From Streptomyces roseus (GTDB taxonomy: Bacteria > Actinomycetota > Actinomycetes > Streptomycetales > Streptomycetaceae), in NCBI RefSeq assembly GCF_001044425.1, contig NZ_LFML01000159.1, forward strand, positions 1 through 64,000: DNA of 64,000 nt. Direction: 5' to 3'. The notes beneath the pieces were generated by a model, which did not search any database, was not told where the DNA came from, and saw only the letters and a program-made list of their open reading frames with translations. Shown here in pieces: positions 1 to 64,000 of the stretch. Position numbers and translations under genes: made by a program. Numbering within the stretch: the stretch's first letter is position 1; every line of letters begins with the position of its first letter.

Positions 1-28
1 TCGCGAGGGTCTCCAGGTTTGTCGTCAC
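1..28 (-). CDS. Transposase N-terminus (partial)
   Basis: Nine codons (VTTNLETLA) from a GTG at 26-28, continuing beyond the window's left edge. Recognition rests on recalled similarity to Streptomyces IS982-type transposases and on the inverted repeat immediately upstream. No catalytic residue is visible. Confidence 0.35.
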
Positions 29-51
29 ACACAAACCAACGAGACCCTCGC
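1..51 (-). mobile_element. Edge of an insertion sequence, probably IS982-like
   Basis: The first 51 bases contain a two-tier inverted repeat: an 11-bp arm at 3-13 matches 41-51, and a 7-bp arm at 16-22 matches 31-37. Read on the minus strand, a GTG at 28-26 opens a frame VTTNLETLA that runs off the window. From memory this resembles the N-terminus of Streptomyces IS982-family transposases. The outer arm near 41-51 would then be the element's terminal inverted repeat. Only nine codons are visible, so family assignment is tentative; the hairpin could instead be a terminator for the neighbouring gene. Confidence 0.45.
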
Positions 52-83
52 TTCATGCGCCCAAGGACTTCGGACTTACTCGT

Positions 84-1160
<1,077 letters not shown>

Positions 1161-1468
1161 GGCCGCGGCCCCTTCACATACTGTGATCTTGCGCGCGAAT
1201 CGTGCCGGAACGATAAATCGACTCCGGGCTCGCGGCAACGGGGCACGCGTCCATCGATGCCAACCTGCATCCGTTGTGCCCAGCGGGGAGCCCGGTAATC
1301 CGCCCCTCACGTCCCACCGGATCCCGAACCGGCCCGTCGGCCCGTTCGGGTCACTCCGCGGCCCGCCCGGCCCCACCGCGCGGCCTGCCCCGGAACCGTC
1401 GCCGAGCCCCTCCCGAACCCCCGCGCCGACCCCCCGTAAACCGGTCTGCCGAGCACGCCCCCGCCCCG

Positions 1469-1474
1469 TACACT
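1469..1474 (+). promoter_or_regulatory. Putative -10 of the ileS leader promoter
   Basis: TACACT fits an actinobacterial -10 hexamer and sits just before the T-box leader. No convincing -35 is seen. The transcript would start near 1480, leaving a leader of about 300 nt. Confidence 0.45.
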
Positions 1475-1479
1475 GGGCG

Positions 1480-1778
1480 CAGCGAAAGGCATGGACGGGG
1501 ACGAGTAGCTTCGGACGCAGCCATGAGCGACCCGGGGACGGTGAGAGCCCGGGGGCGAGCGCGATGCGAAGGATCACCCCTGAGCCGCCGGAAGAAAGCC
1601 GCACGGATCCCCGTGGGGCCAGTAGACCCGGCTTCGCACCCCAATGAGGGGGCTACCGGATCCCGTGTCCGGCGGCCAAGGAGGGTGGTACCGCGGGAGC
1701 AGCGCGGCCTCGGCGACGAGGACGGCTCTCGTCCCTCCGGACGGAAGTGACACCCCGCCGGAGGAAGAGTTCAGCCTC
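1480..1778 (+). promoter_or_regulatory. T-box riboswitch, ileS leader
   Basis: The leader carries the T-box consensus GGTGGTACCGCGG around 1684-1696, the sequence that pairs with the uncharged tRNA acceptor end. An ATC triplet at 1573-1575, within GGATCACC, is a good isoleucine specifier. The following GAGCCGCCGGAAGAA matches the conserved linker of actinobacterial ileS T-boxes as I recall it. No U-tract terminator lies between the T-box and the ATG. A GC-rich segment at 1735-1770 can instead pair near the GGAGGAAGAG ribosome-binding site, suggesting translational control as in other actinobacterial ileS leaders. This leader fills most of the gap 1161-1778. Confidence 0.9.
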
Positions 1779-4700
1779 ATGACCACACCGCCGCAGTACC
1801 GCCCGGTACCCGCCCAGGTCGACCTGCCTGCCCTCGAGCACGCGGTCCTCGACTTCTGGCGGGAGAGCAAGACCTTCGCCAAGACCCTGGAGCAGTCCGA
1901 GGGCCGCCCCGAGTGGGTGTTCTACGAGGGCCCGCCCACCGCCAACGGCATGCCCGGCGCGCACCACATCGAGGCCCGCGTCTTCAAGGACGTCTTCCCG
2001 CGCTTCCGCACCATGCGCGGCTACCACGTGGCCCGCAAGGCCGGCTGGGACTGCCACGGCCTGCCCGTCGAGCTCGCCGTCGAGAAGGAGCTCGGCTTCA
2101 ACGGCAAGCAGGACATCGAGGCGTACGGCATCGCCGAGTTCAACGCCAAGTGCCGCGAGTCCGTGACCCGCCACACCGACGCGTTCGCCGAGCTCACCAC
2201 CCGCATGGGCTACTGGGTCGACCTGGACGACGCGTACCGGACCATGGACCCCGAGTACGTCGAGTCCGTGTGGTGGTCGCTGAAGGAGATCTTCAACAAG
2301 GGCCTGCTCACCCAGGACCACCGCGTCGCCCCCTGGTGCCCGCGCTGCGGCACCGGCCTCTCGGACCACGAGCTGGCCCAGGGCTACGAGACGGTCGTCG
2401 ACCCCTCCGTCTACGTCCGCTTCCCGCTGACCTCCGGCCCGCTGGCCGGCGAGGCCGCGCTGCTGGTCTGGACGACGACCCCGTGGACCCTGGTGTCCAA
2501 CACGGCGGTCGCGGCCCACCCCGAGGTCACGTACGTCGTCGCGCGCCGCACCGGCGTCGAGGACTCGGAGAAGCTGGTCGTCGCCCAGCCCCTGCTGGAG
2601 AAGTCCCTGGGCGAGGGCTGGGAGGCCACCGGCCAGTCCTTCACGGGCAAGGAGATGGAGCGCTGGACGTACGAGCGTCCCTTCGACCTCGTCGAGTTCC
2701 CCGCGCCCGCCCACTACGTCGTGAACGCCGAGTACGTCACGACCGAGGACGGCACCGGTCTGGTCCACCAGTCCCCCGCCTTCGGCGCCGACGACCTCGC
2801 GGTCTGCCGCGCGTACGGCCTGCCCGTCGTGAACCCGGTCCGCCCCGACGGCACCTTCGAGGAGGACGTCCCGCTGGTCGGCGGCGTCTTCTTCAAGAAG
2901 GCCGACGAGAAGCTGACCGCCGACCTCGACGCGCGCGGCCTGCTCTTCAAGCACATCGCCTACGAGCACAGCTACCCGCACTGCTGGCGCTGCCACACGG
3001 CCCTGCTCTACTACGCGCAGCCGTCCTGGTACATCCGCACCACCGCCGTCAAGGACGCGATGCTGCGGGAGAACGAGAAGACGAACTGGTTCCCCGACTC
3101 GGTCAAGCAGGGCCGCTTCGGCGACTGGCTGAACAACAACATCGACTGGGCGCTCTCGCGCAACCGCTACTGGGGCACCCCGCTGCCGATCTGGCGCTGC
3201 GAGGAGGACCACCTCACCTGCATCGGTTCCCGCGCGGAGCTGAGCGAGCTGACGGGCACGGACCTCTCCGCCCTGGACCCGCACCGCCCCTACATCGACG
3301 ACGTCACCTTCACCTGCACCCACGAGGGCTGCTCGCTGGAGGCCGTGCGCGTCCCCGAAGTCATCGACGCCTGGTACGACTCGGGCTCGATGCCGTTCGC
3401 GCAGTGGGGCTACCCGTACAAGAACAAGGAGGTCTTCGAGAAGCGCTACCCGGCGCAGTTCATCTCGGAGGCCATCGACCAGACCCGCGGCTGGTTCTAC
3501 ACGCTGATGGCGGTCGGCACGCTCGTCTTCGACAAGTCCTCCTACGAGAACGTGGTCTGCCTGGGCCACATCCTCGCCGAGGACGGCCGCAAGATGTCCA
3601 AGCACCTGGGCAACATCCTCCAGCCCATCCCGCTCATGGACCAGCACGGCGCGGACGCGGTGCGCTGGTTCATGGCGGCCGGCGGCTCCCCGTGGGCGGC
3701 GCGGCGCGTGGGTCACGGCACGATCCAGGAGGTCGTCCGCAAGACCCTCCTCACGTACTGGAACACGGTCGCCTTCCAGGCGCTGTACGCCCGTACGTCG
3801 AACTGGGCCCCGTCCGCGGCCGACCCGGCGCCGGCGGACCGCACGGTCCTGGACCGCTGGCTGCTGTCCGAGCTGAACTCACTCGTCGTCGAGGTCACCG
3901 AGGCGATGGAGTCGTACGACACCCAGCGCGCCGGCAAGCTGCTGTCCTCCTTCGTGGACGACCTGTCCAACTGGTACGTGCGCCGCTCGCGCCGCCGGTT
4001 CTGGCAGGGCGACGCGGCGGCGCTGCGCACCCTGCACGACGTGGTGGAGACGGTCACCCGCCTGCTCGCCCCCCTCACCCCGTTCATCACGGAGCGGGTC
4101 TGGCAGGACATGGTGGTCCCGGTCACCCCTGAGGCGCCCGAGTCGGTGCACCTGTCCTCTTGGCCGCAGGCGGACACGGCGGCGATCGACCCGACGCTCT
4201 CGCAGCAGATGCTGCTGGTCCGCCGTCTGGTGGAGCTGGGCCGCGCGACGCGTGCCGAGTCGGGCGTCAAGACCCGCCAGCCGCTCTCCCGGGCCCTGGT
4301 CGGCGCGACCGGCTTCGACGCCCTGTCGGCGGAGCTCCAGGCCCAGATCACGGAGGAGCTGAACGTCTCCTCCCTCGCCTCCCTGTCGGAGGTCGGCGGT
4401 TCGCTGGTCGACACGACGGCGAAGGCGAACTTCCGGGCGCTGGGCAAGCGCTTCGGCAAGGGCGTGCAGGACGTGGCGAAGGCGGTGGCCGCGGCCGACG
4501 CGGCGGCGCTGTCGCTGGCGCTGCGGTCCGGCTCCGCGGTGATCTCGCTGAACGGCGAGGAGATCTCCCTCTCCCCCGAGGAGGTCATCATCACCGAGAC
4601 GCCGCGCGAGGGCTGGTCGGTGGCGTCCGACTCCGGCGCGACGGTGGCCCTGGACCTGGAGATCACCCCGGAGCTGCGGCTGGCGGGTCTGGCCCGTGAC

Positions 4701-4937
4701 GCGATCCGCCTGATCCAGGAGGCCCGCAAGAACTCCGGCCTGGACGTGGCGGACCGCATCGCGCTGCGCTGGTCCTCCTCGGACCCGGAGGTCGTGACGG
4801 CCCTGACGGACCACGCCTCGCTGATCGCGGACGAGGTCCTGTCGACGGACTACGCCGCGGGCGAGGCCGACACCACGTACGGCGACCCGTTCACGGACGA
4901 GTCCCTCGGCCTGACCTTCCGCCTGCGCAAGGCGTAA
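1779..4937 (+). CDS. ileS: Isoleucyl-tRNA synthetase
   Basis: Cytoplasmic class I aminoacyl-tRNA synthetase that charges tRNA-Ile. The 1052-aa product has the HIGH-like motif GMPGAHHIE near residues 60-68, an editing (CP1) domain with WTTTPWTL and GTGLVH motifs, the KMSKHLGN signature in the catalytic core, and a C-terminal anticodon-binding domain. Length matches the long actinobacterial/eukaryotic-type IleRS, which lacks the C-terminal zinc finger of E. coli and is often the mupirocin-insensitive class. The ATG at 1779 follows GGAGGAAGAG at 1760-1769 with suitable spacing. The gene is preceded by a T-box and followed by a strong hairpin, so it is probably monocistronic. Confidence 0.97.
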   Translation: MTTPPQYRPVPAQVDLPALEHAVLDFWRESKTFAKTLEQSEGRPEWVFYEGPPTANGMPGAHHIEARVFKDVFPRFRTMRGYHVARKAGWDCHGLPVELAVEKELGFNGKQDIEAYGIAEFNAKCRESVTRHTDAFAELTTRMGYWVDLDDAYRTMDPEYVESVWWSLKEIFNKGLLTQDHRVAPWCPRCGTGLSDHELAQGYETVVDPSVYVRFPLTSGPLAGEAALLVWTTTPWTLVSNTAVAAHPEVTYVVARRTGVEDSEKLVVAQPLLEKSLGEGWEATGQSFTGKEMERWTYERPFDLVEFPAPAHYVVNAEYVTTEDGTGLVHQSPAFGADDLAVCRAYGLPVVNPVRPDGTFEEDVPLVGGVFFKKADEKLTADLDARGLLFKHIAYEHSYPHCWRCHTALLYYAQPSWYIRTTAVKDAMLRENEKTNWFPDSVKQGRFGDWLNNNIDWALSRNRYWGTPLPIWRCEEDHLTCIGSRAELSELTGTDLSALDPHRPYIDDVTFTCTHEGCSLEAVRVPEVIDAWYDSGSMPFAQWGYPYKNKEVFEKRYPAQFISEAIDQTRGWFYTLMAVGTLVFDKSSYENVVCLGHILAEDGRKMSKHLGNILQPIPLMDQHGADAVRWFMAAGGSPWAARRVGHGTIQEVVRKTLLTYWNTVAFQALYARTSNWAPSAADPAPADRTVLDRWLLSELNSLVVEVTEAMESYDTQRAGKLLSSFVDDLSNWYVRRSRRRFWQGDAAALRTLHDVVETVTRLLAPLTPFITERVWQDMVVPVTPEAPESVHLSSWPQADTAAIDPTLSQQMLLVRRLVELGRATRAESGVKTRQPLSRALVGATGFDALSAELQAQITEELNVSSLASLSEVGGSLVDTTAKANFRALGKRFGKGVQDVAKAVAAADAAALSLALRSGSAVISLNGEEISLSPEEVIITETPREGWSVASDSGATVALDLEITPELRLAGLARDAIRLIQEARKNSGLDVADRIALRWSSSDPEVVTALTDHASLIADEVLSTDYAAGEADTTYGDPFTDESLGLTFRLRKA

Positions 4938-4950
4938 CCGCCGGGAAGAC

Positions 4951-4985
4951 CGAACGGCGCCCCCCGCCGCGGGGGGCGCCGTTCG
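4951..4985 (+). terminator. Terminator hairpin after ileS
   Basis: Perfect 15-bp inverted repeat (4951-4965 with 4971-4985) around a 5-nt loop, 13 bp after the ileS stop. There is no T-tract, as is common in Streptomyces. Confidence 0.85.
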
Positions 4986-5003
4986 TCGCTTCGTGCACGC
5001 GGC

Positions 5004-5076
5004 GGGCCGAGCCGGATTCGAACCGGCGTCCTCCCTCCTGCGGAGAATGGCGCGACGACCTCTGCGCCACCGGCCC
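5004..5076 (-). tRNA. tRNA-like gene, anticodon uncertain
   Basis: On the minus strand a 73-nt cloverleaf can be drawn. It has a 7-bp acceptor stem (GGGCCGG with TCGGCCC, one G-U), a GCGC/GCGC D stem whose loop contains GG, and a textbook T arm (GCCGG, TTCGAAT, CCGGC). The anticodon arm is the problem. Several registers pair, giving CAG, AGG or GCA as anticodon, and none has U at position 33. CCA is not encoded. It could be an unusual or decayed tRNA, or a tRNA-like regulatory element. It lies between the ileS terminator and the end of divIVA. Confidence 0.5.
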
Positions 5077-5178
5077 ACCGCGCGGGCCACTGCAACGAAA
5101 ACGGGCCGGGCCCGGTGCCCCCGTGGGGGAACCGGGCCCGGCCCGTGACTGCCGACGGCGCCGCAGAGGGCGTACCGC

Positions 5179-6438
5179 CTAGTTGTCGTCCTCGTCGATC
5201 AGGAAGCCGCGCATCGGCGACGGCGCCTGCATCGGCTGCGGGGCGGCGGGCCGCACCGGAGCCATCGGCTGCGTCATCGCGGGGGACATCTGCTGCTGGC
5301 CACCGTAGGAGGGGCCGCCCATCGGGGACGGGCCACCCATCGGCGAGGGACCGCCCATGGACGAGGGACCGCCCATCGACGGGTTGCTCATCGCGTGGCC
5401 CATCGCTCCGGCCGGAGCCATGGAGGGCGTCGGCGACGGCGGGAGCGCCGGGCCGGCCGGGTTGCGCGGCGGGGCCAGCGAGTCGTCCGCCTGGGTCTCC
5501 AGCTGGCGCAGCTGCGACTCCAGGTAGGACTTCAGACGCGTGCGGTACTCGCGCTCGAAGCCCCGCAGGTCCTCGACCTTGCGCTCCAGCGTGGCGCGGG
5601 CGGACTCCAGGGAGCCCATCGCGACGCGGTGCTTCTCCTGCGCGTCCCGCTCCAGCGCGTCGGCCTTGGCGCGGGCGTCCCGCTCCAGGCCCTCGGCGCG
5701 GCTGCGCGCCTCGCCGACGATCTTGTTGGCCTCGGAGCGGGCCTCCGCGATCGCCTGGTCGGCGGTCTGCTGCGCCAGCGACAGGACGCGGGCGGCGCTG
5801 TCGCCACCGGGGCCCTGCTGCGGGAGCTGCGGCTGCTGCATCTGCTGCATCTGCTGACCCATGGGCTGCATCTGCTGACCCATCGGCTGCATCTGCTGAC
5901 CCATGGGCTGCATCTGCTGGCCGAGCGGGTTCTGGCCACCCATGGACTGCTGGCCCATGCCCTGCTGACCCATGCCCTGCTGCTGGCCCATGCCCTGCTG
6001 GCCCATCTGCTGCTGGCCGCCCATGGTGTGCATGGGGCCACCCATCGGACCCGGGCCGCCCGGACCCTGCGGTCCGTGTCCGCCGGGGCCGGCCGGGAGC
6101 TGCGGCTGGCCGCCGGGCAGCTGGGGCGGACCCATCTGCGGCGGGCCCTGCTGAGCCGGCGGGCCGGATATGGCGGCGGGCACGGGGGCGCCGGGGCCTC
6201 CGGGGCCGCGCTGGTCCTGGGGTTCGGGCTTGCGCATGCCCTGCTGCTGCTGGTTCTGCGCGGCGGCACGCGTGGCGGCGGCCAGCTTGGCGCGCAGGTC
6301 CTCGTTCTCGCGCAGCAGGCGCGTCAGTTCGGACTCGACCTCGTCGAGGAAGGCATCGACCTCGTCCTCGTCATAGCCTTCTCGGAGGCGGACGGTCGTG
6401 AACTGCTTGTTCCGCACGTCCTCGGGAGTCAGCGGCAT
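5179..6438 (-). CDS. divIVA: DivIVA polar growth and division protein
   Basis: Coiled-coil protein that marks hyphal tips and directs apical cell wall growth in Streptomyces. The 419-aa product starts MPLTPEDVRNKQF, the conserved DivIVA N-terminal membrane-binding region (about residues 1-60). A long Gln/Met/Gly/Pro-rich linker (about 60-212) follows, then a coiled coil (about 212-320) and a Pro/Met-rich tail ending in acidic residues. The linker contains QQMQPMG repeats encoded by near-identical 21-bp units around 5840-5920, so its length may vary between strains. The ATG at 6438 is preceded by GAAGAAG. It is the most distal gene of the dcw block, possibly with its own promoter in 6439-6520. 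Confidence 0.96.
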   Translation of the reverse strand: MPLTPEDVRNKQFTTVRLREGYDEDEVDAFLDEVESELTRLLRENEDLRAKLAAATRAAAQNQQQQGMRKPEPQDQRGPGGPGAPVPAAISGPPAQQGPPQMGPPQLPGGQPQLPAGPGGHGPQGPGGPGPMGGPMHTMGGQQQMGQQGMGQQQGMGQQGMGQQSMGGQNPLGQQMQPMGQQMQPMGQQMQPMGQQMQQMQQPQLPQQGPGGDSAARVLSLAQQTADQAIAEARSEANKIVGEARSRAEGLERDARAKADALERDAQEKHRVAMGSLESARATLERKVEDLRGFEREYRTRLKSYLESQLRQLETQADDSLAPPRNPAGPALPPSPTPSMAPAGAMGHAMSNPSMGGPSSMGGPSPMGGPSPMGGPSYGGQQQMSPAMTQPMAPVRPAAPQPMQAPSPMRGFLIDEDDN

Positions 6439-6520
6439 GTCTTCTTCACCTCTACGTAGTCGTCGGCAGTCGGCAGGACCGTATCGGGACTGTCCCCGCG
6501 CTCACGGGGAAGCTCATCGT

Positions 6521-6817
6521 TCACACGCTTCTCGCAGCGGTGCTCACGAAACTGATGAGGATGTAAACGATGATCATCAGAACGAAGAAGGACAGGTCGA
6601 GTGCCACGCCCCCGAGACGCAACGGCGGAATGAAACGCCGGAGAAGCTTGAGCGGTGGATCGGTGACAGTGTAGGTGGCCTCAAGAACGACCACCATCGC
6701 CTTGCCCGGAGACCATGACCGTGCGAACTGGAAGACGTAGTCCATCACCAGTCGGAAGATCAGCACGATAAGGAAGCACATCAGCGCGATGTAGACCACC
6801 TGCAGTGCGACGCCCAT
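6521..6817 (-). CDS. YggT family membrane protein
   Basis: Small 98-aa integral membrane protein with two hydrophobic segments (about residues 5-28 and 74-94) flanking a conserved loop with the TDPPLKLLRRFIPP motif typical of YggT/YlmG proteins. Bacterial and chloroplast YlmG members are linked to division and nucleoid organisation, but the mechanism is not settled. Its position between sepF and divIVA is the usual one in actinobacteria. Confidence 0.92.
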   Translation of the reverse strand: MGVALQVVYIALMCFLIVLIFRLVMDYVFQFARSWSPGKAMVVVLEATYTVTDPPLKLLRRFIPPLRLGGVALDLSFFVLMIIVYILISFVSTAARSV

Positions 6818-6877
6818 CCCGCGCTTCCCTCTCCCCTGCTCCCACTCGGTCCCCGGCCCCGTGTCTGACGGATCGGT

Positions 6878-7486
6878 CTAGCTTTGGTTGAAGAACCCGC
6901 CCTCCGCGATGCGGGCCTTGTCCTCCGCCGTGACATCGACGTTAGCAGGCGACAGCAGGAACACCTTCTGTGTCACGCGTTCAATGCTGCCGTGCAGGCC
7001 GAAGACGAGGCCGGCGGCGAAGTCGACAAGTCGCTTCGCATCCGTGTCGTCCATCTCCGTGAGGTTCATGATCACCGGAGTGCCCTCACGGAAGTGTTCC
7101 CCGATGGTACGGGCCTCGTTGTAGGTCCGGGGGTGCAGCGTCGTGATGCGGTACGGCTCCCGCTCGGAGACGACCTTGGGCATGATCACGGGGGCGTTCT
7201 TCTCCAGGTTCGAGCGTTCAGGTGTGATGGATGCCACGGGGGCAATTCGCGCAGGACGTCCGTTTTCAACCGGCAATGGGATGGGTTCCCGTTGCGCGGG
7301 AGGCTGGGCGACTCGTACCGGTTCGTCCGTTACGGGCGGTTGGTGCACGGCCTGCTGGCGCCGGCGGTCCCGCTCCGGTTCCGGCTCGGGCTCGAACTCG
7401 TCGTCGGGGTCGTACCCCGGGTTGTCGTACCGGTCGTCCTCCACGAGGCCGAGGTAGACCGCCATCTTGCGCATCGCGCCGGCCAT
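6878..7486 (-). CDS. sepF: SepF cell division protein
   Basis: FtsZ-associated membrane anchor that, with FtsZ, organises the division ring in bacteria lacking FtsA; no ftsA is present in this cluster. The 202-aa product has an N-terminal [14 protein letters not shown] amphipathic segment, an acidic and proline-rich linker (about 15-100) and a C-terminal SepF domain (about 110-202) with [12 protein letters not shown] and [16 protein letters not shown] lies 8 nt before the ATG at 7486, supporting this start over the internal ATGs at residues 5 and 8. The 149-bp gap to yggS may hold a promoter. Confidence 0.95.
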
Positions 7487-7635
7487 TCTCTGAATCCTCC
7501 GCTCTGTGGTGGATCGCCCTGTCGCAGGTGTCGCTGTGTCACCAAAGTCACCAACTGCCCGCGATCCACGTGGTCTGTCCGCCCGTCAGCGGGAATGACC
7601 ATATTTTCTGCTGTGGTCCGACTTTCTTCGCGACG

Positions 7636-8355
7636 TTACCCGAGCCGGGGTCTCGCGCCGAGTACCGCAGTGCCGACGCGTACATGTGTCGCCCCGGCCG
7701 CAACGGCCTGTTCCAGGTCTGCGCTCATCCCGGCCGACACCATCGTGGCAGTCGGATGGTCCGCGCGCAGGCGGGATGACAATTCCACCAGCCGCTCGAA
7801 AGCGGCCTGTTCGCGTCCCGCGTAGGGCCCGGCCAGCGGGGCGACGGTCATCAGGCCGTCGATCCGCAGTCCGGGCGCCCCGGCCACGAGGTCCGCGAGT
7901 TCGGCGAGCTGCTCGGGAGCCGCGCCCCCGCGGGTGCCGCGCTCCCCCGATTCGGCGTCGAGGGCGATCTGCACGAGGCAGCCGAGTTCGCGCCCGGCCC
8001 CCTCGGCGGCCGCCGAGAGCGCCGTGACGAGCTTGGGCCGGTCGACGGACTGCACGACATGCGCGTATCCCGCCACGGAACGGACTTTGTTCGTCTGCAA
8101 CTGGCCCACGAAGTGCCAGGTGAGCGGCAGATCCGCGCAGGCCGCGGCCTTGGGCGCGGCGTCCTGGTCGCGATTCTCCGCCACATGACGGACCCCCAGG
8201 TCCGCCAGCAGTCGTACGTCGCTCGCGGGGTAGGTCTTGGTGACGACGATGAGCGTCACCTCGTCGCGCGCGCGTCCCGCGGCCGCGCAGGCGGACGAGA
8301 TGCGTTCCTCCACCCGCGCGAGGTTCCGCGCGAGTTCCGTCTTACGGTCCGTCAT
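7636..8355 (-). CDS. yggS: YggS family PLP homeostasis protein
   Basis: Pyridoxal-phosphate-binding protein of the alanine-racemase N-terminal fold, without racemase activity in studied homologues; it helps maintain B6 and amino-acid pools. The 239-aa product contains VTLIVVTKTYPASDV, with the PLP-binding lysine in the VTK segment, WHFVGQLQTNKVR, and GLMTVAP near the phosphate-binding side. The ATG at 8355 is favoured because GGGGGAAAAGAAG lies directly upstream; it overlaps the end of pgeF by 14 bp. It is translationally coupled in the ftsZ-pgeF-yggS group. Confidence 0.93.
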   Translation of the reverse strand: MTDRKTELARNLARVEERISSACAAAGRARDEVTLIVVTKTYPASDVRLLADLGVRHVAENRDQDAAPKAAACADLPLTWHFVGQLQTNKVRSVAGYAHVVQSVDRPKLVTALSAAAEGAGRELGCLVQIALDAESGERGTRGGAAPEQLAELADLVAGAPGLRIDGLMTVAPLAGPYAGREQAAFERLVELSSRLRADHPTATMVSAGMSADLEQAVAAGATHVRVGTAVLGARPRLG

Positions 8356-9130
8356 TCTTCTTTTCCCCCGGGAGTCCGGGGGTCGCCCCCCGGTCAAGCT
8401 CCGTCAACCAGACATATCCGGCAAGCCGCCCGGTCACCCGGTCGCGGCGGTACGAGTAGTGGTCCCGCGACTCCAGTGTGCAGACCGGCGAACGGTGCCG
8501 GTTCACCACCCCCGCCTCCGCGAGCTGTGCGTGCACCCCGGCGACCACGTCGACGGACGGGGTCCCCCAACTCGTCTCGCCGTAGGCGGCCGGCACCGCT
8601 TCGGCGACCGCCGCCCGCATCTCGGCCGGCACCTCGTAGCAGCGCCCGCAGATCGCGGGGCCGGTACGGGCGATGATCCGGCCGGGTTCGGCGCCGAGGG
8701 CGACCATCGCCTCCACGGCGGCGGGTACCACCGCCGCGACCAGTCCGGGCCGCCCCGCGTGGGCCGCGCCCGCGATCCCAGCGACCGGGTCGGCCAGCAG
8801 GACCGGGGTGCAGTCCGCGGTGAGCACCGCGAGGGCGAGCCCCCGGCGGGCGGTCACCACCGCGTCCACCGCCGGGACGTCGGCTGCGGCGCCCCAGGGT
8901 CCGGGGACCACCGCAACGTCACGGCCGTGGACCTGGTTCATCCAGACCACCTGGTCCGGCTCGATGCCCAGGGCTCCGGCGGCGGCCGCCCGGTTCGCGA
9001 GAACGGCGGTGGGGTCGTCTCCGACCGCGCCGCCGAGATTGAGCTCCTCGTACGGAACGGCGCTCACCCCGCCCCACCGGTCGGTGAAGGCGAAGTGGGC
9101 GCCGCTCTCGTCGTACTGGTCCAGCGTCAC
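8342..9130 (-). CDS. pgeF: Peptidoglycan editing factor, laccase-domain (YfiH)
   Basis: YfiH/DUF152 family protein. PgeF in E. coli removes wrongly incorporated residues from peptidoglycan precursors; other members were described as multicopper oxidoreductases or purine nucleosidases. The 262-aa product shows the conserved metal ligands: His in NQVHGRD, Cys in TADCTPVLL and His in [10 protein letters not shown]. Its GTG start overlaps the ftsZ stop as GTGA (9127-9130), indicating translational coupling to division. Function in Streptomyces is inferred from family and context. Confidence 0.92.
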
Positions 9131-10332
9131 TTCAAGAAGTCCGGGACATCCAGCTCCTCGGCCGGGCTGTCCTGGTACGGCCGGGCCGTCGGGACCTGCG
9201 GCGCGGGGGCCGCGGCCTCGGCCGGGGCCGCCTCGACCGGGGCCGGGGGCTCTTCGCGCGGGGTGACCGTACCCAGTGCGCCGAAGGCCGGGCGGGCCGG
9301 CTCGGCCGCGCGGACCGGCGCCGGGGCGGGCTCCTCGCGCTTGGTGGACGCGGCGCCGATGACGTTGTCCCGGCGGGCCGGGGGCTGTCCGCCGTCGAAG
9401 CCGGCGGCGATGACGGTGACCCGTACCTCGTCGCCGAGCGCGTCGTCGATGACGGCGCCGAAGATGATGTTCGCCTCGGGGTGGGCGGCCTCACTGACCA
9501 GCTGCGCGGCCTCGTTGATCTCGAAGAGGCCGAGGTCCGAGCCGCCGGAGATGGAGAGCAGCACACCGCGGGCGCCGTCGATGGACGCCTCCAGCAGCGG
9601 CGAGGAGATCGCCATCTCGGCGGCGGCCACCGCGCGGTCGTCGCCGCGGGCCGAGCCGATGCCCATGAGGGCCGATCCCGCCTCGGACATGACGGACTTG
9701 ACGTCCGCGAAGTCGAGGTTGATCAGACCCGGGGTGGTGATGAGGTCGGTGATGCCCTGGACACCCGAGAGCAGGACCTGGTCGGCCGACTTGAAGGCGT
9801 CCAGGACCGAGACCTGGCGGTCCGAGATGGACAGCAGCCGGTCGTTGGGGATGACGATGAGGGTGTCGACCTCTTCGCGGAGCTCGGCGATGCCGTCCTC
9901 CGCCTGGTTCGCGCGGCGCCGGCCCTCGAAGGTGAACGGCCGGGTGACCACACCGATCGTCAGGGCGCCGAGCGAGCGCGCGATGTTGGCGACGACGGGT
10001 GCGCCGCCGGTGCCGGTGCCGCCGCCCTCGCCGGCGGTGACGAAGACCATGTCGGCCCCCTTGAGGACCTCCTCGATCTCCTCGCGGTGGTCCTCTGCCG
10101 CCTTGCGACCGACTGCCGGGTTGGCGCCGGCGCCGAGGCCCCGGGTGAGTTCCCGGCCGACGTCGAGCTTGACGTCGGCGTCGCTCATCAACAGCGCCTG
10201 CGCGTCCGTGTTGATGGCGATGAACTCGACGCCCTTGAGACCGACCTCGATCATTCGGTTGATGGCATTGACACCACCGCCGCCGACACCGATGACCTTG
10301 ATGACTGCGAGGTAGTTCTGCGGTGCTGCCAC
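9127..10332 (-). CDS. ftsZ: Cell division GTPase FtsZ
   Basis: Tubulin-like GTPase that assembles the Z-ring; in Streptomyces it is needed for cross-walls and sporulation septa. The 401-aa product has [13 protein letters not shown] near the start, the tubulin signature [13 protein letters not shown] near residues 103-115, and a variable Pro/Ala-rich linker from about 320. The last residues, DVPDFLK, form the conserved C-terminal peptide that binds SepF and other partners. The GTG start at 10332 is preceded by GAGAGG. Upstream lies a 280-bp regulatory region (10333-10612). Confidence 0.98.
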
Positions 10333-10440
10333 GTCGAAGGCCTCTCGCCTCGAGTTACGTGTCGCCGCCTCGCGGGCCTGCGGTGCGACGACTGATGCCG
10401 AAATGTGGGACGGTCCGAACGCGCCGACCCGAACCCTAAC

Positions 10441-10457
10441 CCTGAAGTTTAGGGTTA
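10441..10457 (-). repeat. Inverted repeat upstream of ftsZ
   Basis: AACCCTGAAGTTTAGGGTT-like inverted repeat within 10434-10457, with a neighbouring extra copy of AACCCTA. It lies in the ftsZ leader and may be an operator or a weak attenuating hairpin. Confidence 0.4.
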
Positions 10458-10491
10458 AGCATGTGCCTGTTCCCTGGACTCTTCCGAACAG

Positions 10492-10530
10492 GACACTAAG
10501 TCGACAAGTAGCGCGTGTTCAACGAACACG
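10492..10530 (-). promoter_or_regulatory. Second putative ftsZ promoter region with palindrome
   Basis: Minus strand TTGAAC, 17 nt, TTAGTG is a weak promoter-like pair. It overlaps a perfect 7-bp inverted repeat with 3-nt spacer (10514-10530). A GACAC at 10492-10496 matches the core recognised by WhiA, a sporulation activator. All of this is motif reading only. Confidence 0.35.
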
Positions 10531-10551
10531 CCGAACCTCCCGTTTTTCTTT

Positions 10552-10580
10552 TCACCCTATGTGATCACCCGTATCGGTGG
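10552..10580 (-). promoter_or_regulatory. ftsZ promoter with BldD-like box
   Basis: On the minus strand TAGGGT (10559-10554) is a good -10 box, with TTGGCC about 19 bp upstream. The 13-bp sequence TCACCCTATGTGA (10552-10564) matches the BldD consensus TNACNC(A/T)GNGTNA at all but one position and covers this -10. BldD is known to repress ftsZ during vegetative growth in Streptomyces, so this is a plausible developmental switch. Confidence 0.55.
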
Positions 10581-10612
10581 CCAACCAGGGTGCGTCGCTG
10601 TTCGACCCGACG

Positions 10613-11464
10613 TCAACTCCCGGTCACCGCAGGGGCGGTGGGAACGCTCACGTCAAAGTGGTCAGCCTTGGGCGCGGCCTTCAGCAGGGCGGTCAGCGCA
10701 CGCCCTTTCGCCTCGCCCTGCTCGCCACTGCCCCAGACCACGCTCCGCCCGCGGGTCAACTCCAGTACGACCGAGTCGTACGAGCCCACCCTGACCTGCA
10801 CGGTCTCCTTGGCGACCGCCTCGGGGAGGTCTCCGGCGACGCCCACGGCCTCGTGCAGCAGCCGCTCCTCGTCGAAGCGGCGGCCGCTCGGCGACTGCGC
10901 CGCTGACAATTCGAGGACCGGAACGCCCGCGGGAGCTTTCGCGGCCGTGTCGAATCGCACACCCGACGCGTCCACTTCCACGAACTTGGCGTCCTTTTTG
11001 ATGAGCAGGACGGGTTTGCGCTCCGTCACCTTCAGACCGATCCCGTGCGGCCAGGCCCGCACCACGTCGACCGAATCGACGCGGGGCAGCCGGTTGCGGA
11101 CGCGGCCCGCGATCTCGTCGGTGTCCACGGTCGCGAGCGGCGCCCCGACCGGTACGGCCGCGGCGGCCAGCACCTGCTCGGGGGTCAGCACCAGGGTTCC
11201 GCTCGTGGTCACCTTCTCGACGCGGAGCCAGGAGGAGCCGTAGAGCACCCAGCTGCCGCCTCCGGCGAGCAGGACGGCGGCGAGGAGCGCGAGCAGCACG
11301 GGGCCCCGGTGCCGCAGACGCCCGACGAGGCGCCGGACACCGGGGCCCTGCGGGCCGGATCCCCCCGACGACCCTGGCTGCTCGGGCGGCTTGGAAGAGC
11401 CGGAGCCCCCGCCCTTCCGGGCGGACCCGGGGTTGCCGCGCTGTGCGGTGGTCGCTCCGGCCAC
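10613..11464 (-). CDS. ftsQ: Cell division protein FtsQ
   Basis: Bitopic membrane protein of the divisome that bridges early and late proteins with FtsL and FtsB. The 283-aa product has a Gly/Ser/Pro-rich cytoplasmic N-terminus (about 1-50) and one membrane helix (VLLALLAAVLLAGGGSWVLY, about 54-73). A POTRA domain beginning LRVEKVTTSGTLVLTPEQVL (about 77-150) and a beta domain with the ERKPVLLIK region follow. The start is GTG at 11464. It lies 16 bp after murG and before the ftsZ regulatory region. Confidence 0.95.
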   Translation of the reverse strand: MAGATTAQRGNPGSARKGGGSGSSKPPEQPGSSGGSGPQGPGVRRLVGRLRHRGPVLLALLAAVLLAGGGSWVLYGSSWLRVEKVTTSGTLVLTPEQVLAAAAVPVGAPLATVDTDEIAGRVRNRLPRVDSVDVVRAWPHGIGLKVTERKPVLLIKKDAKFVEVDASGVRFDTAAKAPAGVPVLELSAAQSPSGRRFDEERLLHEAVGVAGDLPEAVAKETVQVRVGSYDSVVLELTRGRSVVWGSGEQGEAKGRALTALLKAAPKADHFDVSVPTAPAVTGS

Positions 11465-11480
11465 TCCTGTGCCTCCTGCG

Positions 11481-12575
11481 CTAGCGGTTCCTGTGTGCGG
11501 CGATCGCCTCGTACACCATCGCGACGAGCAGGTCGTCGGCGTCGCGGCGTCCGAACTCGGCGGCGGCGCGGGACATCTCGTACAGGCGGTGCGGGTCGGC
11601 GAGCACCGGGAGCACCTGGCTGAGCACCCATTCGGGCGTCAGCTCCGCGTCGTCGACGAGCAGGCCGCCGCCGGCCTTGACCACCGGCTGGGCGTTGAGC
11701 CGCTGTTCGCCGTTGCCGATCGGCAACGGGACGTACGCGGCCGGCAGCCCGACGGCGGAGAGTTCGGCGACGGTCATCGCGCCCGCGCGGCACAGCATCA
11801 TGTCGGCGGCGGCGTACGCGAGATCCATCCGGTCCACGTACGGTACCGGCACATACGGCGGCATCCCGGGCATGTTGTCGACACGCGGCAGTTCGTTCTT
11901 CGGACCGACCGCGTGCAGGATCTGGATCCCGGACCGCTGGAGGGTGGGAGCGACCTGCTGGATGGTCTCGTTGAGGCGCCGGGCGCCCTGCGAGCCGCCG
12001 GAGACCAGCAGGGTCGGAAGGTTCGGGTCCAGGCCGAAGGCGGCGCGCGCCTCCGGGCGGGCCGCGGCCCGGTCCAGGGTGGAGATGGAGCGGCGCAGCG
12101 GGATGCCCACGTAGCGGGCGCCGCGCAGTTTGCTGTCGGGTGTGGAGACCGCGACGGCGTGCGCGTAGCGGGAGCCGATCTTGTTGGCCAGTCCCGGCCG
12201 GGCGTTGGCCTCGTGGACGATGATCGGCACCCCGAGCCGCTTGGCGGCGAGGTAGCCGGGCAGGGCCACGTAGCCGCCGAAGCCGACGACGCAGTCGGCC
12301 TTGGTGCGCTCCAGGATCTCCTCGGCGGCCTTGATCGTCCCGCGCAGCCGCCCGGGGACGGTGATGAGCTCGGGGGTGGGCTTGCGGGGCAGCGGGACGG
12401 CCGGGATCAGCCCCAGCTCATAGCCGCGCTCGGGCACGAGGCGGGTTTCGAGCCCGCGCTCCGTGCCGAGGGCGGTGATGCCCACGGAAGGGTCCTGCCT
12501 GCGCAGGGCGTCCGCGAGGGCGAGCGCCGGCTCGATGTGGCCGGCGGTCCCCCCACCGGCGAGTACGACATGCAC
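11481..12575 (-). CDS. murG: UDP-GlcNAc-undecaprenyl-MurNAc-pentapeptide transferase
   Basis: Converts lipid I to lipid II on the inner face of the membrane. The 364-aa GT-B glycosyltransferase begins [21 protein letters not shown], containing the MurG G-loop GGGTAGH. A second G-rich loop [15 protein letters not shown] and the UDP-GlcNAc region [11 protein letters not shown] with [15 protein letters not shown] follow. Starts at GTG 12575, 6 bp after the ftsW stop. Confidence 0.97.
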
Positions 12576-12581
12576 CGAAAT

Positions 12582-13988
12582 TCACCGCTCTCCGGACGGA
12601 CGCCTCTTGACGCTCCGTCTCATCGACTTCCATCTCTGCCCGGTCCGCTTCCAGCCGGTCTTCGGCTGGCGCATCGCGAGCGCCGCGCGCGCCGCCGGCT
12701 CCTCACGCGCGAAGGCGATGAGCAGTCCGATGGCGAACATGGTCGGCAGCAGCGCGGACCCCCCGTACGAGAACAGCGGGAGCGGGACTCCGGCGATCGG
12801 CAGCAGACCGAGCACCGCACCGATGTTGATCACGGCCTGCGCCGTGATCCAGGTGGTCACGCCTCCCGCGGCATAGCGTACGAAGGAGTCCTCCGTGCGT
12901 CCGGCCACGCGGATACCCGCATAGCCTAGAGCCGCGAACAGGGCGAGTACCGACAGCGTCCCCGCCAGACCCAGTTCCTCCCCGGTGATGGCGAAGATGA
13001 AGTCGGTGTGGGCTTCGGGCAGTTGCCCCCATTTTTCCACACTGGCACCCAAACCGGAACCGAACCATCCGCCCGATGCGAGGGCATAGATCCCGTGCAC
13101 GGCCTGCCAGCACAGGTCGCCCCGGCCGGGATCCGTGGCGCCGAGGCAGGCGAGCCGGTCCATCCGGTGCGGGCTGGTCTTGATCAGCAGTGCGACGATC
13201 ACACCCGCGAAGGCCAGCACCGCCACGAACATCCGCGTCGGCGCCCCGGCCAGCCACAGCAGGCCGAACAGGATGGCCCCGAGGATCATCGCGGTGCCCA
13301 TGTCCCCGCCCAGCATGATCAGCCCGAGCAGCAGGAAGGCCACCGGCACCAGCGGCACCAGCAGGTGCTTCCACTGGCTCAGCAGCTCCTTGTCGCCCTT
13401 GCGGGCCAGCAGGTCGGCGCCCCACAGGATCAGGGCCAGCTTGCCGAACTCACTGGGCTGGAGCATGAACGGACCGCCAAGGGAGATCCAATTCTGGTTG
13501 CCGTTGATCGCGACCCCTATCCCGGGGACCTGGACCAGGACCATCAGGAACAGGGTTCCGGCGAGCACGGGGTACGACAGCGCCCGGTGCAGTTTGACGG
13601 GCATCCGGGAGGCGATCAGCAGCAGTACGGTGCCGATCAGGGCGGCAAGGAACTGCTTCTTGAAGAAGTACGCGTCGCCCAGACCCAGCTGGAGCGCCTT
13701 GATCATCGAGGCCGAGTAGACCATCACCAGGCCGAGCACGGTGATGAGCAGCGAGCTGCCGAAAATCAGGTAATACGCGGTGAGGGGCCGGTCCCAGGCC
13801 TTGCGCAACTGCCGCTGTGTACGCCGCAGCCGCTCCAGCGGCCCGCGCCCGGCGGGCAGCGGCCCGCCGGAGGCCGGACGCCTGCGGCCCTGCGCCTTGA
13901 CCGTCCTGGCGGACTTGGCGCCGCCCGCGGGCTTGGCGGCCTTCACGGCGGACGGCCGCCGCCCCGGCAGCACTTGCTTGGCCGGCAT
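12582..13988 (-). CDS. ftsW: SEDS peptidoglycan polymerase FtsW
   Basis: Polytopic SEDS-family protein that polymerises septal lipid II with FtsI. The 468-aa product has a basic 65-residue N-terminal extension and about ten membrane helices. These include the conserved NGNQNWISLGGPFMLQPSEF region with the PSEFxK motif, the HTDFIFAITGEELGL loop, and PLFSYGGSA near the C-terminus. The ATG at 13988 is chosen where the Lys/Arg-rich extension begins. The frame stays open upstream to 14405, but that part overlaps murD and looks non-coding. Confidence 0.96.
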   Translation of the reverse strand: MPAKQVLPGRRPSAVKAAKPAGGAKSARTVKAQGRRRPASGGPLPAGRGPLERLRRTQRQLRKAWDRPLTAYYLIFGSSLLITVLGLVMVYSASMIKALQLGLGDAYFFKKQFLAALIGTVLLLIASRMPVKLHRALSYPVLAGTLFLMVLVQVPGIGVAINGNQNWISLGGPFMLQPSEFGKLALILWGADLLARKGDKELLSQWKHLLVPLVPVAFLLLGLIMLGGDMGTAMILGAILFGLLWLAGAPTRMFVAVLAFAGVIVALLIKTSPHRMDRLACLGATDPGRGDLCWQAVHGIYALASGGWFGSGLGASVEKWGQLPEAHTDFIFAITGEELGLAGTLSVLALFAALGYAGIRVAGRTEDSFVRYAAGGVTTWITAQAVINIGAVLGLLPIAGVPLPLFSYGGSALLPTMFAIGLLIAFAREEPAARAALAMRQPKTGWKRTGQRWKSMRRSVKRRPSGER

Positions 13989-14068
13989 GTGTGACCTTCC
14001 CCTCCACTCGTACGAGGCGAGCAGCCGGTCGGGGAGGACTCGCCGACCTGGAGCCGGGCCGGCCGTAC

Positions 14069-15496
14069 CTACGCGTTCTCGGCGGCCAGCTCGCGCACCG
14101 CGTCCGCGAATGCGTCCCCGCGCTTGTTGTAGTTCGCGAACATGTCCATCGAGGCACAGGCCGGGGCCAGCAGAACCGTGTCGCCGGGCTCTGCGAGCCG
14201 GGCCGCCTCGCGGACCGCTGCGAGCATCGCCCCAGTGTCGGTCCGGTCGAGGTCGACGACCGGGACCTCGGGGGCGTGTCGCGCCAGCGCCTCGGCGATC
14301 AGCGCCCGGTCGGCGCCGATCAGCACCGCGGCGCGCATCCGCTTCGCGGACTTCTGTACGAGCTCGTCGAAGGTCGCGCCCTTGGCGAGGCCGCCGGCGA
14401 TCCACACGACGGGCTCGAAGGCCGCCAGGGAGGCCTCCGCGGCGTGCGTGTTGGTCGCCTTGGAGTCGTCGACGTACGTGACCCCCGCGACCTCGTCCAC
14501 GAGCGCGACGCGGTGCGCGTCGGGGCGGAAGTCCCGCAGCCCGTCGCGGACCGCGCGCGGCGCGACGCCGAAGGCGCGGGCCAGGGCGGCGGCGGCGAGC
14601 GCGTTGGCGATGTTGTGCGGGGCCGGCGGGTTGACGTCCTTGACCTCGGCGAGCTCCTGGGCGTTCTTCTGCCGGTTCTCCACGAAGGCGCGGTCCACGA
14701 GGATCCCGTCGACCACGCCGAGCATGGAGGGGCCGGGGGCGCCGAGGGTGAAGCCGATCGCCCGGCAGCCCTCCTCCACGTCTGCCTCGACGACCAGCGC
14801 CTCGGTGGCCGGGTCGGCGACGTTGTAGACGCAGGCGACGGTGTTGCCCTCGTAGATGCGGCCCTTGTCGGCGGCGTACGCCTCCATCGAGCCGTGCCAG
14901 TCGAGGTGGTCCGGGGCCAGGTTGAGCACGGCCGCCGAGTGGGCGCGCAGCGAGGGTGCCCAGTGCAGCTGGTAGCTGGAGAGTTCGACGGCGAGCACGT
15001 CGTACTTCTCCTCGCCGAGCACCACGTCGATGATCGGGGTGCCGATGTTGCCCACGGCCGCGGTCCTCAGACCCGCCGCCTTCAGGATCGACGCGAGCAT
15101 CTGGGTGGTGGTGGTCTTGCCGTTGGTGCCGGTGATCGCCAGCCAGGGGGCCGCGTCCGGGCCGCGCAGCTGCCAGGCGATCTCGACGTCGCCGACGACC
15201 TCGACGCCGGCCGCCGCGGCGGCCGCGAAGAGCGGGCTCTCCGGCTTCCAGCCGGGCGAGGTCACCACCAGGTCGGTGCCCTCGGGCAGCGTCTCGGCGT
15301 CCGCGAGCCGTACCGCGATGCCCAGCTCGCCGAGTTCGGCGGCGCGAGCCCGGTGGCCCTCGCTGTCACCGCCGTCGACGACGGTCACCGAAGCGCCGAG
15401 GCCGGCCAGGGCGCGGGCGGCGCTGATGCCGCTCACGCCGAGGCCGGCGACGGTGATGTTCTTGCCCTGCCAGGACGTCACTTGTCCGCTGCCCAT
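14069..15496 (-). CDS. murD: UDP-MurNAc-L-Ala:D-Glu ligase
   Basis: ATP-dependent ligase adding D-glutamate to UDP-MurNAc-L-Ala. The product (475 aa from this ATG) has an N-terminal Rossmann domain (TVAGLGVSGISAARALAGLG), the Mur-ligase P-loop GTNGKTTTTQML, the central motif with the LAPDHLDWHGS histidine, and the C-terminal DDSKATN segment. The ATG at 15496 overlaps mraY by 19 bp. A GTG at 15481 would overlap the mraY stop as GTGA and give 470 aa; this second start resembles other junctions in the operon and is nearly as likely. Confidence 0.95.
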   Translation of the reverse strand: MGSGQVTSWQGKNITVAGLGVSGISAARALAGLGASVTVVDGGDSEGHRARAAELGELGIAVRLADAETLPEGTDLVVTSPGWKPESPLFAAAAAAGVEVVGDVEIAWQLRGPDAAPWLAITGTNGKTTTTQMLASILKAAGLRTAAVGNIGTPIIDVVLGEEKYDVLAVELSSYQLHWAPSLRAHSAAVLNLAPDHLDWHGSMEAYAADKGRIYEGNTVACVYNVADPATEALVVEADVEEGCRAIGFTLGAPGPSMLGVVDGILVDRAFVENRQKNAQELAEVKDVNPPAPHNIANALAAAALARAFGVAPRAVRDGLRDFRPDAHRVALVDEVAGVTYVDDSKATNTHAAEASLAAFEPVVWIAGGLAKGATFDELVQKSAKRMRAAVLIGADRALIAEALARHAPEVPVVDLDRTDTGAMLAAVREAARLAEPGDTVLLAPACASMDMFANYNKRGDAFADAVRELAAENA

Positions 15497-16548
15497 CCCG
15501 CGTAGAAGAGTCCGAGACCCACGATCACGCACATGCCCTGGATGATCCAGAACCGGACCACCACCAGGACCTCGGACCACCCCTTCAGTTCGAAGTGGTG
15601 CTGGAGCGGGGCCATCCGGAAGACGCGCTTCCCGGTGAGCTTGAAGGAGCCGACCTGGATGACGACCGACATGGTGATGAGGACGAAGAGGCCGCCGAGG
15701 AGAGCGATCAGGAACTCCGTGCGGGAGCAGATCGCGAGACCGGCGAGAGCGCCGCCGAGGGCGAGCGAGCCGGTGTCACCCATGAAGATCTTGGCGGGCG
15801 AGGTGTTCCACCACAGGAAGCCGAAGCAGGCGCCCATCAGCGCGGAGGCGACGATGGCGAGGTCCAGCGGATCTCGTACCTCGAAGCAGGCGTTGGGGTT
15901 CGTCAGGGTCTGCGCGTTGGCGCACGACTCCTGGAACTGCCAGACGCCGATGAAGGTGTACGCGCCGAAGACCATCACGGCGGCGCCGGTCGCCAGACCG
16001 TCCAGACCGTCCGTCAGGTTCACGCCGTTGGACATCGCCAGGATCATGAACAGCGCCCAGACCACGAACAGCACCGGGCCGATCGACCAGCCGAAGTCCG
16101 TGACGAACGACAGCTTGGTGGAGGCCGGGGCGTTGCCGCGGGCGTCCTTGAACTGCAGCGCGAGCACCGCGAAGGCGATGCCGACGATCAGCTGGCCGGC
16201 CATCTTGGCCTTGGCCCGCAGGCCGAGCGAGCGCCGCTTGACGATCTTGATGTAGTCGTCGAGGTAACCCACCAGGCCCATGCCGGCCATCAGGAAGAGC
16301 ACCAGCACGCCGGAGAAGGTGGGCTGACTGCCCGTGATCACCTTCGTCAGGCCGTACGCGATGATCGTCGCCAGGATGAAGGAGATACCGCCCATGGTGG
16401 GCGTGCCCTTCTTCCCGGCGTGGCCGCGCGGGCCGTCGTCGCGGATGAACTGCCCGTAGCCCTTGCGGGCCAGCAGCTTGATCAGCAGCGGAGTGCCGAC
16501 CACGGTCAGGAACATGCCGATGACACCGGCGAAGAGGATCTGCCTCAT
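15478..16548 (-). CDS. mraY: Phospho-MurNAc-pentapeptide transferase MraY
   Basis: Integral membrane enzyme that transfers phospho-MurNAc-pentapeptide to undecaprenyl phosphate, making lipid I. The 356-aa product has about ten membrane helices, the DDGPRGHAGKKGTPTMGG signature, the catalytic Asp pair in GYLDDYIK, NLTDGLDGLA, and the PLQHHFEL histidines in the last cytoplasmic loop. It overlaps the murF stop as ATGA (16545-16548). Confidence 0.98.
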   Translation of the reverse strand: MRQILFAGVIGMFLTVVGTPLLIKLLARKGYGQFIRDDGPRGHAGKKGTPTMGGISFILATIIAYGLTKVITGSQPTFSGVLVLFLMAGMGLVGYLDDYIKIVKRRSLGLRAKAKMAGQLIVGIAFAVLALQFKDARGNAPASTKLSFVTDFGWSIGPVLFVVWALFMILAMSNGVNLTDGLDGLATGAAVMVFGAYTFIGVWQFQESCANAQTLTNPNACFEVRDPLDLAIVASALMGACFGFLWWNTSPAKIFMGDTGSLALGGALAGLAICSRTEFLIALLGGLFVLITMSVVIQVGSFKLTGKRVFRMAPLQHHFELKGWSEVLVVVRFWIIQGMCVIVGLGLFYAGWAADK

Positions 16549-17969
16549 CGGTCGGCGACCTCGCCCCCGCCGGCAAGCAGCGCCAGAGCGACCCGCTCCA
16601 GTCCGATGGACCTGGAAGCCTTCACCAGCACGACGTCACCCGGGCGCAGTTCACTGCGCAACAGGTCGATCGCCGCCTGCGCGTCGGACACGACCACCGA
16701 CTCCTCACCCCACGAACCCTCGTTATATGCGCCCAGTTGCAGCCAGGACGCTTCCCTGCCCCCGACTGCGACGAGCTTGCTCACGTTGAGCCGGACGGCA
16801 AGCCGTCCCACCGCGTCGTGCTCGGCCAACGATGCGTCCCCGAGCTCGGCCATGGGACCGAGCACCGCCCACGTACGCCCCCCGCCGGCCCTGGCCGGGC
16901 CGCCCATCGCGGCAAGCGCGCGCAGTGCGGCCCGCATGGACTCGGGATTCGCGTTGTAGGCGTCGTTGACGATCGTCACGCCGTCCGCCCGCTCGGTGAC
17001 CTCCATCCGCCACCGGGACAAGGTGCCCGCTCCGGAGAGCGCGGTGGCGATCTCCGGGGTGGACATGCCCAGTACATGGGCGACGGCGGCCGCGGCGAGC
17101 GCGTTCGACACGTGGTGCTCACCGTACAGGCGCAAGGTCACTTCGCCGCACCCGGTGGGTGTGTGGAGTGTGAAGGAGGGCTGTCCCGCCGGTGTCATAC
17201 GGACTTCCGAGGCGCGTACGTCGGCGTCGTCGGCCTCGCCGAACAGCACCGTACGGGCCTTGGTCCGGGCGGACATCGCCCGCACCAGCGGATCGTCGGC
17301 GTTGAGGACCGCCACTCCGCCGTCGGCTTCGGCCGGCAGGGCCTCGACGAGTTCGCCCTTGGCCTGGGCGATCTGCTCGCGGCCGCCGAACTCGCCGATG
17401 TGGGCGGTCCCGACGTTGAGGACGAGTCCGATGCGCGGCGGGGTCAAGCCGGTGAGGTACGCGATGTGCCCGATGCCCCGGGCGCCCATCTCCAGTACCA
17501 GGTGCCGGGTTTCCTCCGTGGCGCGCAGCGCGGTGAGCGGCAGGCCGATCTCGTTGTTGAGGGAGCCCGGCGTCCACACGGTGGGTGCGTGGGTCTGGAG
17601 CACCTGGGCGATGAGGTCCTTGGTGGAGGTCTTGCCGGCGGAGCCGGTCAGGGCCACCACATCGGTGCCGAGGCGCTCGACGACGGCCCGGGCGAGGGCG
17701 CCCAGGGCCTTCTCGACATCGGCGACGACGATCGCGGGTACGCCGACGGGCCGGGCGGCGAGGACGGCCGCCGCTCCGGAGGCGACCGCGCGCTCGGCGT
17801 AGTCGTGGCCGTCGACGTGCTCGCCGGTGAACGCGGCGAACAGGCTGCCGGCCTCCACCTGGCGGGAGTCGATGACCACGGGCCCGGTGATCCGCACGGA
17901 GGGATCCGGTATGTCGTGGGGCCGCCCGCCGGTGATGTCGGCGATCTCGGCGAGGGAAAGGGCGATCAC
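16545..17969 (-). CDS. murF: UDP-MurNAc-tripeptide:D-Ala-D-Ala ligase
   Basis: Adds D-Ala-D-Ala to complete the pentapeptide precursor. The 474-aa product has a MurF N-terminal domain (VIDSRQVEAGSLFAAF), the P-loop GSAGKTSTKDL, the EMGARGIGHI motif, and NDAYNANPESMRAAL near the C-terminal domain. The GTG at 17969 overlaps the murE stop as GTGA. The frame remains open far upstream, but this region lies antiparallel-frame within murE and is a shadow. Confidence 0.97.
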   Translation of the reverse strand: MIALSLAEIADITGGRPHDIPDPSVRITGPVVIDSRQVEAGSLFAAFTGEHVDGHDYAERAVASGAAAVLAARPVGVPAIVVADVEKALGALARAVVERLGTDVVALTGSAGKTSTKDLIAQVLQTHAPTVWTPGSLNNEIGLPLTALRATEETRHLVLEMGARGIGHIAYLTGLTPPRIGLVLNVGTAHIGEFGGREQIAQAKGELVEALPAEADGGVAVLNADDPLVRAMSARTKARTVLFGEADDADVRASEVRMTPAGQPSFTLHTPTGCGEVTLRLYGEHHVSNALAAAAVAHVLGMSTPEIATALSGAGTLSRWRMEVTERADGVTIVNDAYNANPESMRAALRALAAMGGPARAGGGRTWAVLGPMAELGDASLAEHDAVGRLAVRLNVSKLVAVGGREASWLQLGAYNEGSWGEESVVVSDAQAAIDLLRSELRPGDVVLVKASRSIGLERVALALLAGGGEVADR

Positions 17970-19690
17970 TGGTTCACCTCGGCCTGGGGGACGTTGCTGC
18001 CTTGCTGGGCTTCGATCGCGGCGCGGAGCACCGCGCGGTCGTCGAAGGGCCGTACGACGCCCGCCGTGTCCTGGCCCTGCTCGTGACCCTTGCCGGCCAC
18101 CAGCACGGTGTCGCCGGGCTCGGCGCGCGCGACGGCGGCGGCGATGGCCGCGGCGCGGTCGGCGTCGACGAGGACCGTGCCGCGCTCCTCGGCCGGTACG
18201 GAGACGGCGCCCCCGAACATCGCGGCGAGGATCGCGAGGGGGTCCTCGGAGCGCGGGTTGTCGGAGGTCAGTACGGCGGTGTCGGCGAAGCGGGCCGCCG
18301 CGGCGCCCATCGGGGCGCGCTTGGTGGTGTCGCGGTCGCCGCCGCAGCCGAGCACGATGTGCAGCTTGCCGGTGGTGACCTCGCGCAGCGCGCGGAGCAC
18401 GGATTCGACGGCGTCCGTCTTGTGCGCGTAGTCGACGACGGCCAGGTACGGCTGGCCCGCGTCCACCCGTTCCAGCCGGCCGGGGACGCCGGGGACCGCG
18501 GCGACGCCGTCGGCGGCGGTCTGCGGGTCGATGCCGGCGGCGGCGAGGGTGACGATCGCGGCCACGGTGTTGGCGACGTTGAACGGGCCGGGCAGCGGGG
18601 CCGTGGCCCGTACGCGCTGCCCCTGCGGGCCGACCACGGTCAGCGTGGAGTCCATGTGCCCGAACACGACGTCCTCGGCGCGCCAGTCGGCTGCCCGGTC
18701 GCCCTCGGCGGAGAAGGTGACCACCGGGATCGTGGCCTCCTTGGCTAGGCGGCGGCCGTACTCGTCGTCCATGTTGACCACGCCGAGGCGGGCGCGGCGC
18801 TCGGTGAAGAGCTGCGCCTTGGCCTGGAAGTAGTCCTCCATGTCGGAGTGGAACTCCATGTGCTCCGGGCTCAGGTTGTTGAAGACGGCGACGTCGAAGA
18901 CGCATCCGTCGACCCGGCCGAGCACCAGGGCGTGGCTGGAGACCTCCATGGCGACCGCCTCGACCCCGCGTTCGCGCATGACCGCGAACAGGGCCTGGAG
19001 GTCGGTGGCCTCCGGGGTGGTGCGCTCCGACTTGATGCGCTCGTCGCCGATGCGCATCTCGACGGTGCCGACCAGTCCGGTGGAGCGTCCGGCGCCGCGC
19101 AGGCCGCCCTCGACGAGGTAGGCCGTGGTGGTCTTGCCTGAGGTGCCGGTGATGCCGATCTGGAGCAGGTCCTCGCCGGGACGGCCGTAGATCGCGGCGG
19201 CGAGCTCGCCCATCCGGCCGCGCGGGTCGGCGACGGCCAGGACCGGCAGTCCGGTCGCGGCCGCGCGTTCGGCGCCCGCCGGGTCGGTCAGCACGGCCGC
19301 GGCGCCGAGGGCCGCCGCCTGGGCGGCGAAGTCGGCGCCGTGCAGCTTGGCGCCGGGCAGGGCCGCGTACAGGTCGCCGGGGCGCACGGCACGGGAGTCG
19401 TGCGTGATTCCGGTGATCCGCGGGGGCTGCGCCGCGGCGTCCGCGGGGGCCGCGCCGGGGGCTTCGACTCCCAGCAGGTCGGCCAGCTCGCCCAGGGGTG
19501 TCGGGCGGGCGGCCTGGGGCCGGGGCGCTCCCGGCGGCGTTGCCGGGGCGTCTTGCTGGGTGGTTCGGGGCTGATCAGCGTGGGGCACGGCGGTGAGCGT
19601 ACCGGGCGCGGCGGGCCGCTCGCGAAGTGAGGGCCCGGCCGCGTGGTCGTCGGCCGACGGGTTCCCGGGTTTCGGGGTGATCGTTGTCAC
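17966..19690 (-). CDS. murE: UDP-MurNAc-L-Ala-D-Glu:diaminopimelate ligase
   Basis: Adds diaminopimelate (LL-DAP in Streptomyces) to the growing stem peptide. Motifs are ITHDSRAVRPGDLYAAL in the N-terminal domain, the P-loop GTSGKTTTAYL, the carbamylated-lysine region EFHSDMEDYFQAK, and TSDNPRSEDP. The DNPR in that last motif is the mark of DAP-adding rather than Lys-adding MurE. The 574-aa product has an unusual 80-residue Pro/Ala-rich N-terminal extension. GTG at 19690 is used; a GTG giving VPHADQ near residue 35 is an alternative. Confidence 0.96.
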   Translation of the reverse strand: MTTITPKPGNPSADDHAAGPSLRERPAAPGTLTAVPHADQPRTTQQDAPATPPGAPRPQAARPTPLGELADLLGVEAPGAAPADAAAQPPRITGITHDSRAVRPGDLYAALPGAKLHGADFAAQAAALGAAAVLTDPAGAERAAATGLPVLAVADPRGRMGELAAAIYGRPGEDLLQIGITGTSGKTTTAYLVEGGLRGAGRSTGLVGTVEMRIGDERIKSERTTPEATDLQALFAVMRERGVEAVAMEVSSHALVLGRVDGCVFDVAVFNNLSPEHMEFHSDMEDYFQAKAQLFTERRARLGVVNMDDEYGRRLAKEATIPVVTFSAEGDRAADWRAEDVVFGHMDSTLTVVGPQGQRVRATAPLPGPFNVANTVAAIVTLAAAGIDPQTAADGVAAVPGVPGRLERVDAGQPYLAVVDYAHKTDAVESVLRALREVTTGKLHIVLGCGGDRDTTKRAPMGAAAARFADTAVLTSDNPRSEDPLAILAAMFGGAVSVPAEERGTVLVDADRAAAIAAAVARAEPGDTVLVAGKGHEQGQDTAGVVRPFDDRAVLRAAIEAQQGSNVPQAEVNQ

Positions 19691-19735
19691 TGATGGTGCC
19701 TCACGGATTTCTGGCGGGCCGGCCGGCCCGCCGGG

Positions 19736-21742
19736 TCACTGGCCGGGCTGCCGGCTGGGCTGTGCGGAGGGCGCTGCGGAGGGCTGGGTGGCGGGCGGGG
19801 GGCCGGCGTCGAAGGTGACGGGGAGCCCGGCGGGGGCGGTTCCGGTCGGGGCGACCTGGAGGGTCTTGAGGGCGAACTCCATGACCTTCTTGTAGATCGG
19901 GCCGCAGATCTGGCCGCCGAAGTAGCTGCCCTTGGTGGGGTTCTGAATGGCGCAGTAGACGGTGATCCGCGGGTTGTCGGCGGGGGCGAAACCGGCGAAG
20001 GAGGCGGTGTAGCCCTTGTAGCGGCCGGTGGCCGGATCCACCCGGTTGGACGTGCCGGTCTTGCCGCCGACCCGGTAGCCGGGGATCCGGGCCTTGGTGC
20101 CGGTGCCCTCCTGGTCGTCCACGACCGACTCCAGCATCTGCGCCAGGGACTTGGCGGTGTCCGCGCTGATCACGGTCGTCTTCTCGGGGGCCGGGGCGGG
20201 GGTGAAGCGGCCGTCGGGGCCCTTGGTGCCGCGGACCAGGGTGGGTGCGATCCGTACGCCGCCGTTGGCGATCGTGGAGTACACGGAGGCCGCCTGCATG
20301 GCGTTGAGGGACAGGCCCTGGCCGAAAGGGATCGTGTACTGCTGGGAGGTGGACCAGGCCTCGGGCTTGGCCAGGATGCCGCGCGACTCTCCCGGGTAGT
20401 TCAGGCCGGTGGGCCGTCCGATGCCGAACTTGTCGAGGTAGGAGTAGAGGACCCGGTTGGCCTCGGGCTGGGTGGCGCCGAGCTGGCCGGTGGCCAGGAT
20501 GGTGCCGATGTTGGAGGACTTGGCGAGGACCCCGTTGAGGGTCAGGTACCAGGTCGGGTGGTCGATGTCGTCCTTGAACAGCCGGTCGCCGCGGTGCAGC
20601 CGGTTGGGGACCTCGACGTGGGTCTCGGGGGTGGCCTTCTTCTCCTCCAGCACGGCGGCCATCGACATCACCTTGGCGGTGGAGCCGGGCTCGTACACGT
20701 CCTGGAGGGCCGCGTTGCCCATGGCGGCGGAGCTGGCCCCGGACAGGTCGTTGGGGTCGAAGCCGGGGGCGTTGGCCATGGCCAGCACCTCGCCGGTGCG
20801 GGTGTCCTGGACGATGACGTAGCCGCGGTCGGCCTCGGACTTGGCGACCTGCTCGCTGATGGCGCTCTGGGCCGCCCACTGGATGTCGCGGTCGATGGTC
20901 AGCTCGACGTCCTCGCCGGGTACGGCGGGCTTCTCGCTGGAGCCGGCGGTGGGCACGCGGCGGCCGCCGGACTGGGCGTATGTGATCGCGCCGTCCTTGC
21001 CGGCCAGCTTCTTGTCGAGGGAGGACTCCAGGCCGCCGGCGCCCTTGCCCTCGGCGTTGACGTAGCCCAGTATCCCGGCGGCCAGGTCGCCGCCCGGGTA
21101 CACGCGCTTGCTGCTGTCCTCGTTGAACACGCCGGCCAGGACGTTGGCGCCGGGTCCGTTGTGCTTCTTGTCGGCGGCGGCCTTGTCGGCGAAGACCCGC
21201 TTGAGGTCCTTGATCTGGTTCCAGACCTGGGGGGTCTGGCGGCGGGCCAGGACGACGTAGCGGGTGTTCTTGGTCTTGAGGCGGGCGGAGAGCTCCTTGG
21301 CGTCCTTGCCGAGGATCGGCGCGAGGAGGGCGGCGGCCTGCTCGGGGGCGTCGGGGGCCTTGCTGTCCTGGGGGGTGAACATCTTCGGGTCGGCGGTGAT
21401 GTCGTACGCGTCGACGCTGGTCGCGAGGGCCACGCCCTTGCGGTCGGTGATCTCGCCGCGCTCGGCGGCGAGGGTGTAGCTGGCGAAGCGGTTCTCGGAG
21501 GCCTTGGCGGAGTACGCGGAGGCGTCGACGGCCTGCACCTGGAGCAGCCGTACGACGAAGGCCACCATGACGAGGGTCAGCCCGACGCTGACGAGCCGCA
21601 GCCGCGGCTTGGGGCTGCCGAGCCGGATGGTGTGCGGCTGCCGGGCCGGGCCGGGCCGCCGGGTGGCGGGCCGCGAGGCGGCGCGCGAGCGCCCCGGCCG
21701 GCCGCCGGGCGCGGGCACCCGCCGCCCGCCGGGGGCGCTCAC
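19736..21742 (-). CDS. ftsI: Division transpeptidase FtsI (PBP3)
   Basis: Class B penicillin-binding protein that cross-links septal peptidoglycan with FtsW. The 668-aa product has a basic, proline-rich cytoplasmic tail and a membrane helix (about 48-68). The pedestal domain begins around ITDRKGVALATS, and the transpeptidase domain carries GSTAKVMS (SxxK, serine near residue 354), KSSN (SxN) and GGKTGTSNR (KTG). The start is GTG at 21742. The Pro-rich C-terminal tail ends at the stop. Confidence 0.97.
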   Translation of the reverse strand: MSAPGGRRVPAPGGRPGRSRAASRPATRRPGPARQPHTIRLGSPKPRLRLVSVGLTLVMVAFVVRLLQVQAVDASAYSAKASENRFASYTLAAERGEITDRKGVALATSVDAYDITADPKMFTPQDSKAPDAPEQAAALLAPILGKDAKELSARLKTKNTRYVVLARRQTPQVWNQIKDLKRVFADKAAADKKHNGPGANVLAGVFNEDSSKRVYPGGDLAAGILGYVNAEGKGAGGLESSLDKKLAGKDGAITYAQSGGRRVPTAGSSEKPAVPGEDVELTIDRDIQWAAQSAISEQVAKSEADRGYVIVQDTRTGEVLAMANAPGFDPNDLSGASSAAMGNAALQDVYEPGSTAKVMSMAAVLEEKKATPETHVEVPNRLHRGDRLFKDDIDHPTWYLTLNGVLAKSSNIGTILATGQLGATQPEANRVLYSYLDKFGIGRPTGLNYPGESRGILAKPEAWSTSQQYTIPFGQGLSLNAMQAASVYSTIANGGVRIAPTLVRGTKGPDGRFTPAPAPEKTTVISADTAKSLAQMLESVVDDQEGTGTKARIPGYRVGGKTGTSNRVDPATGRYKGYTASFAGFAPADNPRITVYCAIQNPTKGSYFGGQICGPIYKKVMEFALKTLQVAPTGTAPAGLPVTFDAGPPPATQPSAAPSAQPSRQPGQ

Positions 21743-21801
21743 GCGCCCACCGCCGCGACCGTGCGGGGCGCCGGACCCGCGGACGGACCGGTGCGGGGGG
21801 A

Positions 21802-21833
21802 AGCTCCCGCCGGGGGTACCCCCGGCGGGAGCT
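21802..21833. repeat. 32-bp perfect palindrome between ftsL and ftsI
   Basis: A complete 32-bp palindrome centred on GGTACC, in the only sizeable gap (21743-21856) of the upstream dcw operon. In RNA it would form a very stable stem just before ftsI, acting as an attenuating or processing hairpin. The flanking CTGGGGGAG looks like a repeat family common in Streptomyces intergenic DNA, an impression from memory. Confidence 0.8.
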
Positions 21834-21856
21834 GGGGGAGGGTCCGCGTCACGACG

Positions 21857-22468
21857 TCACCTTCCGGAGGTCGGGTTGGGCTGGGGGGCGCCGCCCGGCG
21901 CGGGCTGCCCGGCCTGCGGGGCGCCCGCCGGGGCGGAGCCCTGGGCGGCCGTCCGGTCGGGGGCGGGAGTGCCGGCGGAGCCCTGGGCGCCGCCGGGGGC
22001 CGAGCCGGGACCGGTGGCCGGGGCGGGGGCCGGGCCGACCGCCTGAGCGCCGCCCGGGGCGGTTCCGGGGGCCGCGGCCGAGGGGCCGGCCGGGGGCGCG
22101 GCCGGGCTCGGAGGCGGCGGCGGGGGCTCGGCGACCGCGGCCGTGCCGGTCACCTTGCCGTCCGGGCCGATGAAGACCGGGCTCCCGCCCGGGACCAGGC
22201 CGAGCTCGTGCGCCCGCCGCTGCAGGGCGTCCGGCGCCGAGTACCCGTCCACGTCCCGCTGCAGCGCCTGTTCCTCGTCCGTGAGCGCCGTGGTCTCCTT
22301 CTTCAACTTGCTCAGCTGGAAGGACCCCTGGTTGAGCGCCGAGTTCAGGAGCAGCAGGCTGATCAGCCCGCCGGCCAGCAACGCCACCACCAGCAGGACG
22401 AACGGCGTCAGCGCCGCCTGCCCCGCGGAGCCGCCCCGCAGCCTCCCCAGTCCCCCGGCTCTGCTCAC
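21857..22468 (-). CDS. ftsL: FtsL-like septum protein
   Basis: Small bitopic divisome protein, assigned mainly by position between rsmH and ftsI and by architecture. The 203-aa product has a short basic N-terminus, one membrane helix ([20 protein letters not shown], about 22-41), and a heptad-like coiled coil (about 45-75) ending at the [12 protein letters not shown] motif seen in FtsL/DivIC proteins. A long Pro/Ala/Gly-rich extracellular tail of about 110 residues is a Streptomyces-type extension. The GTG start overlaps the rsmH stop as GTGA (22465-22468). Confidence 0.85.
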
Positions 22469-23424
22469 AGCCGCGCCTCCCGGATGCGTTCGACCCCGCG
22501 GAAGCGGGCCGGCGCCGCGCGCCGGTTCTCGGCGATCTCCTCCTCCGTGGGCAGCTCCGCGCCCCGGGTGAGGAGCTTCAGCTTGGGCTGGTACTTCTCC
22601 GGCACCACCGGCAGCCCCGGCGGCGCCGTCGACGCCGCGCCCGCCGCGAAGACCTGCTTGACCAGCCGGTCCTCCAGCGAGTGGTACGAGAGCACCGCGA
22701 TCCGGCCGCCCACCGCGATCCGCTCCACGGCCGCCGGGATCGCCCGCTCCAGGACCGACAGTTCGCCGTTGACCTCGATGCGCAGCGCCTGGAAGGTCCG
22801 CTTGGCCGGGTTGCCGCCGGTCCGCTTGGCGGCCTGCGGCAGCGCGTCGCGGATCAGTTCGACCAGCCGCGCGCTGTTCGTGAACGGCTCCTTCTCCCGC
22901 TCGCGGACGACCGCCGAGACGATCCGCTTGGCCTGCTTCTCCTCGCCGTACTGGCGCAGGATCCGTACGAGCTCGCCCGGCGGGTAGGTGTTGAGCACCT
23001 CGGCGGCGCTCATCCCGGTGCTCTGGTCCATGCGCATGTCCAGCGGCGCGTCCTGCGCGTACGCGAACCCGCGGTCGGCCTCGTCGAGCTGCATGGAGGA
23101 GACGCCGAGGTCGAAGAGGACGCCCTGGACGGCGGGGATGCCGAGCCGGTCCAGCACCTCGGGCAGCTCGTCGTACACGGCGTGGACGAGGGTGGCGCGG
23201 TCGCCGAAGGGCGCGAGCCGTTCGCCGGAGAGCCGCAGGGCCTCCTTGTCGCGGTCGAGGCCGATCAGGTGCGCCTCGGGGAACCGGGTCAGCAGGGCCT
23301 CGCTGTGGCCGCCGAGGCCGAGGGTGCAGTCGACGACGACGGCCCCGGGCCTCTCCAGCGCCGGGGCCAACAGGTCCAGGCACCGCTGGAGCATCACCGG
23401 GACATGTCGGGACTCGCTAGTCAA
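22465..23424 (-). CDS. rsmH: 16S rRNA m4C1402 methyltransferase RsmH
   Basis: Methylates N4 of C1402 in the 16S rRNA P-site; it is the first gene of the dcw operon. The 319-aa product contains [13 protein letters not shown], the SAM-binding segment [33 protein letters not shown] and the [10 protein letters not shown] motif. A TTG at 23424 is the proposed start because GAGAGGG lies about 5 nt upstream and no ATG or GTG fits before HVPVM. Unlike in many bacteria, no mraZ precedes it. Confidence 0.95.
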
Positions 23425-23532
23425 AGCGCCCTCTCAGATAACGGCGCGGCAGGCATACGCCGCGCCGCGCACGCGGAGTGTTACCAGGAGGCCGGGCGGC
23501 CGGTCAGGGCCGGGCTCCGGCCGGTTCGCGTC

Positions 23533-23560
23533 ACTTTAGTGCAACGGTCGCCGCGGTCAA
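23533..23560 (-). promoter_or_regulatory. dcw operon promoter upstream of rsmH
   Basis: Minus strand TTGACC (23560-23555), 16-bp spacer, TAAAGT (23538-23533), a good sigma-70/HrdB-type promoter. The leader to the rsmH TTG would be about 100 nt. Apart from this and the upstream region of the carbonic anhydrase gene, I see nothing distinctive in the 23425-23735 gap. Confidence 0.7.
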
Positions 23561-23735
23561 CGAACCGCCCCGCGCGCCGTGCGCCCCGCTCGTACGGAAT
23601 CCGCAAAAGCCGCTTATCACCCGTATGGTCGCCCCCGCCTCACCCCTGTGGGTTAGCTCACAACAAGGCCGGTTGATGTTCTTTGTCCATCTCCACTCCA
23701 TGCCTTTACCAGCGGTGACCATTAACGTCGTAGGC

Positions 23736-24287
23736 ATGACGACTTCCGCATCCCTGCCCGCAGAGACCACCCCCCAGGCAGCCAGCGGCGGCTCCGTCAC
23801 GGACCGGCTGGTCGCGGCGAACCGGGCTTACGCCGCCGACTTCACCGACCCGGGAATGGACGCCCGCCCCGTCCTGCACGTGGCCGTCGTGGCCTGCATG
23901 GACGCCCGCCTCGACCTGCACAAGGCCCTCGGCCTGGAGCTCGGCGACTGCCACACCATCCGCAACGCCGGCGGAGTGGTCACCGACGACACCATCCGCT
24001 CGCTCACGATCAGCCAGCGCGCCCTGGGCACCCGCACGGTGATACTGATCCACCACACCGGCTGTGGCCTCGAAAGCCTGACCGAGGACTTCCGGCACGA
24101 GCTGGAGGACGAGGTCGGCCAGCGCCCCGCCTGGGCCGTGGAGGCCTTCCGGGACGTGGACCAGGACGTCCGCCAGTCCATGCAGCGGGTCCGGACGAAC
24201 CCCTTCCTGCCGCACCGCGACGATGTGCGAGGCTTCGTCTTCGACGTGCACACCGGACTCCTGCGGGAGATCGATCCCGCCTCGTGA
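23736..24287 (+). CDS. Beta-carbonic anhydrase
   Basis: Zinc enzyme interconverting CO2 and bicarbonate. The 183-aa product carries the beta-class ligands: Cys54 and Asp56 in VVACMDARLD, and His107 and Cys110 in HHTGCG. NAGGVVTDD and SQRALGT are also typical. It is shorter than plant-type enzymes and belongs to the compact actinobacterial group. The ATG at 23736 matches a TAACGT box ending 7 nt upstream, so the gene may be leaderless. It is divergent from rsmH. Confidence 0.9.
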   Translation: MTTSASLPAETTPQAASGGSVTDRLVAANRAYAADFTDPGMDARPVLHVAVVACMDARLDLHKALGLELGDCHTIRNAGGVVTDDTIRSLTISQRALGTRTVILIHHTGCGLESLTEDFRHELEDEVGQRPAWAVEAFRDVDQDVRQSMQRVRTNPFLPHRDDVRGFVFDVHTGLLREIDPAS

Positions 24288-24422
24288 GTGACACAAGGCC
24301 GTAACGCCGTCAAGAATGCGGGAAGACGCCGCCCGGAAAACCGTCCGGGCCGGCGTCCCTGTCGGGGTGGGCCGGAGTGCGCCGAGAGCGTCGGCCCTGC
24401 GGAAAGGGCCGAGGAGAACCAG

Positions 24423-25466
24423 GTGACGACGTATGACGACCGAGCGAGCCATGGGGGCACCCCCGGTCGAGCGCACCCGGGCCTCGGGGACCTGACGAGC
24501 ACCGCGGAGCGGGTGCGCCGCTCCGTCGAGAGCGTGATCGAGGGCAAGCCCGAGGTCGTGCGCATCGCGCTGACCGTGCTGCTCGCCGAGGGGCACCTGC
24601 TGATCGAGGACGTCCCCGGCGTCGGCAAGACCATGCTCGCCAAGACGCTGGCGAAGTCCATCGACTGCTCGGTCCAGCGCATCCAGTTCACTCCGGACCT
24701 GCTGCCCTCCGACATCACCGGTGTCAGCATCTACGACCAGCAGCGCCGCGAGTTCGAGTTCAAGCCGGGCGCGATCTTCGCGCAGATCGTCATCGGCGAC
24801 GAGATCAACCGCGCCTCGCCGAAGACCCAGTCCGCCCTGCTGGAGTCGATGGAGGAGCGCCAGGTCACCATCGACGGCACGACGTACGCGCTGCCGAGCC
24901 CGTTCATGGTGGTCGCCACCCAGAACCCGGTGGAGATGGAGGGCACCTACCCCCTCCCCGAGGCCCAGCGCGACCGCTTCATGGCCCGCGTCTCCGTCGG
25001 CTACCCCAGCCCCGACGCCGAGCTCCAGATGCTCGACGTGCACGGCGGGACCTCCCCGCTCGACGGCCTGCAGGCCGTCGCGAACGCCCTCGACATCGTC
25101 AATCTGATAGACGCCGTCCGCGAGGTGTACGTCGCCGAGCCCGTCCGGCGCTACGTCGTCGACCTGGTCTCCGCGACCCGCAGCCACCCGGACCTGCGCC
25201 TGGGCGCCTCGCCCCGCGCCACCCTGCACCTGCTGCGCGCCGTGAAGGCCTCCGCCGCCCTGTCCGGCCGGGACTACGTCCTGCCCGACGACGTACAGGC
25301 GCTGGCCACCCCCGTCCTCGCGCACCGGCTGCTGCCCACCGCGCAGGCCCAGCTGAACCGGCGCACCGCCGAGCAGGTCGTCCACGACATCGTCCAGCGC
25401 ACCCCCGTCCCGGCCGCGCACGCCCGCGGCGAGATGCCGCCCGGCGCGGGCGTACGGGGCTTCTGA
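24423..25466 (+). CDS. MoxR family AAA+ ATPase
   Basis: AAA+ chaperone-like ATPase usually acting with the downstream DUF58 protein. The 347-aa product has Walker A GVGKTMLAK, Walker B VIGDEINRASPKTQSALLESMEE, sensor 1 ATQNPVEMEGTYPLPEAQRDRF and a C-terminal lid. The GTG at 24423 is chosen because GAGGAG lies about 7 nt before it; the upstream open frame to 24288 looks non-coding. Its stop overlaps the next start (TGATG), giving a tight three-gene operon with the DUF58 and TgpA genes. Confidence 0.93.
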   Translation: MTTYDDRASHGGTPGRAHPGLGDLTSTAERVRRSVESVIEGKPEVVRIALTVLLAEGHLLIEDVPGVGKTMLAKTLAKSIDCSVQRIQFTPDLLPSDITGVSIYDQQRREFEFKPGAIFAQIVIGDEINRASPKTQSALLESMEERQVTIDGTTYALPSPFMVVATQNPVEMEGTYPLPEAQRDRFMARVSVGYPSPDAELQMLDVHGGTSPLDGLQAVANALDIVNLIDAVREVYVAEPVRRYVVDLVSATRSHPDLRLGASPRATLHLLRAVKASAALSGRDYVLPDDVQALATPVLAHRLLPTAQAQLNRRTAEQVVHDIVQRTPVPAAHARGEMPPGAGVRGF

Positions 25467-26839
25467 TGAGTGCCGGTGCCCCGCGCGGCGCCGGCGGCGG
25501 GAGCACGGGCCGGGGCGCGGGCGGGCTGCGCGCCTCGCTGGCCGGGCTGACCACCCGCGGCCGGTCCTTCCTGGCCGCCGGGGTGGCCGCCGCCCTGTGC
25601 GCGTACGTGCTCGGCCAGGGAGAACTGCTGCGGGTCGGGCTGCTGCTCGCCGTGCTGCCGCTGATCTGCGTCCTCGCCCTGCACCGCACCCGCCACCGGG
25701 TCTCCGGCAGCCGCCGGCTGACCCCGATGCGGGTGCCCGCCGGCTCCGAGGCCCGGGTGCAGCTGCGGATGGAGAACGTCTCGCGGCTGCCCACCGGACT
25801 GCTGATGCTCCAGGACCGGGTGCCGTACGTCCTCGGCCCCCGGCCCGGCTTCGTCCTGGACCGGGTCGAGCCCGGCGGGCGCCGCGAGGTCTCCTACCGG
25901 GTCCGCTCCGACCTGCGCGGCCGCTATCCGCTGGGCCCGCTCCAGCTGCGGCTGACCGACCCCTTCGGGCTGGTCGAGCTGACCCGCTCGTTCAGCACGT
26001 ACGACACCCTCACCGTCATCCCGCGCACCGAGGCCCTGGCCCCGGTCCGGCTGACCGGCGAGACCTCCGGCTACGGCGACGGCAGCCGCCGCTCGCTGGC
26101 CCTGGCCGGCGACGACGACGTGATCCCTCGCGGGTACCGGCGCGGCGACGACCTGCGCCGGGTGCACTGGCGCTCCACCGCCCGCTACGGCGAGCTGATG
26201 GTGCGCCGCGAGGAGCAGCCGCAGCGCAGCAAGGCCACGGTCCTGCTGGACACCCGCGGGGTCGCCTACGAGGGCGCCGGACCGGACTCCGCGTTCGAGT
26301 GGGCGGTCTCCGGGGCCGCCTCGTCCCTGGTGCACCTGCTCGAACAGGGCTTCTCGGTGCGGCTGCTGACCGACTCGGGGACCTCGGTGCCCGGCGACGG
26401 CAGCGGCTTCACCTCCGGAGGCCAGGAGTCGGCGGAGGCGGCCGGGCTGATGATGGACACCCTCGCGGTCGTCGGGCACTCCGACGGCGCCGGCCTCACC
26501 CGCGCGTACGACGCCGTGCGCAGCGGCGGCGGCCACGGCGCCGGGGGCTTCGGCGGAGCCGGCGGTGACGGGCTCCTCATCGCCTTCTTCGGGGACCTGG
26601 ACGACGTACAGACGGAGGTGGCGGCCAAGATGCGCGGGCGCTGCGCGGCGGCGGTGGCCTTCGTCCTGGACTCCGGTCAGTGGACCGGGGGCCCCTCGCG
26701 GGTGGAGGAACGGTTGGGCAGGCTGCGCGAGACGGGCTGGACGGCGCTGGCCGCGCCGCCCGGGGTGGCGTTCGGGGAGCTGTGGCGGCAGGCAGGGAAC
26801 GCTCCGCTCGGCACGGGTGCTTCCGGAGGCTGGGGATGA
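25466..26839 (+). CDS. DUF58 domain protein
   Basis: Membrane-anchored partner of MoxR ATPases, often with a von Willebrand A-like fold. The 457-aa product has two hydrophobic segments (about 35-75), then the DUF58 hallmark GYRRGDDLRRVHWRSTAR near residues 222-239, followed by MVRREEQPQRSKATVLLDTRG. The role in Streptomyces is unknown; the MoxR-DUF58-transglutaminase trio suggests assembly or maturation of a surface or membrane complex. Confidence 0.9.
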   Translation: MSAGAPRGAGGGSTGRGAGGLRASLAGLTTRGRSFLAAGVAAALCAYVLGQGELLRVGLLLAVLPLICVLALHRTRHRVSGSRRLTPMRVPAGSEARVQLRMENVSRLPTGLLMLQDRVPYVLGPRPGFVLDRVEPGGRREVSYRVRSDLRGRYPLGPLQLRLTDPFGLVELTRSFSTYDTLTVIPRTEALAPVRLTGETSGYGDGSRRSLALAGDDDVIPRGYRRGDDLRRVHWRSTARYGELMVRREEQPQRSKATVLLDTRGVAYEGAGPDSAFEWAVSGAASSLVHLLEQGFSVRLLTDSGTSVPGDGSGFTSGGQESAEAAGLMMDTLAVVGHSDGAGLTRAYDAVRSGGGHGAGGFGGAGGDGLLIAFFGDLDDVQTEVAAKMRGRCAAAVAFVLDSGQWTGGPSRVEERLGRLRETGWTALAAPPGVAFGELWRQAGNAPLGTGASGGWG

Positions 26840-29277
26840 GCGGGCGGGCGCGCGTGACGCTCTTCGCGGCGCTGGCGACGCTGCTCACCTCGTGGTCGCT
26901 GGTCGCGCTGGTGGACTCCTCGCTCTGGGTGCTGGAGGCGGGGGTCCTGCTGGCCGTGCAGGGCGCGGTGGGGGCCGGGGCCCGGCGGGTGCCGCTGGGG
27001 CGCACGCTGACGGTGGCCTCGCAGGTGCTGGTGTCCCTGCTGGTGCTGGTGTTCCTGTTCGCCGGCAAGGGGGAGTCCACCGGGTCCGGGCCGATGGCCT
27101 ACCTGGTGACGGACTTCGGCGCCCTGTTCGGGCGGGGCGTCCAGGACGTCGGGGAGTTCGCGATCCCGGCTCCGCTGACGGACGGCATCCGCTTGCTGCT
27201 GCTGTCCGGGGTGCTGCTGATCGGGCTGCTGGTGGACCTGCTGGCGGTGACGCTGCGGACCGCGGCGGCCGCCGGGCTGCCGCTGCTCGCGCTGTACTCG
27301 GTCGCCGCGGGGCTCTCCGGCGGCGGCGGAGCCTCCTGGATCTCCTTCCTGCTGGCCGGCTGCGGCTACCTGTTGCTGCTGCTGGCCGAGGGCCGCGACC
27401 GGCTCGCCCAGTGGGGCCGGGTCTTCGGCGCGGCCCCGAGCGCGCGGGGCTCTTCGGGCCCGGCGTACGGGGGCGTCGGCGCGGGCCGGGGCCCGGGCCG
27501 GGCGCTGGCTCCCGTACGCACCGGACGGCGGATCGGCGCGGTGGCGCTGGGGATCGCGCTGGCGGTGCCGGCGGCGCTGCCCGCGCTCGGCGGCGGGCTG
27601 CTGGGGGCCCGGGGCGGCGAGAGCGGGGACGGCGGCGGGGTCGGCGGGACGATCTCGGCGGTCAACCCGCTGGTCTCCCTCCAGGGCAGCCTGAACGCCC
27701 AGGACAACCGGGTGGTGCTGAAGTACCGCACGGACAGCCCGCAGCTCGGCGAGCAGTACCTGCGGATCCTGGCGCTGGACGAGTTCAACGGCGTCAAGTG
27801 GGAGGCCTCGGGGCGGGCCCTGACCGACGTGCCGGAGCGGCTGCCGGCCCCGCCGGGGCTGAGCGAGCGGGTCAGGGCGACGGGCACCGAGGTGCGGACC
27901 AGCATCTCGGCGGCCGACACGTACGCCCAGCGCTACCTGCCGATGCCCTATCCCGCCGTGTCCGTGGACATCCCGGGCAAGTGGCGGTTCGAGCCGGCCG
28001 GCCGGACGCTGGTCGGGGACCAGCTGGGCCGGGACAGGTACCAGAACGTGCAGGGCGCGGGGTACACCGTACGGAGCCTGCTGCTGCGGCCGACGGCGGA
28101 GCAGTTGCAGGCGGCGCCGGAGCCCGATCCGCTCGTCAAGGCCGAGTACACGAAGATTCCCGACAACCTGCCGGCGGTGGTGGCGGACACGGCCCGCCAG
28201 GTGACGAAGGGCGCGAAGGACGACTACACGCGGGCGGTGAGGCTCCAGGACTACTTCGCCGTCACCGGAGGCTTCCGCTACGACACGAAGGTGGCCTCGG
28301 GTACGGGGCCGCAGGCCATCGCCCGGTTCCTCGCCGACAAGGAGGGGTTCTGCATCCACTTCGCGTTCTCGATGGCGGCGATGTCGCGCTCGCTCGGGAT
28401 CCCGGCGCGGGTGGCGGTCGGGTTCACGCCCGGCGAGAAGCAGGCGGACGGCAGCGTGAACGTGTCGATGCGCGATGCGCACGCCTGGCCGGAGCTGTAC
28501 TTCGAGGGCGTGGGCTGGACCCGCTTCGAGCCGACGCCGCGCCAGGGGATCACCCTCCCGGACTACTCCCGGGCCGAGCTCCCGGCGGCCCAGCCGTCCG
28601 CGCCGGCGCCGCTGCCCTCGACCGGCGCGGCCCAGCCGTCGGCGGCGCCGTCGAAGGCCGAGGACTGCCCGCCGGAGGCGAAGAAGCTGGGCGAGTGCGG
28701 GGCGACGGCGCCGCAGCCCGAGGGGGGTGCCGGCGGCGGCGGGCCGTCGCTGGTCGGCGTGCTGGGCTGGACCCTGCCGATCCTGGCCCTGCTGGCCCTG
28801 CCGCTGCTCCCGCTGCTGTGGCGGAGGCGGCTGCGGGGACGCCGGCTGGCACAGGGGCAGGTCCTGGCGGCGTGGACGGAGCTGTCCGACGCGGCCTGGG
28901 ACGTGGGCATCACCCCCGACGGGGCCCTGTCACCGCGCCGGGCGGCGGCGCGGGTGGTGGAGCTGGGCCGCCTGGAACCGGAGGCGGCGCAGGCGGTGCA
29001 CCGGGTCGCGGCGGCGGTGGAGCGCTCGCTGTACGCCCCGCCGGGCACGGCGGCCGCGTACGAGGGCCTGGGGGCGGACGTCCTGCTGGCCCGCACCGCG
29101 CTGCTGGCTCCGCTGACCCGCGCGGACCGCGTCCGCGCGCTGCTCCTCCCCCGCTCCTCGGCGCGCCTGCGCTGGTCGGCGGCCGCGCGGTGGTCGGCCC
29201 TGACGACGGCCGTCGCGGCCCGGCTGGCCCCCCTCTCGGCGCTGCTGTCCCGGCTCCCCCTCCGGGGCCGCGGCTGA
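26836..29277 (+). CDS. TgpA-like transglutaminase membrane protein
   Basis: The 813-aa product has an N-terminal DUF3488 region with about six membrane helices (to residue 260), and a periplasmic/extracellular transglutaminase-like core. Its catalytic triad is visible: Cys in GFCIHFAFSMAAMSR, His in DAHAWPELYFEG, and a following Asp/Glu region ending WTRFEPTP. A Pro/Ala-rich linker, one more membrane helix (about 685-705) and a DUF4129-like cytoplasmic tail complete it. The ATG at 26836 overlaps the DUF58 stop as ATGA. TgpA proteins are essential in some bacteria, but their substrate is unknown. Confidence 0.9.
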   Translation: MSGRARVTLFAALATLLTSWSLVALVDSSLWVLEAGVLLAVQGAVGAGARRVPLGRTLTVASQVLVSLLVLVFLFAGKGESTGSGPMAYLVTDFGALFGRGVQDVGEFAIPAPLTDGIRLLLLSGVLLIGLLVDLLAVTLRTAAAAGLPLLALYSVAAGLSGGGGASWISFLLAGCGYLLLLLAEGRDRLAQWGRVFGAAPSARGSSGPAYGGVGAGRGPGRALAPVRTGRRIGAVALGIALAVPAALPALGGGLLGARGGESGDGGGVGGTISAVNPLVSLQGSLNAQDNRVVLKYRTDSPQLGEQYLRILALDEFNGVKWEASGRALTDVPERLPAPPGLSERVRATGTEVRTSISAADTYAQRYLPMPYPAVSVDIPGKWRFEPAGRTLVGDQLGRDRYQNVQGAGYTVRSLLLRPTAEQLQAAPEPDPLVKAEYTKIPDNLPAVVADTARQVTKGAKDDYTRAVRLQDYFAVTGGFRYDTKVASGTGPQAIARFLADKEGFCIHFAFSMAAMSRSLGIPARVAVGFTPGEKQADGSVNVSMRDAHAWPELYFEGVGWTRFEPTPRQGITLPDYSRAELPAAQPSAPAPLPSTGAAQPSAAPSKAEDCPPEAKKLGECGATAPQPEGGAGGGGPSLVGVLGWTLPILALLALPLLPLLWRRRLRGRRLAQGQVLAAWTELSDAAWDVGITPDGALSPRRAAARVVELGRLEPEAAQAVHRVAAAVERSLYAPPGTAAAYEGLGADVLLARTALLAPLTRADRVRALLLPRSSARLRWSAAARWSALTTAVAARLAPLSALLSRLPLRGRG

Positions 29278-29283
29278 CGCGGC

Positions 29284-29356
29284 GGGCCCCGGCCGCAGCC
29301 GGGGCCCCGCGGGCGGACGCGAAACGGCGGGGCCCGTTCCCCCAGGGCCCCGCCGT
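29284..29356 (+). terminator. Double terminator hairpin after the TgpA gene
   Basis: Two hairpins: a 10-bp GC stem (29284-29293 with 29298-29307) and a 12-bp stem (29324-29335 with 29345-29356). They separate the plus-strand MoxR operon from the convergent TetR gene and could act in both directions. Confidence 0.8.
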
Positions 29357-29552
29357 CTCGCGCCGCACACCGGCATAGGTACCCGGTCCGCACCGGCCGC
29401 CCCGTGTCGGCGGTCCGGACCGGGTCCCCGTCCGTGTCCCCAGTCTGTCGTCCGCCCAGGTGGGGGCCATCCGCGCAGGTACTCATTTCCGCGCCTAGGT
29501 ACGCGTACTCACGCGCGGCGGAGGACGCCCCCAGTTCTACGCCGTCCCGGCA

Positions 29553-29654
29553 CCCGGGCGGCACCGCCGATCGGGGGGTCGCCCGGGAGGGCGGGGGCGG
29601 GCCCCCGGGCGGCACCGCCGATCGGGGGGTCGCCCGGGAGGGCGGGGGCGGGCC
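29553..29654. repeat. 51-bp tandem duplication
   Basis: Two adjacent copies of a 51-bp unit, starting at 29553 and 29604, essentially identical and rich in G. They lie in the otherwise empty gap 29278-29671 between the TgpA and TetR genes. Apart from the terminators and this repeat I see nothing in that gap. Confidence 0.9.
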
Positions 29655-29671
29655 GCCCCGGGCGGTCCCCG

Positions 29672-30298
29672 TCAGCGGTTGCCGCTGACCCGGCCCCGCA
29701 GCAGCAGCGACAGCGCCGAGTGCACGTCGTCCAGCGAGCGCTCGCTCTGGAAGGACTGCCAGTCCAGCGCGGCCACCAGCACCATGCCCACCATCGCGGC
29801 GGCGGTCAGCGGCACGTCGATCTCCGCGCTCAGCTCTCCGCGTTCCACGCCCTCGCGCAGCACGGTCTCCACGACGGCCACCGCCTCCCGCCGGACCACC
29901 ATCAGCGTGGACTGCCAGGCCCGGTTGGTCCGCCACAGCTCGGCGACGTACAGCTGGGTGAAGGCCGGGTACCGGTCGATGAACACCAGCCCCGCCCGGA
30001 TCATCGCGTCGAGCGCCTCGACCCGGGTGCCGCCGCGCCGCTCCGTCTCCTCGGCCGCGTCGCGCAGGGAGACCGTCAGCAGCCCGACCCCGTGCCGCAG
30101 CAGCTCCTCGAAGAGCTCGTTCTTGCTGGCGAAGTTGTAGTAGACGGTGCCCTTGGCGACCCCCGCCCGCTCGGCGATCTCGTCGACCGTGGTCGCGGAG
30201 AAGCCCTGCTCGGCGATGAGGGTGACGGCCGCCTCGTAGAGCTTCTGGCGGGTCGCCTGCCGGCGGCCGCCGCCGGTACCGGTGCTGCTGCGTTCCAT
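29672..30298 (-). CDS. TetR family transcriptional regulator
   Basis: The 208-aa product has the TetR helix-turn-helix at about residues 15-60 (RQKLYEAAVTLIAEQGFSATTVDEIAERAGVAKGTVYYNF) and a helical ligand-binding domain. It sits just after the yhgE gene on the same strand. A TetR-like palindrome lies upstream of the ABC ATPase-yhgE pair, so local control of that pair is likely. The ATG at 30298 (MERSS) is preferred over a start five codons earlier because the conserved domain begins soon after; no strong ribosome site separates them. Confidence 0.9.
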   Translation of the reverse strand: MERSSTGTGGGRRQATRQKLYEAAVTLIAEQGFSATTVDEIAERAGVAKGTVYYNFASKNELFEELLRHGVGLLTVSLRDAAEETERRGGTRVEALDAMIRAGLVFIDRYPAFTQLYVAELWRTNRAWQSTLMVVRREAVAVVETVLREGVERGELSAEIDVPLTAAAMVGMVLVAALDWQSFQSERSLDDVHSALSLLLRGRVSGNR

Positions 30299-30342
30299 GG
30301 CGCTGATTCTCACAGGTCAACCGATCTCTGCGGGCCCGGTCG

Positions 30343-32430
30343 CTACAGGCTCAGTTCGGGGTGGAGCCGGTCCATCGTCCACACCTGCTTGCCGCGGGCG
30401 GCGAGCGCGGTGAGGGCGAGCGAACCCACCGTGAACGCCGCCAGGACCGCGCAGCCCTGCCAGACCCGGGTGAGGTCTCCGCCGGTGATGAGGCGGCGCA
30501 GGCTGTCGACGACGTACGACATCGGCAGGTACGGGTGGATGGCGTTGAAGAACCACGGACTGGTCTGGACGGGGTACGTACCGCCCGCCGAGGTGAGCTG
30601 GAGCATCAGGACGGCGAGGACCAGGATGCGGCCGGCGGCGCCGAACTTGGCGTTGAGCCACTGGACGATCGCCGCGAAGCAGCAGGTGACCAGGAAGAGG
30701 AAGCCGATGGTGAGGGCGGGGCGCGCCATCTCCAGGCCGAGGCCCCAGTGGAGTACGGACATCAGCGCCCCCACCTGCGCGGCGCCGAGCCCCGCCACGG
30801 GCAGCCAGCCGGCCAGGGCGATCCGCCAGGGCGAGGCTCCCGCGGCCAGCGCCCGCTTGTTCATCGGCGCGATCAGCATGTAGGCGACCATCGCGCCGAC
30901 CCAGAGGGAGAGCGGGATGAAGTACGGCGCGAAGCCGGTGCCGTAGTTGGGCGCCTTGTGCAGGGACTGGTTGGCGAGCTTGACGGGGTCGGCCATGACC
31001 TGGGTACGGGCGTCGCGCTGCTGCTGGTCGTAGTCCGGGATCTTGTCGACGCCCTGGTGCAGGCCGTCGGCCAGGGTGCCGTTGCCGTCGACGAGCTTGT
31101 AGATGCCGCCGTCGAGGGTGTGCGCGCCGTCGCCGATCTTGCCGACTCCCGCGCCGATGGCCTCGGAGCCGTCGGCGGCCTTGCCGAGTCCGGTGTGGAG
31201 CTGGGCCATGCCGGCGGCGACCTTGTGGGCGCCGGTGTTGAGGGCGTTCGCGTCGGAGACGGCCCGGTCCAGCTTGCCGGCGAGGCCGGGGGCGCCGGCG
31301 GCGAGCTTGCGGGCCTGCTTCTCCAGGTCGGTGAGCTGGGCGCGCAGGCCGGCCAGATCGCCGCCCGAGTCCTTGACCAGCGTGTCGACGTCGCCGGTGA
31401 GCTGGGCGGCCTCGGCGGTGGTGTCCTTCAGCTTCTTCAGGTCGGCGCAGCTGACCGGCAGCGGCTTGGGAGCGGCGCCCGTGCACGTGCGGGTGTACGT
31501 GTCGGCCGCCAGGGCCGCGGCCTGCTTGCTCACCCTGGCCGCGGCGGGGGCCTTCTTGCCGATGGTCTCCAGGTGGTTGTTGACGACCCGGGCTGTGTCG
31601 GCGACGAGCAGGGCGGCGTCGGCGAGCTCCTTGGGGTTGTCCAGGTAGGGGCGGACCTGGGAGGCCGTGCCGTTGATCTTGTCGGCGATCTGCTGGGTGC
31701 CGTCGGCGACGCCCTTCGTGCCGGTCTCCAGCTTGCCCGCGGCCGTGTCGAGCTTCGTCAGTCCGCCGGTCAGCTCGCCGTTCTTCTCCTCGACCTTGTC
31801 GAGGTTGTCGGCGATCTCCTTGGCCCCTTCCTGGGCCTTGCTCGCGCCGTCCTTGAGCTTGTCGGCGCCGTCGGCGGCCTCGGCGGTCTTGTCGTGCAGG
31901 TCGGAGAAGGAGACGAAGATCTTGTCGAGGAAGCCGCGGGAGGCGTTGGTGGACGCCGCCGAGCGGACCTCGGCGAAGACGGTGCGGGAGATCGAGCCGA
32001 CGATGTAGTTGTTGGCGTCGTTGGTGCGCACCTGGAGGGCGCTGGTCGCGGGGTCCGCGCCGGAGCTGGAGGCGATCTTCGCGCTGAAGTCGGCGGGCAT
32101 GGTCAGGGACAGGTAGTACGTCCCGCTCTCCAGTCCCTTGGCCGCCTCCTCGGCGCTCACGTCGTGCCATTCGAAGGTCTTGCTGGCGTGCAGCTTCTTG
32201 GTGATCTCGCTGCCGGCGTCGATGCGGTTGCCCTCGACGGTGGCGCCTTGGTCGGCGTTGACGAGCGCGACGGGGACCTTGTCGAGGCGGCTGTACGGGT
32301 CCCAGAAGGAGCAGAGGTACAGGGCTCCGTAGAGCAGCGGCAGCAGGAGCAGTGCGACGAGCGCGGCCCGGGGCAGTTTCCCCCGCCCGAACCGCTTCAG
32401 CTCAAGCGCGGCCAGCTTCGGCGAGCGCAT
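30343..32430 (-). CDS. YhgE/Pip family ABC-2-type membrane protein
   Basis: The 695-aa product begins with a cytoplasmic stretch and a membrane helix (VALLLLPLLYGALYLCSFW). A large extracellular region (about 45-440) follows, with long helical Lys/Ala/Asp repeats ending in glycine-rich turn motifs. The protein ends with about five membrane helices (about 480-680) resembling an ABC-2 permease. The family includes phage-infection (Pip) and type VII-linked proteins; some act as drug exporters. The gene overlaps the 3' end of the ATPase gene by 29 bp, so the two are probably one exporter regulated by the neighbouring TetR. Confidence 0.88.
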   Translation of the reverse strand: MRSPKLAALELKRFGRGKLPRAALVALLLLPLLYGALYLCSFWDPYSRLDKVPVALVNADQGATVEGNRIDAGSEITKKLHASKTFEWHDVSAEEAAKGLESGTYYLSLTMPADFSAKIASSSGADPATSALQVRTNDANNYIVGSISRTVFAEVRSAASTNASRGFLDKIFVSFSDLHDKTAEAADGADKLKDGASKAQEGAKEIADNLDKVEEKNGELTGGLTKLDTAAGKLETGTKGVADGTQQIADKINGTASQVRPYLDNPKELADAALLVADTARVVNNHLETIGKKAPAAARVSKQAAALAADTYTRTCTGAAPKPLPVSCADLKKLKDTTAEAAQLTGDVDTLVKDSGGDLAGLRAQLTDLEKQARKLAAGAPGLAGKLDRAVSDANALNTGAHKVAAGMAQLHTGLGKAADGSEAIGAGVGKIGDGAHTLDGGIYKLVDGNGTLADGLHQGVDKIPDYDQQQRDARTQVMADPVKLANQSLHKAPNYGTGFAPYFIPLSLWVGAMVAYMLIAPMNKRALAAGASPWRIALAGWLPVAGLGAAQVGALMSVLHWGLGLEMARPALTIGFLFLVTCCFAAIVQWLNAKFGAAGRILVLAVLMLQLTSAGGTYPVQTSPWFFNAIHPYLPMSYVVDSLRRLITGGDLTRVWQGCAVLAAFTVGSLALTALAARGKQVWTMDRLHPELSL

Positions 32431-33307
32431 CGTCCGCCCCCTTCGTGGTGTCTTCGGTCTTCTGGGTCTGCTCGGCCTGTTCGGCCTGTTCGGCCTGTCC
32501 GGCCTGTCCGGCCTGTTCGGCCTGTCCGGCCTGTCCGGCCTGTCCGGTCTGTTCGGTCTTCTCGGTGTCTGCGCTCTCCGCGCTCTCGCCGGCCGGGTCC
32601 GGCTCGGCGCCCTGACCGCCCGTGCGCAGGACCGTCACGTCGTCCGGCGCCTCGCTGCACACCGCGAGGACGGTGGTCCCGGCGGCGGCGATGGAGCGCA
32701 GCAGGCTCCAGGCCTCGGCGCGTTCGGCGTCCGAGAGCTTGAGGTCCAGGTCGTCGAGGGCCAGCAGGCGCGGAGCGCCGAGCAGGGCGATGGCCACGGA
32801 CAGCCTGATCGCCTCCAGTCGCTCCAGGTCGCGTACCGAGGTGCGCGGGCCCTTGGGCAGGGTCGCGAGGTCCAGCCCGGCGGCGGCCAGGGCGGCGTCG
32901 ATCCGGGCCCGTGCGGCGTGGCGGCGCTCGCCGCGCGGGCGCAGCAGGGCGCGCACGGGTCCCTCGTAGCGGCGCTGGAGCAGTGCGCCCTCGCGCAGTT
33001 GCTCGGCGACGGTGAGGGACTGGTCGAGTTCGTTGACCCCGGTGACCGGGCCGAGTGCGGCGATCCGGCGGACCGCGGCCAGGTGCCGCGGCAGCCGGTG
33101 GCCGGCGATCTCGGCATGGCCCTCGGTGGCCTTCATGCGTCCGGTGAGGGCGAGGACGAGGCAGGTCCGGCCGCTGCCGGAGGGGCCTTCGACGGCGATG
33201 AGCGAGCCGGGCTCCGCGTCGAGGCGCACTCCCCGGAACACCCAGCCGCGCGGGCCCTTGAGTCCGAAGTCCTCGGCCTTGACGGCCGCTCCGTGCGGGC
33301 TGTCCAC
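32402..33307 (-). CDS. Degenerate ABC-type ATPase with repeat tail
   Basis: The 301-aa protein resembles an ABC nucleotide-binding domain, but key residues are altered. Walker A reads GPSGSGRT with Arg in place of the usual Lys, the LSGGQ signature is reduced to RLSVAIA, and Walker B is LLALDDLDL. The C-terminus (about 235-280) is a low-complexity run of GQA/EQA triplets encoded by 9-bp tandem repeats. The GTG start is preceded by AAAGGAGGGG. It may hydrolyse ATP poorly or act as a regulatory partner of the YhgE protein downstream. Confidence 0.85.
   Translation of the reverse strand: MDSPHGAAVKAEDFGLKGPRGWVFRGVRLDAEPGSLIAVEGPSGSGRTCLVLALTGRMKATEGHAEIAGHRLPRHLAAVRRIAALGPVTGVNELDQSLTVAEQLREGALLQRRYEGPVRALLRPRGERRHAARARIDAALAAAGLDLATLPKGPRTSVRDLERLEAIRLSVAIALLGAPRLLALDDLDLKLSDAERAEAWSLLRSIAAAGTTVLAVCSEAPDDVTVLRTGGQGAEPDPAGESAESADTEKTEQTGQAGQAGQAEQAGQAGQAEQAEQAEQTQKTEDTTKGADDALAEAGRA
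32467..32566. repeat. 9-bp tandem repeats inside the ATPase gene
   Basis: About eleven copies of CGGCCTGTC or CGGCCTGTT in tandem, in frame, encoding GQA/EQA triplets. The units differ only at the last base. Because 9 is divisible by 3, slippage would change tail length without a frameshift. Confidence 0.9.
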
Positions 33308-33325
33308 GCCGCCCCCCTCCTTTTA

Positions 33326-33341
33326 AACTGACCGGTCAGTT
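33326..33341. promoter_or_regulatory. TetR-type operator
   Basis: Perfect 16-bp palindrome AACTGACCGGTCAGTT immediately upstream of the ATPase ribosome-binding site and next to a TTGAAC -35-like sequence on the minus strand. This shape matches operators of drug-exporter TetR regulators; the TetR gene at 29672-30298 is the natural candidate. Confidence 0.75.
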
Positions 33342-33501
33342 CAAAAACTACCACCTCTGGTCCCACCTCACCTGCCCAGGGGGACAGTTGACAGACGGTC
33401 GGCAGCAAAACCGCAGGTCAGCGCGATTGTCAGTGTCGAGCGTCACGATGGGGGCAGGCACAAACACAGACACAGCAGTACGCAACGACAGGAGGTTCGT
33501 C

Positions 33502-33984
33502 ATGGCCACACCGTCCCCGTCCCCTGTCCACCCCGTCCCGCGCAGGTCGGCAGCTCCCCCGGCCGCGCTCGATCTGCTCGCCAAGGCCCACGCCGGCCTG
33601 GCCGAGGCGGCCCGGCTGGACCGGCCGGGCGAGCGGTACGCCACCGCCCACCTCGCCGCGCTGCGCACCGCCGCGGCCGTGCTCGCGGCGCGCGGGAATC
33701 CGGAGCCGGCCGGCGCGCGGCGCCGGCCCCGGATCCGCAGCGCCTGGGAGGTGCTCCCGGAGATAGCCCCGGAGCTGACGGAGTGGAGCGCGCTGTTCGC
33801 CTCCGGCGCCGACCGCAGGGCGCGGGCCGAGGCGGGGATCGCGGACGCGGCGACGGTCCGGGACGCGGACGATCTGGTGCGCGCCGTGGCGATGTTCCTG
33901 CGGCTGGTGGAACGGATGCTCGCCCTCCGGCCGGTGGCGCCGACGCTGCCGCAGCCCCGTCCGGAGCATCCGGACGCGGGCTGA
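33502..33984 (+). CDS. SAV_6107-type HEPN domain protein
   Basis: A 160-aa helical protein with a Pro-rich N-terminus (1-25) and a region resembling the SAV_6107 HEPN family of actinobacteria: LDLLAKAHAGLAEAARLDRPGERYATAHLAALRTAAAVL, then WEVLPEIAPELTEWSALFASGA. No RxxxxH nuclease motif is obvious, so RNase activity should not be assumed. The ATG at 33502 follows AGGAGG, which fixes the start against an in-frame upstream ATG at 33388. Divergent from the ATPase gene. Confidence 0.8.
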   Translation: MATPSPSPVHPVPRRSAAPPAALDLLAKAHAGLAEAARLDRPGERYATAHLAALRTAAAVLAARGNPEPAGARRRPRIRSAWEVLPEIAPELTEWSALFASGADRRARAEAGIADAATVRDADDLVRAVAMFLRLVERMLALRPVAPTLPQPRPEHPDAG

Positions 33985-34072
33985 GCTGGGCGGGGTGAGC
34001 GGCACGCCCGCGTGCAGGCAATAGGGTGGGGCTCGCATCTCCCACCCTTGTCGCGCCGAGGAGCCATCAGCC

Positions 34073-34846
34073 GTGTCGGACACTTCCCGCCCCCGCGCCT
34101 CCCTTCGCACCGCCGTGGTGTGGGAGGTCCTCAAGGAGGCCCTCGACCGCCGGGTGAAGGCGACCGGGCGGGATGTGCTGGACGTGCTGGACACCGGCGG
34201 CGGCACCGGCAACTTCGCCGTGCCGGTGGCCCGGCTGGGCCACCGGGTGACCGTGGTCGACCCCAGCCCGAACGCACTGTTCGGGCTGGAGCGCCGCGTC
34301 GGCGAAGAGGGCGTCGCGGACCTGGTCCGCGGGGTCCAGGGCGACGCCCAGGGCCTGCTGGAGGTCGTCGAGCGCGACGCGTACGACGTGGTGCTCTGCC
34401 ACGGCGTGCTGGAGTACGTGGACGACCCGGCCGAGGGCGTGGCCAACGCGGTCGCCGCCCTGCGCCCCGGCGGCACCCTCAGCCTGCTCGCCGCGGGCCT
34501 CGGCGGGGCGGTGCTGGCCCGCGCCCTCGCCGGCCACTTCACCGAGGCCCGTACGGCGCTCACCGACCCGGCCGGGCGCTGGGGCGCGGGCGACCCGGTG
34601 CCGCGCCGCTTCACCGCCGAGCAGCTCGCCGCCCTGGTCGGCGGGGCCGGCCTGGAGGTCGGCCCGGTACACGGGGTCCGCGTCTTCGCCGACCTCGTCC
34701 CCGGTGTCCTGGTCGACACCGAGCCGGGCGCGGTCGAGGCCCTGCTGCGCCTGGAGGAGGCCGCCGCCGAGCTGCCCGCCTTCCACGCGGTCGCCACGCA
34801 GCTGCACGTGCTGGGCCGCAAGGGTCCCGCCGGCGAGAGCGCCTGA
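34073..34846 (+). CDS. Class I SAM-dependent methyltransferase
   Basis: The 257-aa protein has the class I motif I DVLDTGGGTGNFAVPVARLG near residues 38-57, an acidic end of strand 2 (TVVDPS), and a motif region DVVLCHGVLEYVDDP. Substrate is not indicated; small-molecule, quinone or cell-wall methylation are all possible. The GTG start at 34073 has GAGGAG upstream, and a TAGGGT box at 34022-34027 may be its -10. Confidence 0.88.
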   Translation: MSDTSRPRASLRTAVVWEVLKEALDRRVKATGRDVLDVLDTGGGTGNFAVPVARLGHRVTVVDPSPNALFGLERRVGEEGVADLVRGVQGDAQGLLEVVERDAYDVVLCHGVLEYVDDPAEGVANAVAALRPGGTLSLLAAGLGGAVLARALAGHFTEARTALTDPAGRWGAGDPVPRRFTAEQLAALVGGAGLEVGPVHGVRVFADLVPGVLVDTEPGAVEALLRLEEAAAELPAFHAVATQLHVLGRKGPAGESA

Positions 34847-35152
34847 TCTGCGGAGTTCCGCTCAGGGAGTACGCCGGACACCCTCCGTTCGGACGCCCGG
34901 CCCCGTATGATCGTGCGCAAGGACCGGCATGGTGGACGGGCCAGTGGGGAATAAGCGCCTCAGTGACCCGCCACCCGGCGGTACGGTTCACGCAAGGATG
35001 TGTCCGGGCGGCGCCTTTCGGGGCGGCGCCCCTTCCCGACCGTGTTTTGGAACCTGGCGTCGAGGGCGGGTGTCACGGGGGCGATTCCCCGCCTATCCTG
35101 AAGGGGACCCCTGGTCGCTACCCCCCGCGACCGACGGATGAGGAGGACTCCC
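34847..35152 (+). other. Intergenic region before the DUF3040 gene
   Basis: 306 bp without a supported gene. It contains an isolated TATGAT hexamer at 34906-34911 and a good promoter near its end: TGTCAC (35071-35076), a 17-bp spacer and TATCCT (35094-35099). A GC-rich hairpin lies near 35010-35030. A possible 70-codon frame from 34929 has atypical codon use and is not called. Confidence 0.6.
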
Positions 35153-35554
35153 GTGCCGCTCTCGGAGCACGAGCAGCGAATGCTCGAGCAGATGGAGCGA
35201 GCGCTGTACGCCGAAGATCCCAAGTTCGCGACAGCGCTTGAGGGAAGCGGACTGCGTACGTACACCCGGCGACGGGTCTACCAGGCAGTCGCAGGCATTG
35301 TGGTGGGTATCGCGCTCCTCATGACCGGTGTGATCGTTCCGAACGTACTCTGGGTCAGCGTGGTGGGATTCCTCGTCATGCTCGGCTGTACGGTCCTCGT
35401 GGTCACCGGTTGGCGCAAGGCACCCAAGCCTGGCGAGCAGCCCGTCTCCGGCAGTGCAGGCGGTTCGGCCCACGGCCGGAACCGGCAGCGTCGGTCGATG
35501 ATGACCCGTATCGAGGAGCGGTGGCAGCGCCGCCGCGACGAACAGGGGCAGTAG
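35153..35554 (+). CDS. DUF3040 membrane protein
   Basis: Small 133-aa protein, start MPLSEHEQRMLEQMERALYAEDPKFA typical of DUF3040, followed by two membrane helices (about 47-65 and 70-88) and a basic C-terminal tail. AGGAGG lies 6 nt before the GTG at 35153, which decides against the ATG at 35138. Conserved in actinobacteria; function unknown. Confidence 0.92.
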   Translation: MPLSEHEQRMLEQMERALYAEDPKFATALEGSGLRTYTRRRVYQAVAGIVVGIALLMTGVIVPNVLWVSVVGFLVMLGCTVLVVTGWRKAPKPGEQPVSGSAGGSAHGRNRQRRSMMTRIEERWQRRRDEQGQ

Positions 35555-35570
35555 GCCCCCGCAGACATGG

Positions 35571-35608
35571 GTGAGGGGACGGCCGCCGCACGGCGGCCGT
35601 CCCCTCAC
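35571..35608 (+). terminator. Terminator hairpin after the DUF3040 gene
   Basis: Perfect 17-bp stem (35571-35587 with 35592-35608) and a 4-nt loop, 16 bp after the stop codon. Confidence 0.85.
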
Positions 35609-35719
35609 CGCTCTGCCGCGCCGATCCGGCTCCCTCACACCGATCCGGCCCCTCACACCGATCCGCCCCGTCTTGCGGATCGCCGCTGCCGCGGCCCGGT
35701 CCTGCGGCATGATGGCCCG

Positions 35720-36355
35720 GTGAGTGTGCTCCCCCTGGTCTTCACCAGCGGCTGGGCCAGCGGGATCAACGCCTACGCCGTGGTCCTCCTGCTCGGCGTC
35801 TTCGGCGCGACCGGACTGACCGACGAGGTCCCCGCGTCCCTCCAGCGCACCGACGTGCTGATCGTCGCCGGCGTGCTGTTCCTCTGCGAGGCCGTCGCCG
35901 ACAAGATCCCGTACGTGGACTCCGTCTGGGACGCGGCGCACACCGTGATCCGGCCGGTGGCCGGGGCGGTGGTCGGCGCCCTGCTGGCAGGCCAGAGCGG
36001 CTCGCTCTCCGACATCGCAGCCGGCGCGGTCGGCGGTTCCACCGCGCTGGCCAGCCATTTCGTCAAGGCCGGCACGCGGATGGCCGTCAACACCTCACCC
36101 GAGCCGGTCAGCAACATCGTGCTGAGCACCGCCGAGGACCTTGGCGTGGCGGGCATCGTCACCTTCGCGATGTTCAACCCCCAGGCCGCCGCGGTCATCG
36201 CCGCCGTCCTGCTGGCGGCCGGTCTGGCCGTACTCGTCTTCCTCTGGAGCCGGATCCGCCGCTTCCTGCGCCGCCGGGCCCAGCGCCGCGAGGAGAAGCG
36301 GCTCGCGGCCCAGGAGCGCGAGGCGACCGCGCGGGCCGCGGTACCGCCCCGCTGA
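35720..36355 (+). CDS. DUF4126 membrane protein
   Basis: The 211-aa protein has hydrophobic helices from residue 1 (LPLVFTSGWASGINAYAVVLLLGVFG), VLIVAGVLFLCEAVADKIPYVDSVWDAAHT, a Gly/Ala-rich pair and a last helix before a basic tail. This is the DUF4126 pattern; function unknown. The GTG at 35720 follows a CATGAT hexamer by 6 nt with no ribosome-binding site, so the mRNA may be leaderless. Confidence 0.85.
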   Translation: MSVLPLVFTSGWASGINAYAVVLLLGVFGATGLTDEVPASLQRTDVLIVAGVLFLCEAVADKIPYVDSVWDAAHTVIRPVAGAVVGALLAGQSGSLSDIAAGAVGGSTALASHFVKAGTRMAVNTSPEPVSNIVLSTAEDLGVAGIVTFAMFNPQAAAVIAAVLLAAGLAVLVFLWSRIRRFLRRRAQRREEKRLAAQEREATARAAVPPR

Positions 36356-36416
36356 CCCCGCCCTTCCCCCTGACCTGCTCCAAGCTCCTCCGACCCCGCT
36401 CGGTAGGGTCGTGCGC

Positions 36417-37829
36417 ATGGCACGAATTGCGGTGATCGGCGCCGGCATGGGCGCGATGGCCACGGCGGCCCGGCTGGCCGTGGCGGGGCACCAGGTGACG
36501 GTGTACGAGCGCGGGTCCACCTACGGCGGCTCCGTCGGCCGCCACGAACAGGACGGCTTCGCCTTCGACACCGGGCCCGGTCTGCTGCACCTGCCCGCCG
36601 TCTACCGCGACCTGTTCGTCAAGACCGGCAAGCGGCCCCTGGAGGACTGCGTCGAGCTGGTCCAGGTGGACCCGGCCGTCCGGCACGTCCTCGCCGACGG
36701 CACCGTCGTGACCCTCCCGGCCGGCTCGCGCGGCGCCGCGGCCGCCGTCCTCGACGAGGCCTTCGGCCCGGGAGCCGGAGAGCGCTGGAACGAGGTCCTG
36801 GGCCGCGCCCGGGACGCCTGGAACGCCACCCGGCGCCCCCTGCTGGAGGAGCCGTTGCGCCCCGACTGGCAGGTGCTGGGCGCGGATCCCTACCCGGCGC
36901 TGCGCAAGAGCGGCCTGCTGCGCCGCCGCCCGCCGACCCTCGCCGAAGTGGCCGACCGCGAACTGGGCGGGCGGCTCGGTGAGCTGCTCGCCGCTCGGGT
37001 GCGGGCGTACGGCCTCGACCCGGCCACCGCGCCCGCCTCGGCGGCCGTGCTCCCGTACATGGAGCAGACCTTCGGCAGCTGGTACGTGCGCGGCGGGATG
37101 CGGGCCCTGGCCACCGCCGTGTACGAGCGCTGCCTGGAACGGAAGGTCGCCTTCGTCTTCGACGCGCCCGTACGGGAGGTCCTGGAGCGGGACGGCCGGG
37201 CGGCCGGGCTGCTGCTGGCCGACGGCGTCGAGACGGCCGCGGACTTCGTGGTGTGCGGCGTCGACCCGCGGCAGCTGCGCGCCCCGCTGCCCGCCGGCGG
37301 CGTCCCGGCCCGCGGGCCGGAGGCGGCCGGCCGGACCACCCTGCTGCTCGCGCTGCGCGGAGCCCGCCCCGCCGACGCCGTCCACCGGACCCTGGTCCAC
37401 TCCCCGGAGACCCAGCTGACCGTGCTGCGCCCCGACGACCCGGCCCTACGGCCGGGCGCGGACCACGAGGCGGTCACCGTGAGCGCCCTGTGCGGCCCCG
37501 GGGGCCGCCCCGCGCCCCGCGCGGAAGCACTGCTGGACCTCGCGGCCCGGGCCGTGCCCGGACTGCGCGAGCGGCTGCTGTGGAGCCGCGAGCGCACGCC
37601 GGCGGACATCGAGGCGGACACCGGCGCGGCGGGCGGCGCGGTGCCCCCGCCGGCGCTCGCCGGGGCCGGCGGCGCGCTGCTCTACCCCGCCAACACCACC
37701 GCGCTGCCCGGGCTGTTCCTCGCGGGCGGCTGGGCGCACCCCGGCGGCGGGCTCGCGCACGCGGGGATGACGGGGGCCCTGGTGGCCGGACTGATCGTGG
37801 AGGGCGCGCGGTTCCGCGGCTCCCAGTGA
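36417..37829 (+). CDS. CrtI-like FAD-dependent oxidoreductase
   Basis: A 470-aa flavoprotein of the phytoene desaturase/amine oxidase superfamily. The N-terminal dinucleotide fold reads AVIGAGMGAMATAARLAVAGHQVTVYERG, followed by TGPGLLHLPAVYRDLF. The C-terminal FAD segment is LFLAGGWAHPGGGLAHAGMTGALVAG. There are no carotenoid genes nearby, so phytoene as substrate is not supported. It has a TAGGGT box at 36404-36409, 7 nt before the ATG, suggesting a leaderless mRNA. Confidence 0.85.
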   Translation: MARIAVIGAGMGAMATAARLAVAGHQVTVYERGSTYGGSVGRHEQDGFAFDTGPGLLHLPAVYRDLFVKTGKRPLEDCVELVQVDPAVRHVLADGTVVTLPAGSRGAAAAVLDEAFGPGAGERWNEVLGRARDAWNATRRPLLEEPLRPDWQVLGADPYPALRKSGLLRRRPPTLAEVADRELGGRLGELLAARVRAYGLDPATAPASAAVLPYMEQTFGSWYVRGGMRALATAVYERCLERKVAFVFDAPVREVLERDGRAAGLLLADGVETAADFVVCGVDPRQLRAPLPAGGVPARGPEAAGRTTLLLALRGARPADAVHRTLVHSPETQLTVLRPDDPALRPGADHEAVTVSALCGPGGRPAPRAEALLDLAARAVPGLRERLLWSRERTPADIEADTGAAGGAVPPPALAGAGGALLYPANTTALPGLFLAGGWAHPGGGLAHAGMTGALVAGLIVEGARFRGSQ

Positions 37830-37834
37830 CGCCG

Positions 37835-37865
37835 GAGCCCCCGGGGAGGGTCTCCCCGGGGGCTC
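37835..37865. terminator. Bidirectional terminator hairpin
   Basis: 14-bp perfect stem (37835-37848 with 37852-37865) and 3-nt loop between the convergent CrtI-like gene and the next minus-strand gene. Confidence 0.85.
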
Positions 37866-37892
37866 ACCGCGTGCGCCGGTACCCGTCGTGCC

Positions 37893-38855
37893 TCAGTAGC
37901 GGTACTGCTCGTACTCGCCGGTGCCCTGGTACGGGTACTGCTGCGGTTGCTGCTGCTGCGGGTACGGGTTCTGCTCGTCCCCGGGGTAGCCCGGGGCCGC
38001 CTCGTCGGTCGAGCGCTGCTGCGGCACCCACACCCCGCCGGGCGGGGTGTCCATCGAGTACTGCTGCTGTGCGCCCGCGCCCGCGTACGGGTCGCCGGCC
38101 GCGTAGCCGGCGTACGGGGCGTAGTCGTAGGGCTGTTGCGGGATCACGGCCCCGCCGGTGCCGATGTACGGATCGGAGTAGGCGGCGTAGACCTGCTGTT
38201 CACCGCCGGCCGGATAGCCCGCGGAGTAGTCGTAGCCGCCCTGGCCCTGCGGGTCGTAGCCCTGGCCGCCGTAGGAGGCGTACTGGTGCGCGTCCTGCTC
38301 GTCCGCGGCGAACGGCGAGGCGAACGGCGCCGTGCGGCCCGCGTCGGCCGTGGGGGCGAAACTCTGTATCCCGTACGAGCCCGTGTCCTCGGGCAGCGGC
38401 TCCGGGCTGTAGAACTCCTCGCCCGTGGAACGGAACTGCGGCTCGGGCCGCTCCCGGTCGAACGCCTCGGCCCGGTCGCCGCCCTCGGCGTCGGGGGCCG
38501 CGCCCTCGGTCCCGTACTCCAGCCCGGTCACTTCGAGTGCGGGCTCGGGGCGCGGACCGCCCGCCCGCCGGCGCCGGCTCTGCTTGCGGACGGGCTCACC
38601 GCCGCGGCGCAGCGCCCAGCCGGCCTCGAAGCCCTTGCGGAAGGAGAGCGTGACCAGGGTCTGGCCCGCGGCGAACGCGGCCGCGCCGAGGCCGATGACC
38701 GGTACCGACGGCAGCACCACCCCGGCGACCACGCCCAGGAACCCGGCGAACGCGAGCAACCGCCAGCGCAGCCGGGCCTTGTACTGCATCAGGACCTCGG
38801 CAAGCAGCCACAGCGCGACGAAGCCGAACGCGATGTAGAGGACCGTCATTCCCAT
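37893..38855 (-). CDS. Membrane protein with Tyr/Gln-rich tail
   Basis: The 320-aa product has two or three N-terminal membrane helices (MTVLYIAFGFVALWLLAEVL and WRLLAFAGFLGVVAGVVLPSVPVIGLGAAAFAAG). A basic stretch follows, then a 200-residue cytoplasmic tail rich in Tyr, Gln, Gly and Pro with YxPQ-type repeats. The tail looks disordered. The ATG at 38855 is selected because GAGAGG lies 8 nt upstream; a GTG three codons earlier overlaps that ribosome site. Function unknown; found next to metF in this lineage. Confidence 0.8.
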   Translation of the reverse strand: MGMTVLYIAFGFVALWLLAEVLMQYKARLRWRLLAFAGFLGVVAGVVLPSVPVIGLGAAAFAAGQTLVTLSFRKGFEAGWALRRGGEPVRKQSRRRRAGGPRPEPALEVTGLEYGTEGAAPDAEGGDRAEAFDRERPEPQFRSTGEEFYSPEPLPEDTGSYGIQSFAPTADAGRTAPFASPFAADEQDAHQYASYGGQGYDPQGQGGYDYSAGYPAGGEQQVYAAYSDPYIGTGGAVIPQQPYDYAPYAGYAAGDPYAGAGAQQQYSMDTPPGGVWVPQQRSTDEAAPGYPGDEQNPYPQQQQPQQYPYQGTGEYEQYRY

Positions 38856-38906
38856 GCGTGGCACCTCTCGGTACGGCCGACCGCCCAGGAAACGGGAGCC
38901 GGCCGA

Positions 38907-39824
38907 TCAGGCCCGCTGGTGCAGGCCCAGGTTCTCGTAGATTTCGAGAGTCGCCGTGGAATTGTTCAGCGTGATGAAGTGCAGCCCCGGGACACCCTCG
39001 GACAGCAGCCGCGCGCAGAACTCCGTGGCGAACTCGATCCCCATGGAGCGTACAGCGGCCGGATCGTCCTTGACGGCGAGCATGCGCTCTTTCACGGCTG
39101 CGGGGAAGACTGCGTTGCTCAGTTGGGGCAGCCGGTCGAGCTGCTTGATGCCCACAACAGGCATGACCTCGGGGATGATCGGGGTCTCGCAGCCCGCCTT
39201 CTGGACGCTGTCGCGCAGCCGCAGATAATTCTCCGGATCGAAGAACATCTGGGTGATCGCGTAGTCGGCGCCGGCGCGGCACTTGTCCACGAAGTGCCGG
39301 ATGTCCGTGTCCCAGTCCTCCGAGCGCGGGTGCATCTCGGGGAAGGCCGCGACACCCACGCAGAAGTCGCCGGACTCCTTGAGCAGGCGCACGAGGTCGG
39401 CCGCGTAGTCCACGCCCTCGGCGTGCTTGACCCAGGGGCCCATGGGGTCGCCCGGCGGGTCCCCGCGCAGCGCGAGCATGTTGCGGATGCCGGCGTCGGC
39501 GAACTGGCCGATCACGTGGCGCAGCTCGGCGACCGACTGGTCGACCGCGGTGAGGTGCGCGACGGGGGTGAGGGTGGTGTCGGCGGCGATCTGCTGGGTG
39601 GCCTTGACGGTGCCGCCCCGGGTGGAGCCGCCGGCCCCGTAGGTGACGGACACGAAGCTCGGGCCCACGGCCTCGATCCGGCGCAGCGCGTTCCAGAGGT
39701 TGCGCTCGCCCTTCTCCGTCTTGGGGGCCCAGAACTCGAAGGAGTACGACTTGCTCCCGGACGCCAGAAGGTCGCGGACCGTGCGTGCACGGTCCGTACG
39801 GGTGGAAGCGGTACCAAGGGCCAT
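38907..39824 (-). CDS. metF: Methylenetetrahydrofolate reductase
   Basis: FAD-dependent TIM-barrel enzyme that reduces 5,10-methylene-THF to 5-methyl-THF for methionine synthesis. The 305-aa product shows [17 protein letters not shown] with the catalytic Glu, [26 protein letters not shown], and the [12 protein letters not shown] segment. Size matches bacterial MetF, which lacks the eukaryotic regulatory domain. Confidence 0.96.
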
Positions 39825-39916
39825 ACGGGCAGGTTAGACGCGCCTTCGCGGTCTCCGAAGCCGTGTCCGCCTTTTGGACACGTTTTTGGACACCCGGACG
39901 GGCGGGCGCCGGTGGC

Positions 39917-40558
39917 CTAGTGGGAAACGCGCTCGCGGACCCGCTTGGCCAGGTCGGCGGCGGCCGCGCCCGGGTCGGAGGACTCGGTGAGCGCGCGGAC
40001 GACCACGATGCGGGTGGCTCCGGCGTCGAGGACCTCGTCGAGGTTGCCGGCGTCGATGCCGCCGATGGCGAACCAGGGGCGGGCCGGGGCCAGCGAGGCC
40101 GTGTACCGGACCAGATCGAGCCCGGGGGCGTGGCGGCCGGGCTTGGTGGGGGTGGGCCAGCAGGGGCCGGTGCAGAAGTAGTCCACGCCCGGCTCGCAGA
40201 CGGCGGCGTCGACCTCGGACTCGGCGTGGCAGGACCGGCCGACGAGCACGGACTCGCCGAGGATCGCGCGGGCTGCGGGCACCGGGATGTCGCCCTGGCC
40301 CAGGTGCAGGACGTCGGAGCCGATGGCGTGGGCGACGTCGGCGCGGTCGTTCACCGCGAGGAGCTTGCCGTGCCGGCGGGCGGCGTCGGCGAACACCCGC
40401 AGGTGTTCGAGCTCCTCGCCGGCTTCCATGCCCTTGTCGCGCAGCTGGACGATGTCCACCCCGCCGGCCAGGACCGCGTCGAGGAACTCGGGGAGGTCGC
40501 CCTGCCGCTTGCGGGCGTCCGTGCACAGGTAGAGCCGGGCGTCGGACAGCTGCTGCAT
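39917..40558 (-). CDS. thiE: Thiamine phosphate synthase
   Basis: Couples hydroxymethylpyrimidine-PP with the thiazole phosphate. The 213-aa TIM barrel shows [17 protein letters not shown] (pyrophosphate-binding region), [26 protein letters not shown] and [29 protein letters not shown]. It lies about 2 kb from thiOSG on the opposite strand and has no visible TPP riboswitch of its own. Confidence 0.96.
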
Positions 40559-40578
40559 GGGTGTTCCCCCCTGGTGGT

Positions 40579-40608
40579 GGCGTACGGGCCCGGGCGGGCC
40601 CGTACGCC
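40579..40608 (-). terminator. Hairpin between the Rv2175c-like gene and thiE
   Basis: 13-bp perfect stem (40579-40591 with 40596-40608) and a 4-nt loop, 15 bp past the stop of the upstream minus-strand gene. Confidence 0.75.
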
Positions 40609-40622
40609 GGTGGATCAGCCGG

Positions 40623-40988
40623 TCAGAGGGCGAGCGCCTGAGCGCGGCGCTTCACCTCCGTGCCGCGATTCTCGCTCAGCGCCTGCGCGGGGGTGCCGGG
40701 CAGGGTCGGGTCCGGGGTGAACATCCACTCCAGGATCTCCTCGTCGGAGAAGCCGTCGTCGCGGAGCACGGTCAGCAGGCCGGGCAGGCCCTTGACGATC
40801 TTGTCGCCGTCGATGAAGGGGGCGGGCACCTGGAGCGAACGGTTCTCGCCCCGGCGTACGGCGATCAGCTGACCTTCCTTGACCAGCTGGCGGACCCGGG
40901 TCACCTCGATGTCGAGCATCTCGGCGATGTCGGGGACGTACAGCCAGGCGGGGACAAGGGCGTCGATCTTTGCGTCAATCTCGGTCAC
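40623..40988 (-). CDS. Rv2175c-like DNA-binding protein
   Basis: A 121-aa protein with a winged-helix/HTH region ([39 protein letters not shown]) followed by the conserved actinobacterial Rv2175c C-terminal domain ([20 protein letters not shown]). In M. tuberculosis, Rv2175c binds DNA and is a substrate of the kinase PknL; here a PASTA kinase gene lies 4 kb away, but no link is shown. GTG at 40988 is the start; the open frame upstream to 41687 is a GC-rich shadow. Confidence 0.9.
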
Positions 40989-41074
40989 GGGCACAAGCCT
41001 GCCACCTCCGGCTGACACCCGGTACCCGGGCCGACCCGTCCGGGTCCCCGCGGCCCGCCGGGGCGGCCCCTGCG

Positions 41075-41140
41075 GGCCGCCGGGGGCGCCGGGCCGCCGG
41101 GCCGCCGGGCCGCCTGGGCAGCCTGGGCAGCCGGGCCGCC
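41075..41140. repeat. GC-rich short repeats
   Basis: About five tandem variants of the 8-bp unit CCGCCGGG followed by two copies of CTGGGCAG, in the gap 40989-41191. No gene is seen in this gap. Confidence 0.75.
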
Positions 41141-41191
41141 GCCCGGGCCGGGGACCCGGACCAGCGCCCGGGTGTCGGCCCGGACGGCCCC

Positions 41192-42412
41192 CTAGACCAG
41201 CGCCGACTTCAAGGGGACCGCGGGGTCGGCGATCTTGGCCGGGTCCACCGGGGCGCCCGTCTCGATCAGCTTCCGCCCCTGCGCCAGGTCCCGCGGCCGG
41301 CCCACCGCCAGGACGGCGGCCAAGGCCCCGGCCCGCAGCCAGCACACCGACCAGCCCGCCTCGGCCGGGTCCCCGCGCCACACCAGCTCGTCGGCGCCCG
41401 CGTGGTGGCCCGCGTACTGGACGAACCGGCCGAACTGCTCCGACCAGAAGTACGGCACCGGGTCGTAGACCTGGAGCGCCTTGCCCGCCACGATGTTCGC
41501 CGCGACCACGCGCGGCCCCTGGAGGGCGTTGTCCCAGTGGTGGACCAGCAGCCGCGCCCCGTAGCGGGCCGAGGGGAACGACGCGCAGTCGCCGACCGCG
41601 TACACCCCGGGCAGGCCGGTGCGCAGGTACTCGTCCGCCGCGACGGCGCCCTCCGGCCCGAGCCCGACCCCCGAGCCGGCCAGCCACCGGGTCGCCGGCC
41701 GGGCCCCGATGCCCACGACCACCGCGCCCGCGGGCAGCTCCCGCCCGTCCGCGAGCAGGACCCGCCCGGCCTCCACCGAGGCGACCTGGGCGCCGGTCAG
41801 CAGCGCGGCCCCGGCCTGCTCGTACCAGTGGGCCATGGGGGCCGCGACCTCAGCGGGCAGCGCCCCGGCCAGCACCCGGTCGGCCGCCTCGACCACGGTC
41901 ACCGCGCAGCCCGCCTCGCGCGCCGCGGTGGCGAACTCGGCGCCGATCCAGCCCGCCCCGACCACCACGGTCGCCGGAGTCCGCGCCAGCACCGGCCGCA
42001 GCCGGGCCGCGTCGTCCAGGGTGCGCAGCAGGTGCACGCCGGGGACGCCCTCGGACCCGGGCAGGGTCAGCGGTTCGGCGCCGGTCGCCAGGACGAGGAA
42101 CTCGTACGGGACCGGCCCCGCCTCGGTGTCCAGCTCGCGCTCGGCGGCCCGCAGCCCGGTGACCTCCACCCCGAGCCGGAGCACGATGCCGAGCCCTTCG
42201 AAGTCCACGTCGAACGCGGAGTCCTCGGCCTTGCCGAGCAGCACCGCCTTCGACAGCGGCGGCCGGTCGTAGGGCTGGTGGGGCTCGGCGCCCAGCAGGG
42301 TGATGGGGCGGCGCCACCCCTGCTCCCGCAGCGCGACCGCGGTCTGCACCCCGGCCATTCCGGCGCCGACGATGACGACGCCGCTCTGAGTCTGTTCCGT
42401 CTGCTCGCTCAC
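41192..42412 (-). CDS. FAD-dependent ferredoxin/NAD(P)H reductase
   Basis: The 406-aa flavoprotein has VVIVGAGMAGVQTAVALREQG (FAD), PYDRPPLSKAVL, a second dinucleotide fold VVVGAGWIGAEFATAAREAG for NAD(P)H, and GVYAVGDCASFP. This arrangement is typical of ferredoxin/rubredoxin reductases of oxygenase systems. No ferredoxin or P450 gene is adjacent. GTG at 42412 lies 7 nt after TAGGGT (42425-42420), so the transcript is probably leaderless; this decides against the GTG three codons earlier. Confidence 0.9.
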   Translation of the reverse strand: MSEQTEQTQSGVVIVGAGMAGVQTAVALREQGWRRPITLLGAEPHQPYDRPPLSKAVLLGKAEDSAFDVDFEGLGIVLRLGVEVTGLRAAERELDTEAGPVPYEFLVLATGAEPLTLPGSEGVPGVHLLRTLDDAARLRPVLARTPATVVVGAGWIGAEFATAAREAGCAVTVVEAADRVLAGALPAEVAAPMAHWYEQAGAALLTGAQVASVEAGRVLLADGRELPAGAVVVGIGARPATRWLAGSGVGLGPEGAVAADEYLRTGLPGVYAVGDCASFPSARYGARLLVHHWDNALQGPRVVAANIVAGKALQVYDPVPYFWSEQFGRFVQYAGHHAGADELVWRGDPAEAGWSVCWLRAGALAAVLAVGRPRDLAQGRKLIETGAPVDPAKIADPAVPLKSALV

Positions 42413-42481
42413 ACCGCCCACCCTAGCGATCTGACGTTACGTCAGGAACAGCGGCTCGGCGCGGCCGCCGGGGAGGCAGCC

Positions 42482-42510
42482 TTACCCGCTCCCGGCGGCG
42501 GGGTTAGGCT
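42482..42510 (+). promoter_or_regulatory. Promoter of the thiOSG operon
   Basis: TTACCC, 17-bp spacer, TAGGCT, placed just upstream of the TPP aptamer. Confidence 0.55.
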
Positions 42511-42521
42511 GGCGCCCGTAC

Positions 42522-42614
42522 CTATCGCGGGAGTCCGGGCGCACCGGGCTGAGAGGGAGGCTGAGCGGCCTCCGACCGTACGAACCTGATCCGGGTCATG
42601 CCGGCGAAGGGAGG
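42522..42614 (+). promoter_or_regulatory. TPP riboswitch (THI element)
   Basis: Carries the conserved THI-box parts in order: the CTGAGAGG-type segment at about 42549-42556 and ACCTGATCCGGGTCATGCCGG at about 42584-42603, then GCGAAGGGAG. The final GGGAGGGG overlaps the thiO ribosome-binding site and no terminator intervenes, so ligand binding probably blocks translation initiation. Confidence 0.95.
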
Positions 42615-42626
42615 GGCTGGACGCCC

Positions 42627-44805
<2,179 letters not shown>

Positions 44806-44918
44806 CGGCGGCGCGGCGCGGGGTGCGGGGCCCGCCCCCGCTGCCCGCGCGGCGCCTCCCACGTCACAGCTGCGCTGCAAGCTCACCGGCCGCTCGTCGG
44901 CGGCCGCAGGGACGCTCG

Positions 44919-44930
44919 TAGAATCGCCGG
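44919..44930 (+). promoter_or_regulatory. -10 box of a leaderless PASTA kinase gene
   Basis: TAGAAT at 44919-44924 ends 6 nt before the GTG start at 44931, leaving no room for a ribosome-binding site. Confidence 0.6.
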
Positions 44931-46886
44931 GTGGATACGACCCTGGATGACCCCCTCGTCGGGCAGACACTCGACGGCCGCTACCGCGTGGAGGCGCGCA
45001 TCGCGGCCGGCGGCATGGCGACGGTCTACCGGGCCGTGGACACCCGCCTCGACCGCGTACTCGCCCTCAAGGTGATGCACCCGGCGCTCGCCGCCGACGC
45101 CGGCTTCGTCGACCGCTTCATCCGCGAGGCCAAGTCCGTCGCCCGCCTCGCGCACCCCAACGTCGTCGCCGTCTTCGACCAGGGGACCGACGGGCCGTAC
45201 ACGTACCTGGCCATGGAGTACGTCTCCGGCTGCACGCTGCGCGACGTGCTGCGCGAGCGCGGGGCGCTGCGGCCCCGTGCGGCCCTCGACATCCTGGAGC
45301 CGGTCCTGGCCGCCCTCGGCGCCGCCCACCGCGCGGGGTTCGTACACCGCGACATGAAGCCCGAGAACGTCCTGATCGGCGACGACGGCCGGGTCAAGGT
45401 CGCGGACTTCGGCCTGGTCCGCAGCGTGGACACCGTCACCAGCACCACCGGCGCCGTCCTCGGCACCGTCTCCTACCTCGCCCCCGAGCAGATCGAGAAC
45501 GGGGCCACCGACACCCGCGTGGACGTCTACGCCTGCGGCGTCGTCCTGTACGAGATGCTCACCGGCTCCAAGCCGCACACCGGCGGCACCCCCGCCCAGG
45601 TGCTCTACCAGCACCTCCACGAGGACGTACCGCCCCCGTCGGCGGCCGTTCCGGGGCTGCCCGGGATCCTGGACCAGCTCGTCACGTACGCGACCGCCCG
45701 CGACCCGGAGCTGCGGCCCACCGACGCCGCCGGACTGCTCGGGCTGACGCTCGACGCCCGCGCCCTGCTCGGCGACGCCGAGCTGGACGCGGTGCCGCCG
45801 CAGGCTCGGGCCGAGCAGCGCGACGCCGGCGAGGACCGCACCAGCGTGATCCCCCGGCCCGTCACGGCGCAGCCGCCCGTGCACCAGACGTCCCGGCTGG
45901 AACGCCCGGAAGCCACGCCCGCCGCGGCGGCGAACGCCCGCCCGGCCCAGACGCTCGCCGAGGCGCCGCTGCCGCCGCGATCGCGCGGCCCGCGCGCACC
46001 GCGCCGCGGGACCCTGCTCGTGATCGCCGGCGTCCTGCTCGCGCTCGGCCTCGGCACCGGGGTCTGGTACATCAACGCCGGCCAGTTCACCAAGGTCCCC
46101 AACCTGCTCGGCAAGACCGAGGCGCAGGCCAAGTCCGACCTTTCGGCGGCCGGCCTGGGCGTGAAGCGGGTCGACCGGAAGTTCAGCGACACCTTCGACC
46201 GGGGGACGGTGATGGACTCCGACCCCGAGAGCGGCAAGCGCATCCGCGGCAACGGTGCGGTGGCGCTCACGGTCTCGCGCGGCCCTGAGGTCGTCGTCGT
46301 ACCGGACGTGACGGGCAGGCCGCTGGAGGAGGCCAAGGCCGAGCTGGTCAGGAGCGGGCTGGCGCCCGGCATGGTCACGCAGGCCTTCAGTCAGGACGTC
46401 GCCCAGGGCTCGGTGGTCTCCACGAACCCGCCCGGCGGGCAGAAGCGGTCGCCCGACACGGCGGTCGCGCTCGTGGTCAGCAAGGGCCGGCCGGTGCAGG
46501 TGACGAGCGTGGTCGGACGGCCCCTGGACCAGGCGCGGGCCGCCCTCCAGGACCTCGGCCTCAAGGTCGAGACGGCCGCCGAGGAGGTCAACTCGCCGTT
46601 CCCGGCCGGTACGGTCGCCAACCAGTCGATCGGCGCCGGCTCCCAGGCCGCGACCGGCGACACGGTGACGCTCACCGTGTCCAAGGGCCCCCGGCAGATC
46701 CCGGTGCCGAACGTGACCGGCCAGGAGGCGGACGTGGCCCGCAAGACGCTGGAGGGGGCCGGTTTCAAGGTGAAGGTGGAGCGGCCGCTCATCTCCTTCG
46801 GCAACACGGTGGACGCCCAGTCGGTGCCGGGCGGCCAGAGCGCCCCCGAGGGCAGCACGATCGTCCTGCGGACCAAGGGGCTGTAG
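44931..46886 (+). CDS. pkaF: PASTA-domain Ser/Thr protein kinase
   Basis: Membrane receptor kinase of the PknB/PrkC class, thought to sense peptidoglycan fragments. The 651-aa product has a kinase domain (about 15-280): glycine loop IAAGGMATVYRA, Lys47 in ALKVM, HRDMKPEN, DFGL and a TVTSTTGAVLGT activation loop. A Pro-rich juxtamembrane region, one membrane helix (GTLLVIAGVLLALGLGTGVWYI, about 364-385) and four extracellular PASTA repeats of about 66 residues follow. Gene order matches S. coelicolor pkaF as I recall. No separate phosphatase gene is present here. Confidence 0.93.
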   Translation: MDTTLDDPLVGQTLDGRYRVEARIAAGGMATVYRAVDTRLDRVLALKVMHPALAADAGFVDRFIREAKSVARLAHPNVVAVFDQGTDGPYTYLAMEYVSGCTLRDVLRERGALRPRAALDILEPVLAALGAAHRAGFVHRDMKPENVLIGDDGRVKVADFGLVRSVDTVTSTTGAVLGTVSYLAPEQIENGATDTRVDVYACGVVLYEMLTGSKPHTGGTPAQVLYQHLHEDVPPPSAAVPGLPGILDQLVTYATARDPELRPTDAAGLLGLTLDARALLGDAELDAVPPQARAEQRDAGEDRTSVIPRPVTAQPPVHQTSRLERPEATPAAAANARPAQTLAEAPLPPRSRGPRAPRRGTLLVIAGVLLALGLGTGVWYINAGQFTKVPNLLGKTEAQAKSDLSAAGLGVKRVDRKFSDTFDRGTVMDSDPESGKRIRGNGAVALTVSRGPEVVVVPDVTGRPLEEAKAELVRSGLAPGMVTQAFSQDVAQGSVVSTNPPGGQKRSPDTAVALVVSKGRPVQVTSVVGRPLDQARAALQDLGLKVETAAEEVNSPFPAGTVANQSIGAGSQAATGDTVTLTVSKGPRQIPVPNVTGQEADVARKTLEGAGFKVKVERPLISFGNTVDAQSVPGGQSAPEGSTIVLRTKGL

Positions 46887-46890
46887 AGCG

Positions 46891-47760
46891 ATGGACCACA
46901 TCATGCGCAATCCCGTCGGCGGGCACGTGCCGGTCGCCGGCGGCCTCGCCTCGGTGGGGCTGACGTACGCGCGGGAGATGGGGGCCGAGGCCGTACAGGT
47001 CTTCGTCGCCAATCCGCGCGGCTGGGCCACCCCGGTCGGGAACCCGGCGCAGGACGAGCTGTTCCGCAGCCAGTGCGCCGAGGGGTCGATCCCGGCGTAC
47101 GTCCACGCCCCCTACCTGATCAACTTCGGCTCGCACACCGAGGCGACCGTCGAGAAGTCCGTGGAGTCGTTGCGGCACTCGCTGCGCCGCGGCCGGGAGA
47201 TCGGCGCGCTCGGGGTGGTCGTACACACCGGCTCGGCGACCGGAGGACGGCCGCGCGAGGCGGCGTACGCGCAGGTCAGGGAGCATCTGCTGCCGCTGCT
47301 GGACGAGCTGACGCACGCGGACGACCCGTTCCTGCTGCTGGAGTCCACGGCCGGGCAGGGCTCCTCGCTGTGCTCGCGGACCTGGGACTTCGGCCCCTAC
47401 TTCGAGGCGCTCGACCACCACCCCAAGCTGGGGATCTGCCTGGACACCTGCCACGTCTTCGCCGCCGGGCACGACCTGGCGGAGCGGGGCGGGGCGAAGC
47501 AGACGCTGGACCTGCTGGTGGACACGGTGGGCGAGGGGCGGCTGAAGCTGATCCACGCGAACGACTCGAAGGAGGGCGTGGGCTCCCTCAAGGACCGCCA
47601 CGCCAACATCGGGCAGGGCCACATCGGCCGGGACGCCTTCGCCGAGCTCATCGCCCACCCCGCGATGGAGGGCGTCCCGCTGATCACCGAGACGCCGGGC
47701 GGGAAGGAGGGCCACGCGGCGGACGTGGCCCTGCTGAAGGAACTGCGCGAGCTCCCCTGA
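46891..47760 (+). CDS. nfo: Deoxyribonuclease IV (AP endonuclease)
   Basis: Endonuclease IV cleaves 5' to abasic sites using three metal ions. The 289-aa TIM barrel begins with GGHVPVAGGLAS. Metal-binding motifs follow in order: VHAPYLINFGS, VVHTGSATGG, LLLESTAGQG, CLDTCHVFAAG, LIHANDSK, RHANIGQGHIG and ITETPGG. It starts 4 bp after the kinase stop, so the two may be cotranscribed, an unusual pairing. Confidence 0.94.
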   Translation: MDHIMRNPVGGHVPVAGGLASVGLTYAREMGAEAVQVFVANPRGWATPVGNPAQDELFRSQCAEGSIPAYVHAPYLINFGSHTEATVEKSVESLRHSLRRGREIGALGVVVHTGSATGGRPREAAYAQVREHLLPLLDELTHADDPFLLLESTAGQGSSLCSRTWDFGPYFEALDHHPKLGICLDTCHVFAAGHDLAERGGAKQTLDLLVDTVGEGRLKLIHANDSKEGVGSLKDRHANIGQGHIGRDAFAELIAHPAMEGVPLITETPGGKEGHAADVALLKELRELP

Positions 47761-47871
47761 AGCGTACGGCCGTCCGGGCGGCGTCGGCCGCGGGCACTCG
47801 GCCGCGGCACGGGCCAGGCGGTCGTCCCCCCCGTACCACTCGCCCGAGGCACCACTGACCCGGGGGCGGGC

Positions 47872-48504
47872 CTACAGCTCGGGGCCGTCCCCCGGCTCCT
47901 CCTGGTACGAGTAGCGCTGCTCCCGCCAGGGGTCGCCGATGTTGTGGTAGCCGCGCTCCTCCCAGAAGCCGCGGCGGTCGGCGGTCATGTACTCGATGCC
48001 GCGGACCCACTTGGGGCCCTTCCACGCGTAGAGGTGCGGGACGACGAGCCGTACCGGGAAACCGTGTTCGGCGGTGAGCAGTTCGCCGCCCTCGTGGGTG
48101 GCGAAGACGGTCCGGTCGGAGGCGAAGTCGGCCAGCCGCAGATTGGAGCTGAAGCCGTACTCGGCCCACACCATCACATGCGTGACCTGCGGCGACGGCG
48201 GCGCCAGGGCGAGTATCTCGCGGGCGAGGACTCCGCCCCACTCGGCGCCCGGCATGCTGAACTTCGTCACGCAGTGCAGGTCCGCCACGACGGATTCGAA
48301 CGGCAGGGCCGTGAACTCCTCGTGGTTCCAGCAGTGCTTGTCACCGTCGGCGGTGGCCCCGAAGACACGGAACTCCCAGCGGTCCGGCTTGAACTTGGGG
48401 ACCGGGCCGTAGTGGGTGACCGGCCAGCCGCGCTGCAGCCGCTGTCCCGGAGGAAGCTCCAGGTGCTCTGCTCCCGGAGATTCCCGGCTTTCCGGCTGGC
48501 CCAT
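47872..48504 (-). CDS. Molybdopterin-dependent oxidoreductase (sulfite oxidase fold)
   Basis: The 210-aa protein matches the molybdopterin-binding domain of the sulfite oxidase/YedY superfamily. Seen are WEFRVFGATADGDKHCWNHEEFTALP, the molybdenum-ligand cysteine in DLHCVTKFSM, and the SNLRLADF, FPVRLVVPHLYAWKGPKWVRGIEY segment. There is no Tat signal or dimerisation domain, so it is cytoplasmic and of unknown substrate. No partner haem or membrane subunit is adjacent. Confidence 0.9.
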   Translation of the reverse strand: MGQPESRESPGAEHLELPPGQRLQRGWPVTHYGPVPKFKPDRWEFRVFGATADGDKHCWNHEEFTALPFESVVADLHCVTKFSMPGAEWGGVLAREILALAPPSPQVTHVMVWAEYGFSSNLRLADFASDRTVFATHEGGELLTAEHGFPVRLVVPHLYAWKGPKWVRGIEYMTADRRGFWEERGYHNIGDPWREQRYSYQEEPGDGPEL

Positions 48505-48716
48505 GTCTCCATGGTGACAGACGCGGCAGGGTGGTCACGACCAGGTGTGCCCCGATACGGGCAAGTCACGCCAACTCACACTAAGGAGGCACTTACTGGA
48601 CGGCCCCCTGCGGCGGTGCGAGGATGCGCGCACTCCCCCGGTCACGGCTGGGGGCGGTAGCGCGATACCCCCCAGCCCCGTCACACAGCTGACATTGCCT
48701 GGAAGGAGCCTCTGCG

Positions 48717-49196
48717 ATGCAGGGCGACCCCGAGGTCCTCGAGTTTCTGAACGAGCAGTTGACCGGCGAGCTCACGGCGATCAACCAGTACTGGCTCCAC
48801 TACCGGATCCAGGACAACAAGGGTTGGACCAAGCTCGCGAAGTACACGCGTGAAGAGTCCATCGATGAGATGAAGCACGCGGACAAGATCACCGAACGCA
48901 TCCTGATGCTGGACGGGCTGCCGAACTACCAGCGGCTCTTCCACGTGCGGGTCGGCCAGACCCTGACGGAGATGTTCCAGGCGGACCGCCAGGTCGAGGT
49001 CGAGGCCATCGACCGCCTCAAGCGGGGCATCGAGGTGATGCGCGGCAAGGGCGACGTGACCTCGGCGCGCCTCTTCGAGGAGATCCTGGGGGACGAGGAG
49101 CACCACATCGACTACCTCGACACCCAGCTGGAGCTCATCGAGAGCATCGGGGAGCCGCTCTACATCGCGCAGCTGATCGAGCAGCCGGAGGGCTGA
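48717..49196 (+). CDS. bfr: Bacterioferritin
   Basis: Iron-storing 24-mer with ferroxidase centres. The 159-aa four-helix protein keeps all ferroxidase ligands (Glu18, Glu51, His54, Glu94, Glu127, His130) and the haem ligand Met52 (EEMKH-type segment DEMKHAD), matching E. coli numbering. AAGGAG lies 8 nt before the ATG. It is convergent with bfd, 10 bp apart. I see no iron box in its upstream gap (48505-48716). Confidence 0.97.
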   Translation: MQGDPEVLEFLNEQLTGELTAINQYWLHYRIQDNKGWTKLAKYTREESIDEMKHADKITERILMLDGLPNYQRLFHVRVGQTLTEMFQADRQVEVEAIDRLKRGIEVMRGKGDVTSARLFEEILGDEEHHIDYLDTQLELIESIGEPLYIAQLIEQPEG

Positions 49197-49206
49197 GCCG
49201 CGGGCC

Positions 49207-49446
49207 CTACGCGGCTTCCGCGAGCTCCGGGTCGGCGGCGAGCACGGCGGCCGCGCCGCCCTTCTCCAGCAGCTCCCGGCGCGGGCAGGCCCCGCGGCCC
49301 AGGATGCCCTGGATGGTCCGTACGCAGGATCCGCAGTCGGTGCCGGCCTTGGTGACCGAGGCGATCTGGCGAGGGGTGCAGGCCCCGGCGGCCGCGTGGT
49401 CCTTGACCTGCTTGTCGGTGATCCCGAAGCAAGAGCAGACGTACAC
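49207..49446 (-). CDS. bfd: Bacterioferritin-associated ferredoxin
   Basis: Small [2Fe-2S] protein that reduces bacterioferritin to release stored iron. The four cysteines are in CSC near the start and DCGSC around residue 38. The 79-aa form starting at GTG 49446 is chosen because GGGAGG lies 8 nt before it; an earlier GTG at 49455 overlaps that ribosome site. Two DmdR/IdeR-type boxes upstream indicate induction under iron starvation, which fits an iron-release role. Confidence 0.93.
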   Translation of the reverse strand: MYVCSCFGITDKQVKDHAAAGACTPRQIASVTKAGTDCGSCVRTIQGILGRGACPRRELLEKGGAAAVLAADPELAEAA

Positions 49447-49490
49447 GCGGTTCACCTCCCGGAAGGAATGGTCTCTCCAGCCATCCCGTA

Positions 49491-49509
49491 TTCGGTGAGG
49501 CTTACCTAA
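49491..49509 (-). promoter_or_regulatory. Iron box 1 (DmdR/IdeR type)
   Basis: Minus strand TTAGGTAAGCCTCACCGAA, very close to the DmdR1/IdeR consensus TTAGGTTAGGCTCACCTAA. Confidence 0.88.
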
Positions 49510-49517
49510 CCGTACCT

Positions 49518-49536
49518 AAAGTGAGGCTTGCCTAAA
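49518..49536 (-). promoter_or_regulatory. Iron box 2 (DmdR/IdeR type)
   Basis: Minus strand TTTAGGCAAGCCTCACTTT, a second, slightly weaker iron box 8 bp from the first. Together they cover the probable bfd promoter. Confidence 0.8.
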
Positions 49537-49545
49537 ACCCCTGGA

Positions 49546-49592
49546 TACGACGGTGGGGCACGGATCACATCGATCCGTGCCCCACCGTCGTA
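49546..49592 (-). terminator. Terminator hairpin after the DAHP synthase gene
   Basis: 20-bp perfect stem (49546-49565 with 49573-49592) and 7-nt loop, followed on the minus strand by GGGGTTTT. It lies between aroH and the bfd iron boxes. Confidence 0.88.
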
Positions 49593-49630
49593 GGTTTCTC
49601 CGTGAGGATCCGCCCTGCGTACTGATCCGC

Positions 49631-50986
49631 TTACTGGTCGCGGTACATCTCGGCGACGAGGAAGGCCAGGTCCAGGGACTGGCTGCGGTTGAGCCGCGGG
49701 TCGCAGGCCGTCTCGTAGCGCTGGTGCAGGTCGTCGACGAAGATCTCGTCGCCGCCGCCCACGCACTCGGTGACGTCGTCACCGGTGAGCTCGACGTGGA
49801 TGCCGCCCGGGTGGGTGCCCAGCGCCTTGTGGACCTCGAAGAAGCCCTTGACCTCGTCGAGCACGTCGTCGAAGCGGCGCGTCTTGTGGCCGGAGGCGGC
49901 CTCGAAGGTGTTGCCGTGCATCGGGTCCGTCACCCAGGCGACCGTCGCGCCCGAGGCCGTGACCTTCTCGACCAGCTCGGGGAGCTTGTCGCGGACCTTG
50001 TCGGCGCCCATGCGGACGACGAAGGTCAGCCGGCCCGGCTCGCGCTCGGGGTCCAGGCGGTCGATGTACGTCAGCGCCTCGTCGACCGTGGTGGTCGGGC
50101 CGAGCTTGATGCCGATCGGGTTGGCGATCTGCGAGCAGAACTCGATGTGCGCGTGGTCCAGCTGGCGGGTGCGCTCACCGATCCAGACCATGTGGCCGGA
50201 GGTGTCGTACAGCTTCCCGGTGCGGGAGTCCGTACGGGTCAGGGCGCCCTCGTAGGCGAGCAGCAGCGCCTCGTGGGAGGCGTAGAACTCGACGGCCTTG
50301 AACTCGGCCGGGTCGGTACCGCACGCCTTCATGAAGTTCAGCGCGTTGTCGATCTCGCGCGCGAGCTGCTCGTAGCGCTGCCCGGAGGGGGAGGACTTCA
50401 CGAAGTCCTGGTTCCAGGCGTGCACCTGGCGCAGGTCGGCGTAACCACCGGTGGTGAAGGCGCGCACCAGGTTCAGCGTCGACGCGGACGCGTGGTACAT
50501 GCGCTTGAGCCGCTCGGGGTCCGGGATCCGGGCCTCTTCGGTGAAGGCGAAGCCGTTGACGGAGTCGCCGCGGTAGGTCGGCAGGGTGACGCCGTCGCGG
50601 GTCTCGGTGTCCTTGGAGCGCGGCTTGGAGTACTGGCCGGCGATGCGTCCCACCTTGACGACGGGCACGGAGGCCGCGTACGTCAGGACGGCGCTCATCT
50701 GGAGCAGCGTCTTCAGCTTGGCGCGGATGTGTTCGGCGGACACGGCGTCGAAGGCCTCGGCGCAGTCGCCGCCCTGCAGCAGGAACGCCTCGCCCTTGGC
50801 GACGGCTCCCAGACGGGCGCGCAGCTGGTCGCACTCACCCGCGAAAACGAGGGGAGGATACGACTCGAGGTCCGCGACGACAGCGCGCAGGGCCTCGGCA
50901 TCGGGGTACGAAGGCTGCTGCGCCGCGGGAAGGTCTCGCCAGGTCGCCTTGGCGGCGGGGGCTTGGGTTTCAGCGTTCACGGTCAC
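49631..50986 (-). CDS. aroH: Class II DAHP synthase
   Basis: Condenses phosphoenolpyruvate and erythrose 4-phosphate, the first step of aromatic amino-acid synthesis. The 451-aa protein is a plant/actinobacterial type II enzyme: FAGECDQLRARL, FLLQGGDCAEAF with the metal-binding Cys, VGRIAGQYSKPRS, and TDPMHGNT. The GTG at 50986 fits a TAATGT -10 box 7 nt upstream, so the gene seems leaderless; a GTG at 50980 with GGAG upstream is a close alternative. It is divergent from the trp leader and trpEG, the branch it feeds. Confidence 0.96.
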   Translation of the reverse strand: MTVNAETQAPAAKATWRDLPAAQQPSYPDAEALRAVVADLESYPPLVFAGECDQLRARLGAVAKGEAFLLQGGDCAEAFDAVSAEHIRAKLKTLLQMSAVLTYAASVPVVKVGRIAGQYSKPRSKDTETRDGVTLPTYRGDSVNGFAFTEEARIPDPERLKRMYHASASTLNLVRAFTTGGYADLRQVHAWNQDFVKSSPSGQRYEQLAREIDNALNFMKACGTDPAEFKAVEFYASHEALLLAYEGALTRTDSRTGKLYDTSGHMVWIGERTRQLDHAHIEFCSQIANPIGIKLGPTTTVDEALTYIDRLDPEREPGRLTFVVRMGADKVRDKLPELVEKVTASGATVAWVTDPMHGNTFEAASGHKTRRFDDVLDEVKGFFEVHKALGTHPGGIHVELTGDDVTECVGGGDEIFVDDLHQRYETACDPRLNRSQSLDLAFLVAEMYRDQ

Positions 50987-50993
50987 TCCGTAC

Positions 50994-51000
50994 ACATTAC
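50994..51000 (-). promoter_or_regulatory. -10 box of leaderless aroH
   Basis: Minus strand TAATGT (51000-50995-ish) ends 7 nt before the GTG at 50986; an imperfect CTGGAC -35 lies about 16 nt further upstream. Confidence 0.55.
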
Positions 51001-51091
51001 GGCGTCTCAGGCCAGGTCCAGCCCGGTGCCCACGGTATGAGACGGGTGTCTCCGCGATGGCGCGGACTCGCAGGCGGGCTCGCCGGTGGGC

Positions 51092-51097
51092 TATCGT
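51092..51097 (+). promoter_or_regulatory. -10 box of the trp leader
   Basis: TATCGT, ending 7 nt before the leader-peptide GTG at 51105. The leader peptide would be translated from a leaderless transcript. Confidence 0.6.
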
Positions 51098-51104
51098 CGG
51101 CGGC

Positions 51105-51176
51105 GTGTACGCGCCCTCGAACCAGAACTGGTGGTGGCCCGCTCCCGGCGGCCCACTTCTCGCGCGTACCCACTGA
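51105..51176 (+). CDS. trpL: trp leader peptide
   Basis: A 23-aa leader peptide, MYAPSNQNWWWPAPGGPLLARTH, with three consecutive Trp codons at 51129-51137. Stalling at these codons when charged tRNA-Trp is scarce would prevent the downstream terminator from forming. The same kind of attenuator was described before an anthranilate synthase gene of S. venezuelae. Confidence 0.92.
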   Translation: MYAPSNQNWWWPAPGGPLLARTH

Positions 51177-51189
51177 CACGCACGACGCG

Positions 51190-51220
51190 AAGGCCGCCCG
51201 AGGGGCGGCCTTCGGTGTTT
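51190..51220 (+). terminator. trp attenuator terminator
   Basis: 10-bp perfect stem (51190-51199 with 51203-51212), 3-nt loop, then CGGTGTTTT. It sits 13 bp after the leader-peptide stop and 60 bp before trpEG. Confidence 0.9.
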
Positions 51221-51272
51221 TCCGGGCCCGGCCGTTCCTCCTCACTCCCGTGACGAAGAAGGACGCCCGCCC

Positions 51273-53243
51273 ATGGAACCCAGCCGCACCCCCGCTCTGG
51301 TCAGCAGCACGCCCGCTCTGGTCAGCCGCCTGCTCGACGGGGACTGCCCGCCGTTCGCCCTGCTGCGCCGCCGCACCCCCGGTCGCGACCACGACACGGT
51401 CGAGGTGCTGATCGGCCCGGTCCACGAGGCCGGGCGCCTGGCCGAGCTGCCCGTACGATCGCTGCCCACCCTCGCCCTCGTCCCGTTCCGGCAGATCCGC
51501 GAGCGCGGGTTCGACGTGCGCGACGACGGCACGCCGCTGGCCGTGCTGAGCGCCGAGGAGGCGTACGAGATCCCGCTCGCGCAGGCGCTGGCCGCGCTGC
51601 CGGACCACCCGGTGCGGGTCGAGGACGGCGGCTTCGACGTGCCCGACGAGGAGTACGCGGCCACCGTCGAGCGCGTGGTCCGGGACGAGATCGGGCGCGG
51701 CGAGGGGGCGAACTTCGTCATCCGGCGCACGTACCGGGGCCGGATCGAGGGCTTCGGGCGGGCCGACGCGCTCGCGCTGTTCCGGCGGCTGCTGGTGGGC
51801 GAGCGGGGCGCGTACTGGACGTACGTCGTCCACACCGGGGACCGGACGCTGGTGGGGGCCAGTCCGGAAGTACACGTACGGATGTCGGGCGGGAGGGGCG
51901 GGCGCGAAGCGCCCTCCGTCGAGGGTGGTGGCGGGAGACGGGCGGGCGGCACGGTGGTGATGAACCCGATCAGCGGCACGTACCGCTACCCGGCCGGGGG
52001 CCCGACCCCCGAATCCCTCCTGGCCTTCCTCGGCGACCGCAAGGAGACCGAGGAGCTGTCCATGGTCGTGGACGAGGAGCTCAAGATGATGTGCACGGTC
52101 GGCGACAGGGGCGGGGTGGTCGTCGGTCCGCGGCTGAAGGAGATGGCGCACCTCGCGCACACCGAGTACGAGCTGCGCGGCCGCTCCTCCCTCGACGTCC
52201 GGGAGGTGCTGCGCGAGACCATGTTCGCGGCGACGGTGACGGGGTCACCGGTGCAGAACGCCTGCCGGGTCATCGAGCGGTACGAGGCGGGCGGGCGCGG
52301 CTACTACGCGGGGGCGCTGGCCCTGCTGGGCCTGGACGCCTCGGGGTCCCAGACGCTGGACTCGCCCATCCTGATCCGGACCGCCGACATCGCGGCGGAC
52401 GGCGCGCTGCGGGTCCCGGTGGGGGCGACGCTGGTGCGGCACTCGGACCCGGCGGGGGAGGTCGCGGAGACGCACGCGAAGGCGGCCGGGGTGCTGGCGG
52501 CGCTCGGGGTCCGCCCGGCGGCGCCGCGGGCGGCCTTCGAAGGGGCGCGGCTCGGGGAGGACCCCCGGGTGCGGGCGGCCCTGGCGGCGCGGCGGGCGGA
52601 CCTGGCGCCGTTCTGGCTGCGGATGCAGGAGCGGCCGGCGGCGCCGGCCGGGCACGCGCTGGTGGTGGACGGGGAGGACACGTTCACGGCGATGCTGGCG
52701 CACGTGCTGCGGGTGACCGGGCTGGAGGTGACCGTACGCCGCTACGACGATCCCGGGCTGCGGGAGGCGGCGCTGGCGTGGGCCGGTCCGGTCGTCCTGG
52801 GCCCGGGGCCGGGCGATCCGGCGGACGCGGCCGACCCGAAGATGCGGATGCTGCGCGGACTGGCCGCGGAGCTCCTGGCCGGGCACCGCCACGGGCTGCT
52901 GGGCGTCTGCCTGGGCCACGAGCTGCTGGCGGCGGAGCTGGGCCTGCCGCTGGTCCGCAAGGCGGAGCCGGCGCAGGGGGCGCAGACGCGGATCGACTTC
53001 TTCGGGAGCCGGGAGGTGGTGGGCTTCTACAACACGTACACGGCCCACTGCTCCGACGAGGTCGCGGCCCGGCTGGCACGGCGGGCGGTGGAGGTCTCCC
53101 GCGACGCGGTGACGGGGGAGGTCCACGCCCTGCGGTCCCCGGCCTTCGCGGGGGTCCAGTTCCACCCCGAGTCGGTCGTCACCCTGAACGGCCCGTCCCT
53201 CGTGCGCGGGCTCCTGCTCGGCATGACCCCGGCGGCACTCTGA
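51273..53243 (+). CDS. trpEG: Fused anthranilate synthase TrpEG
   Basis: Converts chorismate and glutamine to anthranilate. The 656-aa protein joins a TrpE-like chorismate-binding part (about 1-430) to a class I glutamine amidotransferase (about 445-656). The TrpE part shows NPISGTYRYPAGG, DEELKMMCTVGDRGG and VTGSPVQNA. The amidotransferase part shows GVCLGHELLA with the catalytic Cys at 546, and QFHPES with His and Glu near 631-633. Fused TrpEG proteins also occur in phenazine pathways (PhzE); the tryptophan attenuator upstream argues for tryptophan supply. ATG at 51273 follows GAAGGACG. Confidence 0.92.
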   Translation: MEPSRTPALVSSTPALVSRLLDGDCPPFALLRRRTPGRDHDTVEVLIGPVHEAGRLAELPVRSLPTLALVPFRQIRERGFDVRDDGTPLAVLSAEEAYEIPLAQALAALPDHPVRVEDGGFDVPDEEYAATVERVVRDEIGRGEGANFVIRRTYRGRIEGFGRADALALFRRLLVGERGAYWTYVVHTGDRTLVGASPEVHVRMSGGRGGREAPSVEGGGGRRAGGTVVMNPISGTYRYPAGGPTPESLLAFLGDRKETEELSMVVDEELKMMCTVGDRGGVVVGPRLKEMAHLAHTEYELRGRSSLDVREVLRETMFAATVTGSPVQNACRVIERYEAGGRGYYAGALALLGLDASGSQTLDSPILIRTADIAADGALRVPVGATLVRHSDPAGEVAETHAKAAGVLAALGVRPAAPRAAFEGARLGEDPRVRAALAARRADLAPFWLRMQERPAAPAGHALVVDGEDTFTAMLAHVLRVTGLEVTVRRYDDPGLREAALAWAGPVVLGPGPGDPADAADPKMRMLRGLAAELLAGHRHGLLGVCLGHELLAAELGLPLVRKAEPAQGAQTRIDFFGSREVVGFYNTYTAHCSDEVAARLARRAVEVSRDAVTGEVHALRSPAFAGVQFHPESVVTLNGPSLVRGLLLGMTPAAL

Positions 53244-53276
53244 CGGGCCCGGACCCGAGCCCGCCGCGCGGGGCCG

Positions 53277-53561
53277 TCAGGCCGGGGTCGGCTTCGTACG
53301 GCGGGCGAGGAAGGAACGGAGCAGCCGGCAGGTCATGAGCGGGCCCAAGGCGGCCAGGCCGGCGAGGAACGCCGGGAGGTTCCCCCAGGCCAGCGCCAGG
53401 GTCACCGGGACGCCGACCGCCGGATCTGCGAAAGCCAGCCAGCCGTCCAGCCGCTTCCCCGGCCGGGAGCGGAGCGCGGGCCGCAGGGCCCGTACGGCGT
53501 ACACGAACTGAGCGGCGGCTGCGGCCAGCAGGAGCCAGCGGGCCGCGGAAGGTATGTCCAC
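53277..53561 (-). CDS. Small membrane protein, unknown
   Basis: A 94-aa hydrophobic protein with helices at about 5-22, 44-62 and 66-82 (WLLLAAAAAQFVYAVRAL; VGVPVTLALAWGNLPAFLAGLAALGPL). Not recognised. GTG at 53561 follows TAGATT by exactly 7 nt with no ribosome site, suggesting a leaderless mRNA and supporting this start over one 16 codons upstream. Convergent with trpEG. Confidence 0.65.
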   Translation of the reverse strand: MDIPSAARWLLLAAAAAQFVYAVRALRPALRSRPGKRLDGWLAFADPAVGVPVTLALAWGNLPAFLAGLAALGPLMTCRLLRSFLARRTKPTPA

Positions 53562-53640
53562 GGGGCTGAATCTAAACCCCTGTGATCCCGGCGGCAGCAC
53601 CGCCCGCATGACCGGTGTCCGAACTCGGGGTGAACTCGCG

Positions 53641-54639
53641 TCACGCGGGGGACAGCGTGTTCTGCGAGCTGCGGCCCGCCAGGTAGTCCTGCACGTTGCG
53701 GACCGTCGCCTCGATGATCTGACCCACCGCGTCGTGCGTGTAGTACGCCTGGTGCGAGGTCACCACGACGTTCGGGAACGTGACCAGCCGTGCCAGGGTG
53801 TCGTCCTCGACGGCCTCCAGGGACTTGTCCAGGAAGAAGAGGCCGGTCTCCGCCTCGTACACGTCCAGGCCCACCCCCTCGAACCGCCCCGCCCGCAACT
53901 CGGTGACCAGTGCCTCCGAGTCGATCAGCCCGCCCCGGCTGGAGTTCACCAGGATCGCGTCGTCCTTCATCGTGCGCAGGGCCGCCGCGTCGACGATGTG
54001 GTGCGTGGACTGCGACAGCGGGAGGTGCAGGCTCACCAGGTCCGCCGAGGTGAACAGCTCCTCCTTGTCGACGTACTTCATGCCCAGCTCCACGCACGCG
54101 GGGTTCTCCGCGACGTCCCAGCCCAGCAGGTTCATGCCGAACCCGTGCGCGATCCGCGTGAACGCCTCGCCGATCCTGCCGGTCCCGAGCACCCCCACCG
54201 TACGGCCGCGCATGTCGCGGCCCATCAGTCCGGTCAGACGGAAGTCGAAGTCCCGGGTGCGGTTCGAGGCCCGGACGATCCTGCGGTTCACGGCCATCGC
54301 CAGGGTCCACGCGAACTCGGCCACGGAGTAAGGGGAGTAGTACGAGACCCGGCTCACCGTCATCCCGAGCCGCCGGGCGACGTCCAAGTCGATGTTGTTG
54401 AAGCCCGTGGAGCGCTGGGCGATCATCTTCGTCCCGCCCCCGGCCAGGGTCCGCAGCACGCGCCCGCTCAGATCCGCGTTCACGCTCGACGAAACGATCT
54501 CGTAGCCGGCCGCGATGGGGGCGGTGTCCTCGGTGAGGAAGACGTCCAGGCACCGCACCTCGTGCTGTCCGGCGGCCGCGAACGCCTCCTCGATCAGCGG
54601 CCTCTCGTCGCCCTGCACCCCGAATGCCAGGATTTCCAC
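53641..54639 (-). CDS. D-2-hydroxyacid dehydrogenase (D-lactate dehydrogenase type)
   Basis: NAD-dependent enzyme interconverting a 2-keto acid and its D-hydroxy acid, probably pyruvate/D-lactate. The 332-aa product has GVLGTGRIGEAFTRIAHGFGM (NAD fold), the substrate Arg in NSSRGGLIDSEAL, the catalytic-pair Glu in GLDVYEAE and His in TSHQAYYTHDA. The Tyr-containing YYSPYSVAEFA segment is typical of D-LDH. Start is GTG at 54639. Confidence 0.93.
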   Translation of the reverse strand: MEILAFGVQGDERPLIEEAFAAAGQHEVRCLDVFLTEDTAPIAAGYEIVSSSVNADLSGRVLRTLAGGGTKMIAQRSTGFNNIDLDVARRLGMTVSRVSYYSPYSVAEFAWTLAMAVNRRIVRASNRTRDFDFRLTGLMGRDMRGRTVGVLGTGRIGEAFTRIAHGFGMNLLGWDVAENPACVELGMKYVDKEELFTSADLVSLHLPLSQSTHHIVDAAALRTMKDDAILVNSSRGGLIDSEALVTELRAGRFEGVGLDVYEAETGLFFLDKSLEAVEDDTLARLVTFPNVVVTSHQAYYTHDAVGQIIEATVRNVQDYLAGRSSQNTLSPA

Positions 54640-54737
54640 GTTCGCTCCCGTGCTGTGCCGCGCAAAACAAACCGGACCATGGGTCGTTCCGGCACTTTAC
54701 GTCCGATACCGCCCATGGCCCGGTCACCCACTCCGGC

Positions 54738-55766
54738 TCAGCCGAAGAAGACCCCGACCTCCCGGTACAGCGCCGGGTCCACCGTCTTCAGCTTCGCCGT
54801 CGCGTCGGCGATCGGCACCCGCACGATGTCCGTGCCCTTCAGGGCGACCATCTTCCCGAAGTCGCCCTCGTGCACGGCGTCGATGGCGTGCAGCCCGAAG
54901 CGCGTCGCCAGCCACCGGTCGAACGCGCTCGGCGTGCCGCCGCGCTGGATGTGCCCGAGCACCGTGGTCCGGGCCTCCTTGCCGGTCCGCGCCTCGATCT
55001 CCTTCGCCAGCCACTCCCCCACGCCCGACAGCCGGACGTGCCCGAACGAGTCGGTGGTGGCGTCCTTCAGCACCATCTCCCCGTCCCTCGGCATCGCGCC
55101 CTCCGCGACCACCACGATCGGCGCGTAGCTCGCCTTGAACCGGGAGGTCACCCAGGCGCACACCTGGTCCAGGTCGAAGCGCTGCTCGGGGATGAGGATG
55201 ACGTTGGCGCCGCCCGCCAGTCCCGAGTGCAGGGCGATCCAGCCGGCGTGCCGGCCCATCACCTCGACGACGAGCACCCGCATGTGCGACTCGGCCGTGG
55301 TGTGCAGCCGGTCGATGGCCTCCGTGGCGATGCCCACCGCCGTGTCGAAGCCGAAGGTGTAGTCCGTGGCCGACAGGTCGTTGTCGATGGTCTTCGGGAC
55401 GCCGACGCACGGGATGCCGTACTCCCCGTGCAGCTTGGCGGCGACGCCCAGGGTGTCCTCGCCGCCGATGGCGACGAGGGCCTCGACCTCGTACTTGGCG
55501 AGGTTCTCCTTGATCCGGCGGACCCCGTTCTCCTCCTTGAACGGGTTGGTCCGCGAGGAGCCGAGGATGGTCCCGCCGCGCGGCAGGATGCCGCGGACCG
55601 CGGGGATGCCGAGGGGGACGGTGTCGCCCTCGACCGCGCCGCGCCAGCCGTCCTTGAACCCGACGAACTCGCACCCGTACTCCTGGGTGCCCTTGCGGAC
55701 GACGGCCCGGATGACCGCGTTGAGACCGGGACAGTCGCCGCCGCCCGTCAGCACTCCGACCTTCAT
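54738..55766 (-). CDS. pfkA: 6-phosphofructokinase, phosphoryl donor to be confirmed
   Basis: Phosphorylates fructose 6-phosphate. The 342-aa product starts MKVGVLTGGGDCPGLNAVIR and has IGGEDTLG, VPKTIDNDL, GRHAGWIAL and HIQRGGTPSAFDR. The Asp in GGED and Lys in PKTIDND are the pair associated with pyrophosphate donors in E. coli-based numbering, where ATP enzymes have Gly at both. Characterised Streptomyces relatives with this pattern are reported as ATP enzymes, so the donor is ambiguous. The ATG at 55766 is chosen where family similarity begins; the extra 19 codons upstream lack support. Confidence 0.93.
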   Translation of the reverse strand: MKVGVLTGGGDCPGLNAVIRAVVRKGTQEYGCEFVGFKDGWRGAVEGDTVPLGIPAVRGILPRGGTILGSSRTNPFKEENGVRRIKENLAKYEVEALVAIGGEDTLGVAAKLHGEYGIPCVGVPKTIDNDLSATDYTFGFDTAVGIATEAIDRLHTTAESHMRVLVVEVMGRHAGWIALHSGLAGGANVILIPEQRFDLDQVCAWVTSRFKASYAPIVVVAEGAMPRDGEMVLKDATTDSFGHVRLSGVGEWLAKEIEARTGKEARTTVLGHIQRGGTPSAFDRWLATRFGLHAIDAVHEGDFGKMVALKGTDIVRVPIADATAKLKTVDPALYREVGVFFG

Positions 55767-55953
55767 GTCAATCTCCCTTCGCCACAGGGCCCACTGAGCA
55801 GACTGAGCCCGCATGGCGGTCACGCTAGTGGTGACTCAGGTCACAGCAAGTGCCTGGGAAGGGTCAATTCCGGTGGATTACAGGGGTGTTGCACGCCACC
55901 GTTCACTCGTACGAGGACATGCGTGCGAGGTGCGAGACGGTGGACGTCCCTCG

Positions 55954-56658
55954 TCACGCGTCGTCGAGGCCGCGCTCTATCGCGTACCGGACGAGCTCCA
56001 CCCGGTTGTGCAGCTGGAGCTTGCCCAGGGTGTTCTGCACGTGGTTCTGCACCGTGCGGTGCGAGATGACGAGGCGCTCCGCGATCTGCTTGTACGAGAG
56101 CCCCTTGGCCACCAGCCGCAGCACCTCGGTCTCCCGGTCGGTCAGTTGGGGGGCCTTCGGCTCGTCGGGGGCGGCGGGCGCCGGGTCGGTGGCCAGGCGC
56201 CGGTACTCGCCGAGCACCAGCCCGGCCAGGCCGGGGGTGAAGACCGGGTCGCCGGCCGCGGTGCGGCGGACGGCGTCGATCAGCTCCTGGGCACCCGCGG
56301 ACTTCAGCAGGTAGCCGGTGGCGCCGGACTTCACCGCCTCCAGGACGTCCGCGTGCTCGCCGCTCGCGGACAGGACCAGGACGCGCAGCGCGGGGTTGGC
56401 TCCGACGAGTTCCTTGCAGACCTGCACCCCGGGCATGCCGGGCAGGTTGAGGTCGAGGACCAGGACGTGGGGGGCGGCGGGCACGGCCCGGCGGACGGCC
56501 TCGGGGCCGTCTCCGGCCGTGGCGACCACGTCGAAGCCCGCCGCGGCGAGGTCGCGGGCGACCGCGTCCCGCCACATCGGGTGGTCGTCGACGACCATCA
56601 CCTTGATCTCGTGCGGCTGCGGCTGCGTCTGCTGCTGCGGTTCGGCGGTGCGGCTCAC
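55954..56658 (-). CDS. macR: LuxR-type response regulator, MacR-like
   Basis: NarL-family regulator of 234 aa: receiver domain (about 17-135) with acidic pocket VVDDHP and phosphorylation site Asp69 in VLDLNLPG, conserved LVLSASG and LLKSAG, then a LuxR helix-turn-helix (LTDRETEVLRLVAKGLSYKQIAERLVISHRTVQNHVQNTLGKL). GTG at 56658 overlaps the kinase stop as GTGA. Position next to pfkA matches MacR of S. coelicolor, which influences development and actinorhodin production and controls membrane-protein genes. Confidence 0.9.
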   Translation of the reverse strand: MSRTAEPQQQTQPQPHEIKVMVVDDHPMWRDAVARDLAAAGFDVVATAGDGPEAVRRAVPAAPHVLVLDLNLPGMPGVQVCKELVGANPALRVLVLSASGEHADVLEAVKSGATGYLLKSAGAQELIDAVRRTAAGDPVFTPGLAGLVLGEYRRLATDPAPAAPDEPKAPQLTDRETEVLRLVAKGLSYKQIAERLVISHRTVQNHVQNTLGKLQLHNRVELVRYAIERGLDDA

Positions 56659-57866
56659 TGGGTCCTCCCCCTCGGTACTTTCAGTTCCACTTCGGTGCCC
56701 TGTCCGGGGACGGACACCAGCTCGGCGCTGCCGCCGAGGTCCCGCAGCCGGCCGCGGATGGACAGGGCCACGCCCATCCGGCCCTCGCCCTCGGCCTGGT
56801 CGAGGCGGCCGGCCGGGATGCCCGGGCCGTCGTCCCGGACGGTCACGATCACCTCGTCGCCCCAGTCCTCGACCAGGATCCAGGCCCTGGCGCCATCGCC
56901 GGCGTGCTTGCGCACATTGTCGAGTGCCGCTCCGACGGCGGCGGCCAGCTCCTTCGCCGCGGGCGCCGGCAGCGGCACCGGGGTGCCCGGCTCGGCGAAG
57001 CTGACCCGGGACCCGGCGTGCGGGGCCAGCAGGCTCCGCAGGTCCAGCTCGCCCTCGTCGGCGCCGGGATCCTCCACCTCGTACGCGTCCACCAGCGCCC
57101 CCAGTGACTCGTCGCGGGAGATCCGGGAGGTGGGCACCAGCCCGCTGGAGACCAGGGTGCGCAGGGCCACCTCCTGGTCCCCGGCCATACGGCCGAGCTC
57201 GGCGGCCTCTCCGCCCAGCTCGGTCCCGCGCCGCTGGACCATGGCGAGGACCTGGAGGACCCCGTCGTGGATGTCGCGGGCGAGTCGCTCGCGCTCGCGG
57301 GTCGCGGCCTCGATCTCCAGGGCGCGGGCCAAGGTGGCCTCACTGGCCCGGGCGACCTCGACGACGTACCCGATGGCGATGGAGGCGACCCAGACCAGCA
57401 GCACGTTGTGCAGGGTGTCCCGGGTGGGCTGGCCGCCATGGATGACGATGTTGGCCGCGGCCACGAAGGTCGAGGCGAAACCGGCCCAGCGCCAGCCGCC
57501 CTTGATGGCGAAGGCGAGGACGGAGCCCGCCGTCCAGATGGAGGGGAGGGTGGGGCCGCCCGCGGCGATCCGCGCGTGGGTGTCCGCGACCGGGGTGAGC
57601 AGGATGCCGGCGAGCGCGACGGTGAGGTCGGCGCACAGGAACCGCTTGGTGCAGCTGGCTGCGTTCGCCACCCGGCGGTGGGTGGCCAGGGTCCAGACGG
57701 CGAGTGCGCCGAGGTAGCCGGCCGCGACCCAGGGCCGGTCGAAGTCCCGGTACGCCGAGGCGAACAGCAGGACCGCGTAGACCATGGTGAGCAGCCGGTA
57801 GGCGGTCAGCGCCCGCCACAGCGGCTGCTCGACCGACATGCGCACGACACGCTCGCGTTTCGCCAT
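56655..57866 (-). CDS. macS: Sensor histidine kinase, MacS-like
   Basis: The 403-aa kinase has about five membrane helices in the N-terminal DUF5931-type region, a HisKA_3 dimerisation domain with the phosphorylated His in ERLARDIHDGVLQVLAMVQRRG, and an HATPase domain with ALDNVRKHA and VTVRDDGPGIP. The ligand is unknown. ATG at 57866 is preferred over the GTG at 57875, but neither has an ideal ribosome site; ATG 57839 is a further option. Translationally coupled to macR. Confidence 0.9.
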   Translation of the reverse strand: MAKRERVVRMSVEQPLWRALTAYRLLTMVYAVLLFASAYRDFDRPWVAAGYLGALAVWTLATHRRVANAASCTKRFLCADLTVALAGILLTPVADTHARIAAGGPTLPSIWTAGSVLAFAIKGGWRWAGFASTFVAAANIVIHGGQPTRDTLHNVLLVWVASIAIGYVVEVARASEATLARALEIEAATRERERLARDIHDGVLQVLAMVQRRGTELGGEAAELGRMAGDQEVALRTLVSSGLVPTSRISRDESLGALVDAYEVEDPGADEGELDLRSLLAPHAGSRVSFAEPGTPVPLPAPAAKELAAAVGAALDNVRKHAGDGARAWILVEDWGDEVIVTVRDDGPGIPAGRLDQAEGEGRMGVALSIRGRLRDLGGSAELVSVPGQGTEVELKVPRGRTQ

Positions 57867-57905
57867 CTCCCCCACCCACCCCGTGCGGGCGATGCCGCCC
57901 GTGTG

Positions 57906-58697
57906 CTACTCCGCGGCCTTCCCGGCGCTCATGTCGCTCGGGTCGCCGCTGCTGCCGGCGGTGTTGCCGGCGCTCTTGTCCGCCGCGGCCCGGGCGGCCT
58001 TCTCGGCCTTCTCCGCGTCGGCGATCTGTCGCTTGGCGGCCGTCGCGTAGATGTCGACGTACTCCTGGCCGGACAGCTTCATGATCTCGTACATGACCTC
58101 GTCGGTCACCGAGCGCAGGATGAAGCGGTCTCCGTCCATGCCGTGGTAGCGGCTGAAGTCGAGCGGCTTGCCGATCCGGATGCCGGGGCGCATCAGTTTG
58201 GGGACGACCTTGCCGGGCGGCTGGATCTTCTCCGTGTCGATCATCGCGACGGGGATCACGGGCGCCCCGGTGGCCAGGGCCACGCGGGCCAGCCCGCCGG
58301 GCTTGCCGCGGTAGAGGCGGCCGTCGGGTGAACGGGTCCCCTCGGGGTAGATACCGAACAGCTCCCCGCGCTCGATGACGTCGATGCCGCTCTTGACCGC
58401 GGCCTCGCCCGCACCGCGCGCGCCGGAGCGGTCCACGGGGAGCTGGCCGACGCCCTTGAAGAAGGCGGCCGTCAGCTTGCCCTTGACGCCCGGGGAGGTG
58501 AAGTACTCCGCCTTCGCGATGAAGGTGACCTTCCGGTCCAGCACGGCGGGCAGGAAGAAGGAGTCCGAGAAGGACAGGTGGTTGCTCGCGAGGATCGCCG
58601 GCCCCTCGGCGGGAATGTTCTCGAGGCCCTCCACCCACGGCCTGAAGGCGAGCTTCAGGGACCCCCCGATGGAGAACTTCATTGCGCCGTAGATCAA
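57906..58697 (-). CDS. plsC: 1-acyl-glycerol-3-phosphate acyltransferase
   Basis: Acylates lysophosphatidic acid in phospholipid synthesis. The 263-aa product has the HX4D motif in NHLSFSD, the FGIYPEGTRSPDGRLYRGKPG glycerol-phosphate site, and VIPVAMIDT. A Lys/Ala-rich tail follows. A TTG at 58697 is chosen because AGGAAGG lies 8 nt upstream; an ATG five codons later has no ribosome site. Several paralogues occur in Streptomyces, so the symbol is a family assignment. Confidence 0.9.
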   Translation of the reverse strand: MIYGAMKFSIGGSLKLAFRPWVEGLENIPAEGPAILASNHLSFSDSFFLPAVLDRKVTFIAKAEYFTSPGVKGKLTAAFFKGVGQLPVDRSGARGAGEAAVKSGIDVIERGELFGIYPEGTRSPDGRLYRGKPGGLARVALATGAPVIPVAMIDTEKIQPPGKVVPKLMRPGIRIGKPLDFSRYHGMDGDRFILRSVTDEVMYEIMKLSGQEYVDIYATAAKRQIADAEKAEKAARAAADKSAGNTAGSSGDPSDMSAGKAAE

Positions 58698-58842
58698 CTG
58701 ATGCGCCTTCCTGTGTCTGTCGAACAGACCTTATCCCGTGGCTCGGGGCGGAGGGGGCGACGACCCTGGTCGGTGTCACCCCCGTCGCGTACGGTGAAGT
58801 CACACAGCGCTACGCACCCCCCACCCGTCGAAGGAGACCCTG

Positions 58843-59622
58843 GTGCCCGTCCTCCCTGGAGCCGAGCCGTTCCGCCACGAGGGCGGAGAGGTCGGTGTCC
58901 TCCTCTGCCACGGCTTCACCAGTACCGCTCAGTCCATGCGCCCGTGGGCGGAGTACCTGGCCGGGCAGGGTCTGACGGTTTCCGTGCCGCTGCTGCCCGG
59001 GCACGGGACGCGGTGGCAGGACATGCAGCTCACCGGCTGGCAGGACTGGTACGCCGAGGTGGACCGGGCGCTGCGGGAGCTGCTGGAGCGGTGCGCGAAG
59101 GTGTTCGTCTTCGGCCTGTCGATGGGCGGGGCGCTGACCCTGCGGCTGGCCGCCCGGCACGGGGACGCCGTGGCCGGCATCGTCCTCGTCAACCCGGTCA
59201 ACAAGATCAACGACCCGCTGGCCTTCGCGCTCCCGGTGGCCCAGCACTTCCTGCGCTCCACCCCGGGCATCGCGAGCGACATCGCGAAGCCGGGCGTCGC
59301 GGAGATCGGCTACACCCGGGTCCCGACCCGGGCCGCGGCCTCGCTGAAGCAGTTCCTGAAGCTGCTCGACACCGAGCTGCCGCAGGTCACGCAGCCGGTG
59401 CTGCTGCTGCACAGCCGGCAGGACCACGTCGTGGACCCGGCGGACTCGGCGCGGATCCTCGCGCGGATCTCTTCGACGGACGTCACCGAGACCCTGCTGG
59501 AACAGAGCTACCACGTCGCGACGTTGGACCATGACGCGGAGCAGATCTTCGCGGACAGTTTTGCGTTCGTCGGGCGGCTCGCGGAGAGCGTCGGCAGGGA
59601 GGGGGCGGCCAGCGGTGGCTGA
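58843..59622 (+). CDS. Alpha/beta hydrolase (carboxylesterase)
   Basis: The 259-aa serine hydrolase resembles the Est30/YvaK carboxylesterase group and monoacylglycerol lipases. It has GVLLCHGFTST oxyanion region, LPGHGTRWQDM, the nucleophile elbow GLSMGG (Ser near residue 95), an Asp in SRQDHVVDP and the catalytic His in QSYHVATLDHD. GTG at 58843 follows AAGGAG. It overlaps the next gene by 8 bp. Confidence 0.9.
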   Translation: MPVLPGAEPFRHEGGEVGVLLCHGFTSTAQSMRPWAEYLAGQGLTVSVPLLPGHGTRWQDMQLTGWQDWYAEVDRALRELLERCAKVFVFGLSMGGALTLRLAARHGDAVAGIVLVNPVNKINDPLAFALPVAQHFLRSTPGIASDIAKPGVAEIGYTRVPTRAAASLKQFLKLLDTELPQVTQPVLLLHSRQDHVVDPADSARILARISSTDVTETLLEQSYHVATLDHDAEQIFADSFAFVGRLAESVGREGAASGG

Positions 59623-60196
59623 GCACGAGGAGTCCCCGGGGGGTGTCCCCCCGCTGGACGAGGAGGCGGCCTGGGCGGCGATCGTCGCCGGGTACGGGCA
59701 GGAGCCGCCGGACCCGCCGGGGGCGAGGCCGTTCCGGCCGATCGAGAACCTGATGCTGCCGGAGGAGGACGTGGAGCCGGAGCCGCCGGCGGCCGCGCCG
59801 CCCGCGCCGGAGCCGCAGGCTCCGGCCGAGCAGGAGCCGCCCAGGGCGCTGGGCAGCTCGGTGGTGTTCGCGCCGGGTGTCGGGGTCGGCGCCGCGGGAC
59901 CCGGGAGCGGGCCCCGCGATCACACTCCGGCGGAGCCGGACGAGAAGGACGAGGGCCACTTCGTGCCCCCGGAGCCGGAGCTGCCGCAGGCGGACACGAC
60001 GGCGAAGTTCGCGTGGCTGGCGGTGGTGGGCGGGCCGGTGCTGCTGCTGGTGGCGGTGCTGTTGCAGTGGGAGATGACCTGGTGGCTCACGGCGCTGGGG
60101 ATCGGCGGTTTCCTGGGCGGCTTCGCGACGCTCGTCGCGCGGATGTCGCAGGGTGACGACGAGGACGACGACCCGGGCCGCGGCGCCGTCGTCTGA
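59615..60196 (+). CDS. Membrane protein with acidic Pro-rich N-terminus
   Basis: A 193-aa protein with a 135-residue Pro/Glu/Ala-rich, probably disordered cytoplasmic N-terminus and two adjacent membrane helices (FAWLAVVGGPVLLLVAVLLQW; WWLTALGIGGFLGGFATLVARM), then an acidic tail. Conserved next to this hydrolase in Streptomyces; function unknown. The GTG at 59615 overlaps the hydrolase end. Confidence 0.82.
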   Translation: MAEHEESPGGVPPLDEEAAWAAIVAGYGQEPPDPPGARPFRPIENLMLPEEDVEPEPPAAAPPAPEPQAPAEQEPPRALGSSVVFAPGVGVGAAGPGSGPRDHTPAEPDEKDEGHFVPPEPELPQADTTAKFAWLAVVGGPVLLLVAVLLQWEMTWWLTALGIGGFLGGFATLVARMSQGDDEDDDPGRGAVV

Positions 60197-60220
60197 CCTC
60201 CGCGGCGCCCCCCCCACGGC

Positions 60221-61048
60221 CTAGCTGTATTGACCCGGAGGGTTGTTCACGCGGCTGATGGGCGGGTGGCCGTCGAGTGCGGTGTGGCAGCGGTGGTGGT
60301 TGTAGGTGTGGAGGAAGTCTGCCAGGGCTTCGGTCCGCTCGGCGTTCGAGGTGTAGGGCCGCAGGTAGGCCCACTCATCGAGGAGGGTGCGGTTGAAGCG
60401 TTCGACTTTGCCGTTGGTCTGGGGGCGGTAGGGGCGGGTCTTCTTGTGGGTGATGCCGGCCGCGACCAGCGTCTGGGTGAAGAGTCTGGATTTGTAGCAG
60501 GAGCCGTTGTCGGTCAGGACGCGTCGACGGTGATGCCATGGTGGGTGAAGAAGGCTTGGGCCCGTTGCCAGAAGCCGGCTGCGGTCTCCTGCCGTTCGTT
60601 GGCCAGGACCTCGCTGTAGGCGAGGCGGGAGTGGTCGTCGACGGCGGAGTGGATGTAGCTGTAGCCGATCACCGGTGTGGAGTTCTTGCGCTGGTCGGTG
60701 GTGGCTTGGCGGTTGCGGTCGCCTGCTGTTCGGCCCACGGCCCGCCAGCCGCCGCCGTCGGGGATGTTGCCGAGTTTCTTGATGTCGAGATGGACCAGTT
60801 CGCCGGGTCGGGCCCGTTCGTAGCGGCGGATGATCCGGCCGGTGGGCCGGTCTAGGAACGCCAGGCGGTTCAGGCCGTGCCGCAGCAGGATCCGGTGGAC
60901 CGTGGAGGCGGGCAGGCCCACGATCGGGCCGATGCGGGCGGGGCCGAGCTTGCGATCGGTCCTCAGGCGGCAGACCTCGGCCTCGATTACGGCAGGGGTG
61001 CGGTGCGGGGTCGCATGCGGCGTGCTCGGGCGGTCGTGGAGTATATAA
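60221..61048 (-). pseudogene. IS481-family transposase, truncated and frameshifted
   Basis: Two minus-strand frames together encode an IS481-type DDE transposase. The first part (61048 down to about 60523) gives RPSTPHATPHRTPAVIEAEV, GPARIGPIVGLPASTVHRIL, HLDIKKLG, SAVDDHSRLAY and HHGITVD, then stops at 60514. The second part continues in another frame with VLTDNGSCYKSRLF, RPYRPQTNGKVERFNRTLLDEW and the normal end at 60221. One G missing near 60521-60523 explains the switch. The N-terminal HTH region is absent, cut off where the next element begins at 61049. It should be inactive. Confidence 0.88.
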
Positions 61049-62102
61049 AACTGCCGGACGTTGGTTACACATGGGTCTTCGAGTAGACGGAGATCTGCCA
61101 TGCCCCCTTCGCTGCAACAGCAGCAGGACCGTCAGGCCCAGCATCGCCTGGCAGTCCTGCGCCACGCCGAGGAAGTCACCGGGAACGTCGCGCTGACCTG
61201 CCGCTACTACGGCATCAGCCGCCCGTGCTTCTACAAATGGCTGCACCGCTACCAGGACGAGGGCCTCGAAGGTCTGCGGGACCGCTCCAGCAAGCCCCAC
61301 CACTGCCCCCACGCCACCGAGGCAGACGTCGTCAACAAGATCGTCTACTTGCGGCAGCACTACCACTTCGGCCCGATGAAGATCAAGATGTACCTCAAGC
61401 GGTACCACGACATCGACATCGCCTGCTCCGCCGTCTACCGCATCCTCAAGAAGCTCGGGATGAACCGCCTGCCGGCCTCACAGCGCTACACGCGGCACGA
61501 CAAGCGCTACACCCGCTACGAGAAGCAGCAGCCCGGCAACCGCGTCCAGATCGACGTAAAATTCATCGAACCCATCGTCCTCCCGAAACACACCCCAGCC
61601 GCGGTTCCGGTCACCGCAACGCTGCCCAAACGGCGGCGACGAGCGAAGTACTACCAGTTCACCGCCATCGACGACTGCACCCGGCTTCGGGTCCTGCGGA
61701 TCTACCCGCGATGCGACCAGAAGACCGCCGTGCAGTTCCTCGACTACGTCCTGGAGCGCCTGCCGTTCCGCGTCGAGGTGATCCAGACCGACAACGGAGC
61801 AGAGTTCCAGTCCGCCTTCCACTGGAACGTCCTCGACAAGGGCATCGCCCACACCTACATCAAACCGGCGTCACCGCACCTCAACGGCAAGGTCGAACGC
61901 TCCCACCGCATCGACGCCGAGGAGTTCTACCGCATGCTCGACGGCGTAGTCATCGATGACACCGGCGTCTTCAACGACAAACTCCGCGAGTGGGAGGACT
62001 ACTACAACTACCACCGCCCCCATGGCTCCCTCGGCGGCCAAACACCCTACGAACGCCTCAAGCAGAAGGCCCAGACCCCGGTGTAATCGAGCTACGGCAG
62101 TT
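61049..62102 (+). mobile_element. IS481-type insertion sequence
   Basis: About 1054 bp, bounded by imperfect 22-bp inverted repeats at 61049-61070 and 62081-62102 (17 of 22 match; both start AACTGCCG from outside). It holds one transposase gene whose stop lies in the right repeat. No target-site duplication is seen: left flank GTATATAA, right flank GCACACCT. This suggests loss of flanking DNA on one side. Confidence 0.8.
61100..62086 (+). CDS. IS481-family transposase
   Basis: The 328-aa protein has an N-terminal helix-turn-helix (LAVLRHAEEVTGNVALTCRYYGISRPCFYKWLHRYQDEGLEGLRDRS), an rve catalytic core with Asp in QIDVKFIEP, TAIDDCTRLRVLRIYP, Asp in IQTDNGAEFQS and Glu in LNGKVERSHRIDAEEFY, and the C-terminal YYNYHRPHGSLGGQTPYERL. 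All DDE residues are present and the frame is intact, so it may be active. ATG at 61100 is the most likely start. Confidence 0.93.
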   Translation: MPPSLQQQQDRQAQHRLAVLRHAEEVTGNVALTCRYYGISRPCFYKWLHRYQDEGLEGLRDRSSKPHHCPHATEADVVNKIVYLRQHYHFGPMKIKMYLKRYHDIDIACSAVYRILKKLGMNRLPASQRYTRHDKRYTRYEKQQPGNRVQIDVKFIEPIVLPKHTPAAVPVTATLPKRRRRAKYYQFTAIDDCTRLRVLRIYPRCDQKTAVQFLDYVLERLPFRVEVIQTDNGAEFQSAFHWNVLDKGIAHTYIKPASPHLNGKVERSHRIDAEEFYRMLDGVVIDDTGVFNDKLREWEDYYNYHRPHGSLGGQTPYERLKQKAQTPV

Positions 62103-62222
62103 GCACACCTAGAGGACATCGCTGCCAACGGCCTGCCCGCGGTGGAGGACTGCACCCCCTGGGAAGAGCTCCGCGAGGCCCACCTGGCCCGCCTTGCCGC
62201 GCAACGCCCGGCCGTCGCCTGA
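62103..62222 (+). pseudogene. Antitoxin 3' fragment cut by the insertion sequence
   Basis: Thirty-nine codons in frame from the right end of the insertion sequence: AHLEDIAANGLPAVEDCTPWEELREAHLARLAAQRPAVA. The stop overlaps the next ATG as TGATG, the usual toxin-antitoxin junction. Size and position suit the C-terminus of an antitoxin; its DNA-binding N-terminus and promoter are gone. Confidence 0.65.
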
Positions 62223-62518
62223 TGACCACACGTCGCGCCCGCATCGCCTTCTCCGACTCAGCAGCCAAGCAACTGGAGAACATCACCAGCGAGGCGGAAA
62301 TCCACGCGCTGGACCGCGCGCTGGTGGTCATCTCCGTCGACCCCGAGATCGGCGAGCCGATCCCCGGCGATACCGCCGGCCGCCAACTGCGACAGTACGC
62401 CGACGAACTCGAAGCCGTCCGCATCCTGTACTTCGTCACCGCCCTGCGCACGCTCGTAATCTCGGGTCGGGAGCGAATTAATGCTGGTCAGGGACGTGTG
62501 CACATGGCAGTGACATAA
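62222..62518 (+). CDS. RelE/ParE-like toxin, possibly altered C-terminus
   Basis: The 98-aa product resembles a RelE/ParE toxin: ARIAFSDSAAKQLENI at the start, then GDTAGRQLRQYADELEAVRILYFVTALRTLVI, which matches the family's terminal strand pattern. The last 18 residues (SGRERINAGQGRVHMAVT) do not look like the family, so the 3' end may have been replaced. The antitoxin gene in front is destroyed, so the toxin may be unexpressed or inactive. Identification is by pattern only. Confidence 0.6.
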   Translation: MTTRRARIAFSDSAAKQLENITSEAEIHALDRALVVISVDPEIGEPIPGDTAGRQLRQYADELEAVRILYFVTALRTLVISGRERINAGQGRVHMAVT

Positions 62519-62555
62519 GGGACGTTGGAGCGATAGGCCTACTGCTGGTGCGGGG

Positions 62556-63152
62556 TCAGAACAGTGTCCCCGGGGCCTCCGGCTCATCTGGGTTGGGCTC
62601 GACGGGGCACTCTTGGAGTGGGATGTTCAGGTGCTGAGCCATCGAGGCCAGCTCCGCGTATCGGGCGACCAGGGCATCGCGCTTCGCTGTGAGGTGCTTG
62701 CGTTGGAGGCTTTCGGCGGTGTTCTCCAGAGCGGTGGCCAGTTGGAGATGCGCCGGATTAACGCACCCTCGGCGGGCGCATGTGTGGTGGAGCTGCGCGC
62801 CTTCGGGGATTTTCCCGAATTTGGACTCATAGGCGAATCGGTGAGCGAGCTGCCTTTGGGTCCCGTCGGGTGTGTCCCAGGTCCACATCCCGTAGCGGTC
62901 CTCGTCGTCCCGTGACGCGTCCGGGATCTTCGCACCAGACCACAGCTGGCAGTCATCCGGCCCAGTAACGACCTTCTTCCAGAAACGCTCCTCAACGGTG
63001 CCGGTATCTATCCGGTGTCGGACGGCGAGAGGGTCACCGTTGGTGTTCAGTCGATAGAGGTGCTTCTTGCAGTAGCCCTTGCCGGCGTGCTTCCCCTCGC
63101 AGCCCTCGATGCCACAGCCGCGAGCTTCGCGTTCCTTAGGCCATCGAGGCAT
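62556..63152 (-). CDS. Zinc-finger HNH endonuclease B
   Basis: The 198-aa protein has an N-terminal C-C-H-C/H zinc-binding region (CGIEGCEGKHAGKGYCKKH), a linker TGTVEERFWKKVVTGPDDCQLWSG, and an HNH core AHRFAYESKFGKIPEGAQLHHTCARRGCVNPAHLQLATALEN with the H-H, C-x4-C, N and H residues. A helical Arg/Ala tail follows. GGAAGGGGG precedes the ATG at 63152. It overlaps the 3' end of the paralogous gene upstream by 17 bp. Similar phage HNH proteins cut DNA during packaging or homing. Confidence 0.85.
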   Translation of the reverse strand: MPRWPKEREARGCGIEGCEGKHAGKGYCKKHLYRLNTNGDPLAVRHRIDTGTVEERFWKKVVTGPDDCQLWSGAKIPDASRDDEDRYGMWTWDTPDGTQRQLAHRFAYESKFGKIPEGAQLHHTCARRGCVNPAHLQLATALENTAESLQRKHLTAKRDALVARYAELASMAQHLNIPLQECPVEPNPDEPEAPGTLF

Positions 63153-63795
63153 CGTTGCCCCCTTCCTGGTCGTCAATGGGAACATCCAGACCAAGAGCAG
63201 CCTCAAGAGCGGCAACGGCCGCGGTGAGCATCTCGATCTCACGCTCCAGGCTGATCCGCTGCTTCATCTCCAGGATGTTCGCAACGGCGTCGACGGACTG
63301 GAGATGGTCCGGGTTGGAGCACAGCCTCAAACCGCAGGTGTGGTGGACGACCCCCGACTCGGGCAAGGCGCCATGAGCCCAGCGATAGGCGACGTGGTGG
63401 GCATACTCAGTCGTCCACCTTCCATCGATCTTGACGCCTAGCTTGGGGTAGGGGCATCCCTTCGGTGACTCGGGCCAGAGCCAGTGGCCGTCAGGGGTGG
63501 GAATGACCTTCGCGAGCCATCGTTCCTCGATGGTGCCTCGGATTACCACTTTGGGGGCCACGGGCTGGCCTATCCGACGCTCGTTTGCGTCGTGGATCTT
63601 GCAGTAGCCGTTCGCGTGGTGTGGGCTCTCGCAACCCTTCACGTCGCCCCCGGTCCGCCCGTGGACCTGAACGCGCTCGATCTCGCCCCGCCGGTATGCC
63701 CTGCTCAAGCATGGGTTGCAGAGCTTCCGAGCCCACTGGGGCCGCTCGCAATCAGCCGCGGTGCACTTTTCGGTGCTTGGCGTGCGCTCCGCCAT
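63136..63795 (-). CDS. Zinc-finger HNH endonuclease A
   Basis: A 219-aa protein with two zinc-binding parts: a C-C-C-C finger (CTAADCERPQWARKLCNPC) and a C-H-C-H finger (CESPHHANGYCKIH). A linker GTIEERWLAKVIPTPDGHWLW follows, then an HNH core AHHVAYRWAHGALPESGVVHHTCGLRLCSNPDHLQSVDAVAN. It ends with a coiled-coil helix (EMKQRISLEREIEMLTAAVAALEAAL). It is clearly related to the next gene but has the extra N-terminal finger. ATG 63795 follows GAGAGG at 7 nt. Confidence 0.85.
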   Translation of the reverse strand: MAERTPSTEKCTAADCERPQWARKLCNPCLSRAYRRGEIERVQVHGRTGGDVKGCESPHHANGYCKIHDANERRIGQPVAPKVVIRGTIEERWLAKVIPTPDGHWLWPESPKGCPYPKLGVKIDGRWTTEYAHHVAYRWAHGALPESGVVHHTCGLRLCSNPDHLQSVDAVANILEMKQRISLEREIEMLTAAVAALEAALGLDVPIDDQEGGNDASMA

Positions 63796-63858
63796 GACGA
63801 GCCCTCTCTTCAATGGTCCCGTGGAGAGTAGCGGCCAGCAACGACAAGTGACGATGGA

Positions 63859-64000
63859 TCAGGCTAGCTGACCGTGATTCTGGCTGCGGATCATGCGGCG
63901 GAGGCTGGTGCGGGCGGCGCTGAGGTCGTCTTCGAGCTCGGCGACTCGCTGCTGGAGTTCCGCGTTCTGGGTGGTTGCCTGCCGTTCCGCTGTGGACAGT
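63859..64000 (-). CDS. Coiled-coil protein C-terminus (partial)
   Basis: Last 46 codons of a minus-strand gene entering from the right edge: a charged heptad-like helix with ERQATTQNAELQQRVAELEDD and the ending RMIRSQNHGQLA. It resembles the C-terminus of DUF6262-type proteins that accompany tyrosine recombinases in integrative elements. This is from memory and weak. Confidence 0.45.
   Translation of the reverse strand, partial: LSTAERQATTQNAELQQRVAELEDDLSAARTSLRRMIRSQNHGQLA

Follow-up and report, generated by a model that had tools for sequence, protein, structure and literature searches.

Free-standing HNH_3 endonucleases of phages (PF13392, phrog_3593) carry N-terminal zinc fingers, an E-R linker and an HNH core with a set of invariant residues, and the same features recur in the two proteins described here, HNH-A and HNH-B. 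In the phages examined these enzymes have no overlapping HNH partner, whereas the present genes form an overlapping pair within a transposon. Mycobacterium phage Corazon gp49 likewise has several fingers and a short C-terminal tail, but no HNH partner beside it. Enzymes of the I-HmuI and I-PpoI type use a single metal to nick or cut the defined site to which they bind. I-HmuI (PDB 1u3e) and I-PpoI, which are intron-encoded, gave the best, albeit weak, fold matches for the models of both proteins; in contrast to these enzymes, no intron was recognised at the HNH pair. The ShiLan-domain HNH enzymes, which are described as acting in homing in mycobacteriophages, also have an HNH core flanked by zinc fingers, but in the consulted part of their description they are encoded out of frame within a methylase gene and not as a pair (PMC11855218). 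The transposon itself has its closest counterparts in the actinobacterial Tn554-related transposons, which the consulted part of one source defines by a long and an ordinary tyrosine recombinase plus a third gene (PMC3414803). The recombinase pair, the TnpC-like gene and a preferred site are found in both (PMC3414803), and the present element may also share the 6-bp footprint that has been described for Tn554-related elements in the consulted part of a second source (PMC10214605). The present element differs from them in carrying an HNH pair, in sitting in a toxin gene and in having a long recombinase with conserved zinc-finger motifs.

The window that we analysed comprises the first 64,000 nucleotides of an 88,502-bp contig of Streptomyces roseus, and features beyond it are given by contig position. 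HNH-A (219 aa; 63136..63795) and HNH-B (198 aa; 62556..63152) are encoded on the minus strand, as are all parts of them listed below, and lie inside a 5,756-bp Tn554-family transposon that extends from 62456 past the window end to contig position 68211. Its in-window part (62456..64000, minus strand) was delimited by nucleotide comparisons, by its ends and by uninterrupted sites. Upstream of the pair and in the same direction are a DUF6262/TnpC-like gene identified by profile match (197 aa; contig 63859-64452, with its 3′ end, 63859..64000, in the window), the gene of a long tyrosine recombinase of 836 aa (contig 64442-66952) and that of a short one of 384 aa (contig 66949-68103), all on the minus strand and both recombinases above the Phage_integrase cut-off. 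These three genes overlap successively by 11 and 4 bp, and HNH-A follows 63 bp downstream of the DUF6262 gene. The Tn554-type gene set is therefore complete, with two adjacent tyrosine recombinases, one of them unusually long, and a TnpC-like gene, and judged by this gene set the element is an actinobacterial Tn554-related transposon. The preliminary description had placed the pair next to mobile DNA; the link is in fact closer, as the pair sits within the element.

Both proteins passed the Pfam cut-off of 24.8 bits for PF13392 (HNH_3), HNH-A with 32.7 bits and HNH-B with 44.5 bits, and matched the phrog_3593 “HNH endonuclease” family at 6.4e-22 and 1.3e-27, respectively. Their reading frames overlap by 17 bp. 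From the translation we read an N-terminal C4 finger in HNH-A, the upstream gene product (C11-x4-C16-x9-C26-x2-C29; 63709..63765), whose spacing is identical in the copy from S. goshikiensis described below; this is the extra finger that had been noticed earlier. Sequence comparison placed a second finger at C55, C65 and H68 (63592..63648), which is incomplete in the window because residue 50 is Gly in place of the Cys50 of the S. goshikiensis copy, the only close relative. HNH-B has a single CCCH finger, likewise read from the translation (C13-x4-C18-x9-C28-x2-H31; 63060..63116), of which C18 and C28 are invariant in the alignment of relatives; a similarity of HNH-B to the PF05551 zinc loop scored under the cut-off. 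By Pfam and alignment, the HNH core occupies 63277..63405 in HNH-A (H133, H152, C154, C159, N161, H164, N173) and residues 102-144 in HNH-B (62721..62849).

HNH-A and HNH-B are 38% identical over HNH-A residues 49-208, and the reading frames and alignment confirm two overlapping genes that have a finger, an E-E-R linker and an HNH core in common. The HNH-site residues H133, H152, N161 and H164 of HNH-A, like the corresponding residues of HNH-B, line up with those of 15 relatives. Across the 17 aligned family members, all nine invariant residues are kept in both proteins; HNH-A lacks one of the five nearly invariant residues, having His at position 134, where nearly all other members have Arg. 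Structure models of modest confidence (mean pLDDT 66.6 for HNH-A and 72.7 for HNH-B) predicted a long C-terminal helix in each protein, at residues 170-201 of HNH-A (63193..63288) and 141-174 of HNH-B (62631..62732). Heptads in these helices were not clearly above those of shuffled sequences (1343/2000 and 166/2000 shuffles reached the observed value), and the coiled-coil tail that had been thought special to the upstream gene was not borne out. The top Foldseek matches of both models were I-HmuI (1u3e; E = 0.004 for HNH-B and 0.02 for HNH-A) and I-PpoI, none of which passed E 0.001, and the homing-enzyme matches as a whole were weak (E 0.004-0.11, TM 0.23-0.36). A sequence search of solved structures was empty both for HNH-B alone and for a 5-row profile headed by HNH-A, and the NCBIfam profiles gave no HNH match for the pair. 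PADLOC returned only a weak “homing endonuclease” (HEase) match (2.6e-6 and 0.0021), with no known anti-phage defence model matched by the pair beyond it.

Relatives of the two proteins were sought by tblastn in 50,697 phage records, of which 479 had relatives of HNH-B and 103 relatives of HNH-A, all below 60% identity; by these matches, actinophages commonly carry members of the zinc-finger HNH_3 family. Among the phages inspected more closely, Corazon has the matched gene flanked by tail and lysis genes, Phasih and Murai have it between the tail chaperone and tape measure genes, and in Rousseau and Sarge it belongs to a replication module; both of these phages have further HNH genes, none of them adjacent to it. 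Phages can thus have clusters of nuclease genes, as shown by an annotated HNH gene of Rousseau, two genes from the matched one, that overlaps a small “recombination endonuclease VII” gene, and by the three dispersed HNH genes of Sarge. An annotated HNH neighbour was absent from the 300-bp flanks of 12 further phage relatives.

Matches to phrog_3593 (E<=1e-10) occurred at 67 places in 50 of 295 sampled genomes of the genus, and by coordinates none of the places outside the pair's own genome held an adjacent overlapping pair, although such a survey would miss partners more diverged than the cut-off. Two copies were separated by a RuvC-like gene in one genome (G022, by eye) and lay about 3.3 kb apart in another (G080). 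Close relatives of HNH-A, its own genome included, were present in 5/295 (E<=1e-8), 1/394 (E<=1e-12) and 3/395 (E<=1e-11) genomes of overlapping samples, and none of the other genomes showed a second match. The 72,556 plasmid records (E<=1e-5) gave two matches, one in S. goshikiensis and one in NBC_01483, where a single HNH gene stands beside a gene for a single-stranded-DNA-binding protein. Scans with peptide patterns of HNH-A and HNH-B, which depend on short, nearly exact peptides and would overlook distant copies, gave no match in genome contigs and 1 and 2 distant loci in viral contigs. These searches for further pairs and their neighbours, which had been suggested as a check, yielded one close copy, on the S. 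goshikiensis plasmid.

HNH-A is 39% identical to an HNH protein from the genus Streptomyces (G046), a similarity equal to that with HNH-B, and HNH-B is nearer to a protein of phage Nepra (45%) than to HNH-A. In a 38-row tree, from which three of 41 rows (Sarge55, 1191A and IMGVR_L080) had been dropped for want of a recognised core, HNH-A joined Corazon with support of 97/89, on long branches. An AU test did not reject a constraint that holds HNH-A and HNH-B together (p 0.147), and the two grouped (SH-aLRT 90) in a quick tree minus six long rows. The pair had been described as duplicated and diverged; on these trees, a tandem duplication as the origin of HNH-A and HNH-B is neither shown nor excluded.

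The close copy, comprising both genes with the same 17-bp overlap, is on a linear plasmid of S. goshikiensis B-1662 (NZ_CP140777.1; 107,687 bp), about 1.6 kb from the plasmid end, and both genes are annotated there as HNH endonucleases. Nucleotide identity with the window is 94.1% over 1,636 bp, and the HNH-A proteins are 96.3% identical. In the 12.9-kb stretch examined, the 3′ part of the DUF6262 gene, beside the pair, is the sole remnant of the transposase module. The HNH-side end of the element meets the other half of the toxin gene there, so the insertion appears, from this one end, to be the opposite way round. HNH-A differs between the two copies by 8 amino acids and HNH-B by 13, of which 9 are at or after residue 174, crowding towards the C-terminus. 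We counted 8 nonsynonymous and 14 synonymous changes in HNH-A (binomial p 7e-5) and 14.5 and 24.5 in HNH-B (p 3e-7, with the counts taken as 14 of 38), and dN/dS was 0.167 for each gene. Because nonsynonymous changes are fewer than neutrality predicts, both genes have been under selection for their sequence; part of the period of selection may predate the loss of the transposase genes in S. goshikiensis. The recurrence of the same pair and overlap in a second organism, with dN/dS of about 0.17 for each gene, argues that the pair is not a chance arrangement. Both genes are present in 2/2 known close copies, a very small number, so the notion of a conserved unit rests on a single comparison.

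The element interrupts a ParE/RelE-like toxin gene, recognised by its context and homologues (its match to PF15781 is weak, E 0.096), whose 5′ part is at 62222..62455 on the plus strand. The toxin reading frame continues into the element as far as 62518, and the last codons of its interrupted 3′ end are just right of 68211 (contig 68212-68242). At the insertion point the gene is intact in two plasmids, NBC_01276 and NBC_00637, and in most of the toxin homologues listed. We called the borders where nucleotide matches ended at the same places in independent comparisons: the genome G118 matched at 62109-62451 and 63878-64504, with a GNAT gene between the two stretches; the NBC_00289 plasmid matched at 63878-68235 (89%) and 62108-62490 (80%), with an AAA_33 gene in the corresponding slot; and the match to the S. 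goshikiensis plasmid began exactly at 62456. An inverted terminal motif is common to both ends of the elements. Six bases at the cargo end, compared by eye, differ among the three insertions (own, G118 and NBC_00289); they resemble the Tn554-type 6-bp footprint and may represent it. That the insertions differ among relatives points to past movement of these Tn554-family elements.

All three of these elements are inserted at the same point of the toxin gene, which is also hit in S. goshikiensis, as seen from one end, and in G176, as seen from its translation. By these comparisons the toxin gene is a repeated, preferred insertion site of these Tn554-family elements. A 60%-identical element in G068 sits in a different, pilin-like gene (by eye), so target choice differs between sub-lineages. 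On the other side of the toxin gene, a profile match identified an IS481-family transposase (61061..62086, plus strand), which stands back to back with a broken rve-domain transposase (60221-61101); the antitoxin gene that precedes the ParE/RelE-like toxin gene appears to be cut short by this IS481 copy.

The slot between the TnpC-like gene and the element end, which holds the HNH pair here, is filled differently in related elements: by the GNAT gene in G118, by the AAA_33 gene in NBC_00289, whose product also just passes the zeta-toxin cut-off, and by genes for unknown proteins in NBC_01562. In G110, for which no element end was found, the TnpC-like gene is directly followed by a Barstar gene. 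With other genes occupying this position in sibling elements, the HNH pair counts as one cargo among several. Neither an HNH motif nor a tblastn match to the pair occurred within about 1.5 kb downstream at any of 29 other TnpC-like loci of the genus (29 of the 43 other match rows were examined), so these elements do not typically include HNH genes. In the literature that we searched by titles and abstract openings, there was no description of an HNH pair carried by a Tn554-family element. The preliminary description had regarded the pair as the best candidate for an undescribed system; the HNH_3 family is already known, and what is unusual is an overlapping pair of its members in a transposon.

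The long recombinase has three N-terminal finger motifs (C4, CCCH-like and CCCH), which are kept in the four relatives that we could align, at 84.8% (NBC_00289), 82% (NBC_01562), 61% (G068) and 45% (G067) identity; four of the seven other loci tried gave no usable frame. In the consulted part of an earlier account, this N-terminal extension is described as being without recognisable domains (PMC3414803), and a literature search combining Tn554, zinc finger and recombinase found no paper. The fingers are of the same types, C4 and CCCH, as those of HNH-A and HNH-B. The protein also resembles GmtY of the gamma-mobile-trio, at 5.5e-5, far below the cut-off.

Taking these results together, we consider it fairly probable that the pair represents phage-type, homing-like HNH_3 endonucleases, derived from phages and turned two-gene cargo that an actinobacterial Tn554-family transposon uses or tolerates. 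The pair lies within the element, where it follows the recombinase genes in the same orientation and fills a slot of variable content. From here the function is inferred: the zinc fingers of each protein would recognise a specific DNA site, and the HNH site would nick or cut the bound DNA, by analogy with I-HmuI-like enzymes. The pair might then be kept for interfering with DNA that bears its sites, such as that of rival mobile elements or phages, or for spreading its own carrier. Against any such functional reading, the lost finger cysteine and His134 of HNH-A in the window fit decay or divergence as well as they fit function.

We weighed several other readings. The pair could be a heterodimeric defence nuclease in which each protein contributes an HNH site and different fingers to the cutting of invading phage or plasmid DNA, and we think this unlikely. 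The recurrence of the 17-bp overlap in two organisms, the purifying selection on both genes and the long C-terminal helix predicted in both proteins would all suit two subunits; but the helix lacks significant heptads, and phage Corazon has a similar architecture without an HNH neighbour. Direct support for a heterodimer is lacking and only parsimony speaks against it, which leaves the idea neither supported nor refuted; if the two did form a joint enzyme, they would offer a simple case in which to study the formation of nuclease pairs. A defence role is possible, its one argument being that near-relative elements carry accessory genes in the variable slot, including Barstar and the AAA_33/zeta-toxin-like protein, while PADLOC gives nothing beyond the weak homing-endonuclease match.

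We give equally low credence to the view that the genes are decaying selfish passengers with no current role. HNH-A in the window lacks a finger cysteine, and the pair is rare in the samples searched. The third-position GC of the pair (0.76-0.79) is also below that of the neighbouring host genes (0.92-0.97), as for arrived DNA, with the element's own genes in between at 0.83-0.89. Both frames are nevertheless intact in both copies, and the dN/dS values argue for constraint.

Less probable still is a role as an accessory of transposition, in which the pair would nick the target or ends of the element, or rival elements at the site, and so help the recombinases or guard the site. The shared orientation, the short distance to the TnpC-like gene and the conserved C4 and CCCH fingers of the long recombinase agree with this. 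But the transposase module does without HNH genes, given their absence from all 29 other TnpC-like loci; in the stretch examined from S. goshikiensis, the pair is still present beside no more than a fragment of the module; and the finger type is common in the phage HNH family. Because the finger types of HNH-A match those of the long recombinase, the pair may recognise DNA at the element ends or insertion site, and a more specific version, to which we attach little weight, would make it a transposon-encoded, two-part, site-specific nickase that promotes its own element by nicking sites that are empty or taken by a rival, and the element a nuclease-assisted Tn554-like transposon. A packaging nuclease pair of the kind that stands beside a terminase, as had been suggested, is very improbable, since, even though phage HNH proteins that can assist terminases are on record in the consulted part of one source (PMC11855218), no terminase-like gene was recognised by eye among the ORFs of contig 55000-88502, the flanks in the phages examined hold tail, lysis, replication and unknown genes and no terminase, and the genes are not confined to single occurrences in phages with packaging roles, as packaging was not seen and the pair recurs.

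We therefore return to phage-type HNH nucleases carried as a unit by a Tn554-family transposon, a pairing that looks rare. The cargo slot of Streptomyces Tn554-like elements merits a survey, and the toxin gene as a repeated insertion site and the finger motifs in the long recombinase extension have also come to light.

Elsewhere, the end of the contig holds a second ParE-like toxin fragment next to another DUF6262 gene (87605-88023), probably a further Tn554-like element cut by the assembly. Three related stretches at contig 72353-78672, with about 68-69% identity in two pairwise matches, encode secreted-looking proteins, two of which have an HNH-like D-x-D-H motif; the region looks like local copies of a nuclease gene. 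The linear plasmid NZ_CP109357.1 of Streptomyces sp. NBC_01562 begins at base 1 with the outer end of a Tn554-like element; either the assembly stopped at a repeat here, or a telomere lies at the edge of the element. In two cases, related elements lie a few kb from linear-plasmid ends, near terminal-protein genes, which suggests subtelomeric enrichment of these elements.
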